A stretch of DNA of 64,000 nt from Gilvimarinus xylanilyticus. Lineage in GTDB: Bacteria > Pseudomonadota > Gammaproteobacteria > Pseudomonadales > Cellvibrionaceae. The notes below the pieces were generated by a model. It saw nothing but the letters and a program-made list of their open reading frames with translations. It ran no database searches and was not told the origin of the DNA. Below are positions 1 through 64,000 of the stretch, one piece after another (the stretch's first letter is position 1; each line of letters begins with the position of its first letter). The stretch covers positions 1,915,428 through 1,979,427 of the forward strand of contig NZ_JAMFTH010000001.1 of the NCBI RefSeq assembly GCF_024195295.1, in the 5' to 3' direction. A program made the position numbers and the translations under genes.

Positions 1-1775
1 AAGTCCTCGCCATAGTGCTCAAGCTTGCTCGCCCCAACCCCCGAAATGCGCCCCAGGGCTTCGTTGCTTTGGGGCTGGTGGCTCACCATTTCCATTAAGC
101 TGGCATCGTGAAAAATCATGTAGGGCGGTATGCCCTGCTCGTCCGCCAAAGTTTTACGCAGGCTGCGCAGCTTGTCCCACAGAGCTTTATCGGGACCACT
201 CAGATTAGCCCCGCCACTGCTGCGGGCGGCCTTGCGTTCACCGGCGACTTTAATATCTTTGCGCAGCTGAATACTCTGCTCGCCCTTTAGAAGCGGACGG
301 CACTTTTCCGTGAGCAGCAACCCGCCGAAACCGCCCACATCTACCTGCATATGGCCGCGAGCCACCAGCTGGCGAAACACCGAGCGCCATTGGTTGGCAT
401 CCAGCTCTTCACCGATACCAAAGGTGCTGAGTTTTTGGTGATTAAACTGGGTGACTTTGGCATTGTCTTTACCCAGCAGCACATCAATCAGATGGTTCAC
501 CCCAAAACGTTGGCCGGTGCGGTAGCAGACACTTAGGGCTTTCTGCGCCGCCACAGTCCCCTCGAAAGTTTCCGGCGGCGTCAGGCAGGTGTCGCAATTA
601 CCACATGATTGATGATCGGTCTCACCAAAGTAAGACAGCAGCGCCTGGCGACGACAACTGGTGATTTCACACAAGCCCAGCATGGCATCCAGCTTGTGGT
701 GCTCTACCCGCTTGTGTTCGTCGGTACCCTGGGACTGACTGAGCATTTGCTTCAGCTTAATCACATCTTGTACACCATAGGCCATCCAGGCGGTAGCGGG
801 CTGACCATCGCGCCCGGCACGGCCGGTTTCCTGATAGTAAGATTCAATGCTTTTGGGCAAATCCAGGTGAGCCACAAAGCGCACATCGGGTTTATCAATA
901 CCCATCCCAAAGGCGATGGTGGCCACTACAATCACACCGTCTTCGCGCAGGAACCGCTCCTGGTTCTGCTGGCGGGTGGCCGAGGGCAACCCCGCGTGAT
1001 AGGGCAAGGCGGTATAACCCTGGGCGCTTAACCAGGCGGCGGTTTCCTCGACTTTGCGCCGGGACAGACAATACACAATACCGGCATCTGTGGGGTGCTC
1101 ATTGTGCAAAAAACGCAGTAACTGCTGGCGCGCATTCTGCTTTTGCTCAATGCGGTACTGAATATTCGGCCGGTCAAAACCGCTGACAAACTGCGCCGCC
1201 TGCTCTAACTGCAAGCGGCTGACAATTTCCGCGCGGGTGCGATCATCGGCGGTTGCGGTAAGAGCAATACGGGGTATTTGCGGAAACTGCTGGTGCAGCA
1301 GGCTCAGCTGTAAATAGTCGGAACGAAAGTCGTGCCCCCACTGCGACACACAGTGAGCCTCGTCAATCGCGAACAGCGACACCGGCAGGCGCTGCAGTAG
1401 CTCCAGGGTGCGCGGCTGAATCAGACGCTCGGGGGCGACATAGAGGATTTTTATATCCCCCGCCTGCAGGCCCTGCTCCACCGAGCGCACCTCATCCATA
1501 CTGAGGCTGGAATTTAAATAAGCCGCACTGACCCCCAGCTGCCCCAGGGCGTCCACTTGATCTTGCATCAGCGCGATCAGCGGCGATACCACCACCGCCA
1601 CGCCGTCCCGCACCAGCGCCGGAATTTGATAGCACAGGGATTTACCGCCCCCCGTAGGCATTAACACCAGGGCGTCGCGCCCGGCAATGAGGGTATCGAT
1701 AATCTCGGCCTGCTGACCGCGAAATGCGTCATAGCCGAAGGTATTTTGCAGGGTATCTAGAGCAGCTGAATTCAT
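1..1775 (-). CDS. recQ: ATP-dependent DNA helicase RecQ (3' end outside window)
   Basis: This is a superfamily 2 3'-5' DNA helicase acting in recombinational repair and RecF-pathway end processing. The frame opens with ATG at 1775 and runs off the window after about 591 codons. The Walker A motif MPTGGGKS is at residues 39-46. The DEAH box continues as [14 protein letters not shown], the RecQ-specific aromatic-rich loop region. The last visible residues, [14 protein letters not shown], match the HRDC domain near the end of RecQ, so only some 15-25 residues are probably missing. It is transcribed divergently from the operon starting at 2025, with 249 bases between the two starts. Family identity is clear from the motifs; regulation is not visible. 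Confidence 0.96.
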
Positions 1776-2024
1776 CCGTGAGAGTCTACCAGTTTGCTAG
1801 GCAAAAATCGGCAAGTCCTGCACCTACCGGTGTCCTGTCCGAGAAGTTAGCTCAATTATGTAACCCACGCAAAGATGGCTAGCCCCAGTCCAACCCCGGC
1901 TTTCGGCCATGACATTTGTATGACACGCCCCCGATACGCTTTCAATCACCACAGTGGCACCGTAATATGACACGTGAATTAGCCGCGCCCTGGGCGGCCT
2001 TATAAAACTCAACCGGAGCCCGGC
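1776..2024. promoter_or_regulatory. Divergent intergenic region recQ / GAK-like operon
   Basis: This 249-base spacer must carry promoters for both directions. ATGACA occurs three times on the plus strand between about 1908 and 1973. A GGAG ribosome binding site at 2015-2018 lies six bases before the ATG at 2025. No convincing -35/-10 pair was identified. A short open frame on the minus strand here has no family resemblance and was not called. Confidence 0.4.
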
Positions 2025-3656
2025 ATGGTGTTAACCCCGGCCATTACCGACAACCTGCACTTTCTGATCGCCGAGGTCAAAACCCACCTGGGACATTTGC
2101 AGAGCTTTTTTGCCCACGGCACGGTTGCCAACGCCCACCGCTTGCTGGAGCGCAGCGGCCACGCCTACAACCTTAACTTGCGGGTACAGAACGCGTGCAT
2201 GAAGCACATTGCCCTGCAAAGCAATGAGCACTCCATGAGTTACCGCGCCGTGGGCCGCATTGCCAACGAGCTGGAGCGCATTGCCGAACTCGCGCGCGAG
2301 TGTCTGCAACAAATGAACTTTTTGCATACAGGCGCCCGGCTGGACTTAAGCGTTTTCACCCCGCTGCTGGAAAAGGTTGATAAAAGCATCGACTTAATCT
2401 CCCGCGCCCTCAAGGACCGGGACACCCAGCTGGCGTTAAAACTGGGTAAAACCGAGCGCAAACTGGAAAAGTCTTACAAAAAACTCGTCAGCCAGTACAC
2501 CCGCCAACTCAAAAAGAAAAAACATACGGAAGATCTGGTCAGCGGATTGTTTATTGCCCACGCCATTGAACAAATGGGCGATGCTTTGCTCAACATCAGC
2601 GATTCAATTATCTCGGGGCATATGGGCCAGCCCTTGGATTTACAGCGCTACAGTTCGCTGCGCGATACCATTAACAACTGGTTAGAGGAAGACCTGGCCA
2701 CGCAATTGCGCGTAACCCCTCTGGCCGAGACCCGCTCGGGCAGCGGCATCAGCACCATCGACAACCCCAGCGACGAAAAATGGCAGCGATTGGTGTACAA
2801 AGACGGCAGCAAGCGCAAGCTAAAAGAAGAGCTGCAAGGCGTCAACCGCTGGCACGACGTCTATCCAGGCGTCGCCCCGCATATTCACACCTATCAAAAA
2901 CAGGGTGACAATGCCGCCCTGATTATCGAGCACTTAAACGGCGAGACTTTTGAACAACTGGTGATTAACTCACCGCAAAAGCGCCGCAAAAAAGCAATGA
3001 CCTGCTTAAAGAAAACCCTTAACAATATTTGGCAACAAACCTATACCGCCGAATCTCACCCGGCGCATTTTATGGCGCAAACGCTCAAGCGCTTACCCGA
3101 TGTGTACAGCGTGCATCCCCAGTTCAAACAACAGCGCCAATACCTGGGCGCGCACCCCATAGAAAGTTTCGATGCGTTGGTAAAAAAGGCACAAAAAAAA
3201 GAAGAAAAGCTAATCGCGCCTTTCAGTGTTTTTATTCACGGCGATTTCAACGTCGACAATATTATTTATGACCCAGAGGCGGGGAAAATTAACTTTATCG
3301 ACCTGCACCGCTCCTGCCATATGGACTATGTGCAAGACGCCTCGGTATTTATGGTGTCCAATTATCGTTTGCAGGTATTGGACGAGCCAGTGCGCCGCCG
3401 CATTCGCGACCAGGTAGAACAGTTTTACGTCATCGTGCGCGGCTTTGCCGATAAACACAACGATGACACTTTTGAAATTCGCTTAGCTCTGGGGCTGGCG
3501 CGCTCATTTGTCACCTCCACCCGCTTTATTCTGGACCACACCATGGCGACGCGAATGTTTTTAAAAGCTCGCTATCTGCTGGAACAAATTAATCAATTGT
3601 CGCGCAAGCAAATACGCGACTACCGTGTGCCACTCAGGGAGTTGTTTAGTGACTGA
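2025..3656 (+). CDS. PhoU-like / aminoglycoside-phosphotransferase-like kinase fusion, first gene of GAK-like operon
   Basis: This is a two-part cytoplasmic protein of 543 residues. Residues 1 to about 215 are a long, charged alpha-helical segment resembling PhoU/DUF47 bundles. Residues about 240-530 resemble the APH/choline-kinase fold. The Brenner motif HGDFNVDN is at 405-412, where the Asp would be the catalytic base and the Asn a metal ligand. It is followed by the metal-binding Asp of INFIDL. A phosphotransferase activity on an unknown small molecule or protein is inferred. The ATG follows GGAG by six bases, and the stop overlaps the next start by eight bases, so the gene belongs to the operon. 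I do not know a characterised protein with this architecture. Confidence 0.8.
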   Translation: MVLTPAITDNLHFLIAEVKTHLGHLQSFFAHGTVANAHRLLERSGHAYNLNLRVQNACMKHIALQSNEHSMSYRAVGRIANELERIAELARECLQQMNFLHTGARLDLSVFTPLLEKVDKSIDLISRALKDRDTQLALKLGKTERKLEKSYKKLVSQYTRQLKKKKHTEDLVSGLFIAHAIEQMGDALLNISDSIISGHMGQPLDLQRYSSLRDTINNWLEEDLATQLRVTPLAETRSGSGISTIDNPSDEKWQRLVYKDGSKRKLKEELQGVNRWHDVYPGVAPHIHTYQKQGDNAALIIEHLNGETFEQLVINSPQKRRKKAMTCLKKTLNNIWQQTYTAESHPAHFMAQTLKRLPDVYSVHPQFKQQRQYLGAHPIESFDALVKKAQKKEEKLIAPFSVFIHGDFNVDNIIYDPEAGKINFIDLHRSCHMDYVQDASVFMVSNYRLQVLDEPVRRRIRDQVEQFYVIVRGFADKHNDDTFEIRLALGLARSFVTSTRFILDHTMATRMFLKARYLLEQINQLSRKQIRDYRVPLRELFSD

Positions 3657-4542
3657 TTCACGCACGCTAAAAATTGCTGTGGTGGGCCTGCCCGGCAAAT
3701 GGTCCACCGAAGTGCTGGCGGACGCCATTGAGGCGCGCACCGGATTCCGCCTGGTGGTGGATATGCAAGCGGTGACCCTGGATTTAGCCCAACAGCGGCT
3801 GAATTACCGGGACACCAACCTGTGCCAGCTGGACGGTATTGTGGTAAAAAAAATCAGCGCCGAGTACAGCCCTCACACACTCGACAGGCTGGAGCTTTTG
3901 CGGGTCGCCGAAGCGGCGGGAGTTAACGTTTTTAGCCCGGCCGAGAACATTCTGCGTCTTATCGACCGACTCAGTTGTACCGTTACCCTGAGCAACCACA
4001 ATATACCTATGCCCCCCACCATTCTTACCGAGTCTACCCAGCAGGCGTTGGCGGCGGTGGAAGAATACGGCGAAGCGGTGTTTAAACCCCTTTATTCCAC
4101 CAAAGCGCGGGGAATGGAAATAATCAAAGCCGCAGAGGCCGACAAAGAAAACGCCATCGCCCGCTTTGCCGCGCAAAACCCGATGATGTACATTCAACAA
4201 AAGCTGAATTTAAGTGGGCGGGATTTGGGCATGGTGTTTTTAGGCGGCGAATATCTGGGCAGCTACGCCCGCCAAGGGGCGGGAGATAGCTGGAATACCA
4301 CTATTCACAGTGGCGGCAAGTATGCGCCTGCCACCCCAGACGCCGAGATTATTCAGCTGGCCCAACGCGCCCAAAAACCGTTTAACATGGACTTTACCAC
4401 TGTGGATATTGCCGAGACCGACACCGGCCCCGTGGTCTTTGAAGTCTCCGCCTTTGGCGGGTTTCGCGGCGCCAAAGAGGGCATAGGCATTGATGCCGCC
4501 AGCCTCTACACCGACTATGTAATAGGAAAGCTTTATGGGTGA
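3649..4542 (+). CDS. ATP-grasp enzyme, GAK-system type
   Basis: This 297-residue RimK-like ATP-grasp protein probably forms an amide or similar bond from a carboxylate, ATP and an amine. Its substrate is unknown. Visible elements are an N-terminal alpha/beta domain starting LKIAVVGLPGKWS, a nucleotide-binding segment around FKPLYSTKARGMEI, YIQQKLNLSGRDLGM, and a late metal-binding region DIAETDTGPVVFEVSAFGG. I chose the GTG at 3649 over the upstream ATG at 3625 because AGGGAG at 3636-3641 is seven bases before it and it overlaps the preceding stop by eight bases. It sits between two kinase-like genes, as in the GAK gene sets of deltaproteobacteria (named from memory). The precise subfamily needs a profile search. 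Confidence 0.82.
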   Translation: MTDSRTLKIAVVGLPGKWSTEVLADAIEARTGFRLVVDMQAVTLDLAQQRLNYRDTNLCQLDGIVVKKISAEYSPHTLDRLELLRVAEAAGVNVFSPAENILRLIDRLSCTVTLSNHNIPMPPTILTESTQQALAAVEEYGEAVFKPLYSTKARGMEIIKAAEADKENAIARFAAQNPMMYIQQKLNLSGRDLGMVFLGGEYLGSYARQGAGDSWNTTIHSGGKYAPATPDAEIIQLAQRAQKPFNMDFTTVDIAETDTGPVVFEVSAFGGFRGAKEGIGIDAASLYTDYVIGKLYG

Positions 4543-5665
4543 GGCCAAACATCAGCCGCAAGACACAACGCAGGATTTTTTAGGCTGGCTGCAAAACACC
4601 AAGGGTGCCGCCGAGCACTCACTAAGCCTTGCCCTACCCGGCGCCCAGCTACAGGTAAACTGCTCAGACGCCTTCACCGCGAGTACCCTGCGGGCGTATT
4701 TTCAGCCCTGGCTCACGGCACCCAGCGCTTTACCCGCAACCACGGTGACCATTATCGAAAGCCAGCCGGTGGGCCAAGAGTTACCCTGGCTTGACTGGAC
4801 TCGCGAGGCGGGCAAGACAGGCCGGAAAGATACGTTTATTGATGCACCGGGCGTTCGCCTGATTCGCAAATACCGCACTGGCATGGTGTTTTTACAAGCC
4901 CCACGCAATCCCATCGCAATAGGCCCGGCGGCAAAGAATATAAACCAGGTCGTTAACTTTATTAACAATCAAGCCATAAACGCCCTGCAGCAAGACGACT
5001 GGCTGATTGGCCACGCCGCAGCGGCCAGCTATAACCGCCAGGCTATTGCTATTGCCGGGTTCTCCGGGGGCGGAAAATCTACCAGTATGCTGCAGCTGCT
5101 GGAGCACCCGGCGGTTAACTTTGTCAGCAATGACCGAATATTTATCCAGCCCCAGGCGCAACAGCTGATGCTAACGGGAGTGGCCAAAATGCCCCGGGTC
5201 AACCCGGGGACTTTGCTGCACAACCCTCGCTTACTGGCACTGCTAAGTCCCGCACAACAACACCGCTATAAAACGCTCGCACCCGAGCAATTGTGGGAGC
5301 TGGAAGAAAAGCACGACGTTATGATTCCCGCCCTCTACGGTAAAGCGGATAACCCCCGCATAGACAATAGCGCTACCCTGGGTGCGATCATGTTGCTAAA
5401 CTGGAATCGCGCCGAACAATCAGCTTGCCGCATTCAGTCAGTGGATATCGAAGCCCGGCAAGATTTACTCCCCGCGCTGATGAAATCGCCTGGCCCTTTC
5501 TACCAAGACCGCCAGGGTAACTTTCACCCCAACGCCCAGGCGCCTCAACCTTACCTTGAGCGGCTGAAACACACCCAGGTGTATGAAGTCAGCGGTGGTG
5601 TGGATTTTACCGAACTACGGGATTTTTGCTGGCAGCTGTGGGGCATACCCAGGAGCGCACCGTAA
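4535..5665 (+). CDS. HprK-related kinase (type B-like)
   Basis: This 376-residue protein has a P-loop, GFSGGGKST at residues 175-183, followed by a strand/acidic element NFVSNDRIFI. Both resemble the C-terminal kinase domain of HPr kinase/phosphorylase. No HPr or PTS gene is nearby, so HPr is an unlikely substrate. HprK-related kinases of this kind occur with ATP-grasp and amphi-Trp genes in the so-called GAK system, whose biochemical role is unknown to me. The ATG overlaps the upstream stop by eight bases and AGGAAAG lies just before it. The next gene starts inside its stop codon (TAATG). The kinase assignment is from motif and context; the target is not predictable. Confidence 0.83.
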   Translation: MGEAKHQPQDTTQDFLGWLQNTKGAAEHSLSLALPGAQLQVNCSDAFTASTLRAYFQPWLTAPSALPATTVTIIESQPVGQELPWLDWTREAGKTGRKDTFIDAPGVRLIRKYRTGMVFLQAPRNPIAIGPAAKNINQVVNFINNQAINALQQDDWLIGHAAAASYNRQAIAIAGFSGGGKSTSMLQLLEHPAVNFVSNDRIFIQPQAQQLMLTGVAKMPRVNPGTLLHNPRLLALLSPAQQHRYKTLAPEQLWELEEKHDVMIPALYGKADNPRIDNSATLGAIMLLNWNRAEQSACRIQSVDIEARQDLLPALMKSPGPFYQDRQGNFHPNAQAPQPYLERLKHTQVYEVSGGVDFTELRDFCWQLWGIPRSAP

Positions 5666-6339
5666 TGCGCGCTTTTGCCCTGATCCGCCACGGCGACTAC
5701 CGGCAAAAAGCCAATACGCCCAGTGCACACCAGCCCTATCCACTCACCCCCGCCGGAGAAAATCAGGCGGAGGCCTGCGCCGAGCAACTAAACGCTCTGG
5801 CGGCGGAACTGGAACTAAACATAAGCTCCTGCATTCATACCTCCCCCCTGCTGCGCGCCTGGCAAACCGGCGACATTATTCGGCGCCGCTGGGGCGACCC
5901 TAATATTCAGCTGCAGCAAACCCAGGCCTTAAGCGAACGCTGTGTGGGCAGTGTGGCCAACTTAACCATTGCCGAAATAGAACAACTGCTGCGCGCCGAC
6001 CCGCGCTACCCCCGCCCGCCGCTAAACTGGAAAGCCCGCAGTGACTACTGCCTGCCCTTCCCCGGGGCGGAATCCTTAAACCAGGCGGGCAAGCGCGTGG
6101 CCGACTATATTAATCAATTGTGCGAAACAGCCCCGGCCCATAGCCTGACCCCGCTGGTGGGCCACGGTGCGGCCTTTCGCCACGGTGCCTGTGCGCTGGG
6201 CATATTAAGCCCAGAGGATGTTGCCCGCCTCAGCATGTTCCACGCCCAAGCGGTTATCATTGCCCAAACGGACGCCGGTTGGATTCATTTGGCGGGCCAG
6301 TGGAAGCCGCGTCCCTCACCACGGGAGTTTACCGACTGA
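5665..6339 (+). CDS. Histidine phosphatase family protein (SixA/GpmB-like)
   Basis: This 224-residue member of the phosphoglycerate-mutase-like superfamily has the RHG motif at residues 8-10, with His9 as the expected phospho-acceptor. A second conserved histidine lies in LVGHGAAFRHG. These enzymes remove phosphate from small molecules or from phosphohistidine proteins (SixA). Placed between a predicted kinase and a metallophosphoesterase, it may reverse the phosphorylation made by this operon; that is inference. The start at 5665 shares a base with the previous stop and has AGGAG at 5651-5655. An upstream in-frame ATG at 5626 would lie inside the preceding gene and is less likely. Confidence 0.88.
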   Translation: MRAFALIRHGDYRQKANTPSAHQPYPLTPAGENQAEACAEQLNALAAELELNISSCIHTSPLLRAWQTGDIIRRRWGDPNIQLQQTQALSERCVGSVANLTIAEIEQLLRADPRYPRPPLNWKARSDYCLPFPGAESLNQAGKRVADYINQLCETAPAHSLTPLVGHGAAFRHGACALGILSPEDVARLSMFHAQAVIIAQTDAGWIHLAGQWKPRPSPREFTD

Positions 6340-6341
6340 GC

Positions 6342-7691
6342 ATGAAAGCTATACCGTCCAATACGCGCAAAGCTTGCGCCACGCTAAACCGCTACCAAGG
6401 GGAAAAGTGGCTGCCTATGTCATTACCTGACGAATGCCGGCCCTGGCTGGACGAAGGGAAACACGCTTTTCGCCAGCATAAAAAGGGCCGCCGTCGGGCT
6501 CGTCACGCTATTGATCAGCTGGTGTCGCAGTACCCTTGGCGCTGGCCCAAGCGGCGGATCATTTTTATCTCAGACTTGCACGCCGATGCCGATGCCCTGC
6601 TGGCTTCTCTAACCGCCAGTGGCGGGGTAAAGCGAACCGGCAAAGGTGATAAACACTTCAAGCTGACCGCGCGAGGTAAAAAATCCGTTTTCATTTTTGG
6701 CGGCGACTTTTTCGATAAAGGGCCCAGTAATTTGCGCCTGTTGCGAGTGCTAAAGCGTTTAATGGATCAAAAGGCGAAGGTGAAACTCCTGGCGGGCAAC
6801 CACGATGTACGGGTACTGTTTGGCATGCGCACAGCGGGTCAGGCCGCCGACGTAGAAAACGGCCATTTTTTTGTCCGGATGGGCGCCAAAGCCATTCCAC
6901 TTCTCAAAGAAATTCGCGATCAGTACCTGAGCGGCAAGAATGCTCTGGACAAAACCCCCGATACAAAACAGTGTCGTCTGCTGTTATTGCCCCAACAAAC
7001 CTGGTTTGCGGGCTTTAAAGAGACAGCTCAAGTGCGTTTATCACCTCAGGCCTGCGAGCGCGAGCTGGTTAAAATAGAGAAAAAATCGGCCGAGTTTGAA
7101 GACCAGTGCCACAAGGCCGGGTTAACTCTGCGCGAGGTATACGCCAGCGCCCTGCTCTGGAAAAAGTTGTTTCTAAAACCCAAAGGGGAGTTTTACTGGT
7201 TTTACCAGAACCTAAAGCTCGCATTAAAACGCGGCAGTTTTCTGTTTGTTCACGCCGGGCTTGACGACAACCTCGCCACGTTAATCAGTCAAAGTGGCCT
7301 ACGGCCTTTAAACAAAGCCTTTCAAAAACAGCTAAACGGTGCTCCCTTTGACTTTTACTATGGCTCGCTCGCCAACAGCATTCGCACCAAATACCGCGCG
7401 GTCGACCACCCGCTAAGTAAACATGGCGCCCGGCGCGCTCACACCGCGGGCATTCACGCCATTGTGCACGGTCACCGTAATTTGCACCGGGGCCAGCGCT
7501 TGGCGCTGCGCCGCGAACTGCTGCATATTGAATGCGACATTACTCTGGATAAACACTCGCGCCAAAAAGAGTCTTTGCGGGGGTTGGGTGCGGGTGCGAC
7601 GATTATTGACCCTCGGGGTTTTGTCGCCGGGATCAGCACGGACTGGCCGGTTATTAAAGTGTTTCACCCGCAAATGGAATCACAAGCATGA
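6342..7691 (+). CDS. Calcineurin-like (PPP-type) metallophosphoesterase
   Basis: This 449-residue phosphoesterase has the dinuclear metal-binding signature in order: ISDLHAD (D-x-H), FGGDFFDKG (GDxxDxG), LAGNHDVR (GNHD), FVHAG and HGHRN. A longer insert with many Lys/Arg residues separates GNHD from the later histidines. It may hydrolyse a phosphoprotein or phosphoester made by the operon's kinases. The ATG at 6342 begins two bases after the preceding stop. A second in-frame ATG at 6417 with an AGGGGA upstream is an alternative that would shorten the N-terminus by 25 residues without touching the domain. It overlaps the next gene by four bases. Confidence 0.88.
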   Translation: MKAIPSNTRKACATLNRYQGEKWLPMSLPDECRPWLDEGKHAFRQHKKGRRRARHAIDQLVSQYPWRWPKRRIIFISDLHADADALLASLTASGGVKRTGKGDKHFKLTARGKKSVFIFGGDFFDKGPSNLRLLRVLKRLMDQKAKVKLLAGNHDVRVLFGMRTAGQAADVENGHFFVRMGAKAIPLLKEIRDQYLSGKNALDKTPDTKQCRLLLLPQQTWFAGFKETAQVRLSPQACERELVKIEKKSAEFEDQCHKAGLTLREVYASALLWKKLFLKPKGEFYWFYQNLKLALKRGSFLFVHAGLDDNLATLISQSGLRPLNKAFQKQLNGAPFDFYYGSLANSIRTKYRAVDHPLSKHGARRAHTAGIHAIVHGHRNLHRGQRLALRRELLHIECDITLDKHSRQKESLRGLGAGATIIDPRGFVAGISTDWPVIKVFHPQMESQA

Positions 7692-7975
7692 GCCGAGAGA
7701 AGAACAGCTTCCGTCACGAGTCACTGCAAGACACACAATCGATTCGCAACTTACTACAGGCATTAATGGATGGTATAGACGCCGGCGAGCTTTCGTTTAG
7801 CGAAGGCAAGGACACCTTAACGTTAACCCCTCAAGGGTTAATGCAAGTTAAAGTCACCGCCCAACGCGAAGACGCCTACAATCGAGTTAACCTGCGCGTT
7901 AGCTGGCACGAACAGAGCGACACCGACAGCAAGCAAAAAAACTTGAAGATTAACGGCAAAAGTATCCGCAAGTGA
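7688..7975 (+). CDS. Amphi-Trp domain protein, last gene of GAK-like operon
   Basis: This small 95-residue protein has the usual amphi-Trp pattern: an N-terminal strand (NSFRHESLQDTQSIRNLLQALMDGI) and helix, then alternating hydrophobic strands ending in LRVSWHE. That final Trp gives the domain its name. It ends in a basic tail. Such proteins accompany ATP-grasp and HprK-related kinase genes, and one attractive idea is that it is the substrate or carrier they modify. The ATG overlaps the metallophosphoesterase stop (ATGA). The assignment rests on pattern recognition of a short sequence plus context. Confidence 0.7.
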   Translation: MSREKNSFRHESLQDTQSIRNLLQALMDGIDAGELSFSEGKDTLTLTPQGLMQVKVTAQREDAYNRVNLRVSWHEQSDTDSKQKNLKINGKSIRK

Positions 7976-8015
7976 CCGCTCGACGCTGCGCAGGACAGAC
8001 TATTAACCCCACCTC

Positions 8016-8924
8016 TTATTGACCCCATAAATGCCGTATGGCAGTGCGAAAAGACGGCTCGGTAATCTTGCCATGAGTGGTTTGATAGCGTTCGCGCTCA
8101 ACCGATAAACCGCTAAAATCGCGCTCGGCCAGCAAAGCTGCAAACTGACTGACAAACTCGTCGTTTCCCTCGGGCAGCGCGCTGGATAAGAATAGCTTAG
8201 CGTCAAGTTCATCACTTGCAAGATAGCGGTTGTCTAGCAACTGCTGGGTTTCGTGGGGATGCTGATAGAAACTGGCATCAAAGGCGAGAAGGTTATAAAA
8301 AGCAGGGTCTACCACATCGTCCATCAACATCGCTAAACCGCTAAACACGCCGCCAAAAGACGTCCCTAGCAAAGTGCGCTGGCCCGGCTCAACCCGTAAA
8401 CCGGACTCGGCAAAGGGAATCAGCTCGTGCACTAAAAACCGGAAATAATCGCGCGCGCCCGGCAACAAATAGTCAATTCGGCGACGATCTTCCGGCCCTT
8501 CTGCGATGGCCACCACAATGGCCTCTACCCCCTCGTCTTCCAGTAAATAGGGAATACCTGGAAACAGTACCTGACCATCCAGTACATAGATAACGGGGTA
8601 AGTATGCTCAGCGCCCTCATAACCCGGCGGCAGGTAAATATGAATCGGATATTCAATACCGGTAATCGCCGAGGTAAACAGAGCCTCGCGATGCACATTA
8701 CCGCGCAGCAAGCTGTAATTTTCATCGCCGCCGTCAAAGTCTTGAACCGTCGACTCATCCTGCGGATCCAAGGGCGATGCACTGGCCATGGATGAGCTGC
8801 TTGATTCATCCACAGGTGTCGTCGGTGCAGACGAACCCCCAGCGCCCGATGACGACCCACTACCGCCACAGGCGGTCAATAGGAGTATTAGAGTGGTTAC
8901 AAGCCATGGCTGTATGTATTTCAT
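8016..8924 (-). CDS. Lipoprotein esterase, alpha/beta hydrolase (esterase D / enterochelin-esterase-like)
   Basis: This exported lipoprotein has 302 residues. The signal peptide MKYIQPWLVTTLILLLTAC ends in a lipobox (LTAC) and is followed by a Gly/Ser linker. The catalytic domain resembles putative esterase D family hydrolases: PIHIYLPPGYE and YPVIYVLDGQ near the start, a nucleophile elbow GTSFGG, and a C-terminal His in TTHGKI. The substrate is probably an ester of a sugar or siderophore-like compound and cannot be decided. The start at 8924 was chosen over an upstream ATG at 9011 because it begins the signal peptide and has GAGG upstream. It converges with the operon ending at 7975. Confidence 0.85.
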   Translation of the reverse strand: MKYIQPWLVTTLILLLTACGGSGSSSGAGGSSAPTTPVDESSSSSMASASPLDPQDESTVQDFDGGDENYSLLRGNVHREALFTSAITGIEYPIHIYLPPGYEGAEHTYPVIYVLDGQVLFPGIPYLLEDEGVEAIVVAIAEGPEDRRRIDYLLPGARDYFRFLVHELIPFAESGLRVEPGQRTLLGTSFGGVFSGLAMLMDDVVDPAFYNLLAFDASFYQHPHETQQLLDNRYLASDELDAKLFLSSALPEGNDEFVSQFAALLAERDFSGLSVERERYQTTHGKITEPSFRTAIRHLWGQ

Positions 8925-9392
8925 TAATGCCTCAGAGAGTTCAAACACCACCGGATGTGGCACCTTGATTATTCCCAGACCTAACATCGAGCAACTCGCC
9001 TGCTTACGCAAAAAAAATGATTAATGCGCCACATTGGTGCGAAGGCTGTCCCAAGCCATACTCTAAGCCTGCCTTAAAAAATATGATTTATGCGCCAAAA
9101 ATGGGCCGCAGAGGTTCGCGATCAAATCGCAGACCGGTACGAGTCCTTCCTGATTGACTGAAGACGTTTAACTGAAACGCGGAGGGGGGCTCTTAACCCT
9201 GTGATATTCCATCAACCCACTGGAATTACAGTCGAATAGCTCCGATATCTCTAAGCAGAGATTGGTAGGAATAATAAAGCATAAAAAACTGATCGTAAAA
9301 TAACCAATCTGGATAGTTGTCACTCAAAACAACATTATCAGATATAAGACCTTTTGGACTTTAAAGCGAGGACTGACTCGTAGAGACGCAAA
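8925..9392. other. Intergenic region without recognised gene
   Basis: About 470 bases lie upstream of the esterase gene and downstream of the TSP3-repeat gene's terminators. Two similar stretches (ATGATTAATGCGCCA near 9016 and ATGATTTATGCGCCA near 9082) form a short imperfect direct repeat. I see no open frame with a credible start and no RNA gene. The esterase promoter must be in here. Confidence 0.4.
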
Positions 9393-9459
9393 AGCCCCAT
9401 CGCGGGGCTAGAGAAAAAACGGAAAATAACCCAGGGCAGCTCCATCTGCCCTGGGTTAT
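9393..9459 (-). terminator. Tandem Rho-independent terminators of the TSP3-repeat gene
   Basis: Reading the minus strand, a 14-bp perfect stem pairs 9446-9459 with 9426-9439 around a six-base loop, followed by a T-rich stretch. A second hairpin pairs 9404-9409 with 9393-9398 and is followed by TTTT. The first arm begins three bases beyond the stop codon of the gene ending at 9462. Confidence 0.85.
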
Positions 9460-9461
9460 CG

Positions 9462-12400
9462 CTATTGGGCAGCGGGCGCGACACACATACTGTGAACTCG
9501 CAGGCTACTAAGTGCTCCGACTACCGCACCCTTAGAAATCTCTACCCTGTCGAATTCCTGACTGGTAGACATCATCAATAGATGCTGGTCGGGGTTATTA
9601 AACAAGCCCAGCAACTGCAAGCCCAGCAAGCCGCTAGCCCCGCCTGATTCCTGCTCGGAACCGTTGAGGTAAGTGGTTACGGTAACGTTGCTTAGAACGT
9701 CCGCCTCCAGCAATGTGTCTGCAGATGAAACCACTACCCCTACTCGACGATTACCGGGATACGACGTGGCGGTATCCTCCGCCGCCAGATGCACCGCCGC
9801 CGCAACGGCCACAGGTGTGGACATAGTCGCATAGTTATTCAGGTCGCTGTCTTCGATGTTACTGCTGTTGTTTACTCCGCAGCCAACACACGCGAGTCCG
9901 GACACACCAGTGTGCACAGTAATGTTCGGATCAACCATCGGCTCATAGAGCTTGCCAGGTGCGCAGGCAACATTCTCGGTAGCGTCACATACATCCCCGA
10001 TACCGTCGCCATCAATGTCGGATTGATCGGCGTTGGGGGTAGCCGGGCAGTTATCCGAGCCGTTATCAACACCGTCATCATCCAGGTCATTATCGCAGGC
10101 ATCGCCAATACCATCACCGTCGGTATCCAGCTGGGACGGATTGGCCACCAGGGGACAGTTATCGGCATCATCATCGGTGCCGTCGCCATCCTGGTCATCA
10201 TCGCAGGCATCGCCCATACCATCGCTATCCATATCCGCTTGGTCGGGGTTGCTGACCAGTGGACAGTTATCACCACTGTTCATAATGCCGTCGTTATCGC
10301 GGTCATTGTCGCAGACATCCCCCACGCCATCACCGTCAGCATCCGCCTGGTCAGCGTTAGCGATTAGCGGACAGTTATCGGCTGCATCGGCAATACCGTC
10401 GCTATCACTATCGGTAAGGCTGTCACAAGCATCGCCTATACCATCACTGTCGGCATCCGCTTGGTCACTGTTGGCCGTATCGGGGCAGTTATCGGCACCA
10501 TTGTTAACACCGTCACCATCTCGATCACTGTCACAGACATCGCCGAGCGTATCAGCGTCACTATCCAACTGATCGGCGTTGGCAATGGATGGGCAATTAT
10601 CCGAACCATCGTCGATACCATCGCCGTCGCTGTCGGTGTTGGTATCACACGCATCGCCAATACCGTCGGCATCAGTATCCTGCTGATCGTCATTGGGAGC
10701 TTCGGGGCAGTTATCCGCGCCGTTGGCGATTCCGTCACCATCCAGGTCACTGTCGCAGGCATCACCTACGCCATCGCTATCCCAATCGCTTTGATTGGTG
10801 TTGGCGGTGCGGGGGCAGTTATCACTTTCATTGGCGATGGTGTCGCCATCCAGATCACTGTCGCAGGCATCGCCCACGCCATCACCGTCCAAATCATTTT
10901 GGTTGACGTTAGCCTGAGCGGGGCAGTTATCCGCACCATTGTCGATACCGTCATCGTCGCGATCGTTATCACACACATCACCCACGCCATCACCGTCTAA
11001 ATCAGACTGATCGGTATTAGCAATGAGCGGGCAGTTGTCAACATCATCTTGTATACCGTCATTATCGGTATCGGAGTCGTCGACTCCGTCACAGGCATCG
11101 CCTGTGCCGTCATTGTCACTGTCGACTTGGTTTGCGTTAGCAGTTATCGGGCAATTGTCCTGATCGTTGTCAACGCCGTCACCATCGACATCGGAGTCGC
11201 ACACATCGCCAGTGCCATCGCCATCGCGGTCTTGCTGATCAATGTTGGCAATCGCCGGGCAATTATCCTGATCGTCATTGACTCCATCACCGTCGGTATC
11301 TGTGTCGTCCTGGCTGTCGCAGGCGTCACCGGCACCATCACCATCGGAGTCGGCTTGACCGGCGTTGGCAGTTGCAGGGCAATTGTCTGAGCCGTTATCA
11401 ACACCGTCGCCATCGGTATCATTGTCACAGACGTCACCAATGCCGTCGCCGTCACTGTCCTGCTGTGAGGCGTTAGCATTAACCGGACAGTTATCATTTT
11501 CGTCATCGATGCCGTCGCCATCTGTGTCAACCGGATCATCGTTGGGTGTGCTGTCACAGGCATCGCCAATGCCGTCACCGTCACTGTCGGTCTGATTGGG
11601 GTTGGCAATGAAAGGGCAGTTATCCGCAGGGTTATCGGTACCATCCCCGTCGCGATCTGAATCGCAGGCATCACCTATACCATCGCTGTCCTGATCGAGC
11701 TGATCAACATTGGCATTGAGCGGACAGTTGTCTTGCCCATTGGGTATCCCGTCACTGTCCCTGTCGAGGTCACAAACATCCCCGACACCATCACCATCGG
11801 CATCCAGTTGATCGGGGTTGGCATCGGCCGGGCAATTATCTACAGAGTCGTTGACATTGTCGCCATCGTCATCGCTGTCACAGCTGTTTCCCAAACCATC
11901 TGTATCGCTATCAAGCTGTAGCGTATTGGGTGTGAGCGGACAGTTATCACCCGAGTCAGACACCCCGTCATTATCAGCATCGATGTCGCATACATCGCCG
12001 ACCCAATCATTGTCGCTATCGGCTTGTTCGGGGTTACTGTCAAATGGGCAGTTATCAGTACCATCGTCAAAGCCGTCACCATCAGCATCGGCGTTTTGAT
12101 CGCACGCATCGCCTATACCGTCAGAGTCAGCGTCACCTTGGTCAGCGTTATTGTCGCGCGGACAGTTATCCTGCGTATTGTCGATACCATCGTTATCAAT
12201 ATCGGTATCGCACAGATCTCCCGCCGCATCGGAATCCATATCACTCTGCGAGGTGTTAGCCAACGAGGGACAGTTGTCGTTATCATTTTGTACACCGTCG
12301 CCATCACTGTCGCCATCGCAAGCATCACCCACCCGATCGCCGTCGGAGTCCTGTTGATTCACGTTAATCAATAAGGGGCAGTTATCTTCTCCATCGTCAA

Positions 12401-12803
12401 TACCATCGCCGTCATCGTCTTGATCACATGCATCACCGATATTGTTTTGATCGGTATCGCGCTGATTCATGTTGGCAATGGCCGGGCAGTTATCCAAAAT
12501 ATCGTTGACACCATCACCGTCTGAATCGACACCCGTTTCGTTATTACAGGCATCACCCCGACCGTCGTTATCAGAATCGTTCTGATTGGGATTAGCTACG
12601 TCGGGGCAGTTGTCATCTTCATCGACAATTCCATCGTCATCGGAATCACTGGGAATATCTATGGGATCTGGCTCTTCAAAGCCTTGAGAGCTACTGGAGG
12701 AAGACTGATTGCTTGGCGGAGGATTTGAGGTTCCACCCCCACCTCCACCGCAGCCGTTTAGGAATAGACAAATAATGCTTATTAGAATCGCAGACCTAGT
12801 CAT
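9462..12803 (-). CDS. Giant calcium-binding lipoprotein with 24 thrombospondin type 3 repeats
   Basis: This 1113-residue exported lipoprotein has a signal peptide ending in LNGC (Cys18), a Gly run, a short Pro/Ser linker, and then 24 copies of the motif DNCPxxxNxxQxDxDxDGxGDxCD between about residues 50 and 940. Each repeat is an EF-hand-like calcium-binding thrombospondin type 3 unit. The array is very acidic and would be stiffened by calcium, probably forming a rod projecting from the outer membrane. Residues about 943-1113 form an unrecognised C-terminal domain with four cysteines (CAPGKLYEP, CVGCG and a late CVAP). A GAGGGA site precedes the ATG. A role in adhesion or surface display is inferred. 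Confidence 0.92.
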   Translation of the reverse strand: MTRSAILISIICLFLNGCGGGGGGTSNPPPSNQSSSSSSQGFEEPDPIDIPSDSDDDGIVDEDDNCPDVANPNQNDSDNDGRGDACNNETGVDSDGDGVNDILDNCPAIANMNQRDTDQNNIGDACDQDDDGDGIDDGEDNCPLLINVNQQDSDGDRVGDACDGDSDGDGVQNDNDNCPSLANTSQSDMDSDAAGDLCDTDIDNDGIDNTQDNCPRDNNADQGDADSDGIGDACDQNADADGDGFDDGTDNCPFDSNPEQADSDNDWVGDVCDIDADNDGVSDSGDNCPLTPNTLQLDSDTDGLGNSCDSDDDGDNVNDSVDNCPADANPDQLDADGDGVGDVCDLDRDSDGIPNGQDNCPLNANVDQLDQDSDGIGDACDSDRDGDGTDNPADNCPFIANPNQTDSDGDGIGDACDSTPNDDPVDTDGDGIDDENDNCPVNANASQQDSDGDGIGDVCDNDTDGDGVDNGSDNCPATANAGQADSDGDGAGDACDSQDDTDTDGDGVNDDQDNCPAIANIDQQDRDGDGTGDVCDSDVDGDGVDNDQDNCPITANANQVDSDNDGTGDACDGVDDSDTDNDGIQDDVDNCPLIANTDQSDLDGDGVGDVCDNDRDDDGIDNGADNCPAQANVNQNDLDGDGVGDACDSDLDGDTIANESDNCPRTANTNQSDWDSDGVGDACDSDLDGDGIANGADNCPEAPNDDQQDTDADGIGDACDTNTDSDGDGIDDGSDNCPSIANADQLDSDADTLGDVCDSDRDGDGVNNGADNCPDTANSDQADADSDGIGDACDSLTDSDSDGIADAADNCPLIANADQADADGDGVGDVCDNDRDNDGIMNSGDNCPLVSNPDQADMDSDGMGDACDDDQDGDGTDDDADNCPLVANPSQLDTDGDGIGDACDNDLDDDGVDNGSDNCPATPNADQSDIDGDGIGDVCDATENVACAPGKLYEPMVDPNITVHTGVSGLACVGCGVNNSSNIEDSDLNNYATMSTPVAVAAAVHLAAEDTATSYPGNRRVGVVVSSADTLLEADVLSNVTVTTYLNGSEQESGGASGLLGLQLLGLFNNPDQHLLMMSTSQEFDRVEISKGAVVGALSSLRVHSMCVAPAAQ

Positions 12804-13051
12804 ATTTAATCCCTCAAATCATTTTTTCTTCACTAACCACCCGTGAAGCAATAGTAACCACTGATAATTGTGCGGCTGAATTAAGCGACAACACTCATTG
12901 GATTTTAGTAGAGATCTGGAAATTCAAGACAAGAGGGATAGATAAAAAGCGCATTAACAGATAAAAGGCTATAGCCTGAAGGAAAAACAGGAGAAAGTAA
13001 GGGAAGGTTTCGTGGTTTTAATAAGTTTTACGAATATTCAAAAATTACTAA
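12804..13051. other. AT-rich intergenic region upstream of the TSP3-repeat gene
   Basis: This AT-rich stretch holds the promoter of the minus-strand TSP3-repeat gene, whose GAGGGA ribosome binding site lies just above 12803. No gene-like open frame with a credible start and no structured RNA was found. A 73-residue plus-strand frame starting at 13012 is a shadow over the qmcA terminator and end. Confidence 0.4.
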
Positions 13052-13091
13052 ATAAAAAAAAGTCTAAAAACAGACCCGTAAAAGCGGGCCT
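13052..13091 (-). terminator. Rho-independent terminator of the nfeD-qmcA operon
   Basis: On the minus strand, a stem of seven pairs (one G-U) with a six-base loop spans 13072-13091. It is followed by a stretch of mostly T down to 13052. It begins 11 bases past the stop codon of the SPFH gene. Confidence 0.85.
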
Positions 13092-13101
13092 GCTTCACAT
13101 T

Positions 13102-13950
13102 TTATTTACCAAACATACCCTTAAAAGCATTGGCCAAATCGGCGGGGTAAACCACTGTCTTGCTGTTGTCCGAGGTGGACAGCTCACCGATCGATTCAAT
13201 GTATTTCTCACCCAACAGATACATAACGGGTAACTCATCGCCCCCTTTCACCGAGTCGGTCACCAGTTGAATGGATTTTGCCGAAGCATTGGCCAGGACG
13301 ATCTTAGCCTCACCGTCGCGCTTTGAGGCCTCAAGACGGCCGTCGGCTTCCAAAATAGCCGCTTGCTTTTCACCCTCGGCTTTGGTCACTGCGGCGCGAC
13401 GTTGTCGTTCAGCGGCGGCTTGCTCTTCCATGGCCTGCTGCATGGTGGGCGATGGGTTAATATCCTGAATTTCCACGGTCTTTAAAATAATGCCCCAATC
13501 GGCAATATCATCGGAGATGGAAGCTTTGAGCTTCGCTTTAATTTGATCACGCGATGACAGCGCCGAATCCAATGCCATCTCCCCGATAATCGAGCGCAGC
13601 GATGTCTGAATTAAATTTTGAATGGCGATAATATAATTCTCTACGCCGTAAACGGATTTTTCGGGGCTGACAATATTAATGTAAGCCACGGCGTTAGCAA
13701 TGATGACCGCATTGTCCTGGGTAATCACATCCTGAGACGGAATATCCAGTACGATATCTTTGGTGGTGACTTTATAAGCCACAGTGTCGAAAAACGGAAT
13801 AATAAGATTTAAGCCAGGGGTTAAGGTGGTGTGGTAGCGGCCTAAACGCTGCACCACATCTTTGCGCCCCTGGGGCACAATACGAACCCCGCGGGTGATA
13901 ACAACAAGCGCTAAGACGACAATTGCGCCGACAGTAATTAATGCATCCAT
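13102..13950 (-). CDS. qmcA: SPFH/stomatin-like membrane protein (QmcA/paraslipin)
   Basis: This 282-residue protein has an N-terminal transmembrane segment (MDALITVGAIVVLALVVI). An SPFH (prohibitin-homology) domain follows, recognisable from VPQGRKDVVQRLGRYHTTLTPGLN and the later SLRSIIGEMALDSALSSRD. A long alanine/glutamate-rich coiled coil runs from about residue 165 to 230. Such proteins form large oligomers on detergent-resistant membrane domains, and QmcA partners an NfeD-type protein. That partner gene lies ten bases upstream in the same direction, giving the standard nfeD-qmcA pair. A terminator follows closely. Confidence 0.95.
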   Translation of the reverse strand: MDALITVGAIVVLALVVITRGVRIVPQGRKDVVQRLGRYHTTLTPGLNLIIPFFDTVAYKVTTKDIVLDIPSQDVITQDNAVIIANAVAYINIVSPEKSVYGVENYIIAIQNLIQTSLRSIIGEMALDSALSSRDQIKAKLKASISDDIADWGIILKTVEIQDINPSPTMQQAMEEQAAAERQRRAAVTKAEGEKQAAILEADGRLEASKRDGEAKIVLANASAKSIQLVTDSVKGGDELPVMYLLGEKYIESIGELSTSDNSKTVVYPADLANAFKGMFGK

Positions 13951-13960
13951 GATTTTATCC

Positions 13961-14425
13961 TTATACTTTAGGTGTAACGATCAGATCGTTGCCGGAGAAG
14001 TCCATCACCATAACGCGATCGCCCGGCTGCAATTCGCTGGTACAAATAAAGCGCCACTCGTCCTCGCCCAGCACCGGGGCTGAAAAACGCAAAGTGCCAC
14101 GCTGATTAGAGGCAGTGTAATTGAGCACAGTGCCAATTTGGCCCACGGCTTTTTCCATAGCCATGCCCGACAGGGTTTTGTCTTTCATGCGCGGGGCGAC
14201 CCATTTAAACCAGGCCAGCAGAGAGAGCAGGGACAGAATGCCCCAAAGAAGTAATTGTACCGCCAGAGAGAGCGGCACCAGCCAGGTTACCAGCCCCACC
14301 ACAATGGCACTGACACCCAACCAGAGCATAAAGAAACTGGGTAAGAGTATTTCTAACGCCGCCAGGGCGATACCCAGCACCATCCAGATCCAGGGCGCGA
14401 GCCCGGTTTGCAGCCATTCACCCAT
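13961..14425 (-). CDS. NfeD-like membrane protein (short form)
   Basis: This 154-residue protein has three or four hydrophobic helices in residues 8-75, followed by a soluble OB-fold-like domain (VGQIGTVLNYTASNQRGTLRFSAPVLG, ending LQPGDRVMVMDFSGNDLIVTPKV). This is the short NfeD class without the serine protease domain, known to work with stomatin-like proteins. It is transcribed just ahead of qmcA. The ATG at 14425 has AAGGAG seven bases upstream, but that site lies inside a strong hairpin (separate entry), suggesting translational control. Confidence 0.93.
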   Translation of the reverse strand: MGEWLQTGLAPWIWMVLGIALAALEILLPSFFMLWLGVSAIVVGLVTWLVPLSLAVQLLLWGILSLLSLLAWFKWVAPRMKDKTLSGMAMEKAVGQIGTVLNYTASNQRGTLRFSAPVLGEDEWRFICTSELQPGDRVMVMDFSGNDLIVTPKV

Positions 14426-14461
14426 AGGGTATCTCCTTGCTTATTTTGACAAGGAGTATAC
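14426..14461 (-). promoter_or_regulatory. Hairpin sequestering the nfeD ribosome binding site
   Basis: On the minus strand, GGGTATACTCCTTG pairs with CAAGGAGATACCC around a ten-base A-rich loop. This gives 13 base pairs with a single bulged A. The 3' arm contains the AAGGAG Shine-Dalgarno sequence and ends two bases from the nfeD ATG. Closed, it would block translation; a temperature- or ligand-controlled opening is possible. No T-run follows, so it is not a normal terminator. Confidence 0.6.
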
Positions 14462-14498
14462 CCCAGGGCTAAACCAAACCCCTACTCCGGGCGTAAAA

Positions 14499-16835
14499 TT
14501 ATTGCTCGCTGCCGGCGTGTAATTCGAACCATACCCAGCGTGGTTGCACATGGCAGACATCCTCGGACACCACGATGCCAGTCTGAGTCTGAGAGGCATA
14601 GCCATCGAGCGTCGCGGTAATGGAATAAGTCCCGGCCCGCTCGGGCACGCCGTCAAAAGTACACCCTCCCGGCCAAGCTTGGCGGGTGTTAGGCGCCAGG
14701 GTTTCGCTATAGTCGCCATCGGTAGCCACCACTTGGGCGGCACAGGCATCGGTCTCACCCTCGCCGGTCCACAGCTCTACCCACAAGCCGTCGCGGATCT
14801 TCTCGGTACAGGCAATGGGCTCGCCGCCAATGGGGCCACTGGGTGCATCGGCCGCGCCCCATTGGGTATACCAAATATGATTATCGTGGGCATAGTAAAC
14901 GGCATCATTGTGTAAGAGTCCGCGCCTCACCCCGCCACCGTAATCGTATCGGTCATTACCCGCCGCCTCGGCAATTAAGGTGCCCTGATCCAGCATCACA
15001 CCCTCGGCGCCATCCAAGCCTTGCAAAGACAACATCTGCAAGCCACTGTACTGCCAGCCATTCTCCGCGCTGTTTACGCTGACCGGAAAAGAAACACGCA
15101 TATCACCCTCGCCTACCGGCAAGAAGTTAAGCGCGCGCAAGTCGTAAAGGGCTTCGCTGTGGCTGCCCCGCTCGCCGATTAGCATTTCGCCCACAAGCTT
15201 GGGTGTGCCACCGGCCACCTTCACCAACTGCGCCTTGAGCCCTTGGGTCCAACCGGTCTGGTTATCGGCGTCCTGCCCCAGGGTAAACAGATAGTCATCG
15301 TTAAGCGGATGAATATAAGTCGCAAAACCCGGCACTTCTAACTCACCGCTGATTTTAGGATCGGCGCTGTCGGACAAATCCAGCACATAGAGCGGGTCGA
15401 CTTGCCGAAAGGTCACCACATAGGCGGTGGAGCCGGCAAAACGCACGGCATAAATATCTTCCCCCGGCTTGCCAATAGGATCGGGGCGAGCGCTGTTGGG
15501 TAATTCCGCCAGAGTGTCAAAACCCGAACCCGACTGACGTAGAATGCTGAGGTGATGGGTGGGCTGATTCCAGTCGCCCCGCGTGGTCACCACCCGCAGG
15601 TCGCCTTGGTATTCATTAACCCGGTAAGGTGCGTCGCTGCGAATACTGCCCGGCACACCGCCAGTGGCGCTGTAGCTGGCGCCGGAATCGGTTAAATCAA
15701 ACTTGTGGATAATGGTGCGGCGTTCACTCTGGCGCCAGTCATAAGACGTTAAGTAGAGTGCATTGGTGCTCATGGTCATGGAATCAACGCCGGTGCTCAA
15801 GCATTCACTGGACACAATCTGCTGAGCGTTCAAATCAATGGCGGTAATATTCACCATGGAAAAAAAGCCGTGCTCGGGCTGGGTATCACTCGAGGCATAA
15901 CAATCGTCACTTAACGGAGCTTCCAGATCGCCCTGCCGGTACTGAGGCAGCAACTCGGTAAATTCCACCCGACTTAAAGCGGTCTCATTTTCGCTGCGAG
16001 CTTGGCCTTCAACCTCTTCAAACTGCAGGGTTTCCAGCCAGGGGTCATAGCGGGTAATCACATAAAGGGTGTCCCCCAGACGACGACTGTCGATTAAAGA
16101 GCCATCTAAAGAGATAGCCGTCGCGAGCATAGGCGCTGAGGGCTGATTGACATCGACAAACTCAATTTTTAACTCACTGTTTCTGGGGCCTGGCCAAATA
16201 GCGCTATCCGCGGCTGAAAACTCAATACCCCAGCCCGGCAGCACAGGCTCCACCTGTCTGCGCTGGCTGCGCATAGCTACCAGGTGCGAGGCAAGCCCAT
16301 TGTCCTTTTGCAAATAAAGCGAGTAAGCCGGGCCCCACGAAGAGTCATCAAAACTGTAGGTTCCAACAATGGTCGCATCGGGGATGTCCGGGTCGGTCGA
16401 GACAATTTGCACACCTGGCAACTCGCCGTTGTAACTGCTGGGCTGATAAGCGACAAACCAGTGCTGGCCGTCATACTTGGCGACGTCGGACTCGCCTACC
16501 CCGTCGATATGGACATTGGTATCGGAGTAATTATCGTTGCCAGTATCCGCCTCAGGGGGGCCGGCGGAGAAGTCCACCGTGCCGTCACCGTTCTCGCCCT
16601 CGTCCCTCACTCCGGTCTGCAATCGCAGACCGTTTTTCACCAAGCGTTCAAAATCTTCACCCGCTAAAAGCGTCAAAGGCGCCTCGCTGGGCTCGCTGAG
16701 CTTGAGCTGGGTATAATCGACAGGTTGATCCGGCCCTCCCGGATCAATAGGGCTAGTGGTATCCGTGCTGGATGACGAGCCACCACAGGCCGTTAAAGCC
16801 CCAGCAATGAGTGTGGGAAAAAGTATTGAGCGCAT
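14499..16835 (-). CDS. Exported lipoprotein with beta-propeller domain
   Basis: This 778-residue lipoprotein has a signal peptide MRSILFPTLIAGALTAC and a Ser/Thr linker. The large domain resembles the secreted 'beta propeller domain' family of archaea and bacteria: DVAKYDGQHWFVAYQ near residue 125, GDTLYVITRYDPW, STNALYLTSYDW, DDYLFTLGQDAD. The last ~100 residues contain paired cysteines and look like a carboxypeptidase-regulatory-like sandwich. Function is unknown in the family. The start at 16835 was chosen because it begins the signal peptide and has AGGAAGG upstream; the longer frame from 16976 lacks both. Confidence 0.82.
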   Translation of the reverse strand: MRSILFPTLIAGALTACGGSSSSTDTTSPIDPGGPDQPVDYTQLKLSEPSEAPLTLLAGEDFERLVKNGLRLQTGVRDEGENGDGTVDFSAGPPEADTGNDNYSDTNVHIDGVGESDVAKYDGQHWFVAYQPSSYNGELPGVQIVSTDPDIPDATIVGTYSFDDSSWGPAYSLYLQKDNGLASHLVAMRSQRRQVEPVLPGWGIEFSAADSAIWPGPRNSELKIEFVDVNQPSAPMLATAISLDGSLIDSRRLGDTLYVITRYDPWLETLQFEEVEGQARSENETALSRVEFTELLPQYRQGDLEAPLSDDCYASSDTQPEHGFFSMVNITAIDLNAQQIVSSECLSTGVDSMTMSTNALYLTSYDWRQSERRTIIHKFDLTDSGASYSATGGVPGSIRSDAPYRVNEYQGDLRVVTTRGDWNQPTHHLSILRQSGSGFDTLAELPNSARPDPIGKPGEDIYAVRFAGSTAYVVTFRQVDPLYVLDLSDSADPKISGELEVPGFATYIHPLNDDYLFTLGQDADNQTGWTQGLKAQLVKVAGGTPKLVGEMLIGERGSHSEALYDLRALNFLPVGEGDMRVSFPVSVNSAENGWQYSGLQMLSLQGLDGAEGVMLDQGTLIAEAAGNDRYDYGGGVRRGLLHNDAVYYAHDNHIWYTQWGAADAPSGPIGGEPIACTEKIRDGLWVELWTGEGETDACAAQVVATDGDYSETLAPNTRQAWPGGCTFDGVPERAGTYSITATLDGYASQTQTGIVVSEDVCHVQPRWVWFELHAGSEQ

Positions 16836-16936
16836 GTTACACCTTCCTGGTATTTGTTTATCTTCCCAGCATAACCAAAAAACGACAAGATTCTGTGTGA
16901 TTTTGTAATCACAAACGAGAGCTGAAGAGCACAGGC

Positions 16937-17533
16937 TCAGGCCTTTGAGTGAGCACTGCGCCGCTTGCAAAACCAATAAATGCGCATGCCCAACAGTGTC
17001 AGGGTAATCAAGCCGTAAATTACCGCTTCAAAGTAGCTGGAACGAACCTGCCAGAGCACATGCACCCAGCCGAGAGCAAGGGCTAAATAAACCAGCCGAT
17101 GCAGTTTGACCCAGTTTTTCCCCAGTCGCCGCATCATCCCCTTGGTGGAGGTCACACCCAAGGCGATTAAAATCAGCACCGCCGGCATGCCCGCGGTGAT
17201 ATAGGGGCGTTTGACCATTTCAGAGAAGAAGCGGGACAAATCCAGCCCGAGAATAAACGTTAGATAAGCCGCCACATGACAGAGCGCGTAAAACAGCGCA
17301 AACAAACCCAGCATCCGCCGGTGCACCATTAGCCAACGCCATTTGGCCAACTTAACCAGCGGGCTAACCGACAGGGTGGTAAACAAAAAGTAAATTGTCC
17401 ACTCGCCGGTAAACAGGACAATCGTTTTCGCCGGGTCCGCCCCCAACTGCTGCGTCGCAGTGCGATAGACAAGCAAAGCAAAAGGCGTGAGCGAGAGGGT
17501 AAAAACAAGCAGTCTACGCCATAAGACCGGCAT
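16937..17533 (-). CDS. msrQ: Heme-binding membrane subunit MsrQ
   Basis: This 198-residue inner-membrane protein with about six helices carries conserved histidines in MVHRRMLGLFALFYALCHV and WVKLHRLVYLALALGWVHVLW, which fit heme ligation by the ferric-reductase-like family. MsrQ passes electrons from the quinone pool or flavins to periplasmic MsrP for repair of oxidised methionines. It lies downstream of msrP on the same strand. The start at 17533 has AGGAG eight bases upstream. A longer frame from 17773 runs back into msrP and lacks membrane-protein character in its extension. Confidence 0.94.
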   Translation of the reverse strand: MPVLWRRLLVFTLSLTPFALLVYRTATQQLGADPAKTIVLFTGEWTIYFLFTTLSVSPLVKLAKWRWLMVHRRMLGLFALFYALCHVAAYLTFILGLDLSRFFSEMVKRPYITAGMPAVLILIALGVTSTKGMMRRLGKNWVKLHRLVYLALALGWVHVLWQVRSSYFEAVIYGLITLTLLGMRIYWFCKRRSAHSKA

Positions 17534-17553
17534 CAATAGAATCTCCTGATTTC

Positions 17554-17585
17554 GCGTCGGACGTCCGACGTCTGACGTCCGACGC
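17554..17585. repeat. Inverted repeat built from GACGTC units between msrP and msrQ
   Basis: GCGTCGGACGT at 17554-17564 is matched by its exact reverse complement at 17575-17585, with a ten-base spacer that itself contains GACGTC. The short unit is thus repeated several times. It lies in the 88-base gap of the msrP-msrQ pair, upstream of the msrQ ribosome binding site. It could be a hairpin affecting relative expression or a remnant of a simple repeat. Confidence 0.6.
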
Positions 17586-17621
17586 TTTTCGTTCACCGTA
17601 AACCGTCCGCCGTCCTCCGGC

Positions 17622-18626
17622 TCAAAACTGTTTCCGCAAATCCATCCCACGATAAAGCTGCGCCACTTCATCCCCATACCCATTAAACATCTGGGTATCG
17701 ATAATATTGGGGCTAAACAAGCCGCTGGGCAGGCGCCGTTCGGTAGCTTGGGACCAGCGCGGGTGGTCGACATTGGGGTTCACATTGGCGTAAAAGCCAT
17801 ATTCGTTCGGCGCCCGAACATTCCAGCTGGTGGCGGGCTCTTTTTCGGTAAACTCGATTTTGACGATGGACTTAATACTTTTAAAGCCGTACTTCCAGGG
17901 TACGACTAGGCGCAATGGCGCACCGTTTTGATTGGGCAGTACCTTGCCGTATAACCCCACGGCCAAAATAGTGAGCGGGTGCATAGCCTCGTCCATACGC
18001 AGCCCCTCGCGGTAAGGCCAATCGATGGTGCTAAAGCGGCTGGCCTGCTCCGGCATCTGCTCTTTATCCATCAAAGTGGTAAAGGCGACGTATTTGGCAC
18101 GGCTGGTGGGCTTAAACTGTTTGAGCAATTCACCCAGCTCAAAACCGACCCAGGGGATGACCATAGACCAAGCCTCCACGCAGCGCAGGCGATAAACGCG
18201 CTCCTGTAAGGTCACCTTCGCCAGTAAATCCTCTAAATTTACACTGCCGGTTTTTTCGGCGTGCCCGGCAATCTCTACCGACCAGGGGTGTGGCTTGAGG
18301 CTTCCACTGTGCTTGGCGGGGTCTGATTTATCATACCCAAACTCGTAAAAGTTATTGTAGCTGGTGACATGCTCGTAGGGCGTGAGTTCGTCAGCCACCG
18401 GATCGGGGGAAGCTTTGGCTTCGGCAATTCGCCGGGACAGCCATTCGGGGCCCTGACGCACGGGCGAGTCAGTAACAAAACCGGGCTTAGCAACTGCCAC
18501 CGGAGCTGCCGCCAGCGCCCCAGCCCCCAGGGCAAGCCCCATAAAACGCCGCCTATCACGGTAGACGGACTCGGGGGTGATTTCACTTTCTTTAATATCG
18601 GATGACGATTTAATTAACATAAGCAT
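17622..18626 (-). CDS. msrP: Protein-methionine-sulfoxide reductase catalytic subunit MsrP
   Basis: This 334-residue periplasmic molybdopterin enzyme reduces methionine sulfoxide in envelope proteins. A twin-arginine signal is present (RRRFMG at 25-30, then an alanine-rich hydrophobic stretch). Cys149 in [14 protein letters not shown] is the expected molybdenum ligand. SYNNFYEFG and [21 protein letters not shown] are typical of the YedY/SUOX fold. The start could also be two codons later; neither has a strong ribosome binding site. It is divergent from the sigma factor gene. Confidence 0.95.
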
Positions 18627-18739
18627 TCACTGCGTTTATTCAATGTCAGTTTGTAGACTGCGAAGCAGCGCAATTGTTACACGCCGTTATTGGTTATACG
18701 ATACTGGCCGTTAAATCGATGCATTCGGGACCTGCGAAT

Positions 18740-19963
18740 ATGTGTACGGAAACCACCATAGCGCACATTTACCAACAACACTCCAGGCAGGTGCTGGCAA
18801 CCTTAATTCGGCTGTTAAACGACTTTGATTTAGCCGAGGAGGCGCTGCACGACGCCTTCGCCAGCGCCCTTAAACAATGGCCAGCAGAGGGCATGCCCGA
18901 GAACCCCACCGCCTGGCTGGTTTCAACGGGACGCTTTAAAGCCATCGACAAGCTGCGCAAATTCAACCGCGAAGCGGCCTTGCCACCAGAAATCATCGAG
19001 CTTGAGGCGCAAGAGGGAAACACCGATGAGCCACACCTGGCGGATGATCGTCTGCGATTGATATTTACCTGCTGCCATCCGAGCCTTAGTCCCGAGGCGG
19101 CTACCGCTCTGACCTTGCGCGAAATATGCGATTTGTCCACCGAAGAGATAGCCCGCGCCTACCTGACCAAACCCGCCACCATTGCCCAGCGCATTGTGCG
19201 CGCCAAACGCAAAATTCAAACAGCGGGGATCCCCTACGAAGTACCGGGCAAACAGGCGTTACCCGAGCGTTTGCCCCGGGTGCTGCAAGTGGTTTATCTG
19301 ATTTTTAACGAAGGCTATCACACCAGCGGCGGCGCTGAGTTGCTCTGTCAGCAGCTGGCAGAAGAGGCGATTCGCCTGGGGCGCCTGATCGCTGAGCTAT
19401 TGCCCGAGCCAGAAGTGCTGGGCCTTTTAGCCCTGATGCTACTGCAACACAGCCGCCGCGATGCCCGCTGCGATGCCCAGGGAGATATTGTGTTGCTGCA
19501 AGATCAAAATCGCCAGCTGTGGCATCAAAACCTTATCGCCGAAGCGCTCACCTTGGTGCCCCGTACTCTGGTTGGCCGAGCCACCGGCCCCTATGCGCTG
19601 CAAGCTGCGATAGCAGCGCTGCATGCCCAGGCTAGCAGCACCGAAGCAACCGACTGGCAGGAAATTCACGGTCTGTACCACGTTCTCTACTCACGCAACC
19701 CCACCCCAGTGGTTGCCCTAAACCTTGCGGTGGCACAAGCCATGGCCGGAGAGACAGAGCAAGCCCTGACGACGATGACCCAACTGGCCGAGAATCAGCT
19801 AACCGACTACTGTCCTGCCCACGCCGCCCGCGCTGAGTTATTGCTGCGCTTAGGTCATATCCGTGAGGCAGCCGCCAGCTATCGCCGGGCTCTGCAACTC
19901 TCTACCCAAACACCAGAGCGGCGCCATCTACAAAAGCGTTTGCAAGAGTGCGAAGAAAAATAA
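18740..19963 (+). CDS. ECF sigma factor, ECF42-like, with C-terminal TPR-type extension
   Basis: This 407-residue protein has sigma region 2 at its start (YQQHSRQVLATLIRLLNDFDLAEEALHDAF, ending AIDKLRKFNRE). Region 4 lies around residues 110-160 (LTLREICDLSTEEIARAYLTKPATIAQRIVRAKRKI). About 230 further residues with LIFNEGYHTSGG and helical-repeat character follow. This length and extension are typical of the ECF42 group, which is encoded beside DGPF (YCII-related) proteins and lacks a conventional anti-sigma factor. The very next gene is a DGPF protein. The ATG at 18740 gives the expected length; 18719 and 18674 are upstream alternatives. Confidence 0.88.
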   Translation: MCTETTIAHIYQQHSRQVLATLIRLLNDFDLAEEALHDAFASALKQWPAEGMPENPTAWLVSTGRFKAIDKLRKFNREAALPPEIIELEAQEGNTDEPHLADDRLRLIFTCCHPSLSPEAATALTLREICDLSTEEIARAYLTKPATIAQRIVRAKRKIQTAGIPYEVPGKQALPERLPRVLQVVYLIFNEGYHTSGGAELLCQQLAEEAIRLGRLIAELLPEPEVLGLLALMLLQHSRRDARCDAQGDIVLLQDQNRQLWHQNLIAEALTLVPRTLVGRATGPYALQAAIAALHAQASSTEATDWQEIHGLYHVLYSRNPTPVVALNLAVAQAMAGETEQALTTMTQLAENQLTDYCPAHAARAELLLRLGHIREAAASYRRALQLSTQTPERRHLQKRLQECEEK

Positions 19964-20045
19964 AGCTCTCGTGTCGATCAGACCACAGGTAAAACGACTA
20001 GAGTCTGTAAAAGCGTCATAACCCGATAAGCTGAAGGACCCAATC

Positions 20046-20393
20046 ATGAAATACCTCTGCCTGGTATACAGCGACGAGCAAGACCTGCACAGCCTGCCCG
20101 ATAGCCCCGAAGATCGCGAATGCGCCGCCTACGCCCAGTCTTTAGTCGGCAGCGGGCACTTGCTCGCCGGCGAGGCGCTGCAAAGTGTCAATAACGCCAC
20201 CACTGTGCGTGTGCGCGGTGGTGAAGTGCATATAACCGACGGCCCCTTTGCCGAAACCAAAGAGCAACTGGCGGGCTTTTATATGATTGACGCCAAGGAT
20301 TTAAACGAAGCGCTGCGTATCGCCCAGGGCATTCCTCCCGCCCGGGTGGGCAGTATAGAAGTGCGACCCGTGCGCCAACTGCAAGTTGATTAA
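20046..20393 (+). CDS. YCII-related DGPF-domain protein
   Basis: This 115-residue protein begins MKYLCLVYSDE and carries the DGPF motif at residues 65-68 within TDGPFAETKEQLAGFYMID, then EALRIAQGIPPARVGSIEVRPV. The fold is a dimeric ferredoxin-like barrel. In other bacteria DGPF genes are genetic partners and targets of ECF42 sigma factors. Their biochemical role is unclear. AAGGA lies about eight bases before the ATG. The gap to the sigma gene is 82 bases and may hold a sigma-dependent promoter. Confidence 0.9.
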   Translation: MKYLCLVYSDEQDLHSLPDSPEDRECAAYAQSLVGSGHLLAGEALQSVNNATTVRVRGGEVHITDGPFAETKEQLAGFYMIDAKDLNEALRIAQGIPPARVGSIEVRPVRQLQVD

Positions 20394-20589
20394 CGGCCTT
20401 TAAGCGACAAATAAAAGCCTGGCTCGGGTCGAATGAGCATTCGCTCAACCGACTATTAACCAGGTAATTGAGATTGCTCGCGCTCGCCTTCGGCGAGGTC
20501 AGCGCATCCTGCGCCGCTGTTAACCCGACAATCATAATTGCCGGATGAATAGTTGAGGCTTTCCACACATTTAAACGGAGGTAAGCGCA
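20394..20589 (+). other. Intergenic region with small hairpin
   Basis: The 196-base gap includes a six-pair GC-rich stem with a three-base loop (CTCGCC...GGCGAG, about 20482-20496) that lacks a T-run. The second VOC operon part begins with a good GGAGGT ribosome binding site. A sigma-dependent promoter could lie here; none was identified. Confidence 0.35.
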
Positions 20590-20997
20590 ATGCCCGATAA
20601 AATTTTTGTTAACTTCCCGGTCAAAAGCCTGCCCACCAGCATCGAGTTTTTTCGCGGCCTGGGCTTTGATTTCGACCCGCAGTTTACCGACGACAACGCC
20701 ACCTGCATGATTGTCAGTGACAATATTTATGTGATGCTACTGACCGACAGCTACTTTAAAACCTTCACCCCTAAACAGCTGTGCAATACCCGCGACCAGA
20801 TAGAAACACTGGTGGCGCTTTCCTGCGCGAGCCGTGAGGAAGTGGATCATTTAGTGGAGCGAGGCATTGCGCTGGGTGGGCGAGAGCCGCGCGCAGCCAT
20901 GGATCACGGCTTTATGTTCCAGCGCACCCTGGAGGATTTAGACGGCCACACCTGGGAGCTGTTTTATATGGACCCTGAACATCTGCAAAAACAATAG
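20590..20997 (+). CDS. VOC (glyoxalase/bleomycin-resistance) family protein
   Basis: This 135-residue protein has the paired beta-alpha-beta-beta-beta units of the vicinal oxygen chelate superfamily: KIFVNFPVKSLPTSIEFFRGLGFDFDP at the start and DLDGHTWELFYMDPEHL at the end. The final Glu of GHTWEL is the usual metal-ligand position. The substrate is not predictable. It is 12 bases ahead of another VOC gene, and both follow the ECF42 sigma and DGPF genes, whose conserved neighbourhoods often contain small VOC-like proteins. GGAGG precedes the ATG. Confidence 0.88.
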   Translation: MPDKIFVNFPVKSLPTSIEFFRGLGFDFDPQFTDDNATCMIVSDNIYVMLLTDSYFKTFTPKQLCNTRDQIETLVALSCASREEVDHLVERGIALGGREPRAAMDHGFMFQRTLEDLDGHTWELFYMDPEHLQKQ

Positions 20998-21009
20998 GAG
21001 CCTGCCATT

Positions 21010-21423
21010 ATGCAAAGCCTAACCCCCTATGTTTTTTACAACGGCGACTGTCGCGCGGCGTTTGAGTTTTATCGCGATATTCTGCAAACCCCCATCGACG
21101 CCATAATGACCTATGGCGAAGCCCCGGGCGGATCGCCTGTCGCCGATGACTACAAAAATAAAATTATGCACGCCAGTATGAAGATAGGCGCCTCGACGCT
21201 TATGGCCTCGGATGCGCCGCCGGGCAACTATCAAAAACCCCAGGGTGTATCCATCTGCCTGCAAACCGATACCGCCGCCGAGGCCGAAACGCTCTATGGG
21301 GCATTAAGTGCGGGCGGCGAGATTCAAATGCCCATAGAAAAAACGTTTTGGGCGGAGCGCTTTGGCGCTTTTACCGATAAGTTTGGTATTAAATGGATGA
21401 TCAACTGCGACCCGGTTGAGTAA
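21010..21423 (+). CDS. VOC family protein, PhnB-like
   Basis: This 137-residue protein resembles the PhnB/3-demethylubiquinone-type branch of the VOC superfamily: LTPYVFYNGDCRAAFEFYRDIL at the start, KIMHASMKIGASTLMASD in the middle and FWAERFGAFTDKFGIKWMINCD at the end. PhnB itself is not known to be an enzyme of phosphonate breakdown, so the role is open. TAGGAG precedes the ATG. The stop is two bases from the stop of the convergent cupin gene. Confidence 0.9.
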   Translation: MQSLTPYVFYNGDCRAAFEFYRDILQTPIDAIMTYGEAPGGSPVADDYKNKIMHASMKIGASTLMASDAPPGNYQKPQGVSICLQTDTAAEAETLYGALSAGGEIQMPIEKTFWAERFGAFTDKFGIKWMINCDPVE

Positions 21424-21425
21424 GC

Positions 21426-21932
21426 TCAGTCCCAGTACGGCAAATTTTGCTCGCGCTTGCCGACGTGTAAAAACACTTCCGGTTTACCGTCGGCGCCCGA
21501 GTATTGCGCCATAACACCAAACTTACCGCTGTCGGGGTATTCGGCTAACTCGGGGGTTAAGCGGGTACTTACCGCTAAAAAGCGCAGCGATGATTTGCCA
21601 GTATTTATGATTTGATGGGCCGTTTCTGGCCCGCCGGCGGGGCAGGCGATTATATCGCCGGTTTTTATGGGGTGGCGCTCCGCGCCCAAGCGAACAACGC
21701 CTTCGCCTTCGAGGATAAAAAACATTTCCTCATTCACTCTGTGGCAGTGATAGGGAAATGCGCTTTTACCGGATTCAACCTCGGTGAGGTTATAGCCGAG
21801 CTGTTTGGCTCCCAGCTGAGGCCCAAGGTGGGCCATAGTCGCTCCATAGCGGTTACAGGTCTCGCCTTCGGGAGCCATTCCCGGCGGCATAGCACGAGTG
21901 GTGATATCAGCAATGTTAATAATGTTTGGCAT
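21426..21932 (-). CDS. Cupin-domain protein
   Basis: This 168-residue cupin has the metal-binding motifs: HCHRVNEEMFFILEGEG, where two His and a Glu are ligands, and the second motif with GPETAHQIINTG. The best guess is a small-molecule-binding or isomerase/dioxygenase-like cupin. The gene overlaps the upstream WYL regulator gene by 17 bases, so it is co-transcribed with it. The start is supported by GAAGGAA upstream. Confidence 0.88.
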   Translation of the reverse strand: MPNIINIADITTRAMPPGMAPEGETCNRYGATMAHLGPQLGAKQLGYNLTEVESGKSAFPYHCHRVNEEMFFILEGEGVVRLGAERHPIKTGDIIACPAGGPETAHQIINTGKSSLRFLAVSTRLTPELAEYPDSGKFGVMAQYSGADGKPEVFLHVGKREQNLPYWD

Positions 21933-22941
21933 ATTCTGGTTCCTTCGCGATATGCGAGTCGATGGCTGTGGAAGCGTTTAAAGTTGATCCGCCTAGGCTA
22001 TCGACAATGGCACGCGCCTTATCCCGCACTAAGGTGATTAACTCAGGCGGGCTTTCCAGCTGCGCGCCGGGCAAAAAACCCATCACCCGGCTGGCGGCCA
22101 TAGACAGATCGGCGCTTTTAAAGGTGACGGTCACGGCGCCGTCGGCGTGTTCCATCAGCGAATCCCAGCAGCAGGGGTGGTCTTTGGCCACCAGCGCCTG
22201 GGCGGGGGGAAATGACAAGACCACATCGAAGGACTCGGCATCCAGGGCATTCGGGTTGAAATGCTCATCGGCATCAAAATCGGCGGGCCTTACGAAGGTC
22301 TCGGCTAAGGTTTTTACCGCTTCGATTCGATCTACCCGGAATGACCGCAGCGCGCCGCGCAAGTGGCAAAAAGCCAGGCAATACTGTTGCCCCCAGCTGT
22401 ACACCAGCGCGTAGGGATTAATCGTGCGCCGCTCCGTGCTGAGCTGACCGCGTCCGCGATAGGCGATTTGTATACGGTTTTGTTCGTGCACTGCCCTGTA
22501 CACCGTTTGCAGCGTATCGTCGTCAACGCTGGGGTTAATCCGCGGCATACCCCGGGTTAGCAGACTTTCCTTGGCCCAGTTGATATCCGCCAACTGGGCC
22601 TCGGGCAAAACATTGGCAATTTTGGTCAGGGCACTCTGGGCCGACGGGCGAAACAGCTTACCCCAGGCGCGGGCGACCATTTCGGCGCCCAGGCAAACCG
22701 CCACTGCCTCGTCGGCCGAGAACATAAGCGGCGGCATTCGATAGCCCCGCACCAGCGAATACCCCCCGTGGGTGCCACGCTCGGCGTACACGGGCACGCC
22801 CATCTCCTCCAGCATGCCAATATAGCGCTGGATGGTGCGGACCGACACCTCAAGCTCTTCGGCGAGCTTAGAGGCGGGCAAATTAGGCTGGCGCTGCAGC
22901 GCCATAATCAAGTGGATTAAACGGGTCGCGGTGTTGGCCAT
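21916..22941 (-). CDS. WYL-domain transcriptional regulator (YafY/DeoR-like)
   Basis: This 341-residue regulator has an N-terminal winged helix-turn-helix (LIHLIMALQRQPNLPASKLAEELEVSVRTIQRYIGMLEEMGVPVYAERG). A WYL ligand-sensing domain follows, with YALVYSWGQQYCLAFCHLRGALRSFRVDRIEAV, and then a WCX-type C-terminal part. Such proteins sense nucleic acids or small ligands. It is divergent from a helical protein plus ABC transporter operon, and a perfect 10-bp-arm palindrome lies 38 bases upstream of its start. It probably controls itself, the cupin and possibly the transporter. Confidence 0.92.
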   Translation of the reverse strand: MANTATRLIHLIMALQRQPNLPASKLAEELEVSVRTIQRYIGMLEEMGVPVYAERGTHGGYSLVRGYRMPPLMFSADEAVAVCLGAEMVARAWGKLFRPSAQSALTKIANVLPEAQLADINWAKESLLTRGMPRINPSVDDDTLQTVYRAVHEQNRIQIAYRGRGQLSTERRTINPYALVYSWGQQYCLAFCHLRGALRSFRVDRIEAVKTLAETFVRPADFDADEHFNPNALDAESFDVVLSFPPAQALVAKDHPCCWDSLMEHADGAVTVTFKSADLSMAASRVMGFLPGAQLESPPELITLVRDKARAIVDSLGGSTLNASTAIDSHIAKEPEYAKHY

Positions 22942-22978
22942 GAAAAATCCCTAAATAAGTTTTTTAACCTTACCCAGT

Positions 22979-23003
22979 ATATACGTCAGATTATGACGTA
23001 TAT
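22979..23003. promoter_or_regulatory. Perfect palindrome, probable operator of the WYL regulator
   Basis: ATATACGTCA at 22979-22988 and TGACGTATAT at 22994-23003 are exact reverse complements separated by five bases. The site lies between divergent starts (22941 minus, 23054 plus), a typical place for an autoregulator's operator. Confidence 0.65.
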
Positions 23004-23053
23004 CGGATTTAACTTAGGGCGGAAGGATTACCTTGAACCAAAGGATGTAAAAT

Positions 23054-23560
23054 ATGCCAGCTCAGCCACAGATACCGAACCTAAGAGACGTTGAAGCACA
23101 GACCATGCGGGCCGAGTTGTTTGCCCTGGCTTTGCAACTGGGAGATCCCAGCGCATCGTCGGCCAGGCTAAACGCCACGTTTATCTGGCTACACGAGCGG
23201 TTGTTAAAACACCTACACACCCTCAACGACAAGCTGGAAACGGCGCTGCGCGATTATGACCCAGTGCTGGCCAACCGACTGGAGGACGGCGCTTTGCGCC
23301 TAACGGCACTGTTGCAAAAACTAACGCCACGGTTTGCCGAGCTACAGGCCGGCGAAGGTGCAGACCTAAGGCAGGAGCGCTATAGTCTGCATCTCGACTG
23401 GAATCTGCTGCTGGCGGAGTACTTGGTGCACCTGGACCTACAGGCGCGTGTGTCCCACTTACTCCAGCCCGGTACCGAGTACTGCCTCTCAAGCTTGGCA
23501 CTGCCCGACCCACTGGCCCACTGCCGTGAGCGAGTGCGCCAGTATCAGGCCTGCCGGTAA
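23054..23560 (+). CDS. Hypothetical helical protein upstream of ABC transporter
   Basis: I do not recognise this 168-residue soluble protein. It is predicted to be mostly helical, rich in Leu and Ala, with RLNATFIWLHERLLKHLHTLNDKLETAL and a late YCLSSLALPDPLAHCRERVRQYQ. No signal peptide or membrane segment is visible. It ends 19 bases before an ABC ATPase gene on the same strand and starts just past the palindrome, so it is likely part of that operon. AAGGATG precedes the ATG. Confidence 0.65.
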   Translation: MPAQPQIPNLRDVEAQTMRAELFALALQLGDPSASSARLNATFIWLHERLLKHLHTLNDKLETALRDYDPVLANRLEDGALRLTALLQKLTPRFAELQAGEGADLRQERYSLHLDWNLLLAEYLVHLDLQARVSHLLQPGTEYCLSSLALPDPLAHCRERVRQYQACR

Positions 23561-23579
23561 CCCTACTTAAGGAGAAACT

Positions 23580-24506
23580 GTGAACCCCATTATCGAGATA
23601 CGCGGTATCCAAAAAACCTATGCGTCCGGGTTTCAAGCCCTGCAACCGATTGACTTAAGTATCGAGCGCGGAGAGATCTTCGCCCTCTTGGGCCCCAACG
23701 GCGCGGGCAAGACGACCCTGATCAGCATTATCTGCGGCATTGTTAATGCCTCGGGCGGTCAGATCACAGCTGACGGCCTGGACATCCAGCGCGATTACCG
23801 CCAAGCGCGCCAACGCATCGGCCTGGTGCCACAAGAGTTGGCGGTGAATATTTTCGAAACCGTCTGGAACACCGTCAAATTCAGCCGTGGTCTGTTTGGT
23901 TGCGCGCCCGACGATGACTACCTGGAACAACTGCTCCGTCAGCTGTCTCTGTGGGATAAAAAAGACAACCCCATTATGGCGTTATCCGGCGGCATGAAAC
24001 GCCGAGTGCTGATTGCCAAGGCTCTCGCCCACGAGCCGCGCATTTTATTTTTGGATGAACCCACCGCCGGGGTCGACGTAGAACTGCGCCGGGATATGTG
24101 GGCCATGATCCGTCGTCTGCGCGAAGACGGCGTGACCATTATTCTGACCACCCATTACATTGAAGAGGCCGAGGACATGGCCGACCGCATAGGCGTCATT
24201 AATAAAGGCCAATTAATGCTGGTTAAAGAAAAACACGCGCTCATGCGCGACCTGGGCCGCAAGAGTTTGACCGTGCATTTAAATGCCCCGCTTGCTCAAC
24301 TGCCGCAAGCACTAGACCCAGCAGAAGTGGAGTTGAGCGCAGACGGCACCGAACTCACGTACCAATACAATACCGCCCGCGAAAACACGGGCGTGGCCCC
24401 CTTGCTACAACAACTGGCCGAGGCGGGCATCGGTTACTCCGACCTGTCGACCAAACAGAGTTCGCTGGAAGAAATTTTCGTCTCGCTGGTGGAGGAAAAA
24501 GCGTGA
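23580..24506 (+). CDS. ABC-2 type transporter ATP-binding protein (YadG-like)
   Basis: This 308-residue nucleotide-binding subunit has Walker A (GPNGAGKT), the signature motif LSGGMKRR, Walker [13 protein letters not shown] and the switch His in TTHY. A C-terminal extension of about 90 residues is typical of drug/polysaccharide ABC-2 exporters. It starts with GTG at 23580, preceded by AAGGAG. Its end overlaps the permease gene by four bases, forming the exporter pair. The cargo is unknown. Confidence 0.94.
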
Positions 24507-25264
24507 ATACATATGGAGTTAAAGCTATTTACTTGTTTGAGCTGGCGCGTACCTGGCGCACCTTAATGCAATCCATCGCCTCGCCGGTATTGTCTACCTC
24601 GCTGTATTTTATTGTGTTTGGCTCGGCCATCGGCTCACAGATTGTGTCCATTGACGGTATCAGTTACGGCGCTTTTATTATTCCGGGCTTGGTCATGCTG
24701 ACCATTCTGACCGAGAGCACATCTAATGCCTCGTTCGGCATTTATATGCCGAAATTCAGCGGCACCATTTACGAAATTTTATCGGCGCCGGTATCCGCGT
24801 TTGAAATTGTGGCGGGTTATGTGGGCGCGGCCGCCACCAAGTCCATTATTCTGGGGCTGATCATTTTGCTCACGGCGCGGTTATTTGTGGATTATTCGAT
24901 TGCTTACCCGTTGCTGATGCTGCTGTTTCTGGTGCTTACCTGTGTCACCTTTGCGCTGTTGGGCTTTTTAATCGGTTTGTGGGCCAATAGTTTTGAGCAG
25001 CTGCAAATTATCCCCATGATGGTCATTGCCCCGCTCACCTTTTTGGGCGGCACCTTTTACTCCATCAGCATGCTGCCGGAGTTTTGGCAAAAGGTCACCC
25101 TGTTAAACCCGGTGGTTTACTTGGTCAGCGGCTTTCGCTGGAGCTTTTACGGCAGCGCCGATGTTCACATTGGTGTCAGCCTGGCGATGATCACCCTGTT
25201 TATCGCCATCTGCAGCGGCCTGATTGCCTGGGTTTTTCACACCGGGTACAAGTTAAAAAGCTAA
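24503..25264 (+). CDS. ABC-2 type transporter permease (YadH-like)
   Basis: This 253-residue inner-membrane protein has six hydrophobic segments and the ABC-2 signature region near its end ([27 protein letters not shown]). It is the partner of the ATPase encoded just upstream. A GTG start at 24503 overlaps the upstream stop. Together they form a half-exporter of the YadGH/daunorubicin-resistance type. Control by the WYL regulator is inferred from the shared intergenic region. Confidence 0.93.
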
Positions 25265-25321
25265 GGTCTTCCGCTTATTTTTTCGAATAGGAAAAGTATA
25301 AAAAATGCAGTTTGGTGGCGA

Positions 25322-25424
25322 CCTGTAAACACGATAAAGATCAGAACACGCGGTAAATACCTCCCTGTAGCTCTGCTCCAGCGTCCATGCTGGAGAAGGT
25401 TCTGATCTTTACCGCGCTTACAGG
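25322..25424. repeat. Nested inverted-repeat element (REP/MITE-like)
   Basis: Outer 26-base arms (25322-25347 and 25399-25424) pair with three mismatches. They enclose a perfect seven-pair hairpin (25376-25382 with 25389-25395). The 3' arm can also pair perfectly with a second inner copy, CGCGGTAAA at 25349-25357 with 25408-25416, so two structures compete. No gene is inside. A 14-base stretch recurs at 57876-57889 in another hairpin. Confidence 0.65.
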
Positions 25425-25468
25425 CCTTCGCGTGTACATTTGGCTTAAAGCCCGAAACTTTTTATCCT

Positions 25469-25500
25469 GCATACGTATTCATAAAAATGAATACGTATGC
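25469..25500. promoter_or_regulatory. Perfect 14-bp-arm palindrome upstream of the pullulanase gene
   Basis: GCATACGTATTCAT (25469-25482) and its exact reverse complement (25487-25500) flank AAAA. It lies 71 bases before the ATG of the GH13 gene. It may be an operator for a regulator responding to alpha-glucans, or a leader hairpin. It is AT-rich and lacks a T-run, so a terminator is less likely. Confidence 0.6.
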
Positions 25501-25571
25501 AAATTTCTGCCTGGGATTTCCTGGCGTAATCTCTCCCACTCCAATAACCATAAAATACGGAGAGTTTATCC

Positions 25572-29135
<3,564 letters not shown>

Positions 29136-29150
29136 TAGTTACTCGCAGCG

Positions 29151-29181
29151 CTGGGCTGAACCTTCATTGAGTTCAGCCCAG
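29151..29181 (+). terminator. Hairpin after the pullulanase gene
   Basis: CTGGGCTGAAC (29151-29161) pairs perfectly with GTTCAGCCCAG (29171-29181). The following sequence is only moderately T-rich (TTGGTGTGATTCCATTTT), so termination may be weak or Rho-assisted. Confidence 0.6.
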
Positions 29182-29200
29182 TTGGTGTGATTCCATTTTA

Positions 29201-29228
29201 TTAGACATTCACACTTTTACGCTATAAT
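29201..29228 (+). promoter_or_regulatory. Probable sigma70 promoter of the hybrid kinase gene
   Basis: A perfect -10 TATAAT is at 29223-29228, preceded at 16 bases by TTAGAC as a weak -35. Transcription would begin near 29235, about 25 bases before the ATG at 29261. Confidence 0.5.
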
Positions 29229-29260
29229 TGCTAAAACTCATAAGCACTTAGCGCGTACTC

Positions 29261-32200
29261 ATGCGAGATTCCTCTATTCCCACAGGTACCACCAGTCGGC
29301 GGTTGTCCATCTCCCGCACCTACTATCTCATCATCTCCCTAGTTGTAGGCGTTACGGCCCTCGCAAGCGGCTACTATATAGATCGGCTTAATTATGAAAA
29401 CCATCTGCATCAAGTCAGGGCTCAAACCCAAGACGATTTGGCACTGCTAAGGGCCAGGCTCGAAGGCAATATCAGCGCGAGCGTACAAACGGTGCAAGGG
29501 TTAGTCGCCGCCATCCAGGTTAACCCAGAGATGTCGCAAGACGTCTTCAGCCACTACGCGGAGCATCTATTTGGCAGTAACAGCTTACTCAGAAATATTG
29601 GTGGCGCTCCCGGTTTAACCCTCTCGCTTATTTACCCCTACGAAGACAACAAAGCAGCGCTGGGACTGCGTTATTTAGACCACCCTCAGCAAAAGCTAGC
29701 CGTACAAAAAGCCATAGCCTCCGGAAAAATGATCATTGACGGCCCGTTAGAGCTGTTACAAGGCGGCCAAGGTCTCATCGGCCGCATTCCCGTTTACGAT
29801 GACAAGGACCAGTTCTGGGGCATCGTCTCGGCGGTTATTGATCTTAACGCACTCTATCGCCACAGCAATTTAGACCAACAACAGGGGATAGACATTAGCA
29901 TCCGGCGGGAGGAATCAACTGCCGCTTTTTGGGGGTCCGACACCATTGCCCAAAATGATCCGGTTACGGCCTATGTGGATTTACCCGGAGATCGCTGGCA
30001 TTTGGCGGCGATTCCCACTGGCGGTTGGCCAGAGCAAGCCCCCAACAGTACCGCCTTGCGCCTCGCTATATTCTTAGTGGCCTGCTTAATTCTTGCACCG
30101 CTCTTGTGGGTTATTTATTTGCATGAACTGCGCCGCGGCGCCGAACAGCGATTACACACCTTATTCAACTTCTCGCCACTCGCATTATCGCTGCACGACT
30201 ATCAAAGCGGCGAGCTCTTAGACGCCAATCCAGCGTTACTCCAATACTGTGGATACACTCACGACGATTTGCGGCAATTGACCGTGTACGATCTAATCAC
30301 CGAGTCTGACGCCGACAAACTACAACAATTGCGCACTCGTTTACGTGACAAAGGAAAGTTCGGCCCCGCCCAACTTCAATATCGACGCAGTGATGGTCAA
30401 GTATTAACGGTACAGTTAAGTAGCGTGCTGGTAACAGATCAACAAGGAAACCAACTGGTCTGGAGCATTGCCGAAGATATTAGCGAGCAACTGGAGCAAG
30501 CGCGAAAACTTGAAGAGCAGCGCCGACAACTGGAACTTGTGATCGACAGTACCGAAGTGGGCATTTGGGACTGGGATATTCCCAGCGGCAAAGTAGCCTT
30601 TAACGAGCGCTGGGCCAACATTATTGGCTATAAGCTTAAAGAGCTAGAGCCGATTAGCATTCAAACCTGGCATAAAAATGTCCATCCGGACGATTTGTTA
30701 ACGTCAACAAAAAACTTAAAGCTCCACTGGAATGGGCACAAAAGAAAATATACCTGTGAATGTCGTATGCGTCATAAAGATGGTCATTGGGTATGGGTAA
30801 ATGATACTGGCGAAGTGGTCGAGTGGAGTGACGACGGAAGCCCCAAACGCATGGTTGGAACACACTTGGACATCACAGAACACAAAGAAGCACTTCACGC
30901 CATCGAGTTGTCACAACGGGAGCTAAACCAATACTTTGAAAACGCCAACTCGTTTCTTTGCATCGCAAACACTGAGGGCATGTTCGAACGAGTAAACCGG
31001 CACTTTACCAAAGCACTCGGCTACTCTGAAAAAGAGTTTCTACTCACTCCCATTGTTGATTTTTTACATCCAGACGATATCCAACCCACCACCGATGCGT
31101 TACAGAATCTGATCAGCGGAAAGGTTATTAATTCATTTAAAAATCGTTACCGTCACCGCAACGGACATTACATTTCACTGCTGTGGAGCTCAAACGCGGA
31201 CTCAGAAACTGGCAAGCTATACGCGTCCGCGATTGACATTACCGAGCAGGAAAAATACGCCAAAAAAATCGAGCGACAAAGCGAAATGCTTGGAGCCATG
31301 AGCGAGCTGGGCAAGATTGGTGCCTGGGAAGTCGACTTAATAAAAGGAACCGTTTACTGGTCTGAGATGACCAAAAAAATCCACGAGGTCCCTGAAGAGT
31401 ATCAACCAAACATGGAGACAAGCATAGAATTTTACAAGGCCGGGGAAAATCGAGAACGAATTAAACAACTGGTTGAAGTCGCTATTCAACAAGGCACACA
31501 GTTTCAGGACGAATTAATTCTTGTCACTGCCAACAACCGGGAAAAATGGATTTCCACCACGGGAAAGGCAGTAATAGAAAATGGCCAATGTGTGCGTATG
31601 TTTGGCTCGTTTCAGGACATACACGAACGAAAGCTAGCCGAGTTCGCCTTACAAAGCGCCAAAGTAGAAGCAGAATCTGCAGCGCGTTCCAAAAGCGAAT
31701 TCCTGGCAATGATGAGCCACGAAATACGCACTCCGATGAACGGGGTTCTGGGAATGCTCAATCTCTTGCGAAACTCTAACTTGGATGAGCCCGACCTGCA
31801 CAAAATACATATCGCAACTACCAGTGCAGAATCATTGCTGTCTATTATCAATGACATACTGGACTTCTCGAAAGTTGAAGCGGGAAAGCTAGAGCTAGAA
31901 CAAACGGATTTTGAACTGAATCAGTTTCTTGATGGTTTCTGCCACACCATGGCCATGAGAGCGCAAAATAAAGGTTTAGAGCTGGTAATCGACAAAGCAG
32001 ATTTAACCCACACAAGTGCTAAAGGAGATTGTGGGCGTTTACAACAAATACTGACCAACTTAGTTGGCAATGCCATTAAGTTCACACATCAAGGCAGCAT
32101 TTACATACAGTGCCAAAGCTACATGAATAATGGCCACTTGCACTTTTCAACGCGAATCCATGACACCGGCATAGGCATTCCGGAAGATAAAATTCAACAA

Positions 32201-33601
32201 CTTTTTGACCCTTTCTCTCAGCTTGATGCGTCCACTACCAGACGATTCGGCGGCTCTGGCCTAGGTCTGGCAATTTGCCGTCAGTTAACGCACTTAATGC
32301 ATGGCGATATCACTGCTCGAAGTGTCGAAGGAAAGGGTTCTACCTTTGAGTTTACCGTGCGCCTTGGGCTTGCGTCGAAAGCGTTATTCCGCGCACCCGA
32401 TTTATCCGTTAGCCCGCCGAAGGTATTGATTCATACCCCAAGCGCCCTGCTCGCCGATAGCCTCAAACGACAATTTCAAACTTGGGGGGTATCGGTATGT
32501 TTAAGCAACGACAGTGAAGACCTTCCACAAGTCCCCGAAGGAGGATTTGATCTCGGCCTGATAGACAGCAAATGCTCAGACAGGGTTTTAGCCCAGCTAA
32601 TTGAGTGGCGAGAGAAAAAGTCCATATCACTCCTCACCTCGATGATTGGCCTTAGCGAGGCCTTCAAAAGACACCACTTTGACCGCTACTTGTACAAACC
32701 TGTCAGCACCGCAAGCCTGATGCAGCTGGTCGGTGACATATGCCCACACCGAGGTTTTCTAGATGCGGAGCCCCTGACAAAAGACCCACAAAACAGCAAA
32801 CCTGCAGATGATTGGCCAGAAAACACACGCATCCTGTTGGTGGAAGACAACTCTATCAATCAGCAGGTGGCAAAGCTCATGCTGGAAGAGCTTAATTTGA
32901 GCGCCGACTGTGCCGGCAATGGCCAGGAGGCCTTAGTGGCCCTGCGCCAATCGCCCGCTCAACACCCCTACACGCTAATCCTCATGGACTGCCAGATGCC
33001 GGAAATGGACGGTTTTGAAGCCACCGAAGCCATCCGCAGGGGCGATGCCGGTGAACGCTATCGCAGTACACCAATCGTTGCTCTGACCGCCAATGCCATG
33101 CAGGGGGATCGGGAGCTGTGCCTGCAAAAAGGTATGAACGACTACCTGAGCAAACCCATTCAGGCGCAATCACTTAACTCGACATTGCAGCACTGGTTGC
33201 AACACCAAAGCCAGCAGCAATCGCCCCCCACCTTACCCGAAAAAAACGCCGGAGTTGCCATTTGGGATCAGGGTGATGCGCTAAAAAGTGTATTTAATAA
33301 GAAGGATTTTTTACAGAATTTGCTCAGCCAGTTCATTCACACAGCACCTGATAAACTCCGCACTTTTGAGGGAGCATTGAATGAAGACGACACTGATGCG
33401 ATTAATCGACTGGCTCACAGCTTAAAAGGCAGCGCCGGTCAGCTTAAGGCCCATCGTTTACAGGATATATGCCAGCGGATCGAATTCGCTGCACAAGAGC
33501 AAGATGTAAAGCTCATTAACTCCTTGAAATCTGAGTTCACCTCGACCTTAGAAAGAACACTGGATGCCTTTCAAGAGTTTATTGAACCCGATCCAGAATA
33601 A
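29261..33601 (+). CDS. Hybrid sensor histidine kinase (CHASE-PASx4-HisKA-HATPase-REC-Hpt)
   Basis: This 1446-residue inner-membrane phosphorelay protein has one transmembrane helix near 20-40, a periplasmic CHASE-like sensor to about 265 and a second transmembrane helix near 270-290. Four PAS domains end at about 805 (boundaries GEDISEQ, HLDITEH, AIDITEQ and FQDIHER mark their ends). HisKA follows with His820 in MMSHEIRTPMN, then HATPase motifs NAIKF, DTGIGIP and GGSGLGL. A degenerate receiver (about 1050-1160) lacks the acidic pair. A full receiver has Asp1243 in LILMDCQMPEMDG, and an Hpt domain has His1386 in AHSLKGSAG. No response regulator gene is adjacent, so its output is unknown. No strong ribosome binding site is visible. 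Confidence 0.94.
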   Translation: MRDSSIPTGTTSRRLSISRTYYLIISLVVGVTALASGYYIDRLNYENHLHQVRAQTQDDLALLRARLEGNISASVQTVQGLVAAIQVNPEMSQDVFSHYAEHLFGSNSLLRNIGGAPGLTLSLIYPYEDNKAALGLRYLDHPQQKLAVQKAIASGKMIIDGPLELLQGGQGLIGRIPVYDDKDQFWGIVSAVIDLNALYRHSNLDQQQGIDISIRREESTAAFWGSDTIAQNDPVTAYVDLPGDRWHLAAIPTGGWPEQAPNSTALRLAIFLVACLILAPLLWVIYLHELRRGAEQRLHTLFNFSPLALSLHDYQSGELLDANPALLQYCGYTHDDLRQLTVYDLITESDADKLQQLRTRLRDKGKFGPAQLQYRRSDGQVLTVQLSSVLVTDQQGNQLVWSIAEDISEQLEQARKLEEQRRQLELVIDSTEVGIWDWDIPSGKVAFNERWANIIGYKLKELEPISIQTWHKNVHPDDLLTSTKNLKLHWNGHKRKYTCECRMRHKDGHWVWVNDTGEVVEWSDDGSPKRMVGTHLDITEHKEALHAIELSQRELNQYFENANSFLCIANTEGMFERVNRHFTKALGYSEKEFLLTPIVDFLHPDDIQPTTDALQNLISGKVINSFKNRYRHRNGHYISLLWSSNADSETGKLYASAIDITEQEKYAKKIERQSEMLGAMSELGKIGAWEVDLIKGTVYWSEMTKKIHEVPEEYQPNMETSIEFYKAGENRERIKQLVEVAIQQGTQFQDELILVTANNREKWISTTGKAVIENGQCVRMFGSFQDIHERKLAEFALQSAKVEAESAARSKSEFLAMMSHEIRTPMNGVLGMLNLLRNSNLDEPDLHKIHIATTSAESLLSIINDILDFSKVEAGKLELEQTDFELNQFLDGFCHTMAMRAQNKGLELVIDKADLTHTSAKGDCGRLQQILTNLVGNAIKFTHQGSIYIQCQSYMNNGHLHFSTRIHDTGIGIPEDKIQQLFDPFSQLDASTTRRFGGSGLGLAICRQLTHLMHGDITARSVEGKGSTFEFTVRLGLASKALFRAPDLSVSPPKVLIHTPSALLADSLKRQFQTWGVSVCLSNDSEDLPQVPEGGFDLGLIDSKCSDRVLAQLIEWREKKSISLLTSMIGLSEAFKRHHFDRYLYKPVSTASLMQLVGDICPHRGFLDAEPLTKDPQNSKPADDWPENTRILLVEDNSINQQVAKLMLEELNLSADCAGNGQEALVALRQSPAQHPYTLILMDCQMPEMDGFEATEAIRRGDAGERYRSTPIVALTANAMQGDRELCLQKGMNDYLSKPIQAQSLNSTLQHWLQHQSQQQSPPTLPEKNAGVAIWDQGDALKSVFNKKDFLQNLLSQFIHTAPDKLRTFEGALNEDDTDAINRLAHSLKGSAGQLKAHRLQDICQRIEFAAQEQDVKLINSLKSEFTSTLERTLDAFQEFIEPDPE

Positions 33602-33628
33602 AAAAGGCGGCCGATTGGCCGCCTTTTT
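33601..33628. terminator. Bidirectional Rho-independent terminator
   Basis: AAAAAGGCGGCC (33601-33612) pairs with GGCCGCCTTTTT (33617-33628) around GATT. The A-run on one side and T-run on the other serve both the kinase gene and the convergent RND permease gene ending at 33652. Confidence 0.92.
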
Positions 33629-33651
33629 ATCCTAAAATATTCACGACATTG

Positions 33652-36600
33652 TTATGACTCACGCTTTTTGCTGGGTGAGATCCATTCGCCCAACTTCACC
33701 ACGACGACATAAAATAACGGCACGAAAAAGATCGCTAAAAAGGTTGCCGAAATAATCCCGCCGAGAACCGCGGTACCAATGGCGTTCTGTGCCCCGGAAC
33801 CGGCACCGGTGCTAATTGCCAGTGGCGTAACACCCAAGCCAAACGCCAGCGAGGTCATAATGATGGGACGCAAACGCATCCGCACCGCTTCCATCGTTGC
33901 CTTAATCAGATCCATACCGTCTTCGTACAAATCTTTGGCAAACTCCACAATCAAAATTGCGTTTTTCGCCGACAAGCCTACGGTGGTTAGCAGCCCCACC
34001 TGGAAGTAAACGTCGTTAGACAAGCCGCGACCCATGGCAAACAACAGCGCACCGAGAACACCCAACGGCACTACCAGCATCACCGAGAAAGGCACTGACC
34101 AACTCTCGTACAACGCGGCCAGACACAGGAACACCACCAGAATCGATAAAGCGTAAAGCAGTGGCGCCTGATCGCCAGATTCGCGCTCTTGCAATGACAT
34201 ACCGGTCCACTCAAAACCAAAGCCCGGAGGTAATTGCGCCATCAGCCCTTCCATCACCTCCATTGCCCGACCCGAGCTAACACCGGGAGCACCCTGGCCC
34301 TGAATATTCACCGAAGATACGCCGTTATAACGCTCTAAGCGCGGCGAACCGTACACCCAACGCCCGGTAGAAAAAGCCGAGAAAGGCACCATGTCGCCTT
34401 CGTTGTTGCGCACATACCAGTTGCTGACATCCTCGGGCATCATCCGAAACGGCGCATCGCCCTGCACGTAAACACGCTTGATACGACCATTGTCGATAAA
34501 GTCATTCACATAGGATGCCGCCCAGGCTGTGGAGAACACACTGTTAATCTGGTTGATTGACACACCCAGAGCCGAGGCCTTTTCAAAGTCGATATCCAGC
34601 TTAAATTGCGGGGTATCCTCCTGACCATTGGGGCGCACGCCCACCAACTCTTGCTCCTGACTGGCCATACCCAGCAGTTGGTTGCGCGCGTTCATTAAGG
34701 CTTCGTGGCCCTGCCCGCCCAAATCTTTCAGCTGCAGGTTAAAACCCGTCGAGGTCCCCAACTGAGTGATTGCCGGCGGCGCAAACGCAAACACCATGGC
34801 CTCTTTAATGGTCGAGAAATATCCCATGGCGCGACCGGCCAGTGATTGCACATCCTGACCATCGTCGGTGCGCTCATCCCAATCGCGCAGCTTCACAAAG
34901 GCAATACCATTGTTCTGACCGCGGCCACTAAAGCTAAACCCGATAACCGAGAACACCGACTCCACTACTGCCTCTTCCTGGTGCAAGTAGTAATCTTCAA
35001 CCCGGTTCATCACATCAATCGAGCGTTCTTTGGTCGCGTTTACCGGCAGAGTCATTTGGGTAAACATAATGCCCTGATCTTCGTCGGGCAGGAACGAGCC
35101 CGGCAGACGCCCGAACAATAGCCCCAGGACTACCACAATGGCCAGATACACCACCATAAAACGGCTTTTACGCCCCAGAATACCTTTTACACTGTTCTGG
35201 TAACCGGTGGAGGAGCGATCAAAAAAGCGGTTAAACCACCCAAAGAAGCCTTTTTTGTCGTAGTGCCCGTCGCTGGTGGGTTTAAGCATGACGGCACACA
35301 GCGCAGGTGTCAGCGTCAGAGCCACCACCACCGACAGCACCATGGCCGAGACAATGGTAATGGAGAACTGACGGTAAATAACCCCGGTGGAGCCGCCAAA
35401 GAAGGCCATGGGGACAAACACCGCCGACAGCACCAAGGCGATACCAATCAGTGCGCCGGTAATCTGATCCATGGATTTTCGCGTGGCCTCACGCGGGGGT
35501 AATTTATCCTCGTGCATCACCCGCTCGACGTTTTCCACCACCACAATGGCATCGTCCACCAACAGCCCGATGGCCAGCACCATAGCGAACATGGTCAAGG
35601 TGTTAATGCTAAAGCCAAAGGCCTCCAAAATCGCAAAGGTCCCCAGCAGCACCACGGGAATAGCAATGGTGGGAATCAAAGTGGCGCGGAAGTTCTGCAA
35701 GAACAGATACATCACCAAGAATACCAGCACCACCGCTTCAATCAGGGTGTGTACCACCCCTTCAATGGACAGCTTTACAAAAGGCGTGGTGTCATAGGGG
35801 TAAACCACCTCAACCGAATCGGGAAAGAATGGTTCGAGCTCGGCAATACGCTCGCGTACACCCTCGGCCGTTTGCAGCGCATTGGCGCCCGAGGCCAGAG
35901 TAACCGCCAGCCCCGTAGCCGATTGGCCGTTGTACTCGGTTTCAAACTGGTAGTTTTCGCCCCCCAGTTCTACCCGGGCCACATCGCCCATCCGCACCTG
36001 CGAGCCGTCTTCGTTTACCCGCAATAAAATATTGCGAAACTGCTCGGGTGTTTCCAGACGCGACTGCACCACAATGCTGGCGTTTACGTCTTGCCCCGGT
36101 AGCGCTGGCGCCCCGCCCAGCTCACCGGCGGCAATCTGCACATTTTGCGCGCGAATAGCGGTGACCACATCCTCGGTGGTCAGTTTGTAGGTAGCCAATT
36201 TGTCGGCGTTCAGCCAAATACGCATGGCGTACTGAGAACCAAAAATGGTGATGTCACCTACCCCGCCCACACGGCTTAAGGGCTCACGAACGTTGGCCGC
36301 CACATAGTCGGCCAAATCGTACTTATCCAGACTGTTGTCATTAGAAACAAAGCCCAATACTAACAGGAAGCCAGCCGAAGACTTATTAACGCGGATGCCC
36401 TGCTGCTGCACTTCCTGCGGCAACAAAGTCATAGCGCCTTGCAGCTTATTCTGCACTTGCACCTGGGCAATATCTGGATCGGTACCGGCATCAAAGGTAA
36501 TGGTAATTTGACCCACGCCCGATGAATCGCTGGTGGATGACATATATTGAACGTTATCAATACCCGTCATATTCTGCTCGATGATCTGCACCACCGAGTC

Positions 36601-36774
36601 CTCTACCACCTTGGCCGAAGCGCCCGGGTAAGTAGTGCGAATCTCCACCGATGGCGGCGCCACCTCGGGGTACTGCGAGATAGGCAGAGTGTTGATCGCC
36701 AACAACCCCGCGAGCATAATAATAATCGAGATCACCCAGGCGAATACCGGGCGATCGATAAAGAACTTCGCCAT
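33652..36774 (-). CDS. RND multidrug efflux permease (AcrB/MexB-like)
   Basis: This 1040-residue HAE-1 family proton-driven inner-membrane pump begins [27 protein letters not shown]. Twelve transmembrane helices are expected, in two halves with large periplasmic loops. The proton-relay Asp pair is visible in [20 protein letters not shown]. The gene begins three bases after the stop of the membrane fusion protein gene and is clearly its operon partner. No outer-membrane factor (TolC) gene is nearby, so a distant TolC is assumed. Substrates are drugs, detergents or dyes by family analogy. Confidence 0.96.
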
Positions 36775-36777
36775 GAT

Positions 36778-37962
36778 TTACTCCCCTTGTGCGCTGCCCG
36801 CTTCGACAGTGGTTACCGGCGCACCCGGACGAATTTTCTGCAAGCCGGCGACAATCACTTTGTCACCCGCACTCAAACCACTCTCTACCAACCAATCGCT
36901 GCCTACCGAGCGGCTCGCCTCTATCGGGCGCGGCTCAACCACACCCTCGGCATTAACGGTCATAACGCTGGCATTGCCTTCGCGATCACGTCGCACGGCG
37001 CGCTGAGGTACCAACACCGCGTTACTACGCTCACCCTCGGCCAAGTGAGCCCGCACAAACATACCGGGCATCAACATACTGTCGGGGTTGGGGAAGAGTG
37101 CGCGCACCACCACCGTGCCCGTGCTTTCATTTACGCTGACATCGGAAAACTGCATTTCGCCCTGATGGGGATACTCGGTGCCATCTTCCATCACCAGTTG
37201 AACCTTGGGGGTTTCGTCGCGAGAAATAACGCCGTTTTGCACATCGCGGCGAATTTGCAAAATTCGGCCCGCCGACTGAGACACATCCACATAAATCGGG
37301 TCGAGCTGGTTAATGGTGGTCAACACCGCCGCCTGCTGCGCCGACACCAGTGCGCCCTCGGTAACACTGGAAATACCAATGCGACCGCTGATCGGCGCAT
37401 TCACCTCGGTGTAGCGCAAATCAATTTCAGCGGTGCGCAGGGCCGCCTCGGCCACGGCCAAATCGGCCTGTGCCGATTCGTAGCTGAACAGTGCGTCGTC
37501 GTAATCCTGCTGACTCACCGCTTTTTCGGAGAGCAAGTTTTCGTAACGCTTTTGGCGCGCTTCAGTAGTAGACAAGTTAGCTTTAGCGCGGGTTACCTGC
37601 GCCTTGGCGTTGGCGACAGCCGCTTCATAGCGTGCGGCATCAATCTGATACAACTGCTGCCCTGCCTCTACATAGGCACCCTCGGTAAACAAACGCTTTT
37701 CAATAATCCCGGTTACCTGGGGACGAACCTCCGCTTTACGATAGGCGACGGCGCGCCCAGGCAGCTCTGCGCTTAGGTCAACCGCTTGTTCTTTAAGCGT
37801 GACCACGGTCACTTCCTGCGGCGGCGCTGATCCGGCACCACCCGCGCCGGCGGGGGCGTCTGACGATTTTCCGCAAGCACTGAGTAAAGCCATAGACAAG
37901 GCCAAGGCAATCACAGACCGGCTTGCCCGCGTCGCCTCCGTTCCGAATAAATGTGACAACAT
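36778..37962 (-). CDS. RND efflux periplasmic adaptor (AcrA/MexA-like)
   Basis: This 394-residue membrane fusion lipoprotein has a signal peptide ending in LSAC. The lipoyl half motifs appear around ELPGRAVAYRKAEVRPQVTGIIEKRLFTEGAYVEAGQQLYQID. A helical hairpin of about 65 residues (VANAKAQVTRAKANLSTTEARQ onward) follows, then VNAPISGRIGIS and the beta-barrel. It bridges the RND pump and an outer membrane channel. The start at 37962 has AAGGAG six bases upstream and begins the signal peptide; the longer frame from 38043 would extend over the operator. It is controlled by the TetR gene just upstream. Confidence 0.95.
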   Translation of the reverse strand: MLSHLFGTEATRASRSVIALALSMALLSACGKSSDAPAGAGGAGSAPPQEVTVVTLKEQAVDLSAELPGRAVAYRKAEVRPQVTGIIEKRLFTEGAYVEAGQQLYQIDAARYEAAVANAKAQVTRAKANLSTTEARQKRYENLLSEKAVSQQDYDDALFSYESAQADLAVAEAALRTAEIDLRYTEVNAPISGRIGISSVTEGALVSAQQAAVLTTINQLDPIYVDVSQSAGRILQIRRDVQNGVISRDETPKVQLVMEDGTEYPHQGEMQFSDVSVNESTGTVVVRALFPNPDSMLMPGMFVRAHLAEGERSNAVLVPQRAVRRDREGNASVMTVNAEGVVEPRPIEASRSVGSDWLVESGLSAGDKVIVAGLQKIRPGAPVTTVEAGSAQGE

Positions 37963-38028
37963 TTGCTGCTCCTTTGTGGCGGGACCTGACACGCCCGCAA
38001 ATAAAACCATTAAAATCTGAAGCCAGAG

Positions 38029-38042
38029 TGAACAATCGTTCA
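38029..38042. promoter_or_regulatory. TetR-type operator upstream of the efflux adaptor gene
   Basis: TGAACAATCGTTCA has perfect inverted half-sites TGAAC/GTTCA and lies 67 bases upstream of the adaptor start. A 13-of-14 copy occurs before the tetR gene, which supports binding by that repressor. Confidence 0.7.
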
Positions 38043-38088
38043 TTATCAGGCAAATTGAGGTGGGCTGGTAAGCCCGTTTAACAAAACT

Positions 38089-38694
38089 TTAGTGATGCTG
38101 CCTAATCGCGTCCCACCCGGCATCAATTACCGCTGCCAGCTCGCTAGGCCCCACACTGACAATACCCAGGTGATGGCCCCGCGCCAACGCACACAGGGGG
38201 TCAATACACAGCGCCGATAACAACTCATCCGCCAGGGGTTTGAGTATCCCGCGCTCGCGGCCTACTTGGTAAAAATCACACAGCGGCTGAAATACCGCCA
38301 AGACTTGATCGCGACGCTGAGATAGAGGCTGTTGTTCGCCCTCGCGGTGAGGGAACAGCAAATCCGGAGGCATGGTGTCAAACTGGGCTTTACTCAGCAT
38401 AATTTCGGGACAGCCTCGGTGAAATTCCCACAAATTTTCCATCATCCGGCGGTACTGGTCGTACAAGGGTAGCGAGGGGTCGTAATTAACAAAAAGGCGC
38501 CGCGCCACCTCGGCGATAATATCCTGATGAAGCTGCCGAATGAGGTCATTCTTATCTTCAAAATAGAGATAAACCGTGCCCGCCGCGACGCCGGCCTTTT
38601 CTGCCAACTGCTTGATCGAAAAACCATGCAAACCTCGCTCGGCCAAGAGGCACAAGGTCGCGTGAAGAATAGCGCGGCGTTTACATTCAGCCAT
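38089..38694 (-). CDS. TetR/AcrR-family repressor of the efflux operon
   Basis: This 201-residue regulator has an N-terminal helix-turn-helix (RRAILHATLCLLAERGLHGFSIKQLAEKAGVAAGTVYLYFEDKNDLI) and a variable ligand-binding domain. It stands directly upstream of the RND adaptor and pump genes on the same strand, the arrangement of local AcrR/NalC-type repressors. I chose ATG 38694 because the operator copy at 38719-38732 then lies in the leader; upstream ATGs at 38733 and 38778 would put it inside the coding region or just after the start. No good ribosome binding site distinguishes them. Confidence 0.92.
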   Translation of the reverse strand: MAECKRRAILHATLCLLAERGLHGFSIKQLAEKAGVAAGTVYLYFEDKNDLIRQLHQDIIAEVARRLFVNYDPSLPLYDQYRRMMENLWEFHRGCPEIMLSKAQFDTMPPDLLFPHREGEQQPLSQRRDQVLAVFQPLCDFYQVGRERGILKPLADELLSALCIDPLCALARGHHLGIVSVGPSELAAVIDAGWDAIRQHH

Positions 38695-38718
38695 AGTAAG
38701 GATAACCCGGGACAAAAA

Positions 38719-38732
38719 TGAACAATCATTCA
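38719..38732. promoter_or_regulatory. TetR-type operator in the tetR promoter
   Basis: TGAACAATCATTCA differs in one base from the operator before the adaptor gene, and both continue with TT. It implies autoregulation of the repressor. Confidence 0.65.
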
Positions 38733-38806
38733 TTCTAACGCTCAAAGCGGCCCAGGTAAAGGATAAGCGTGCGGTCAATTAGGGTGAAAAGCAGCGGGAA
38801 GAGCGT

Positions 38807-38825
38807 GCAGCCCCGTTGGGGCTGC
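38807..38825 (-). terminator. Hairpin downstream of the YSC84-like gene
   Basis: GCAGCCCC (38807-38814) and GGGGCTGC (38818-38825) form a perfect eight-pair stem with a three-base loop, 12 bases past the stop at 38837. The T-run after it on the minus strand is poor, so termination strength is uncertain. Confidence 0.55.
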
Positions 38826-38836
38826 CTCGCAGACAC

Positions 38837-39412
38837 TTACAACGGCTTGTACTTGAATTTTTGGCCACTCAGTGCGGCCTCGTACATCAAACCGCCCTTG
38901 GCGTGAGTGAACACCGCCATACCATTGCTGTATGCGGCCTTTTGCATACCGGCATCGTCTGAGGTGCCCGATGCGCCCACACCGGCACCAGTCGTACCGG
39001 CCGTGGCATTCGCACTGGCCGTAATGGCGACTGCGCTGGCCTGGGCACCAAATTCAAAGTTACCCGACTGAAAGTTTTCCAGATCTTCTTTCGTTTCAAA
39101 GAAAATTACTTCGCTGAACGCCTGTCCGCCTAATTGGGCACCAATACTCAGCTGCGTCATACTGGCATTACCCACATGCGTTCCCTGCGAGTACACCCGC
39201 CCCTTGCCGTGGGCGCCCCCAATACCGATACCGGCCTTGCCAATCGTTGGGAAGAGCGCGTAGCCATAGGCACTGCTAAAAAAATCATTCACCTGAGCGG
39301 ATTCTTTAAACGCAGCCATTGCATCGGCGTACTTTTCCTCGTCTTCGGCGTTTACCACCGAAACCGTCAACCCCATTAAAACCGCCACAAACCACGTCAT
39401 ATACTGTTTCAT
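38837..39412 (-). CDS. Exported YSC84/SYLF-domain protein
   Basis: This 191-residue protein has a signal peptide cleaved after about VVNA (residues 1-22). It resembles the lipid-binding SYLF/Ysc84 family: YGYALFPTIGKAGIGIGGAHGKGRVYSQGTHVGNASMTQLSIGAQLGGQAFSEVIFF. A Gly/Ala/Thr-rich insert lies at about 130-160. Function in bacteria is not established; phosphoinositide or lipid binding is known for eukaryotic members. The start at 39412 has GGAGG upstream and begins the signal peptide. It is divergent from the reductase gene at 39529. Confidence 0.85.
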   Translation of the reverse strand: MKQYMTWFVAVLMGLTVSVVNAEDEEKYADAMAAFKESAQVNDFFSSAYGYALFPTIGKAGIGIGGAHGKGRVYSQGTHVGNASMTQLSIGAQLGGQAFSEVIFFETKEDLENFQSGNFEFGAQASAVAITASANATAGTTGAGVGASGTSDDAGMQKAAYSNGMAVFTHAKGGLMYEAALSGQKFKYKPL

Positions 39413-39528
39413 GCTTAAGCCTCCAAATTGCTTCTCATAAAAGTGCACAAACGATTTTGTGCACCACCAATCATTGACGAAACAAAAGTCGTTTACAAGG
39501 ACACAGTGCATAAAATATCTTAATAATA

Positions 39529-40485
39529 ATGACAAAGGTATTTATTGACGACAAAGCCATTGACTGGCCCACCCAGCAACCCTTACTGGACGTTTTGCGC
39601 CAGCAAGGTTATCCGGTGGCCTTTAGCTGTCGCTCGGGGGTGTGCCAATCCTGCCAGGTGCGTATTACCCAAGGCACACCACCGGCGGCGGCGCAAGCGG
39701 GGCTGACCGTGGCGCAAAAAGAAAAACAACTGGTATTAAGCTGTTGCTGCTACAGCGAGCAGGATTTGGGCGTTAGTCTTTATGATCCGCGTGAGGAACA
39801 AGTCACTGCCGAGGTCCTATCGGTAACGTCCCTGGCAGACGATATTATTGAACTGCGCCTGCGCGCGCCGGTAGCGTTTCACGGCGGCCAATATATGACC
39901 CTGTGGCGCGACGCCCAAACCCCACGCAACTACTCCATTGCCAGCGCCGCGGACGATGACCACTTAAGCTTCCATATTCAAGTACGCCCCGACGGCCAGT
40001 TTAGCCGTTGGGCGAAACAGCTTAGCCCCACCGACCACTTGTCTATTTACGGCCCCCTGGGGGATTGCCACTACCAACCGGAACACAGTGAGCGCCCTCT
40101 GTTACTAGCCGCTTGCGGTACGGGTATCGCTCCACTGTATGCCGTTGCTCGCGAGGCGCTCGCTAAAGGTCACTCGCATAATATTCATATTCTCTACGCC
40201 GCCCGTTCGGCCGCGCGTCTGTATTGGCGAAAACCGCTAGAACAGCTCGCCCAAAACCATGCGCAAGTGCGTCTTGACTGCCTTATTTTAGAAGACCCGA
40301 GCGAGGGCAAACGTAAACCAGCTAACGTGTACGAGTTTGTTCGCTCAGAGCTGACCGGGCTGCAGAACCACCAAATATTTCTATGCGGCGCACCTTCGTT
40401 TGTCCAGAAAATGCGCAAGCAATGTTTTATGGCCGGCGCACGTCCCCGCCAGGTTTGCTTTGACGCGTTCGAGGCGGGCCGCTAA
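39529..40485 (+). CDS. 2Fe-2S ferredoxin-FAD/NAD(P)H reductase
   Basis: This 318-residue electron-transfer flavoprotein has a plant-type ferredoxin domain at the N-terminus with ligands in CRSGVCQSC and a later C in LSCCCY. An FAD-binding domain (RNYSIAS for FAD) and an NAD(P)H domain (LLLAACGTGIAPLYAV, ending IFLCGAPSFVQKMRKQC) follow. The order ferredoxin-FAD-NAD matches reductase subunits of ring hydroxylases, AscD-like sugar reductases or AMO/MMO reductases. No oxygenase gene is adjacent, so the partner is unknown. No clear ribosome binding site is seen before ATG 39529. Confidence 0.9.
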   Translation: MTKVFIDDKAIDWPTQQPLLDVLRQQGYPVAFSCRSGVCQSCQVRITQGTPPAAAQAGLTVAQKEKQLVLSCCCYSEQDLGVSLYDPREEQVTAEVLSVTSLADDIIELRLRAPVAFHGGQYMTLWRDAQTPRNYSIASAADDDHLSFHIQVRPDGQFSRWAKQLSPTDHLSIYGPLGDCHYQPEHSERPLLLAACGTGIAPLYAVAREALAKGHSHNIHILYAARSAARLYWRKPLEQLAQNHAQVRLDCLILEDPSEGKRKPANVYEFVRSELTGLQNHQIFLCGAPSFVQKMRKQCFMAGARPRQVCFDAFEAGR

Positions 40486-40728
40486 AGCATCTCCGCCACG
40501 CACGATTATGCTAAGTACATTTCCGACGGCAATAAGGCTTAAGAGCGGTTGCCCTCAAGCAACTAAAAACGAGCTGACGACCTCTGACTGAGACCGTCGT
40601 GGCAGCGCTTTACACTCGCCTATCCCCTGCAAAACCTGTAGAATTGTCAGACGAAACTTGATGCAACGGCAGAGCACTCATGTCGTTTGTTCACCAACCT
40701 TACAGGGGCTGCGGGATTGACTGCTGCT
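40486..40728 (+). promoter_or_regulatory. Upstream region of the LacI-family regulator
   Basis: This 243-base gap follows the reductase gene and must hold the regulator promoter. It contains no copy of the GACAACGTTGTC motif, so autoregulation by that operator is not supported. No other feature was recognised. Confidence 0.35.
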
Positions 40729-41745
40729 ATGAAACCTACGATAAAAGACGTTGCCAAACTCGCCGACGTATCTTTTAAAACCGTATCCCGCGTCATCAAT
40801 AACGAAGGGTCGGTTGGCAAGGAATTGCAAGACCGGGTCTGGAAAGCGGTTAAACAGTTAAATTACCGCCCCAATCTGTCCGCGCGCGGTCTGCGCGGTG
40901 CAGCGTCATCCATCGGTTTTATCTACGACAACCCCAACAGCAACTACGTCATCTCGATGCAAAAAGGGATTTTGGATGAATGCCGCGAGCAGGGCTACGA
41001 ACTGGTTATTCACCCCTGTGACGCCACCAGCCCCAAGCTGGTGCAAGAAGTACTGGAGATGATCGACCGCAGTCGGGTCGGCGGTCTGGTATTGACGCCG
41101 CCTATTTCTGAAAATGCCGAGGTCTTGGCGGCTGTTACCGAGCGCAAAGTAAAAATAGTGCGAATCGTCTCTGGCTCAAGCGCCCCGGATAATAAATCCC
41201 CCTGCATTTACATCGATGACCGCAATGCCGCCTACGCGATTACCGATCACCTGATCAAACTGGGCCATACCGATATCGCCTTTTTGGGCGGTGACGAAGA
41301 ACACCAATCGAGCGGTGAACGTAAAGCGGGATACCAAGCCGCTTTGCAAGACAATGGTATAAAGTACAACGCTAAACGCTTTATTCCCGGCAGTTATTCA
41401 TTTGAATCGGGCGTAGAGCGCACCCGCAAACTACTAACCGGACGGGGCGCCAACCCCACGGCTATTTTCGCCTGTAACGATGAAATTGCCGCTGGGACAC
41501 TGTTTGCCGCACGCATTGAGGGTATTGATGTGCCCCGCGAGCTGTCCATCGCCGGTTTCGAAAACAGCCCTTTTTCGCGCCAAGCCTGGCCCAACCTCAC
41601 CACCGCAGCACAGCCCACCAGCACCATTGCGCAAAAAGCGGCCTCGCTATTGGTAAAATCGCTGCGCGCCAGCAAAAAAGTGGAAAGCGAAGGCTTTTAC
41701 CCCGAGTTAATAGTACGCGAATCGAGCTGCCCACCGCCGAAATAA
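40729..41745 (+). CDS. nagR: LacI-family regulator, probable NagR
   Basis: This 338-residue repressor has a LacI helix-turn-helix (TIKDVAKLADVSFKTVSRVINNEG), a hinge helix (NYRPNLSARGLRG) and a periplasmic-binding-protein-like effector domain. VSFKTVSRVIN is the recognition helix type seen in GlcNAc regulators of this group. NagR proteins of Xanthomonadales and Alteromonadales bind TGACAACGTTGTCA-like palindromes, and such sites stand before nagK, the TonB receptor and the GH20 gene in this window. The start at ATG 40729 places the helix-turn-helix at residue 5; the frame extends upstream to 40687. The identification is by context and family knowledge. Confidence 0.82.
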   Translation: MKPTIKDVAKLADVSFKTVSRVINNEGSVGKELQDRVWKAVKQLNYRPNLSARGLRGAASSIGFIYDNPNSNYVISMQKGILDECREQGYELVIHPCDATSPKLVQEVLEMIDRSRVGGLVLTPPISENAEVLAAVTERKVKIVRIVSGSSAPDNKSPCIYIDDRNAAYAITDHLIKLGHTDIAFLGGDEEHQSSGERKAGYQAALQDNGIKYNAKRFIPGSYSFESGVERTRKLLTGRGANPTAIFACNDEIAAGTLFAARIEGIDVPRELSIAGFENSPFSRQAWPNLTTAAQPTSTIAQKAASLLVKSLRASKKVESEGFYPELIVRESSCPPPK

Positions 41746-41752
41746 ACATAGC

Positions 41753-41787
41753 GGGGTACGGGGTACGGGGTACGGGGTACGGGGTAC
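41753..41787. repeat. Tandem repeat of GGGGTAC, five units
   Basis: Five head-to-tail copies of the seven-base unit GGGGTAC lie between the convergent nagR and nagX ends. Seven bases is not a codon multiple and no gene crosses it. Copy number may vary between strains. Confidence 0.9.
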
Positions 41788-41834
41788 AAAATTAAATTCG
41801 TTCCGCTACCCGTCAACCATTCCCCGCTCGCCCA

Positions 41835-42911
41835 TCAAATTGAAATTACAATTTTGCGTCTATCCAACCACCAAGCAATTGCCCACAAAACTGCCACGTG
41901 CAGCAACGCAAATACTAGCGAGGCATTGTAAGGGTTTAAAAAACCATTAAAAAATTCAAAAATAGCCTGATACAAAGACACGCCATCGACGCTGAATAAA
42001 TAATAGGTTTTCACCCAGACAATACTCAGCACATAAATAAACAGCGGGTTCTTCCCCAGCAGGGTAAAGCTTTTTAAGACAGGCACGGCGGGCGGTAACT
42101 TTTCCAGCCACACCAACGCCAATAGCGTGAGAATGCCGGCGCCCGAGGTAAGCAAAACAAACGAGCTGGTCCATAAGGACTTATTAATCGGAAATACCTG
42201 ATGCCAGAGTAGAGCCCCTAGGATAGCCGCCACCCCCAAGCCGAATAACGCAAGCTGCGCGCGCTGTTTGTTATCACTGGCAATAAGAATCCGCGCGGCC
42301 TCAAAACCCATTAAAACATTCACGATAGCGGGCAAGGTACTCAACAACCCCTCAGGGTCAAAAGCTACGCTCTTGCCTTGCCATAGGTGTTCAGCACCCA
42401 AGAGCGCCAAATCAATCTGCCGAACCAGGTTTCCCGTTAAAGAATAGGGGTCGGCGGCTATGTTGAGCAGCCCCCAGTAACCCACCAGCAAAACAGCACT
42501 CACCGCCAAACGCCAGGCACCGGGCAACCACACAAAAAACGCAGCCGCGCAATATGCCAGCGCTATGCGCTGCAACACACCCAATATACGCAACTCATCC
42601 AACGCGCCCGTAAAAGGGTAAGCATTAAGCAACAGACCGATTAAAAACATCAGTGCCGTACGCTTGAAAATTTTCACCGCTCTTACGGATTTGGCCACCG
42701 CTTGCTGAGAGCGGTTAGAGAAGAACATGGCCGAGCCGACGATAAACAAAAAGAACGGAAAGATATAATCGGTAAAGGTGGCGCCATGCCAATCGGCGTG
42801 CAGCAGTGGCGAGTACACGTAAGACCAGGAGCCGGGTGTATTCACTAAAATCATTAAAGCCAAGGTCAGGCCACGCATCGCATCGAGCGCTATGTAACGC
42901 TGTTTTGCCAT
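41835..42911 (-). CDS. nagX: NagX-like membrane protein (DUF5009/HGSNAT type)
   Basis: This 358-residue multi-spanning inner-membrane protein of about ten helices begins AKQRYIALDAMRGLTLALMILVNTPGSW. That is the signature of the acyltransferase-like NagX/heparan-alpha-glucosaminide acetyltransferase group. In GlcNAc regulons NagX is proposed to transport or modify GlcNAc or its oligomers in the membrane; this has not been firmly shown. It lies downstream of a GlcNAc-type kinase in the same direction with 73 bases between. ATG 42911 has GAGG upstream; the longer frame from 43043 overlaps the kinase end. Confidence 0.88.
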   Translation of the reverse strand: MAKQRYIALDAMRGLTLALMILVNTPGSWSYVYSPLLHADWHGATFTDYIFPFFLFIVGSAMFFSNRSQQAVAKSVRAVKIFKRTALMFLIGLLLNAYPFTGALDELRILGVLQRIALAYCAAAFFVWLPGAWRLAVSAVLLVGYWGLLNIAADPYSLTGNLVRQIDLALLGAEHLWQGKSVAFDPEGLLSTLPAIVNVLMGFEAARILIASDNKQRAQLALFGLGVAAILGALLWHQVFPINKSLWTSSFVLLTSGAGILTLLALVWLEKLPPAVPVLKSFTLLGKNPLFIYVLSIVWVKTYYLFSVDGVSLYQAIFEFFNGFLNPYNASLVFALLHVAVLWAIAWWLDRRKIVISI

Positions 42912-42984
42912 ATACGCCTCATTATTGTTGGAATTCGCAGAAAGCCCAGGCGACACCCGGGCCAATAGGAATGGAAAGAAACCG

Positions 42985-43896
42985 CTAAGGCGCCGCCGCC
43001 ACTTGCTCAGCGTTAAAACGACTGCGCGCAAAATGGGCTGCACCGAATTCGGGCTGGTTTAGGGGCTCGGACATGCGCGCCGCTAAATCTTGATCCATCC
43101 AGTCGACAATACGTGTGGAAACACCGCCCAACATCGCCATGCGCGGCGGGTTCAAGGCCCACAGTTTGCGTGCCACCTGGTTCAGGTATTCCGCGCCCGT
43201 GTGGACAATATTCAGCGCAACGGTATCCCCTTGCTCAGCGGCGGCGAATACCAGCGGAGCAAGCTTGGCATAATCACTGGATTTGGCGCCGTTCAAGCGC
43301 TCGACAATCATAATACCGCGCGCCTGTAACTGTTCAGCCACCAACTCGGTCATCGCGGTGGCGGGGCCCAACTCATCCGAATCGAGCAGCACGGCCTTTA
43401 CGCACTCCAATCCCATCCAGGCGCCACTGCCCACATCACCACAAGGAAAACCGTGCGCACCCAGGGTTAGCGACTTACCGTCGACATAGGCAAAACCGCA
43501 CGATCCGGTGCCCGAAACAATGACTGCGCCATTGTCTTGCTCGTGAGCGGCAATACAGGCGATATGTAAATCGGTCGTTAGGTACTGGGCTTTATAGGGA
43601 TGCTCCCACTGCTCCACCACCTGAAATAAGCTGGGTAGATTCACTCCCGCAAGACCGAGACCGGCAACCACCCGCGATTTATCTTGCGCCGTGAGGCCCG
43701 CATTACGCAGCGCATTATCCGAGGCATTCACAATCGACTCCAGCGCGCGCGCTACCCCGTGGTAGGGATTAGACGGACCACCATTGCCAACGCCTAGCAC
43801 CTGGTTATCGGCGTTCAGTAATACCGCGCGACATTTGGTGCCACCACCGTCAATCCCCAAATACAAAGTTTCGCCGCTACCAGGCTGATTGCCCAT
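42985..43896 (-). CDS. nagK: BadF/BadG-type N-acetylglucosamine (glucosamine) kinase
   Basis: This 303-residue sugar kinase of the ASKHA fold has the phosphate-1 motif LGIDGGGTKCRA, then SGTGSCGFAY and GDVGSGAWMG. These resemble GspK-type glucosamine/GlcNAc kinases. It would phosphorylate GlcNAc taken up without a PTS, giving GlcNAc-6-phosphate for deacetylation and deamination. Two perfect NagR-type palindromes upstream and nagX downstream support this. AGAGGG precedes ATG 43896. The leader is about 295 bases long and structured. Confidence 0.88.
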   Translation of the reverse strand: MGNQPGSGETLYLGIDGGGTKCRAVLLNADNQVLGVGNGGPSNPYHGVARALESIVNASDNALRNAGLTAQDKSRVVAGLGLAGVNLPSLFQVVEQWEHPYKAQYLTTDLHIACIAAHEQDNGAVIVSGTGSCGFAYVDGKSLTLGAHGFPCGDVGSGAWMGLECVKAVLLDSDELGPATAMTELVAEQLQARGIMIVERLNGAKSSDYAKLAPLVFAAAEQGDTVALNIVHTGAEYLNQVARKLWALNPPRMAMLGGVSTRIVDWMDQDLAARMSEPLNQPEFGAAHFARSRFNAEQVAAAP

Positions 43897-43991
43897 GTTT
43901 ACCCTCTTTTATTTTGATCGACTCCCGAGAGTCAAACCCCGGCTTAAAACGCCCAGGCTAACCGTCAATTCTAAAACGCTTTAGGCTCTGG

Positions 43992-44026
43992 AAAAAGGCG
44001 GTTGGTGCCGCGTGTGCACCAACCGC
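43992..44026 (-). terminator. Terminator-like hairpin within the nagK leader
   Basis: GCGGTTGGTGC (43998-44008) pairs perfectly with GCACCAACCGC (44016-44026) with a seven-base loop. On the minus strand it is followed almost at once by TTTTT (43992-43996). Placed 100 bases before nagK it would act as an attenuator; it could also end readthrough from the SMP-30-like gene. Confidence 0.65.
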
Positions 44027-44175
44027 AAGGAGAGCCATGATAGATGATACTTACAGTCCCTGCGTATCGCGCGATGCCATCCCTATCATCGCGATTTAGG
44101 GTGGGCCTCCAAAATGCCCATAATGAAAGCCCACCACCAAATTCGGCACGATCAACATTGCCTGGACGACACCCG

Positions 44176-44187
44176 GACAACGTTGTC
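44176..44187. promoter_or_regulatory. NagR-type operator, downstream copy
   Basis: This is a perfect GACAACGTTGTC palindrome. It lies just after the predicted transcription start of nagK, so a bound repressor would block initiation or clearance. Confidence 0.8.
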
Positions 44188-44197
44188 AATATGAAAA

Positions 44198-44226
44198 ACT
44201 TTAGCCACACCAGACAACGTTGTCAA
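44198..44226 (-). promoter_or_regulatory. nagK promoter with overlapping NagR-type operator
   Basis: The minus strand reads TTGACA (44226-44221), 17 bases, then TAAAGT (44203-44198), a good sigma70 promoter. The perfect palindrome GACAACGTTGTC at 44213-44224 covers the -35 box. Operator centres are 37 bases apart. Confidence 0.75.
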
Positions 44227-44326
44227 GCGTATAGTGAAATAAAAGTTTCTGATGACGCCACTAGGGGGCGAATTGGCGGGTCAGGTGGGGCAAATACAAG
44301 TAAACCCGCCCCACGCTGAATATCGA

Positions 44327-45148
44327 TTACAGGGTAAACGCCTGGACACTGTCACTGTAAAAGGTAGGCACATACACAATATGGGTATCCGGATCATAGC
44401 CGATATCGGCGGTATTGACCTGAGGATCGCGAGTATCGCGTAGTTGGGTAATGGCACCGTCTTCAGACACGCGGTAAATTAACCCGGCCCAGCAAGACAC
44501 TAAATAACCGCCATCAGCCAATGGCTCTACCCCGTCGGCCTTTTCCGCAAAGCCCTGGGCAACCACCTGGGGCTCGCCATCACTCACCTGATAAAGCGTA
44601 TCGCCAGCACCGATCAAGAGGCTGTCGCCATCAAACGTTAGGCCATTGGCATTGTCGATCTCTTCCAGGTAGAGCTCCATTTGCCCATCGAGCAGCCGGT
44701 GCACCTTGCCCGTGCGCGTGTCCGAGACAAATACCTGCCCGGCGTCATTCGCCGCCACATCATTAAGAAACACCGCGCCCTCTACAGGGTAAGAGGCCTT
44801 GAGCTCTCCTTTTTGCAGGTCTATAGCCCGCAACTGGGTAATATCCGCCACATACAGAGTATTTTCCACCACAGCCATGCCCTTGGGGGCATCCAAACCG
44901 CGAACAAAATTCTGATCCACAATCTCGCCATCTAAGCTCAACAAAGCGATACCGCCCTGGCCATCAGCCTCGGTAGAATCACCTTCAATTTCTGAAACCA
45001 GCAGCTGCTTTCCCTGGGGACTGTGCCACAAGAGCACGGACTCTGGAGTACGAAGGCCTTCGGTCTCCCACGCGGGCGCACCCAGCTGATCACCCGCCAC
45101 TGCCGACAATGGCAGTAAACTTATTGCCAAGGGTAAAAGTTGACGCAT
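44327..45148 (-). CDS. Exported SMP-30/gluconolactonase-like beta-propeller
   Basis: This 273-residue protein has a signal peptide (MRQLLPLAISLLPLSAVAG). Beta-propeller blades resemble the SMP-30/lactonase family: LDAPKGMAVVENTLYVADI, FLNDVAANDAGQVFVSDT, NANGLTFDGDSLLIGA, YVPTFYSDSVQAF. The conserved Glu/Asn/Asp metal ligand pattern is only partly evident, so lactonase activity is uncertain. AAGGAG precedes ATG 45148. The gene is between the nagK leader and the DUF4382 gene and has no visible NagR site of its own. Confidence 0.8.
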   Translation of the reverse strand: MRQLLPLAISLLPLSAVAGDQLGAPAWETEGLRTPESVLLWHSPQGKQLLVSEIEGDSTEADGQGGIALLSLDGEIVDQNFVRGLDAPKGMAVVENTLYVADITQLRAIDLQKGELKASYPVEGAVFLNDVAANDAGQVFVSDTRTGKVHRLLDGQMELYLEEIDNANGLTFDGDSLLIGAGDTLYQVSDGEPQVVAQGFAEKADGVEPLADGGYLVSCWAGLIYRVSEDGAITQLRDTRDPQVNTADIGYDPDTHIVYVPTFYSDSVQAFTL

Positions 45149-45197
45149 AGCACTCTCCTTTTCGTTGTTTAGCGTTCAATTGTAACCAATTTCCATT

Positions 45198-45222
45198 AAA
45201 AAACCCGCCGGAGCGGGTTTTT
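45198..45222 (-). terminator. Terminator of the DUF4382 lipoprotein gene
   Basis: AAACCCGC and GCGGGTTT arms with a CGGA loop (45201-45220) are flanked by A and T runs. On the minus strand the stem is followed by at least six T. It lies 48 bases past the stop at 45270 and may work in both directions. Confidence 0.88.
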
Positions 45223-45269
45223 ATGCTTTGTCGTTGGGGCTATACGTTATTACCGTCCGGTTCAGATGA

Positions 45270-46592
45270 CTATTCCGTCTGATCGGCCTGCTCGGTCTCA
45301 TCTTGCCCATCGGTATCGTCCCGCTCCTCTCCATCGTCCGGGTTGTCTCCATCTGCCGTATCATCCATGCCGCTTTCAGGGGGCATATAGGCGACACACT
45401 CTTCCACCAAGTTAACCTCCTGAACCACCGGGTGCACCTTCACCTCAGAATCGGTCACTTCAAAGTCAATGGTTGTGGCGTCAAAGGCATATTCCCAGCG
45501 AACCACGGTTAAGGCATCTTCGCACACTTCAATCTGATCGAAGAACTTCAAACCTTCCTCTTCCAAATCGGCCGATTCAGGCAACTCAAAGCTGATGCTG
45601 CGACCTTCGGCATCGGTAGCCACAATCGGCTGGAGCATCAAGCGCACCTGATCCAGCTCACCGGCGGGCACTCTTACAGGGGGAAGCATCATGGTCTGAA
45701 CCACTTCGCCCGTTTCTTCATCTTCTAACTGACGTTCCTCTTCCAGTAAATCGATGTCGTAGGCCTCGGCTAACACACTCACCTGCCCTATTCCCTGGTC
45801 ATGCACACGAATATCATCGAGTGTGGTGATCAGTGAGTCGAACAACTCCGTCTCTACGGCGGGCACGACAAAGGCCAACCAGCCTGTAGGCCCGGTATAG
45901 GTTTCAACCGCTTCGGAATCACCCTCTTGTTCGTCGCCAGCCTCCGCGGGGCAATCCGACTCCACGCTGTCAATTTTAACCACCGGACGTAGCATAAATT
46001 CGTCTTTGCCCTTGTTATAGCGCAGTGACTTGAGGGCATCAAAGTCGAACACCAAATCCGTTTCGCCCCCGGCACATAAGTCAAACGGGCGGTTAACCTT
46101 CACCGACCCGCTGGGCACAAACACATCGTACTCTTCGCCCTCGCTCACAACGACACCGTCCGATACCGACAGTCGCAACTGAGTGTACTTGCCCGCCGGC
46201 AACTCCAGCTCGCCCATCAGAGTCGTAAGACCATTTTGATAATCCAGTAAATCTAGGGTGCGCGGCTCGTTCAGCACGGTGAAAGGAGCCTCTCCGGTGG
46301 TGTGAACGGTGATGTTATCAATAGTGACCACAGCCGATTCAATGGCCGGATTAGGGGCGTCGGTCAGATGGATTCGCAGCTGAGTCATATCATTGCTTAT
46401 CGATTCTCCCGCCTCAGGGACCACCACAGCCTGAGTATCCGGCGCATCCACGGCAGCCGATTCGGTAACCACCGACTCATCCGGCGAACCTTCCGACCCC
46501 GCTGGAGCGGTTGTATCGCTGCTGCCGGAACCTCCGCAGGCAGTCAATACCGTGGCAGAACTTATCAGTAGCGCAAAAAGCGAACGATTCAT
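45270..46592 (-). CDS. DUF4382-domain lipoprotein, acidic
   Basis: This 440-residue exported lipoprotein has a signal peptide ending in LTAC and an acidic Ser/Thr-rich linker. A DUF4382-type domain follows (TQLRIHLTDAPNPAIESAVVTIDNITVH to VVKIDSV, about 70-210). A second, divergent repeat of the same type is at about 235-390 (LITTLDDIRVHDQ). The C-terminal 45 residues are strongly Asp/Glu-rich. Function is unknown; DUF4382 proteins are surface or periplasmic in many polysaccharide degraders. A ribosome binding site (GGAGAT) precedes ATG 46592. It is divergent from rdgC. Confidence 0.85.
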   Translation of the reverse strand: MNRSLFALLISSATVLTACGGSGSSDTTAPAGSEGSPDESVVTESAAVDAPDTQAVVVPEAGESISNDMTQLRIHLTDAPNPAIESAVVTIDNITVHTTGEAPFTVLNEPRTLDLLDYQNGLTTLMGELELPAGKYTQLRLSVSDGVVVSEGEEYDVFVPSGSVKVNRPFDLCAGGETDLVFDFDALKSLRYNKGKDEFMLRPVVKIDSVESDCPAEAGDEQEGDSEAVETYTGPTGWLAFVVPAVETELFDSLITTLDDIRVHDQGIGQVSVLAEAYDIDLLEEERQLEDEETGEVVQTMMLPPVRVPAGELDQVRLMLQPIVATDAEGRSISFELPESADLEEEGLKFFDQIEVCEDALTVVRWEYAFDATTIDFEVTDSEVKVHPVVQEVNLVEECVAYMPPESGMDDTADGDNPDDGEERDDTDGQDETEQADQTE

Positions 46593-46848
46593 GACTAATC
46601 TCCGTTGTTAATTATGGATAGTGCTGCAGCCTAGCTTAAGAACACCTTCTTCAATGCCCATTAGGTCGCGGAACTCACAATCACTCATGAGAACGTTATC
46701 AGAGCGTGACATTGATCACGCGACTCTCCACCAAGCGAGGCCCCTCCCTCCAAGAAACGCCTCATATTCGCTTACCCGGATGCCGCAGTGATGCAGCACC
46801 AGTGGTACACTCGCTCACCTTCGTTTCAACTCAACAGATAAGCAATCT
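46593..46848. promoter_or_regulatory. Divergent region with CRP-like palindrome
   Basis: Between the DUF4382 and rdgC starts, CGTGACATTGATCACG at 46705-46720 fits the GTGA-N6-TCAC half-sites of CRP/Vfr binding sites. A degenerate GAGAACGTTATC at 46689-46700 shares the centre of the NagR motif but only ten of twelve bases. Neither is more than suggestive. No gene is here. Confidence 0.4.
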
Positions 46849-47754
46849 ATGTGGTATAAAAATTTACGTATTTTTCGTCTCGGCGAAGCCTTTGAACTCA
46901 CCCCCGAACAACTGGCCGAGAAACTGGAGCCCGCGAGCTTTATCCCCTGCGGAAAAATGGAGGTCTCGCGCTACGGCTGGGTTTCCCCCCTAGGGCCGGA
47001 GGGCGTCAGCCTGACCCACGGCGCGGGCGGTTATATTGCCCTGTGCGCCAAAAAACAGGACAAAATCTTGCCCGCGGGAGTGATTAAGGAGCAGCTGGAA
47101 GAAAAAGTGCGGGACATACGCGCTAAAGAGCATCGCCCGGTAGGCCGCAAAGAGCGTGACACCTTAAAAGATGAAATAACCTTTTCACTGCTGCCCCAGG
47201 CCTTTACCAAATCCAGTCTGTGCCACGGTTTTATCGACACCCGCAACCACTTGTTGGTGGTAGATTGCGCCAGCGCCAACAAAGCCGAAGAGTTTACCAG
47301 CGCCCTGCGCGACGCGTTGGGCTCGCTGCAGGCCACGCCGCTTAACCCCAAACAGCCTGCCAGCAGCGTAATGACCAACTGGCTAAAAACCGGACAACCC
47401 GAAGGAGAATTTACCCTGGGGGACGAGTGCGAGCTGATTGCCAGCAAAGACGAGCGGGTGATTCGCGGTAAAAAGCTGGACTTGCTCGACGATCAGATTA
47501 CCCAGCATTTGGACACTGGCATGTTTGCCAGCAAACTCGCCGTTAGCTGGAAAGAGACGGTAAACTGTGTAATTGATGACCAATTCACCTTTAAACGTGT
47601 TAAATTTTCTGACGAGCTGCTAGAGCGCGCCGGGGATCGCAACCCCGAAACCTTAGCCGAGCAGTTTGACAACGAGTTTGCCATTATGACGCTGGAGCTA
47701 AGCGCGTTTATTCAAGCCGCCCTGAACGCCTTTGGCGGCGAAGACACGGTATAG
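46849..47754 (+). CDS. rdgC: Recombination-associated protein RdgC
   Basis: This 301-residue protein closely follows the RdgC family. It starts MWYKNLRIFRL and has PLGPEGVSLTHGAGGYIALCAKKQDKILPAGVIKEQL, PVGRKERDTLKDE and FTLGDECELIASKDERVIRGKKLDL. RdgC forms a ring around DNA and restrains RecA-mediated recombination. Length and full-span motifs are typical. A GST-like gene follows after nine bases, so the two may be co-transcribed. Confidence 0.97.
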   Translation: MWYKNLRIFRLGEAFELTPEQLAEKLEPASFIPCGKMEVSRYGWVSPLGPEGVSLTHGAGGYIALCAKKQDKILPAGVIKEQLEEKVRDIRAKEHRPVGRKERDTLKDEITFSLLPQAFTKSSLCHGFIDTRNHLLVVDCASANKAEEFTSALRDALGSLQATPLNPKQPASSVMTNWLKTGQPEGEFTLGDECELIASKDERVIRGKKLDLLDDQITQHLDTGMFASKLAVSWKETVNCVIDDQFTFKRVKFSDELLERAGDRNPETLAEQFDNEFAIMTLELSAFIQAALNAFGGEDTV

Positions 47755-47763
47755 GAGTTAATC

Positions 47764-48324
47764 ATGCAACTGTACGGAAGCTACACCTCACCCTTTGTGC
47801 GCCACTGTCGCATTGTGTTGTTAGAAACCGAACTTAAATGCGAGTTCGTAGAAACCGACGCGGCCGCCAGCGCGCAAAAATCGCCCAGCAAAAAAGTGCC
47901 CTTTTTACACGACGGCGATATTCAGCTAACCGATTCCACCTCAATCTTAAAATACCTTCGCGAAAAGTCTGGCGACACTTATTTTAGCGATATTGCCGCC
48001 TATGACGTGTTCTGCTTGGTCAATACCGCTATGGATGCGTGTGTCAACTTGTTCTTTTTGGAAAAAGAGGGGCTTACTCCAGCGCGCAGCGATTATTTAA
48101 AACGCCAACAGGCAAGAGTAGACTCTATTTTCACCGAGCTCGAACAAATACCGCTGCCTCACAATGCCCCCTACAATGATATGGAACTGCGCTTAGGCTG
48201 CTTTCTCGCGTGGGGTATTTACCGGCAGCGCTTTAGCCTGGGAGAATACCCCAAGCTTGCCCACTTTTTAGAAGCCTTAAACAACTACCAACCGTTTCGC
48301 GACACTGCACCACCGTCACTGTAG
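47764..48324 (+). CDS. Glutathione S-transferase family protein
   Basis: This 186-residue protein is slightly shorter than typical GSTs (about 200). The N-terminal thioredoxin-like half is clear (MQLYGSYTSPFVRHCRIVLLETEL, then KKVPFLHDGDIQLTDSTSILKYL with the cis-Pro and Ser of the glutathione site). The helical C-terminal half ends ALNNYQPFRDT. It is cytoplasmic, with detoxification or an unknown role. TAGGAG precedes the ATG at 47764. Confidence 0.9.
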   Translation: MQLYGSYTSPFVRHCRIVLLETELKCEFVETDAAASAQKSPSKKVPFLHDGDIQLTDSTSILKYLREKSGDTYFSDIAAYDVFCLVNTAMDACVNLFFLEKEGLTPARSDYLKRQQARVDSIFTELEQIPLPHNAPYNDMELRLGCFLAWGIYRQRFSLGEYPKLAHFLEALNNYQPFRDTAPPSL

Positions 48325-48418
48325 AAAGCCTTTGCGCATCGCCAAACATGTAGCGGTGCTGGACGCCTTCGGACACATTCGTTATTCTCGTTCTACATTT
48401 TTCGTGCAGGTTAATAAT

Positions 48419-49933
48419 GTGTCCCACAGCCAAATAAAACACCTGATCATTGTCGGAGGAGGCACTGCCGGATGGATGGCGGCGGCCTCGATCAGCTGTC
48501 AACTGTCCAGCTTTAATATACAAGTTACGCTGATTGAATCAGAGGACATTGGTACCGTGGGTGTGGGGGAAGCTACGATTCCCAGCATTCGCAGCTACAA
48601 CGACTCGCTGGGCATTGATGAATTGGATTTTATTAAAGCCACCCAGGCCACTTTTAAACTCGGCATAGAGTTTCGCGACTGGCGCGAAAAAGGCAGCCGT
48701 TTTTTTCACCCGTTTGCCGATTACGGAATCGATTTAAACGGCGTCGCCTTTCACCACTACCTGAGTCGAGCCCGCCAGTGCGGGCTTGAGGCCGATCCGG
48801 CAGTCTACTCCTTTGCCACTCAGCTGGCCTGGCAAAACCGGTTTGCGCAACCCCATGCCAATCCGCCTTCGCCCCTGGCCGAATACGGCTACGCCTATCA
48901 CTTTGATGCTGGACGCTACGCGCAGTTTTTGCGGGCCTACGCCGAAAAACGTGGGGTTACTCGCGTAGAGGGGAAAATTGCCACCACGCAATTACACCCC
49001 TACAACGGCGACATTGACTCGGTGACCCTTGAGGACGGCAAAGTGATTGACGGCGACTTCTTTGTCGACTGCTCGGGCTTTCGCGGTTTATTGATTGAAC
49101 AGGCCCTGCATACCGGCTACGACGACTGGCGCCAGTGGCTACCCTGCGACAGCGCCATTGCTGTACAGAGCGACAAAGCCGATACATTAACCCCTTACAC
49201 CCGCACCACTGCCAAAGACGCGGGCTGGCAATGGCGCATCCCGTTGCAGTACCGCACCGGCAATGGTTATGTATATGCCAGTGCGTTTTGCGATCTAGAC
49301 GAAGCAGAGTCGACACTGTTCGAAGGATTGGATACGGCCGCCCTGACCGAGCCGCGGCGGTTTCAATTTGTGACGGGTAAGCGTAAAAAAATCTGGCACA
49401 AAAACTGTTTCGCTCTCGGTTTGGCCTCGGGCTTTTTGGAACCCCTGGAGTCTACCAGTATTTCGCTGATCCAAACCGGCATCAGTAAACTGTTAGAGTT
49501 TTTTCCTCACAATGGTATTGTCCCCGCCGACCAGAACGAGGTAAACCGCCAGCACAGTCACGAGTTCGAACGCATTCGCGATTTTTTAATTTTGCACTAC
49601 AAGGCCACGGCGCGGCGCGACACACCCTTTTGGCAGCACTGCCAGCAAATGCCCGTACCCGATTCGCTGCAGCATAAAATGGATGTTTTTCGCAGCCGAG
49701 GCAAAGTGGTCATGCTGGACCCCGAGGCCTTTGAGCGCGACAGCTGGGTCACTATGTACCTGGGGTTTCACAAATTTCCCGCCGATTACGACCGCCGCGC
49801 CGATGCATTAAGCCAAGAACAACTTATTGAGCAGCTGAAAAAAATGCGTCAGGTCGTTACCCAAGCTGCCACTCAGCCATTAAGCCATGAAGAGTTTATT
49901 GAGCGTCACTGCGCAGCCCTCGACCCTGACTAG
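48419..49933 (+). CDS. Flavin-dependent tryptophan-halogenase-like protein A
   Basis: This 504-residue protein of the PrnA/tryptophan halogenase family has the FAD motif GGGTAGWMAA near the start and Lys80 in ATFKLGIEF, which aligns with the catalytic Lys79 of PrnA. It also has the WxWxIP signature (AGWQWRIP) and GFLEPLEST with the second active-site Glu. The GTG at 48419 has AGG upstream and gives nearly the same length and Lys position as the neighbouring homologue; the frame extends to 48332. In polysaccharide degraders such genes sit next to TonB receptors, and true halogenation of a free substrate has not been shown for them. Confidence 0.88.
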   Translation: MSHSQIKHLIIVGGGTAGWMAAASISCQLSSFNIQVTLIESEDIGTVGVGEATIPSIRSYNDSLGIDELDFIKATQATFKLGIEFRDWREKGSRFFHPFADYGIDLNGVAFHHYLSRARQCGLEADPAVYSFATQLAWQNRFAQPHANPPSPLAEYGYAYHFDAGRYAQFLRAYAEKRGVTRVEGKIATTQLHPYNGDIDSVTLEDGKVIDGDFFVDCSGFRGLLIEQALHTGYDDWRQWLPCDSAIAVQSDKADTLTPYTRTTAKDAGWQWRIPLQYRTGNGYVYASAFCDLDEAESTLFEGLDTAALTEPRRFQFVTGKRKKIWHKNCFALGLASGFLEPLESTSISLIQTGISKLLEFFPHNGIVPADQNEVNRQHSHEFERIRDFLILHYKATARRDTPFWQHCQQMPVPDSLQHKMDVFRSRGKVVMLDPEAFERDSWVTMYLGFHKFPADYDRRADALSQEQLIEQLKKMRQVVTQAATQPLSHEEFIERHCAALDPD

Positions 49934-51438
49934 GGTTTTTCGGCGGCGCAGTTGGCGGCAATAAATTCATCGTGGCTGGACACACCGGCCACTGCCTCGG
50001 CCACCGAGCGGCGCATGCCTGCCAGAGCTTTTTGTAAATACGCCGGGTCCAGCTGTTTCACCCGCTCATCGTATTGCTTGGGGTAAACATTAAAGCCACT
50101 GTAAATGGCCAGCCAGCTGGGTGGGCCAAAGATCTCTATAGGATAGCGGATCAAATCGCCCTTGTTTTTAAAGGCTTCTAACTTGTCCGCCAGAGTTTCG
50201 GGGATCTCCATGTCGCGGCACTTGCGCCAAAACTCTCCGTCATCTCGCTGGTTAAGCTTATAATGGAGGATAATAAAGTCCCGCACTCGCTCGTACTCCT
50301 GGGCGGTTAGGTCATTAAACTCTTGCACCAGAGCGTCGGTAAAAAAAGGGCCGCGAAACACCCGGCGGATTTTTTCAATCGCGGTTTCGACTAACGCAAT
50401 ACTGGTGGACTCCAGAGGTTCCAGAAAGCCTGCCGCCAAACCAACAGCCACCACATTTTTATTCCAGGCCTTTTTCCGGCGCCCTGCAACAAACTGAAAA
50501 GGTTTAGGCTGGGTGATAAGCTCGCCTTTTATATTATCAACCAAAGTCGCGGCCGCCTCGTCGTCACTGATGTAATCACTGCAATAAACGTGGCCATTGC
50601 CTTGGCGATGCTGCAGGGGGATTTTCCACTGCCAACCGGCAAGGTGGGCCTGGCTAACGGTATAGGGTGCAGCTTCTCCGTCACGAACACTCTGCACGGC
50701 GACGGCGCGGTCACATTTAAGCCACTGGCTCCAACCCTCATAGCCTGTGCGCTGGGCCTGCTCGATCAACAAACCCGAAAAACCAGAACAATCCACATAT
50801 AAGTCGGCGCTTACTTGCTGACCGTTATGCAAATGCAGAGCCTTGACGCTAGCGTCGCTATTTATTTCTACGCGCTCGATTTTCTGATCGATATGAGCAA
50901 CGCCATTTTCCGTGGCATAATCGCGCATTAATCGAGCAAAAAGCGCGGCATCAAAGTGCAAGGCCCAATCAAAGACCGACAACTCCGACGGAGGCTTGGG
51001 GGACGGCTCGATAAATTTATGATGTTTCGCCAGCTGCACGCCCAAAGAATAGTCCGACAGGTCTCCGGCTTCGCCCAGTTCGCGCAAGCGCATCCAATAG
51101 TGGTGAAAGTCGATGCCATTAGCCTTCTGACCGTACAAGCCAAACGGATGAATAAACCGGCTACCGGCCTTGTGCCAATCGCGAAATTCGATACCCAGCT
51201 TACAAGTCGCCTGACAAGCGCGCATCACTTCCAGATCATTCATCCCCAACTCAGCGTAAAAACGTCGCAGGGTGGGAATGGTTGCCTCGCCCACCCCCAC
51301 GGTGCCAATATCAGAGGAATCGATCAGCGTAATAGCGATATCGGTTTTACTAAAGTGCTTAGCCAACCGCGCCGCGGTCATCCAACCTGCAGTGCCACCG
51401 CCGACAATGGCGAGGGATTTAACATTATTATGTGCCAA
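49930..51438 (-). CDS. Flavin-dependent tryptophan-halogenase-like protein B
   Basis: This 502-residue homologue of the convergent gene at 48419 has VGGGTAGWMTAA at 12-23, Lys80 in ATCKLGIEFRDW, AGWQWKIP and GFLEPLESTSIAL. All key halogenase residues are kept, so activity is likely intact. Its stop overlaps the stop of the convergent copy by four bases. It lies downstream of the TonB receptor gene on the same strand with terminators between, so expression may be partly linked. The substrate is unknown; protein-bound or glycan-attached aromatic groups are a speculation. Confidence 0.88.
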   Translation of the reverse strand: MAHNNVKSLAIVGGGTAGWMTAARLAKHFSKTDIAITLIDSSDIGTVGVGEATIPTLRRFYAELGMNDLEVMRACQATCKLGIEFRDWHKAGSRFIHPFGLYGQKANGIDFHHYWMRLRELGEAGDLSDYSLGVQLAKHHKFIEPSPKPPSELSVFDWALHFDAALFARLMRDYATENGVAHIDQKIERVEINSDASVKALHLHNGQQVSADLYVDCSGFSGLLIEQAQRTGYEGWSQWLKCDRAVAVQSVRDGEAAPYTVSQAHLAGWQWKIPLQHRQGNGHVYCSDYISDDEAAATLVDNIKGELITQPKPFQFVAGRRKKAWNKNVVAVGLAAGFLEPLESTSIALVETAIEKIRRVFRGPFFTDALVQEFNDLTAQEYERVRDFIILHYKLNQRDDGEFWRKCRDMEIPETLADKLEAFKNKGDLIRYPIEIFGPPSWLAIYSGFNVYPKQYDERVKQLDPAYLQKALAGMRRSVAEAVAGVSSHDEFIAANCAAEKP

Positions 51439-51473
51439 AAGCGCAGCCTCACATTACAAATTCAACTACAGCA

Positions 51474-51550
51474 TAAATAAAAAAACCGCCGCTAAAAACC
51501 CTAAGGTTTTACGCGGCGGCCAAAAAGCTCAAGGTGCCCCATGGGGCACC
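51474..51550 (-). terminator. Tandem terminators after the TonB receptor gene
   Basis: A perfect 18-base palindrome GGTGCCCCATGGGGCACC is at 51533-51550. A second long stem (CCGCCGC...GCGGCGG, 51486-51520) is followed on the minus strand by TTTTTTTATTTA. Both lie between the receptor stop at 51568 and the halogenase-like gene start at 51438. Confidence 0.82.
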
Positions 51551-51567
51551 GTTAAACCAACCTAACG

Positions 51568-54500
51568 TTAGAAGTTTACGCGAGCACCCAGTGCCCAGCG
51601 CGCTTCGTAGATATTCTGGAAGGCTTTCTGATCAGAGAACTCAACATAAGTCTGTTGATACTCTTCCAGAATGTTAGACCCGTTAACATAAACGTCAATA
51701 TTGTCCGTGACATACCAGGTAACGTTCATATCCAACTGACCATAATCGTCTTGATACAACGCTTGCGCGCCAGTTGCGTCATTACCCTGCGCGATCAAGC
51801 GAGGCGAACGGAAGTTGTAAGCCAAACGTGCCGCCAGCGTATCATTCTCGAACCAGCCCACAACGTTATACGTATCTTCCGAGTTATTCACGAAAGGCAG
51901 CTCTTTGCCGTTCACGCCTGTCGCGTCTTGCGAACTATCAGAGTAGGTGTAGTTAACGTCGAAGCCGAAGTTAGACATAAAGCCGTCGGTAATATCACTG
52001 AAGGCCATTTTTGCCTGCAGCTCCACACCGCTTACGCTACCGCCCGAGCCCTGAGTGGGACCCTGGAAGGGCCAAGGACCACGATTGATACCATCGGCAT
52101 CTGGCTCATCCAGGTAGGTTGTCCCCGTCTGAACAAAGCTATCGATATCGATATCAAACAAAGATGCACCCAGCATAGACGCGCTGCCCAGGTACCATTC
52201 AATCGCCAAGTCCATATTTGTGGCGCGGGTTGGATCCAGAGTCGGGTTACCGTTCAGGTCACCACCGTTAACGCGCATACAGTTACAGTCTTCGTTAAAT
52301 ACGCGACCTACTGATTTGGCGCCACCCCAGGTCAACAGGTCCAGAGGCTGCATAGTTTCACCGTATGACGCGCGCAAGATCAAGTTTTCGCTAAGGTCAT
52401 ACGCCAGGTTCAGGCTAGGCAGAACATCAGTGTAGCTACGCTCGGTAACCACATCGCCTGCGTCATAGCTAACGCCCGAATGCGGTACGGCGTCGCCAGT
52501 CACATTCTGGATAACGGTCAGATCGGTTTCGATCACTTTAACACCTAGGTTACCGTGCAGGTTACCCATCGCAAAGTTCACATTACCAAAGTAGCTGAAT
52601 TCATCCAGCGCCACTTTGTACGACTGGCCGGGTTGAATGTATTTGGTCTGCTCGCCAAACGCCTTGGTTTGGAAAGCCAAGGTATCATCCAGGGCTTTCG
52701 GATCTACCGCCCATACACCGGGAATGCCTTCGACCGGACCGAAATCATCAATCCAAACGACATCACTATACTGATCGATACGAGTCGGCATCAGCAAGGT
52801 ATAAGGCTCGAAACGATCTTCGTAACCGATAATGTTTTCATCCTCATCCAAGATTGGATCTTGAACGCGATTGCCGTCTTCATCCAGTACAAATTCGCCT
52901 TGCTGCAAACTCATATCACAGTCAGTGTCATTGGCAAACTGATCCACAGCTTTCCACTGTGCCATACAGCCGGTATCGGGGAAGGTGGCAAAATATGAAA
53001 ACACATCGTGGTCAACCGTGCGCTCGCTTTGACGCAAACCGAAGTCAACGCTTGTTACAAACGGCGTATCATCAAACTCGTAGTTCCACTTGGTGCTGAA
53101 AGTATTGATTTCGCCTTCATCATCAGTGTTGTTTTCTGAAGACATAGCGCCCACGTGGTAGGAATCAACGCTGGCCATGTACTCGGCCACAGTCATTTGC
53201 CCCTGGCCACCGTCAACCACTTGATCAAACCCACTGAATACTGGGTGCTCACCCGAGGCATCGTATTTGATCAGGAAGTCATCGTCTTCGATGCCGCCGG
53301 GGGCATACTGAATAAAACAACCACCGTCTTCACCCACATAGGCGCCTTCGATAGCATTGGTGCCATCACAATACTTTCCGGGAACCAAGCCGCCGGGGCC
53401 GGTTACCAGAGTGCCCTGATCAATGCTCAGCATGTCACCTTCAGCATAGCCGTGACGCATGCTGGCGGTGGCTTCGGCGCGAGTCACGCGAACCTGACCG
53501 GTTAACGGGCCACCATTGTCAAAGTTTAATTCTACGCTGGCGTTCTGAGACTCCTCGGTGTTGCGGTTAACCTGCGAGAAAGACTGCAAACGGTAGGGGT
53601 TAGCGTAAAAAGAGTTAATAGTATTCCAAGACTGGGGCTCACCCTCCTCTGGAGTGCCTTCGTTGGGGATAAAAGTAAACTCATCGCCCAATAAACCAGC
53701 TTCAGTTTCGTATGCGTAACCGGTAAAAGTCTGCCAGCGGTTATTGTGAGAGAAGCCCGCACGACGGTTAAAGCGGTCCTGCTTGCTGTAGAAGTAATCC
53801 GCTACCAACTCAACACCATCGGTCAGCTGCGCCTGAAAAGACACATTGGCGCCATCGCGGTTACGCTCTTCTTCTTTGTGGAAAGCAGCGAAACCCTGAG
53901 GCACGACGTGATAGGTGTTGGGATTAACCGCTGGAGTGCTCCAGGTATGGTTGCTGTTAGTCGCACCAATACCGCCGTTTTCAGAGGTATCAAAGTAACC
54001 GTTAAAGTCGGTTGCCAAGTTTTTCTCGGTAGTAACGCCACTGACCAACACACCCCAGTTTTGCGCGTTGTAGGCAATCAAGCCATTAACGGTGGGGTCG
54101 TACTCTTCACTGATTGAGCCGTGATCCAATTCGGCGCCACCGGAGAAGGTCCAGCCTTCGTCCAGATCAAACGGACGGCGGGTTTTCAGGTCGATAACAC
54201 CGGAAATACCCTGAGCGCTAACATCGGCACGGGGCGACTTATAAACTTCAGCGCCAGAGAACAGCTGCGAAGGCAAGTCACCAAAATCGGCGCTGGACGA
54301 GTCAATCGTAGTTGCACTCAAAAACACTTCGCCGTTAAGCATGGTGCCGACGTTGTCCAAACCGCGAATCTGTACCGGGCCACCCTCACCAGCCGTGCGC
54401 TCTACCTGAATACCGGGAATACGCTGCAGCGAGTCAGAAATGGTTACGTCGGGGAGCTTGCCGATATCTTCAGCAGAAATGGCGTCAACGACCGAAGTGG

Positions 54501-54675
54501 CGTCGCGCTTGGTGTTAATCGCATTTTGCTGCGATGCGTAAACACCTGTTACCACAACTTCTTCAAGCATTGGCTCAGACTCTTGCGCCTGTGCCGTATA
54601 AGCGGATGCTAACAGGCAGGATGAAATACTGGTTGCCAGTAAACTTCTGCGAAACTTGCCTTGGTTAGATTCCAT
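51568..54675 (-). CDS. TonB-dependent receptor (chito-oligosaccharide/GlcNAc uptake)
   Basis: This 1035-residue outer-membrane protein has a signal peptide (cleaved after about YTAQA) and a TonB-box-like EEVVVTG. The plug domain (SAEDIGKLPDVTISDSLQRIPGIQVER, then GGPVQIRGL) is followed by a 22-strand barrel ending in ...GARVNF with terminal Phe. It resembles the large TonB receptors of Caulobacter/Xanthomonas sugar-uptake loci. A NagR-type operator and promoter stand 200-240 bases upstream, so chitin oligosaccharides are the probable cargo. GAGGAG precedes ATG 54675; the frame extends upstream to 54789 without a signal peptide at its start. Confidence 0.93.
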   Translation of the reverse strand: MESNQGKFRRSLLATSISSCLLASAYTAQAQESEPMLEEVVVTGVYASQQNAINTKRDATSVVDAISAEDIGKLPDVTISDSLQRIPGIQVERTAGEGGPVQIRGLDNVGTMLNGEVFLSATTIDSSSADFGDLPSQLFSGAEVYKSPRADVSAQGISGVIDLKTRRPFDLDEGWTFSGGAELDHGSISEEYDPTVNGLIAYNAQNWGVLVSGVTTEKNLATDFNGYFDTSENGGIGATNSNHTWSTPAVNPNTYHVVPQGFAAFHKEEERNRDGANVSFQAQLTDGVELVADYFYSKQDRFNRRAGFSHNNRWQTFTGYAYETEAGLLGDEFTFIPNEGTPEEGEPQSWNTINSFYANPYRLQSFSQVNRNTEESQNASVELNFDNGGPLTGQVRVTRAEATASMRHGYAEGDMLSIDQGTLVTGPGGLVPGKYCDGTNAIEGAYVGEDGGCFIQYAPGGIEDDDFLIKYDASGEHPVFSGFDQVVDGGQGQMTVAEYMASVDSYHVGAMSSENNTDDEGEINTFSTKWNYEFDDTPFVTSVDFGLRQSERTVDHDVFSYFATFPDTGCMAQWKAVDQFANDTDCDMSLQQGEFVLDEDGNRVQDPILDEDENIIGYEDRFEPYTLLMPTRIDQYSDVVWIDDFGPVEGIPGVWAVDPKALDDTLAFQTKAFGEQTKYIQPGQSYKVALDEFSYFGNVNFAMGNLHGNLGVKVIETDLTVIQNVTGDAVPHSGVSYDAGDVVTERSYTDVLPSLNLAYDLSENLILRASYGETMQPLDLLTWGGAKSVGRVFNEDCNCMRVNGGDLNGNPTLDPTRATNMDLAIEWYLGSASMLGASLFDIDIDSFVQTGTTYLDEPDADGINRGPWPFQGPTQGSGGSVSGVELQAKMAFSDITDGFMSNFGFDVNYTYSDSSQDATGVNGKELPFVNNSEDTYNVVGWFENDTLAARLAYNFRSPRLIAQGNDATGAQALYQDDYGQLDMNVTWYVTDNIDVYVNGSNILEEYQQTYVEFSDQKAFQNIYEARWALGARVNF

Positions 54676-54883
54676 AACTGTCTCCTCACTATCGTTGTTT
54701 TGTTGTATTGCGAAGCCTAATTGGGAGCATAAAATTATTGGCGCTAACGCCTGTCCCAGCCAGCCATTTTTTTGTTGCTTTAACCTCAAACTAGAGCCAG
54801 CAGCTTAAACGCTACTTTTGTTCTGCGAGCACCCCAGGCGACATTTTTATTGACTTAACACTGCATCCGGGCCCGCCAGTGTA

Positions 54884-54913
54884 GTTTTACACCCACCTGG
54901 ACAACGTTGTCAA
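54884..54913 (-). promoter_or_regulatory. TonB receptor promoter with NagR-type operator
   Basis: The perfect palindrome GACAACGTTGTC is at 54900-54911. The minus strand reads TTGACA (54913-54908), 18 bases, then TAAAAC (54889-54884) preceded by TG. As at nagK, the operator overlaps the -35 box, giving simple repression. Confidence 0.72.
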
Positions 54914-55057
54914 CCCTGTTGGTATCGTGAAAAACACAGCCACAATCTCTCCCTAAAAACTTCAAAGAATCAGATATTACCTTTAAACATCAATACATTA
55001 GAGTGACGAACTGGTCAGAAAATGATGTTTTTAGGGACAAATAAAAAGGCAATTAAT

Positions 55058-55069
55058 GACAACGTTGTT
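55058..55069. promoter_or_regulatory. Degenerate NagR-type operator
   Basis: GACAACGTTGTT differs in one base from the perfect motif and lies 147 bases from the operator at 54900. It is close to the 3' end of the GH20 gene. It could be an auxiliary operator for looping. Confidence 0.5.
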
Positions 55070-55122
55070 TAAACAATTTTAGGAAATGCGCCCTATGGCA
55101 GGCGCATTTATCGATTAATCTC

Positions 55123-57678
55123 TTAGGGTGCCGGCACACTCGTGGGACGACTAAACTGCTCGCCCAGCCGTGCGCGTACCCAAATGCCTTCATCCGGCTT
55201 GGAGGGCGACTTGGACACCCAGGTATCTCCGCCATCCTGGCTGTACTCGTGGCTCACCCCCGGTAGCGCATTGTTAACCCGAAGCTCATCACCTTGCCAT
55301 TGCGCCCCCGGCGGCGGCAGATAAACCCCCACACCGGCGCGCTGCATACGGGGCAATTCACGATAGATGAGAGCCGCCAAGAAACTCGTGTAATCGGCGC
55401 GGCGGGCTTGACTATCGCCGGTTTCTTCCCAATCGGCTTGGTGCCAAGCGCGCTCAGCCAGCGCCAGCAAACGCGGATAAAGCATCGGCTCTAACTGATC
55501 GGCTGAGCGTATGGTTTCACTCCACACCGCGCCTTGCATACCGATAATATTCTCCGGCTTTTGCAGCGCTGGTAACGGCCTGCCCACCAGTGCCTCCAGG
55601 TTTTTAATGGCAACACCATCGCGGGTGTAGTCGGCATTGGCGTATAAGTCGTCAGGCAGATAAGAAAAAACTTTATTCAGGCTAGTGGCGCGGGCAGCCC
55701 AGTAGTAGCCGCGTTCGGCCGGGTGCACCTCGTAGGGGTGATCGAAATACAAGTGCGTGGCTGAGGTTAGCACCACTTGGTAGCCGTTATTGGCCAAACG
55801 GTAGGCCCGGTCGGCAACGCCCCACTCCCAGATATTATCCCAGGCGTTGGCAATGACCTTGTCATTCACAAACTGCTCGCGATTAAAGGTGTTGGTGCGG
55901 TCGTACATCAGGCCGTCTTCCCACCCCATTAAGTCCATACCGCGCTGCTCGGCCAGCTGAGATACGCGACTGACAAAATAAGGCTTTAAGTCCGCGGGCC
56001 CGGCCACCCCCAGTTGCTGCGTAAACAGCTGTTCACATACGGGCGAGCGGGTCCATGAGCCTTTCCCTACTTCGTCACCGCCCATATGAAAAGTGTCCAG
56101 CTTTAGCCCCGCCTCGCGGTACATTTGCTGCAGCTCGTACATGACCTTATCGATAAAGGCGTAGGTGGATTCTAAACAGACATTCACCGAGTTATCGGTA
56201 TAGTTTTGCACGGTTAAGTACTCGGATTGATCTTCCGGGTCCGACAGCAAATACTGGCGCGCGGCCTGTTCCTTGCCGGCCTCCAGCAGCTGCTGGTAAC
56301 GCGCCTCCATGGATTTAATCGCGGCGCGGGCGTGCCCCGGCATATCGATTTCGGGGATCACCTCGATGTGGCGCGCCGCCGCATAGCGCAAAATCTCGAT
56401 AAAGTCCGCGCGCTTGTAATATCCATTACCCGAACCCGAGGTATGGGGGCCGGTACCCAGCTGGGTAAGCAGGCAGCGCTGTTCACTTAAATCAAAGCAA
56501 CGCTGCGCGCCGATATCGGTCAGCTGGGGCAAACCCGGTATCTGCAGGCGCCAGCCTTCATCTTCGGTTAAATGCAGGTGCAGCTTATTCAGCTTGTAAC
56601 GCCCCATTTGCTCAATCAGACGCAAGGTAACCGCTTTGCCGTGAAAGTTGCGCCCCATGTCGTAGTGCATTCCGCGCCAGGCGGTTCGCGGGCTGTCACT
56701 GATAAGCGTATTATCCACCCGCACGTCGCCGTCGTCGCGGTACATCAACGCCAGTAAGCTCTGCGCACCGTAAAAGGCACCCGCGGCATCCCGACCGGCA
56801 ATCACAATGTGCTCGTCGTCTACCTGCAAGTGGTAAGACTCGGGAGCCACGGGAAGCGAAGAATTTTTATCAGCTTGGGTCGCGACACGCAGGTAAATCG
56901 TCGGCCCCTCGGCCGCCAGATGATCGGCCGCCATGGGCAATGAGAACCCAAAGTGCGCCTGCAGTCGCTGGTTAAAATATTCGGCCTCGGACTTTAATCC
57001 ACCCGCGTAACGCAGCTGCCAGGCACTAGACAGCTCTGCGCTGCCGCGGCGGGTTTTGACCGATTGCGGGGCGGGGATAATACGGTTTTTTGCTGCCTCT
57101 GGGTCTAATTCAGGCAAATCGGCATTGGCCTGAAACCGGCTTTGCGCCGAGGCAATGGCAAACTGATCGCGCGCACTGCGTTTTTGCTGTGGGGCGGTGG
57201 CGATGGGCTCGACAAACGCCTGGATATTTTCGGTATCGGTGTTGGTAAAGACCTCGGGCTTTAAACCTTCCATCACCAAAAAGGCCCGTGGCATAAAATC
57301 GGTATAACTCACCATATGGGCGGCGGCGAGATAGTCCACTTCCAGCGCTTCACCCGCTCCCAACCCATCAAAAGATGGCCCAGGTAGAAGTCGGTGCAAA
57401 TCGCCCTGAACATGCTCTATCGTCACGTTCTGCCCGGCGACGGCTTCCAACTTTCGCACCGAGTGAAAGTACACCGCCCAATCGCTGGCGGGCAGTGCCA
57501 GCTGGCTATGGTTATGCAAAGTAAGACGCATATGCTTACCCCGCTCGTCTACATTGGAGACTACCGCAAACCGGACACTGGTAGCCTGGGTAAAATCGGC
57601 CAGCTGGGCCTGCGTCCAATCCACCGCCTGAGCGACTAACGCCCCGCACAACAGTAAAGAAGCCATTAGATAACGCAT
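55123..57678 (-). CDS. Beta-N-acetylhexosaminidase, GH20 chitobiase
   Basis: This 851-residue exported enzyme hydrolyses chitobiose and chito-oligosaccharides to GlcNAc. A signal peptide (MRYLMASLLLCGALVAQA) is followed by a CHB_HEX carbohydrate-binding domain (VRFAVVSNVDERGKHMRLTLHNHS), a GH20b domain ending near YHLQVDDEHIVIAGRDAAGAFYGAQSLL and the catalytic barrel. The Asp535-Glu536 pair is in HMGGDEVG. The C-terminal CHB_HEX_C domain includes VNNALPGVSHEYSQDGGDTW. GAGGAAT precedes ATG 57678. A perfect NagR-type operator is 50 bases upstream, tying it to the GlcNAc regulon. No lipobox is visible. Confidence 0.95.
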   Translation of the reverse strand: MRYLMASLLLCGALVAQAVDWTQAQLADFTQATSVRFAVVSNVDERGKHMRLTLHNHSQLALPASDWAVYFHSVRKLEAVAGQNVTIEHVQGDLHRLLPGPSFDGLGAGEALEVDYLAAAHMVSYTDFMPRAFLVMEGLKPEVFTNTDTENIQAFVEPIATAPQQKRSARDQFAIASAQSRFQANADLPELDPEAAKNRIIPAPQSVKTRRGSAELSSAWQLRYAGGLKSEAEYFNQRLQAHFGFSLPMAADHLAAEGPTIYLRVATQADKNSSLPVAPESYHLQVDDEHIVIAGRDAAGAFYGAQSLLALMYRDDGDVRVDNTLISDSPRTAWRGMHYDMGRNFHGKAVTLRLIEQMGRYKLNKLHLHLTEDEGWRLQIPGLPQLTDIGAQRCFDLSEQRCLLTQLGTGPHTSGSGNGYYKRADFIEILRYAAARHIEVIPEIDMPGHARAAIKSMEARYQQLLEAGKEQAARQYLLSDPEDQSEYLTVQNYTDNSVNVCLESTYAFIDKVMYELQQMYREAGLKLDTFHMGGDEVGKGSWTRSPVCEQLFTQQLGVAGPADLKPYFVSRVSQLAEQRGMDLMGWEDGLMYDRTNTFNREQFVNDKVIANAWDNIWEWGVADRAYRLANNGYQVVLTSATHLYFDHPYEVHPAERGYYWAARATSLNKVFSYLPDDLYANADYTRDGVAIKNLEALVGRPLPALQKPENIIGMQGAVWSETIRSADQLEPMLYPRLLALAERAWHQADWEETGDSQARRADYTSFLAALIYRELPRMQRAGVGVYLPPPGAQWQGDELRVNNALPGVSHEYSQDGGDTWVSKSPSKPDEGIWVRARLGEQFSRPTSVPAP

Positions 57679-57727
57679 ACACAATTCCTCTGCGGCCAAA
57701 CCATCACCGCGCTGTTTTTATTGAAAT

Positions 57728-57739
57728 GACAACGTTGTC
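57728..57739. promoter_or_regulatory. NagR-type operator of the GH20 gene
   Basis: This perfect GACAACGTTGTC is preceded by AT and matches the sites before nagK and the TonB receptor gene. It lies 50 bases upstream of the GH20 start, near the expected transcription start. Confidence 0.78.
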
Positions 57740-57881
57740 CACTCTAGCAGAATTAAAGTAAAAGACCAGCCCCGAACTCAGAGCATGACAGATCGACACT
57801 CAATGGCGTATGTGTCCGGCCAGAGGCAAGAATTGAGTAAATCCGAGGCGGAAATGGAGTGGCGGGCACGCGGGTTCAGAA

Positions 57882-57908
57882 CCTTCTCCGGTCAAGCCCC
57901 GGAGAAGG
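57882..57908. repeat. Perfect hairpin sharing sequence with the element at 25322
   Basis: CCTTCTCCGG (57882-57891) pairs with CCGGAGAAGG (57899-57908). Fourteen bases next to and within it (57876-57889) are the reverse complement of 25392-25405, and in both cases they adjoin a hairpin. It may be another member of the same repeat family. Confidence 0.5.
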
Positions 57909-57978
57909 CACACCGGCAAGACGGTGAAACACATGTCGTTGCTAGCAAGGCCGAAGCCGAAAGATCGCACTGAGGCGA

Positions 57979-58779
57979 TTAAACCTGAAAAAACTTCGCC
58001 AGAGCTTTACCGGGGTCTTGCTGGCGCATAAAAGCCTCGCCCACCAAAAAGGCATTCACGTTTTGAGCACGCATGGCCTGTACATCCGCTGGGGCTAAAA
58101 TGCCGCTTTCAGTCACCACCAAGCGATCGTCGCCGATGTGCTCCAGCAAGTCGTAGGTGGTGTTAAGGGTTACCTCAAAGGTGTGCAGGTTGCGGTTGTT
58201 AATGCCAATTAAACGGTTGGGCAGCGCCAATGCCTGATCCAGCTCGGCGCGATCGTGCACCTCGACCAATACATCCAACCCTAAATCCAGGGCAAACTGG
58301 TTTAGCTCGCGTAGCCGGGCTTCAGACAGCGCCGCGACAATTAACAGCACGCAATCAGCGCCCATGGCGCGAGCCTCCAGCAGCTGGTATTCATCCACCA
58401 GAAAGTCTTTGCGAATGACCGGCAAAGATACCGCCGCGCGGGCTTGCTGCAGATAGGCATCGGCGCCCTGGAAGAAATCCACATCGGTCAGCACCGACAA
58501 ACAGGCCGCGCCCCCGGCCTCGTAACTTTGCGCCAGCTCGGCGGGCACAAAGTCTTCGCGAATCACACCTTTGCTGGGCGAAGCTTTCTTAATTTCGGCG
58601 ATTACGCCGGACTGACCAGCATTAATTTTATCTTCCAGTGCTTTGACAAACCCGCGGGTCGGCCCCTGCTCCGAGGCACTTTTCTCTAAACTCGCGGTAC
58701 CAAGCTGCGCCTTGCGCTCGGCAATTTCTTCCCATTTGCGGGCAATAATCTTCTTTAAAATGGTCGGCGTATCGGTCAC
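57979..58779 (-). CDS. trpC: Indole-3-glycerol phosphate synthase
   Basis: This 266-residue TIM-barrel enzyme closes the indole ring in tryptophan biosynthesis (CdRP to indole-3-glycerol phosphate). Typical motifs are present: [17 protein letters not shown] at the start, [19 protein letters not shown] with the catalytic Lys, [39 protein letters not shown] and [11 protein letters not shown]. It is the monofunctional form without a TrpF domain. It lies 20 bases after trpD in a trpG-trpD-trpC unit. Confidence 0.97.
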
Positions 58780-58799
58780 GGTTACAAATCCTGATTACA

Positions 58800-59828
58800 T
58801 TAAAAGCACTGGGTAAAGGCTACCAGCTCTTGCAGCTTTTCTCCGGCAAGGCCCGAGCCTATGGCGTCCTGCGCCATAGCCACACCCTCGGCCAGGGTAT
58901 CGGCCACACCACTCACATAAATAGCCGCGCCCGCATTTAAGGCGATAATATCGCCAGCTTTTGCGCCGGTTTCATTGGGCTTGCGCCCCAGGGCGCTGCG
59001 GATAATATCCAGCGATTGTTCGGCGCTCTCGACCCCCAAGCCAATCAGGCTTTGGCTGGCAATGCCAAAGTCCTCGGGCTTAATTTGGTATTCGGTTACC
59101 TTGCCTGCCTTAAGTTCAGCGACATGGGTTTCCCGGGCCAGTGAAATTTCATCCAGGCCGTCGGCGGCATGCACCACCATGACATGCTCGCTGCCCAGAC
59201 GGCCCAACACCTCGGCCATGGGGGCGCAGAGCTTATCGCTAAACACACCAATGACCTGACGCTTCACCCCAGCGGGGTTGGTCATGGGCCCCAGCATGTT
59301 AAAGATTGTACGCAGCCCCAGCTCTTTGCGCGGGCCAATAGCGTGCTTCATGGCGCTGTGATGGGCGGGGGCAAACATAAAACCCACCCCTAACTCTTGT
59401 ACGCAGCGGGCCACTTGCTCGGCCGACAAATTTAAATTCACCCCGGCGCTTTCCAGCACATCGGCGCTGCCGGTAGAGCTGGAAACCGAGCGATTGCCGT
59501 GCTTGGCCACACTGGCCCCGGCCGCCGCCACCACAAAGGCGCTGGCGGTGGAAACATTAAACAGATTGGCGCCATCGCCCCCGGTGCCGCAGGTATCCAC
59601 CAAGTGCTCCGCCTGAATCTCTACCCCGGTGGCCAGTTCGCGCATCACCGTGGCCGCGCCGGTAATTTCATCCAGGGTCTCGCCCTTCATGCGCAAGCCC
59701 ATCAGCAAGGCGCCAATTTGCGCTTCGGTGGCTTCGCCGGTCATCACCTGGCGCATCACCTGAATCATGTCATCGGTGTTTAGGTCTATCTGCTCGACGA
59801 TTTGCGCGAGCGCCTGCTTAATATCCAC
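58800..59828 (-). CDS. trpD: Anthranilate phosphoribosyltransferase
   Basis: This 342-residue enzyme transfers phosphoribose from PRPP to anthranilate. The PRPP loop [17 protein letters not shown] and [18 protein letters not shown] are characteristic. [22 protein letters not shown] and DGLDEIS complete the family pattern. I chose the GTG at 59828 because GAGGGG precedes it, it gives the usual length, and it starts right after trpG; the ORF extends upstream to 59978 into trpG. Confidence 0.97.
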
Positions 59829-59829
59829 A

Positions 59830-60429
59830 TTATTCCCCTCTGTTTGATGCTTGCCCCGAATGTAAAAAGTTGCGCAGCAGTGCGTGGCCCTGAGCGGTTT
59901 TAACGGACTCGGGATGAAACTGCACCCCTTCCAGCGCCCACGAGCGGTGCCGAATGCCCATAATCTCGGGCGTTCCACTGGGGGCGTTCGCCGTCGCGGT
60001 TATCTCAAAGGCATTGGGCAGCGACTCGGGTTGCACCACCAACGAATGATAGCGGATGACCTCAAGCGGTTGACTCAGGCCCACGAACACCCCGGCTCCA
60101 GAGTGAGAAACGGCGCACGCCTTGCCATGCATCACGCGCTCGGCCTTTACCACCCGGGCACCAAAAGCCTCGGCAATGCTCTGGTGGCCCAAACACACCC
60201 CCAAAAGCGGAATTTTACCAGAAAACCGCCGAATAACCTCGAGGGAGATGCCCGCATCCACGGGTTTTCCAGGCCCCGGGGATATCACCAGATACTGTGG
60301 CGCCCAATCGGCAATCTGCTGAAGGGTAATGGCATCATTGCGATGCACCGATACCGGAACCCCTAACGCCTCAAAGTAGTGAACCAAGTTGTAGGTAAAG
60401 GAGTCGTAATTGTCGATCATCAAGAGCAT
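59830..60429 (-). CDS. trpG: Anthranilate synthase glutamine amidotransferase subunit
   Basis: This 199-residue class I amidotransferase has the nucleophile Cys in [11 protein letters not shown], the oxyanion SPGPG and the His-Glu pair in GVQFHPESV. It supplies ammonia to TrpE for anthranilate synthesis and may also serve PabB. The order trpG-trpD-trpC with trpE elsewhere is common in Pseudomonas-like bacteria. It is divergent from rmlB with 152 bases between the starts. Confidence 0.95.
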
Positions 60430-60581
60430 GACGAGGCCACTGCGGTTGGGATCAGCGAATGCTAGGCGCTCGGGCGGGCAAATTCAATAGAAGGTGATGC
60501 CCTTACAGTCTATTACTACTTTCACCCCGCCCGTTCGGGTATCATGGCGGGCTAATTTACGACAGGAAACATGCGCGCAAA

Positions 60582-61649
60582 ATGAAGATATTGGTTACCG
60601 GCGGAGCAGGCTTTATCGGGTCTGCGGTTATAAGGCACTTGATTGAGAATACGCCCCACCAGGTGGTTAACCTGGACAAGCTGACCTATGCGGGCAACCT
60701 GGCATCAATCGCCGATGCCGCCCTAAGCGAGCGCTATACATTCGAGCAAGTGGATATTTGCGATAGCGAGGCCATCGCGGCCGTGTTTACCCAACACCAG
60801 CCCGACTCCATTATGCACCTGGCGGCCGAAAGCCATGTGGATCGCTCCATCAATAGCGCAGGCGAGTTTATCCACACCAATATGGTCGGCACCTACACTC
60901 TGCTGGAACAAGCGCGACGCTACTACACCAGCTTAAATACTGAGCGCCAGGCGGTGTTTCGTTTTCATCACATCTCTACCGATGAAGTCTATGGTGACCT
61001 TGAGGGCACCGACGACCTGTTTACCGAACAGACAGCCTATGCGCCCAGCTCGCCCTATTCGGCGAGTAAAGCCAGCTCGGATCATTTAGTGCGCGCCTGG
61101 CAGCGTACCTACGGCCTGCCCACGCTGGTGACTAACTGCTCCAACAACTACGGCCCCTACCACTTTCCGGAAAAACTGATTCCCCACATGATTCTCAACG
61201 CCCTGGCGGGCAAGCCCTTACCCGTTTATGGCGACGGCCACCAAGTACGCGATTGGCTGTATGTAGAAGACCACGCTCGGGCACTGGTGAAAGTCTTGCT
61301 GGAGGGTGAGATCGGCGAAACCTATAATATTGGCGGCCATAACGAAAAACGCAATATTGAGGTGGTGAACCTGGTCTGTGAATTATTGGAAGAATTGGCC
61401 GGGGAACAAAAACCCCAGGGCGTTAACCAATACCGCGACCTGATTACCTTTGTAAAAGACCGCCCGGGGCACGATTTACGCTACGCCATTGATGCCAGCA
61501 AAATCGAACGCGAACTGGGCTGGGCGCCCGCCGAGACTTTTGAAACCGGGATGCGTAAAACCGTGACCTGGTACTTGGACAATAAAACCTGGTGGGAAAG
61601 CGTATTAAACGGCTCCTACCAACTGGAACGTATAGGATTAAATCCATGA
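60582..61649 (+). CDS. rmlB: dTDP-glucose 4,6-dehydratase
   Basis: This 355-residue short-chain dehydrogenase/reductase of the extended type is the second step to dTDP-L-rhamnose. The NAD motif is [15 protein letters not shown], with the active-site region [11 protein letters not shown] and [15 protein letters not shown] (YxxxK). [17 protein letters not shown] is typical of RmlB. It is the first gene of a four-gene rml operon for lipopolysaccharide or exopolysaccharide rhamnose. The next start overlaps its stop (ATGA). Confidence 0.97.
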
Positions 61650-62530
61650 AAGGCATTGTATTGGCCGGCGGCAGTGGCACCCGCCTGTACCCCATCACCC
61701 AGGGTGTTTCCAAGCAGCTGATTCCGGTGTACGACAAACCGATGATTTACTATCCGCTGTCTATTTTAATGCTGGCGGGTATTCGCGATATTTTGATTAT
61801 TACCACCCCCGAGGATCAATCCAGCTTTAAGCGATTGCTCGGCGATGGCTCGCACCTGGGCGTGAACTTTGAATATATTGTTCAACCCAGCCCCGACGGT
61901 TTGGCACAGGCGTTTATTCTGGGGGAAGAATTTATCGGCGATGATTCGGTGTGCCTGGTACTGGGCGATAACATTTATTACGGCCACCACCTTAGTGAAA
62001 CCCTGCAAAGCGCCGCGGCCAATGCTGACAATAATCAGGCCACGGTCTTTGGCTACCATGTGAATGACCCCGAGCGGTATGGCGTGGTGGAGTTTGATAA
62101 ACAGGGCAACGCCATCAGCATTGAAGAAAAGCCCGAGCAGGCAAAATCCAATTACGCCGTCACCGGGCTCTATTTTTATCCCAATGATGTCATCGCCAAA
62201 GCCAAAGCGGTAACCCCCTCCAAACGCGGTGAACTGGAAATCACCAGTGTCAACCAAATGTATTTGGACGAGAACCGTTTAAAAGTGGAGTTAATGGGGC
62301 GCGGCTACGCCTGGCTGGACACGGGAACCCACGAAAGCTTACTGGAAGCGGCGCAATTTATTGAAACCATTGAGAAACGTCAGGGCTTAAAAGTCGCGTG
62401 TATTGAAGAAATCGCCTACGAGTTGGGCTACATCAGCCGCGACCAACTCTTGCAACTGGCTACACCTTTGGCCAAAAACCAATACGGCCAGTACTTAATC
62501 CAGCGCGCCAACGAGGAGCAACAACTGTGA
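61646..62530 (+). CDS. rmlA: Glucose-1-phosphate thymidylyltransferase
   Basis: This 294-residue nucleotidyltransferase makes dTDP-glucose from glucose-1-phosphate and dTTP. The signature [17 protein letters not shown] is near the start. [11 protein letters not shown] and [12 protein letters not shown] follow, as does [15 protein letters not shown]. The ATG at 61646 overlaps the rmlB stop; a longer frame from 61592 lies within rmlB and is not needed. It ends overlapping the rmlC start. Confidence 0.97.
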
Positions 62531-63117
62531 AGATTACCCCGCAGGCAATCCCCGAGGTCCTGCTGATTGAGCCCAAGGTGTTCGGCGATGAACGCGGCTA
62601 TTTTTTTGAATCTTTCCGTCAGGATATTTTTGAGCAGGCCACCGGCTACCCGGTTAATTTTATCCAGGACAACGAATCGTTTTCCGCCCGCGGCGTACTG
62701 CGCGGATTGCATTACCAACAAGCGCCCTATGCCCAAAGCAAACTGGTACGAGTCATAGCCGGTGAAGTGATTGACGTAGCGGTAGACATCCGTGTGGGCA
62801 GTCCCACCTTTGGCCAGCATGTAACGGCCAGATTAAGCGGCGAAAATAAACACCAGCTATTTGTGCCGCGCGGCTTTGCCCACGGATTTGCGGTATTAAG
62901 CGAAACCGCGATCTTTGCCTACAAGGTGGATAACCTATACGCTCCCGAGCACGACAGCGGAATCCATTTTGCTGACCCACGTATCGACATCAACTGGAAT
63001 CTTGAGAGCGACGAGATTCAAACCTCGGAGAAAGACCGGGTACTGCCCAGCCTGGAGCAAAAGCTGGCCAGTGCGCCGCAAACGCTGTTTAACTACCGCG
63101 ACAATTTGTACGAGTAA
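62527..63117 (+). CDS. rmlC: dTDP-4-dehydrorhamnose 3,5-epimerase
   Basis: This 196-residue cupin-fold epimerase has [40 protein letters not shown] (with the catalytic His of GLHYQ) and [24 protein letters not shown]. It starts with GTG at 62527, overlapping the rmlA stop by four bases. The third activity in dTDP-L-rhamnose synthesis is thus present. Confidence 0.97.
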
Positions 63118-63120
63118 CTT

Positions 63121-63981
63121 ATGCGAACTTTGGTGATTGGCGCTAACGGGCAATTGGGCCTGGAATTAGCCTACCTAATCGGCACGGGCAACTCAGACTG
63201 GACCTTTTGGCGACGCGAGCAACTGGATTTAACCCAGACAGACGCTATTGCCAATGCCATAACAGAACACCGGCCCGAACTTATCATCAACTGCAGCGCC
63301 TACACCGCCGTAGACAAAGCCGAAAGCGAATCCGAGCAGGCAGATACCATTAATCATTTGGCGGTTGCGCAAATGGCCCAAGCCGCCAAGGCTTTGGATG
63401 CAACGCTGATACACGTATCGACCGATTATGTGTTCGACGGCACACATTACAAACCTTATACACCCGACCATCCCACCAACCCTCAGGGCCAATACGGCGC
63501 CAGCAAGCTCGCGGGTGAGCAAGCCTTTATCGCCAGCGGCGCACGGGGCATTATTATTCGTACCAGCTGGGTGTATAGCGCCTTTGGCAATAACTTTGTT
63601 GGTACCATGCTGCGCCTCGGGCGCGAGCGGAATTCACTGAATGTGGTCGCCGATCAAGTAGGCAGCCCCACCTGGGCGCGCGATTTGGCCCGTGCGGTTT
63701 TGCACGTTCGCCAACACCCCACGATTACCGAAAAACGCGGCGCAATCTATCACTACAGCAATGCCGGTGTATGCAGCTGGTACGATTTTGCCACCAGTAT
63801 TATGGATATTGCTGGGCTTGATTGCGCCGTCAGCCCCATTCCATCAGAGGCCTACCCCACCCCGACCCAGCGCCCCCATTTCAGTGTTTTGGACAGTCGC
63901 GCGATCGTAGAGGATTTTGACGTAACACAACCCCACTGGCTGGCGTCGTTCAAGCTGGCCTTACCCGAGTTTGCGCGTTAA
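63121..63981 (+). CDS. rmlD: dTDP-4-dehydrorhamnose reductase
   Basis: This 286-residue SDR-type reductase makes dTDP-L-rhamnose. The NAD(P) motif is GANGQLGLEL, then NCSAYTAVDKAESE, HVSTDYVFDGTHYKPY with the catalytic Thr/Tyr region, YGASKLAGEQAF (YxxxK) and RTSWVYSAFGNNFV. It begins three bases after rmlC and completes the rmlBACD set. The last 19 bases of the window follow it and hold nothing assignable. Confidence 0.97.
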   Translation: MRTLVIGANGQLGLELAYLIGTGNSDWTFWRREQLDLTQTDAIANAITEHRPELIINCSAYTAVDKAESESEQADTINHLAVAQMAQAAKALDATLIHVSTDYVFDGTHYKPYTPDHPTNPQGQYGASKLAGEQAFIASGARGIIIRTSWVYSAFGNNFVGTMLRLGRERNSLNVVADQVGSPTWARDLARAVLHVRQHPTITEKRGAIYHYSNAGVCSWYDFATSIMDIAGLDCAVSPIPSEAYPTPTQRPHFSVLDSRAIVEDFDVTQPHWLASFKLALPEFAR

Positions 63982-64000
63982 CCGATGATCAGTGTCTGCA

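Follow-up and report, generated by a model that had tools for sequence, protein, structure and literature searches.

The six same-strand genes at positions 2025-7975 of the window (the whole stretch of Gilvimarinus xylanilyticus DNA analysed here, 64,000 nucleotides), separated by -8, -8, -1, +2 and -4 bases, form an ordinary, intact-looking member of NCBI's uncharacterised GAK system, a named gene set spread over several classes and at least two phyla. Their leader carries a match to the PhoB box, which suggests that the operon is under phosphate-starvation control. An earlier note on this DNA had recognized the gene set; new here are the PhoB-box link, an enrichment of phosphate-related neighbours in the relatives, a motif specific to the GAK kind of amphi-Trp protein, and the absence of the whole block from one congener. 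The description of the system gains a probable trigger in cell physiology, a wider membership and an acceptor open to testing. With phosphate limitation as a condition, a serine (S12) and a tail as candidate acceptor sites, and a cultivable genus, its function becomes directly testable. A literature search by GAK names and accessions, most subscription papers lying outside its reach, retrieved no paper on the set, and nothing with 'GAK system' or 'amphi-Trp'; the sole overlap was the term 'XXXCH domain'.

Table 1. Coordinates of the operon, its leader and the residues discussed (positions in the window)
Feature	Position	Strand	Basis or remark
PhoB-box core TGTCAT-N5-TGTCAT, TGTCATACAAATGTCAT	1909-1925	-	exact match; ~100 bases before first gene
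Short block CTTTCAATC	1939-1947	+	footprint alignment, largely conserved in three species
Short block CGTAATAT	1961-1968	+	footprint alignment, largely conserved in three species
PhoU domain fused to APH-type kinase	2025-3656	+	Pfam PhoU 2.7e-14, APH 6.8e-10
HGDFNVDN motif, PhoU-APH protein	3237-3260	+	conserved in relatives
GAK ATP-grasp enzyme, RimK/LysX-like	3649-4542	+	GTG start, overlap 8; TIGR04356 1.5e-137
Ser of ATP-grasp enzyme	4447-4449	+	aligned RimK residue is Asn
HprK-related kinase B	4535-5665	+	overlap 8; TIGR04355 1.6e-96
Walker A GFSGGGKS, HprK-like kinase	5057-5080	+	motif
Histidine phosphatase, branch 1	5665-6339	+	overlap 1; Pfam His_Phos_1 2.5e-24
Metallophosphoesterase	6342-7691	+	gap 2; Pfam Metallophos 9.5e-11
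Amphi-Trp protein	7688-7975	+	overlap 4; TIGR04354 6.6e-17
F8, amphi-Trp protein	7709-7711	+	alignment
H10, amphi-Trp protein	7715-7717	+	alignment
S12, amphi-Trp protein	7721-7723	+	alignment

The coordinates, overlaps and six gene names of the earlier note are exact with the starts of Table 1, and profiles agree with them. Among the NCBIfam models of the GAK system (TIGR04354, TIGR04355, TIGR04356 and TIGR04357), three recognize proteins of the operon above their curated cut-offs: grasp_GAK (457.4 bits, cut-off 300), HprK_rel_B (323.5 bits, cut-off 200) and amphi-Trp (61.6 bits, cut-off 31). The ATP-grasp, HprK-like and amphi-Trp genes are thus confirmed as members of the set, as the note had it. 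PF11042, considered as the amphi-Trp family, was set aside: it is DUF2750, which is unrelated. The PhoU domain of the first protein passes its Pfam cut-off (53.8 bits for 23.5 needed), while the full-length PhoU model stays below the required 130.25 bits with 47. The metallophosphoesterase comes nearest, weakly, to ApaH, the symmetrical Ap4A hydrolase (model 4.1e-5, far under its cut-off; top PDB match ApaH, E 0.17).

Since other genomes have these genes clustered as well, mostly in the same order and with proteins about 32-92% identical, their grouping is not due to chance. A scan of named records, with loci found through the ATP-grasp enzyme, gave at least 495 confirmed matches. The best 80 of these include Gilvimarinus agarilyticus, also of the Cellvibrionaceae, and further Gammaproteobacteria, Alphaproteobacteria, Zetaproteobacteria (Mariprofundus) and Planctomycetes (Rhodopirellula). 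Using P for the PhoU-kinase, G for the ATP-grasp enzyme, K for the HprK-like kinase, S for a SixA-NUDIX fusion, H for the histidine phosphatase, M for the metallophosphoesterase and A for the amphi-Trp protein, the commonest order among 96 loci (95 plus the window, five places being entered twice) is P-G-K-S-H-M-A, with 38 loci, followed by P-G-K-H-M-A, the order seen here, with 17. The neighbourhood survey that the note had proposed finds the gene set conserved across phyla, in favour of the note's reading: 52 loci of the best 80 of at least 495 have room on both sides, and 47 of these hold all six genes. Counting a gene anywhere in these loci, P, G and K are present in 52 (the loci having been found through the ATP-grasp gene), A in 51, H and M in 48 each, and S in 37.

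Within the family, 4 of 120 genomes (own genome counted) have an ATP-grasp match above the cut-off, three of them within the genus. Only scores above the cut-off were counted, and the profile was then replaced by that of the HprK-like kinase, as it also matches RimK-like paralogs (100 of the 120 genomes) and is unfit for surveys. HprK_rel_B exceeds its cut-off in 12 of 369 genomes of the class, again with the own genome counted. Six plasmid records match the HprK-like kinase, five over at least 80% of the query (three Tritonibacter, one Pseudooceanicola, one Qingshengfaniella); the two that were inspected have the six genes in the order of this operon and are annotated with GAK names. No relative was found in the viral collection, and a phage or viral origin was rejected on that ground. 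In the window and in one congener (G036) the operon sits between recQ and an esterase gene (the window pair being named by Pfam). In another congener (G054), where GAK is not above cut-off, these two genes lie 360 bases apart, with no reading frame of 100 codons listed between them, and in a third (G004) the operon is about 27 kb away from recQ. Present or absent as a block between the same neighbours, and distant from recQ in one species, the six genes appear to be gained and lost together.

Catalytic signatures are conserved over the relatives in the enzymes inspected: the kinase domain of the first protein keeps HGDFN and DLHRS, the HprK-like protein G-x-SGGGKST, the histidine phosphatase RH and GHGA, and the metallophosphoesterase GGD, DKGP and GNHD. 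Together with the GAK assignment, this makes plausible the earlier view of a module that writes and erases a modification. To call it complete was too strong, because relatives usually add the SixA-NUDIX fusion and a stand-alone NUDIX protein, and often a CofD-like one. SixA-NUDIX, found in 37 of the 52 loci above, was not detected in this genome nor in the GAK-bearing congeners G036 and G004, and no stand-alone NUDIX gene stands beside this operon, as it does in relatives.

By profile, the ATP-grasp enzyme stands near the amide ligases RimK, LysX and MptN. Compared with PDB sequences, its profile aligns with RimK and the lysine-biosynthesis ligases over most of the chain, yet it scores 105.6 bits with the RimK model (cut-off 143.4), 148 bits with MptN, its second-best NCBIfam profile (cut-off 350), and also falls under the curated LysX cut-off. 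It further differs from these ligases by an invariant PGKWS stretch near its N-terminus and by a serine in place of an asparagine, which in RimK binds metal. In the related Asp1 kinase the equivalent residue binds metal as well, according to excerpts of one study (PMC9765450). This serine lies in FEVSAFGG, present in 95 of 96 members, 80 of which come from loci where that string was one of the two search patterns; it is also in all 13 rows of a separate alignment, nine of them from loci found by the HprK profile. With Ser where RimK has Asn, the reaction may differ from that of RimK.

The HprK-like kinase and its presumed partner recall the circuits built on HPr kinase, HPr and SixA-NPr. The structural model of the kinase (pLDDT 93.8), which has a Walker A motif, matches the HprK/PEPCK fold (Foldseek: PEPCK 2pc9, 1.3e-8; HprK 3tqf, 2.9e-6), the amphi-Trp protein, with its roughly 90 residues, resembles a small acceptor, and relatives have a SixA-like phosphatase. 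By contrast, the amphi-Trp protein is not HPr by profile. Its model (pLDDT 84.8) has one helix, four strands and a C-terminal tail at low confidence, and a fold search gave no PDB match at E 0.001, so that its likeness to HPr is one of size and motif only. The genome has its own HPr, a single match on another contig, which agrees with the note's remark that none is nearby.

What singles out the GAK kind of amphi-Trp protein is a short motif. F8 and S12 are invariant in 50 aligned members, 47 having F-x-H-x-S and three a tyrosine for the histidine. Amphi-Trp matches occur in 33 of 369 genomes of the class sample; F-x-H-x-S is present in all 13 high-scoring rows, which are those of the 12 genomes with HprK_rel_B (the window being one row) and of one more genome, G416. 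In the other 20 genomes, none of the 17 readable proteins (two read without a start codon) has F-x-[HY]-x-S, and 15 of the 17 lack the GAK tail, the chain stopping only a few residues from the last strand. G416 holds the amphi-Trp, PhoU-kinase and ATP-grasp genes together, with no HprK_rel_B in the genome and neither the histidine phosphatase nor the metallophosphoesterase of the set within the 18 kb read. That it keeps the ATP-grasp enzyme with the amphi-Trp protein ties the ligase to this protein, and that it keeps F-x-H-x-S without the kinase means that the kinase is not the sole reason for the serine. Motif and tail thus mark the GAK kind and would be the likeliest candidates for modification sites; they lend indirect support to the earlier proposal that the amphi-Trp protein may be the target. 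A C-terminal pattern, L-[KRST..]-[VIL], was also tried and discarded: it fits 41 of 49 tails (one truncated row dropped), but it is weak, having been picked by eye and being met in 55 of 95 PhoU-APH controls.

Tentatively, and at somewhat less than even chances, we favour a module for phosphate starvation whose HprK-like kinase and RimK-like ligase both modify the amphi-Trp protein; all substrates are inferred, as is the direction in which the module responds. The cassette would belong to the Pho regulon, PhoB helping to switch it on under low phosphate. The PhoU domain of the first protein would sense phosphate status or contact phosphate transport, its APH kinase domain phosphorylating a small molecule or a protein. 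The HprK-like enzyme would phosphorylate S12, as HPr kinase does HPr, and the ATP-grasp enzyme would attach an amino acid or some comparable group to the same protein, most likely at its flexible C-terminal tail. Reversing phosphorylation would fall to the histidine phosphatase and the metallophosphoesterase, joined in relatives by SixA-NUDIX; SixA is described as dephosphorylating an HPr-like protein in excerpts of published work (PMC7948535).

A serious rival, though on the unlikely side, is that the module turns over a small molecule rich in phosphate (polyphosphate, a dinucleoside polyphosphate or a pyrophosphorylated cyclitol), the kinases building it, the NUDIX, ApaH-like, SixA-like and histidine-phosphatase enzymes breaking it, and the amphi-Trp protein being a binding partner rather than a substrate. 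It draws on the neighbours of the relatives. Flanks totalling 815 kb around the best 80 of at least 495 named loci, which fall into 47 groups at an ATP-grasp identity of 80%, were compared with 800 kb of control in 40 stretches, from eight GAK-bearing genomes only; the flank models were trained on the same flanks in which they were counted. Stand-alone NUDIX genes occur at 55 loci (30 groups), CHAD at 12 (7 groups), Na/Pi transporters at 12 (4 groups), ParA at 10 (6 groups), CYTH at 4 (4 groups) and DUF47 at 2 (2 groups), all against none in the control, while negative-control genes are about equal (ABC 11 vs 7, GGDEF 8 vs 6, LysR 7 vs 5). CNNM neighbours were dropped as evidence, their 11 loci falling into 3 groups against 2 control stretches. 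CHAD is present in 54 of 62 GAK-bearing genomes searched (some of them under two handles), mostly in single copy, and CHAD proteins are located on polyphosphate granules in the excerpted account of PMC10892726. The solved structures nearest to the NUDIX half of SixA-NUDIX include diphosphoinositol-polyphosphate and Ap4A hydrolases, and one rearranged operon has a PPK2 gene at a distance of about 6 kb. Against this, the control is lowered, 15 of its 40 stretches coming from three genomes without CHAD; Pit transporters are not enriched (2 loci in 2 groups vs 1); the ATP-grasp profile leads to entries of the amide-ligase type; and G. xylanilyticus, G036 and G004 keep the six genes although genome searches found neither CHAD nor SixA-NUDIX in them. 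From the enrichment on one side and these absences on the other, the phosphate theme holds system-wide, while CHAD and SixA-NUDIX are dispensable in Gilvimarinus.

It is quite improbable that the operon makes a modified coenzyme or a cell-envelope compound for phosphate scarcity, with CofD-like, RimK-like and kinase activities as consecutive steps, as for the side chains of F420 and methanopterin. MptN as second-best profile fits such a pathway, as do CofD_rel_GAK-type genes, found in 34 of the 80 flanks (20 groups; none in the control) around the best 80 of at least 495 loci. Yet the CofD-like member, named for the system, is not known to be required. It is missing from 46 of the same 80 flanks, some on short contigs, and the note's statement that none is nearby extends to the whole genome (0 matches at E 0.001). 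In our judgement, a linear pathway would also be an unusual setting for a PhoU domain and for as many as two or three phosphatases.

The phosphate link in regulation rests on the PhoB box. Its core is the sole match in the 64 kb, even with one mismatch allowed, and precedes the operon in each of the three genomes of the genus that carry GAK in the sample of 120 (own genome, G036 and G004), where the core is found 9, 8 and 7 times genome-wide against 2, 1 and 1 for a reversed control. In each of the three genomes one site precedes a gene for a PstS-type binding protein (Pfam PBP_like_2, 3e-27 or better; PstS by our reading), and in G036 another precedes a PhoD-like phosphatase gene (7e-95). Further sites precede porin and TonB-receptor genes, one precedes an NAD-kinase-like gene in opposite direction, and several are inside a gene or without evident phosphate gene. 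The box and the operon run in opposite directions, which speaks against simple activation; among 21 other core sites, by our judgement, 10 share the direction of the next gene, one runs against it (L243) and the remaining 10 are ambiguous or intragenic, and a literature search on reversed Pho boxes found none. That the match is due to chance or belongs to recQ, the operon escaping phosphate control, is very doubtful: its orientation suits recQ in two of the three genomes, and 37 of 100 shuffles of the window contain a match when one mismatch is permitted, but the match here is without mismatch and falls in the only intergenic stretch that matters, G004 has it too despite the distance of its operon from recQ, and recQ has no equal in six loci lacking the adjacent operon (scores of 9, 9, 9, 10, 10 and 11, for 12 of 14 before the operon). 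More widely, scores of at least 12 occur in 9 of 82 distinct operon upstreams and 9 of 475 gene upstreams (p 3.4e-4), or 6 of 79 without Gilvimarinus (p 0.012), a weak enrichment, and in 5 of 1000 random stretches; duplicates were removed, and loci L062-L076 were counted without their upstream NUDIX gene start. No other part of the leader is as well conserved in the three species as the box and the two short blocks downstream of it. The blocks are possibly the operon promoter, a candidate on which a scan for the sigma-70 consensus made no call.

A bolder extension, which we regard as a long shot, would see in GAK a prokaryotic system that signals phosphate starvation, similar in build to the inositol-pyrophosphate circuit of eukaryotes and run through a doubly modified small protein carrier. 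The PPIP5K/DIPP system shares with GAK an ATP-grasp enzyme, a histidine phosphatase, in relatives a DIPP-like NUDIX protein, and the link to phosphate; the fold of the PPIP5K ATP-grasp domain is related to that of RimK, as excerpts of PMC9765450 have it. The two differ in that the GAK enzyme, compared by sequence alone, has no match with PPIP5K or ITPK: its profile retrieved 15 distinct PDB sequences at E up to 10, none of them an inositol-phosphate kinase, and a role as inositol kinase was left aside as unsupported by the profile. To the shared parts this signalling reading would add a phosphate sensor and transporters. Its carrier, with a serine phosphate and a ligated C-terminal group on one small protein, would be of a new type.

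The GAK set also occurs in a minimal form and with split reading frames. The minimal form belongs to G416, a genome of the class sample: it consists of the amphi-Trp protein, the PhoU-kinase and the ATP-grasp enzyme, and no HprK-like kinase was found anywhere in that genome. In the record of a tubeworm endosymbiont (L085) two frames of the set are split; in three related symbiont records the PhoU-kinase and SixA-NUDIX, a fusion protein added to the operon in many relatives, are each a single unbroken frame. GAK genes further appear under the title of a Halobacteria archaeon (L078), with an ATP-grasp protein 71% identical to that of the window: this record is perhaps a mis-binned proteobacterial contig.

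Positions of features at GAK loci
Feature	Locus	Position	Remark
Minimal GAK form: amphi-Trp, PhoU-kinase, ATP-grasp	L236 (G416)	8827-11580	
PhoU-kinase and SixA-NUDIX frames, both in two pieces	L085	8366-10005 and 12008-14014	
Large protein, 23 thrombospondin type-3 repeat stretches	window	9462-12803	beside GAK operon; Pfam

At a number of loci (L078, L079, L083, L096, L115, L135, L145, L155 and others) a gene for a ParA-like ATPase shares the flanks of the GAK operon with CYTH-CHAD genes; in Acidithiobacillus, ppk is described along with parA and CHAD (PMC10892726). The GAK operon of L066 is rearranged and has a gene for a PPK2 polyphosphate kinase some 6 kb away. Four loci (L071, L087, L108, L115) have an endonuclease/exonuclease/phosphatase-family gene close to the operon.

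The window's own genome carries nine PhoB-box sites (L239, L242, L245, L248, L251, L254, L257, L259, L260), among them sites at the GAK operon and at PstS-type, porin, TonB-receptor and sulfatase-family genes. A gene similar to that of the thrombospondin type-3 repeat protein occupies the same position in two congeners, G036, which has the operon, and G054, without GAK genes above the cut-off.
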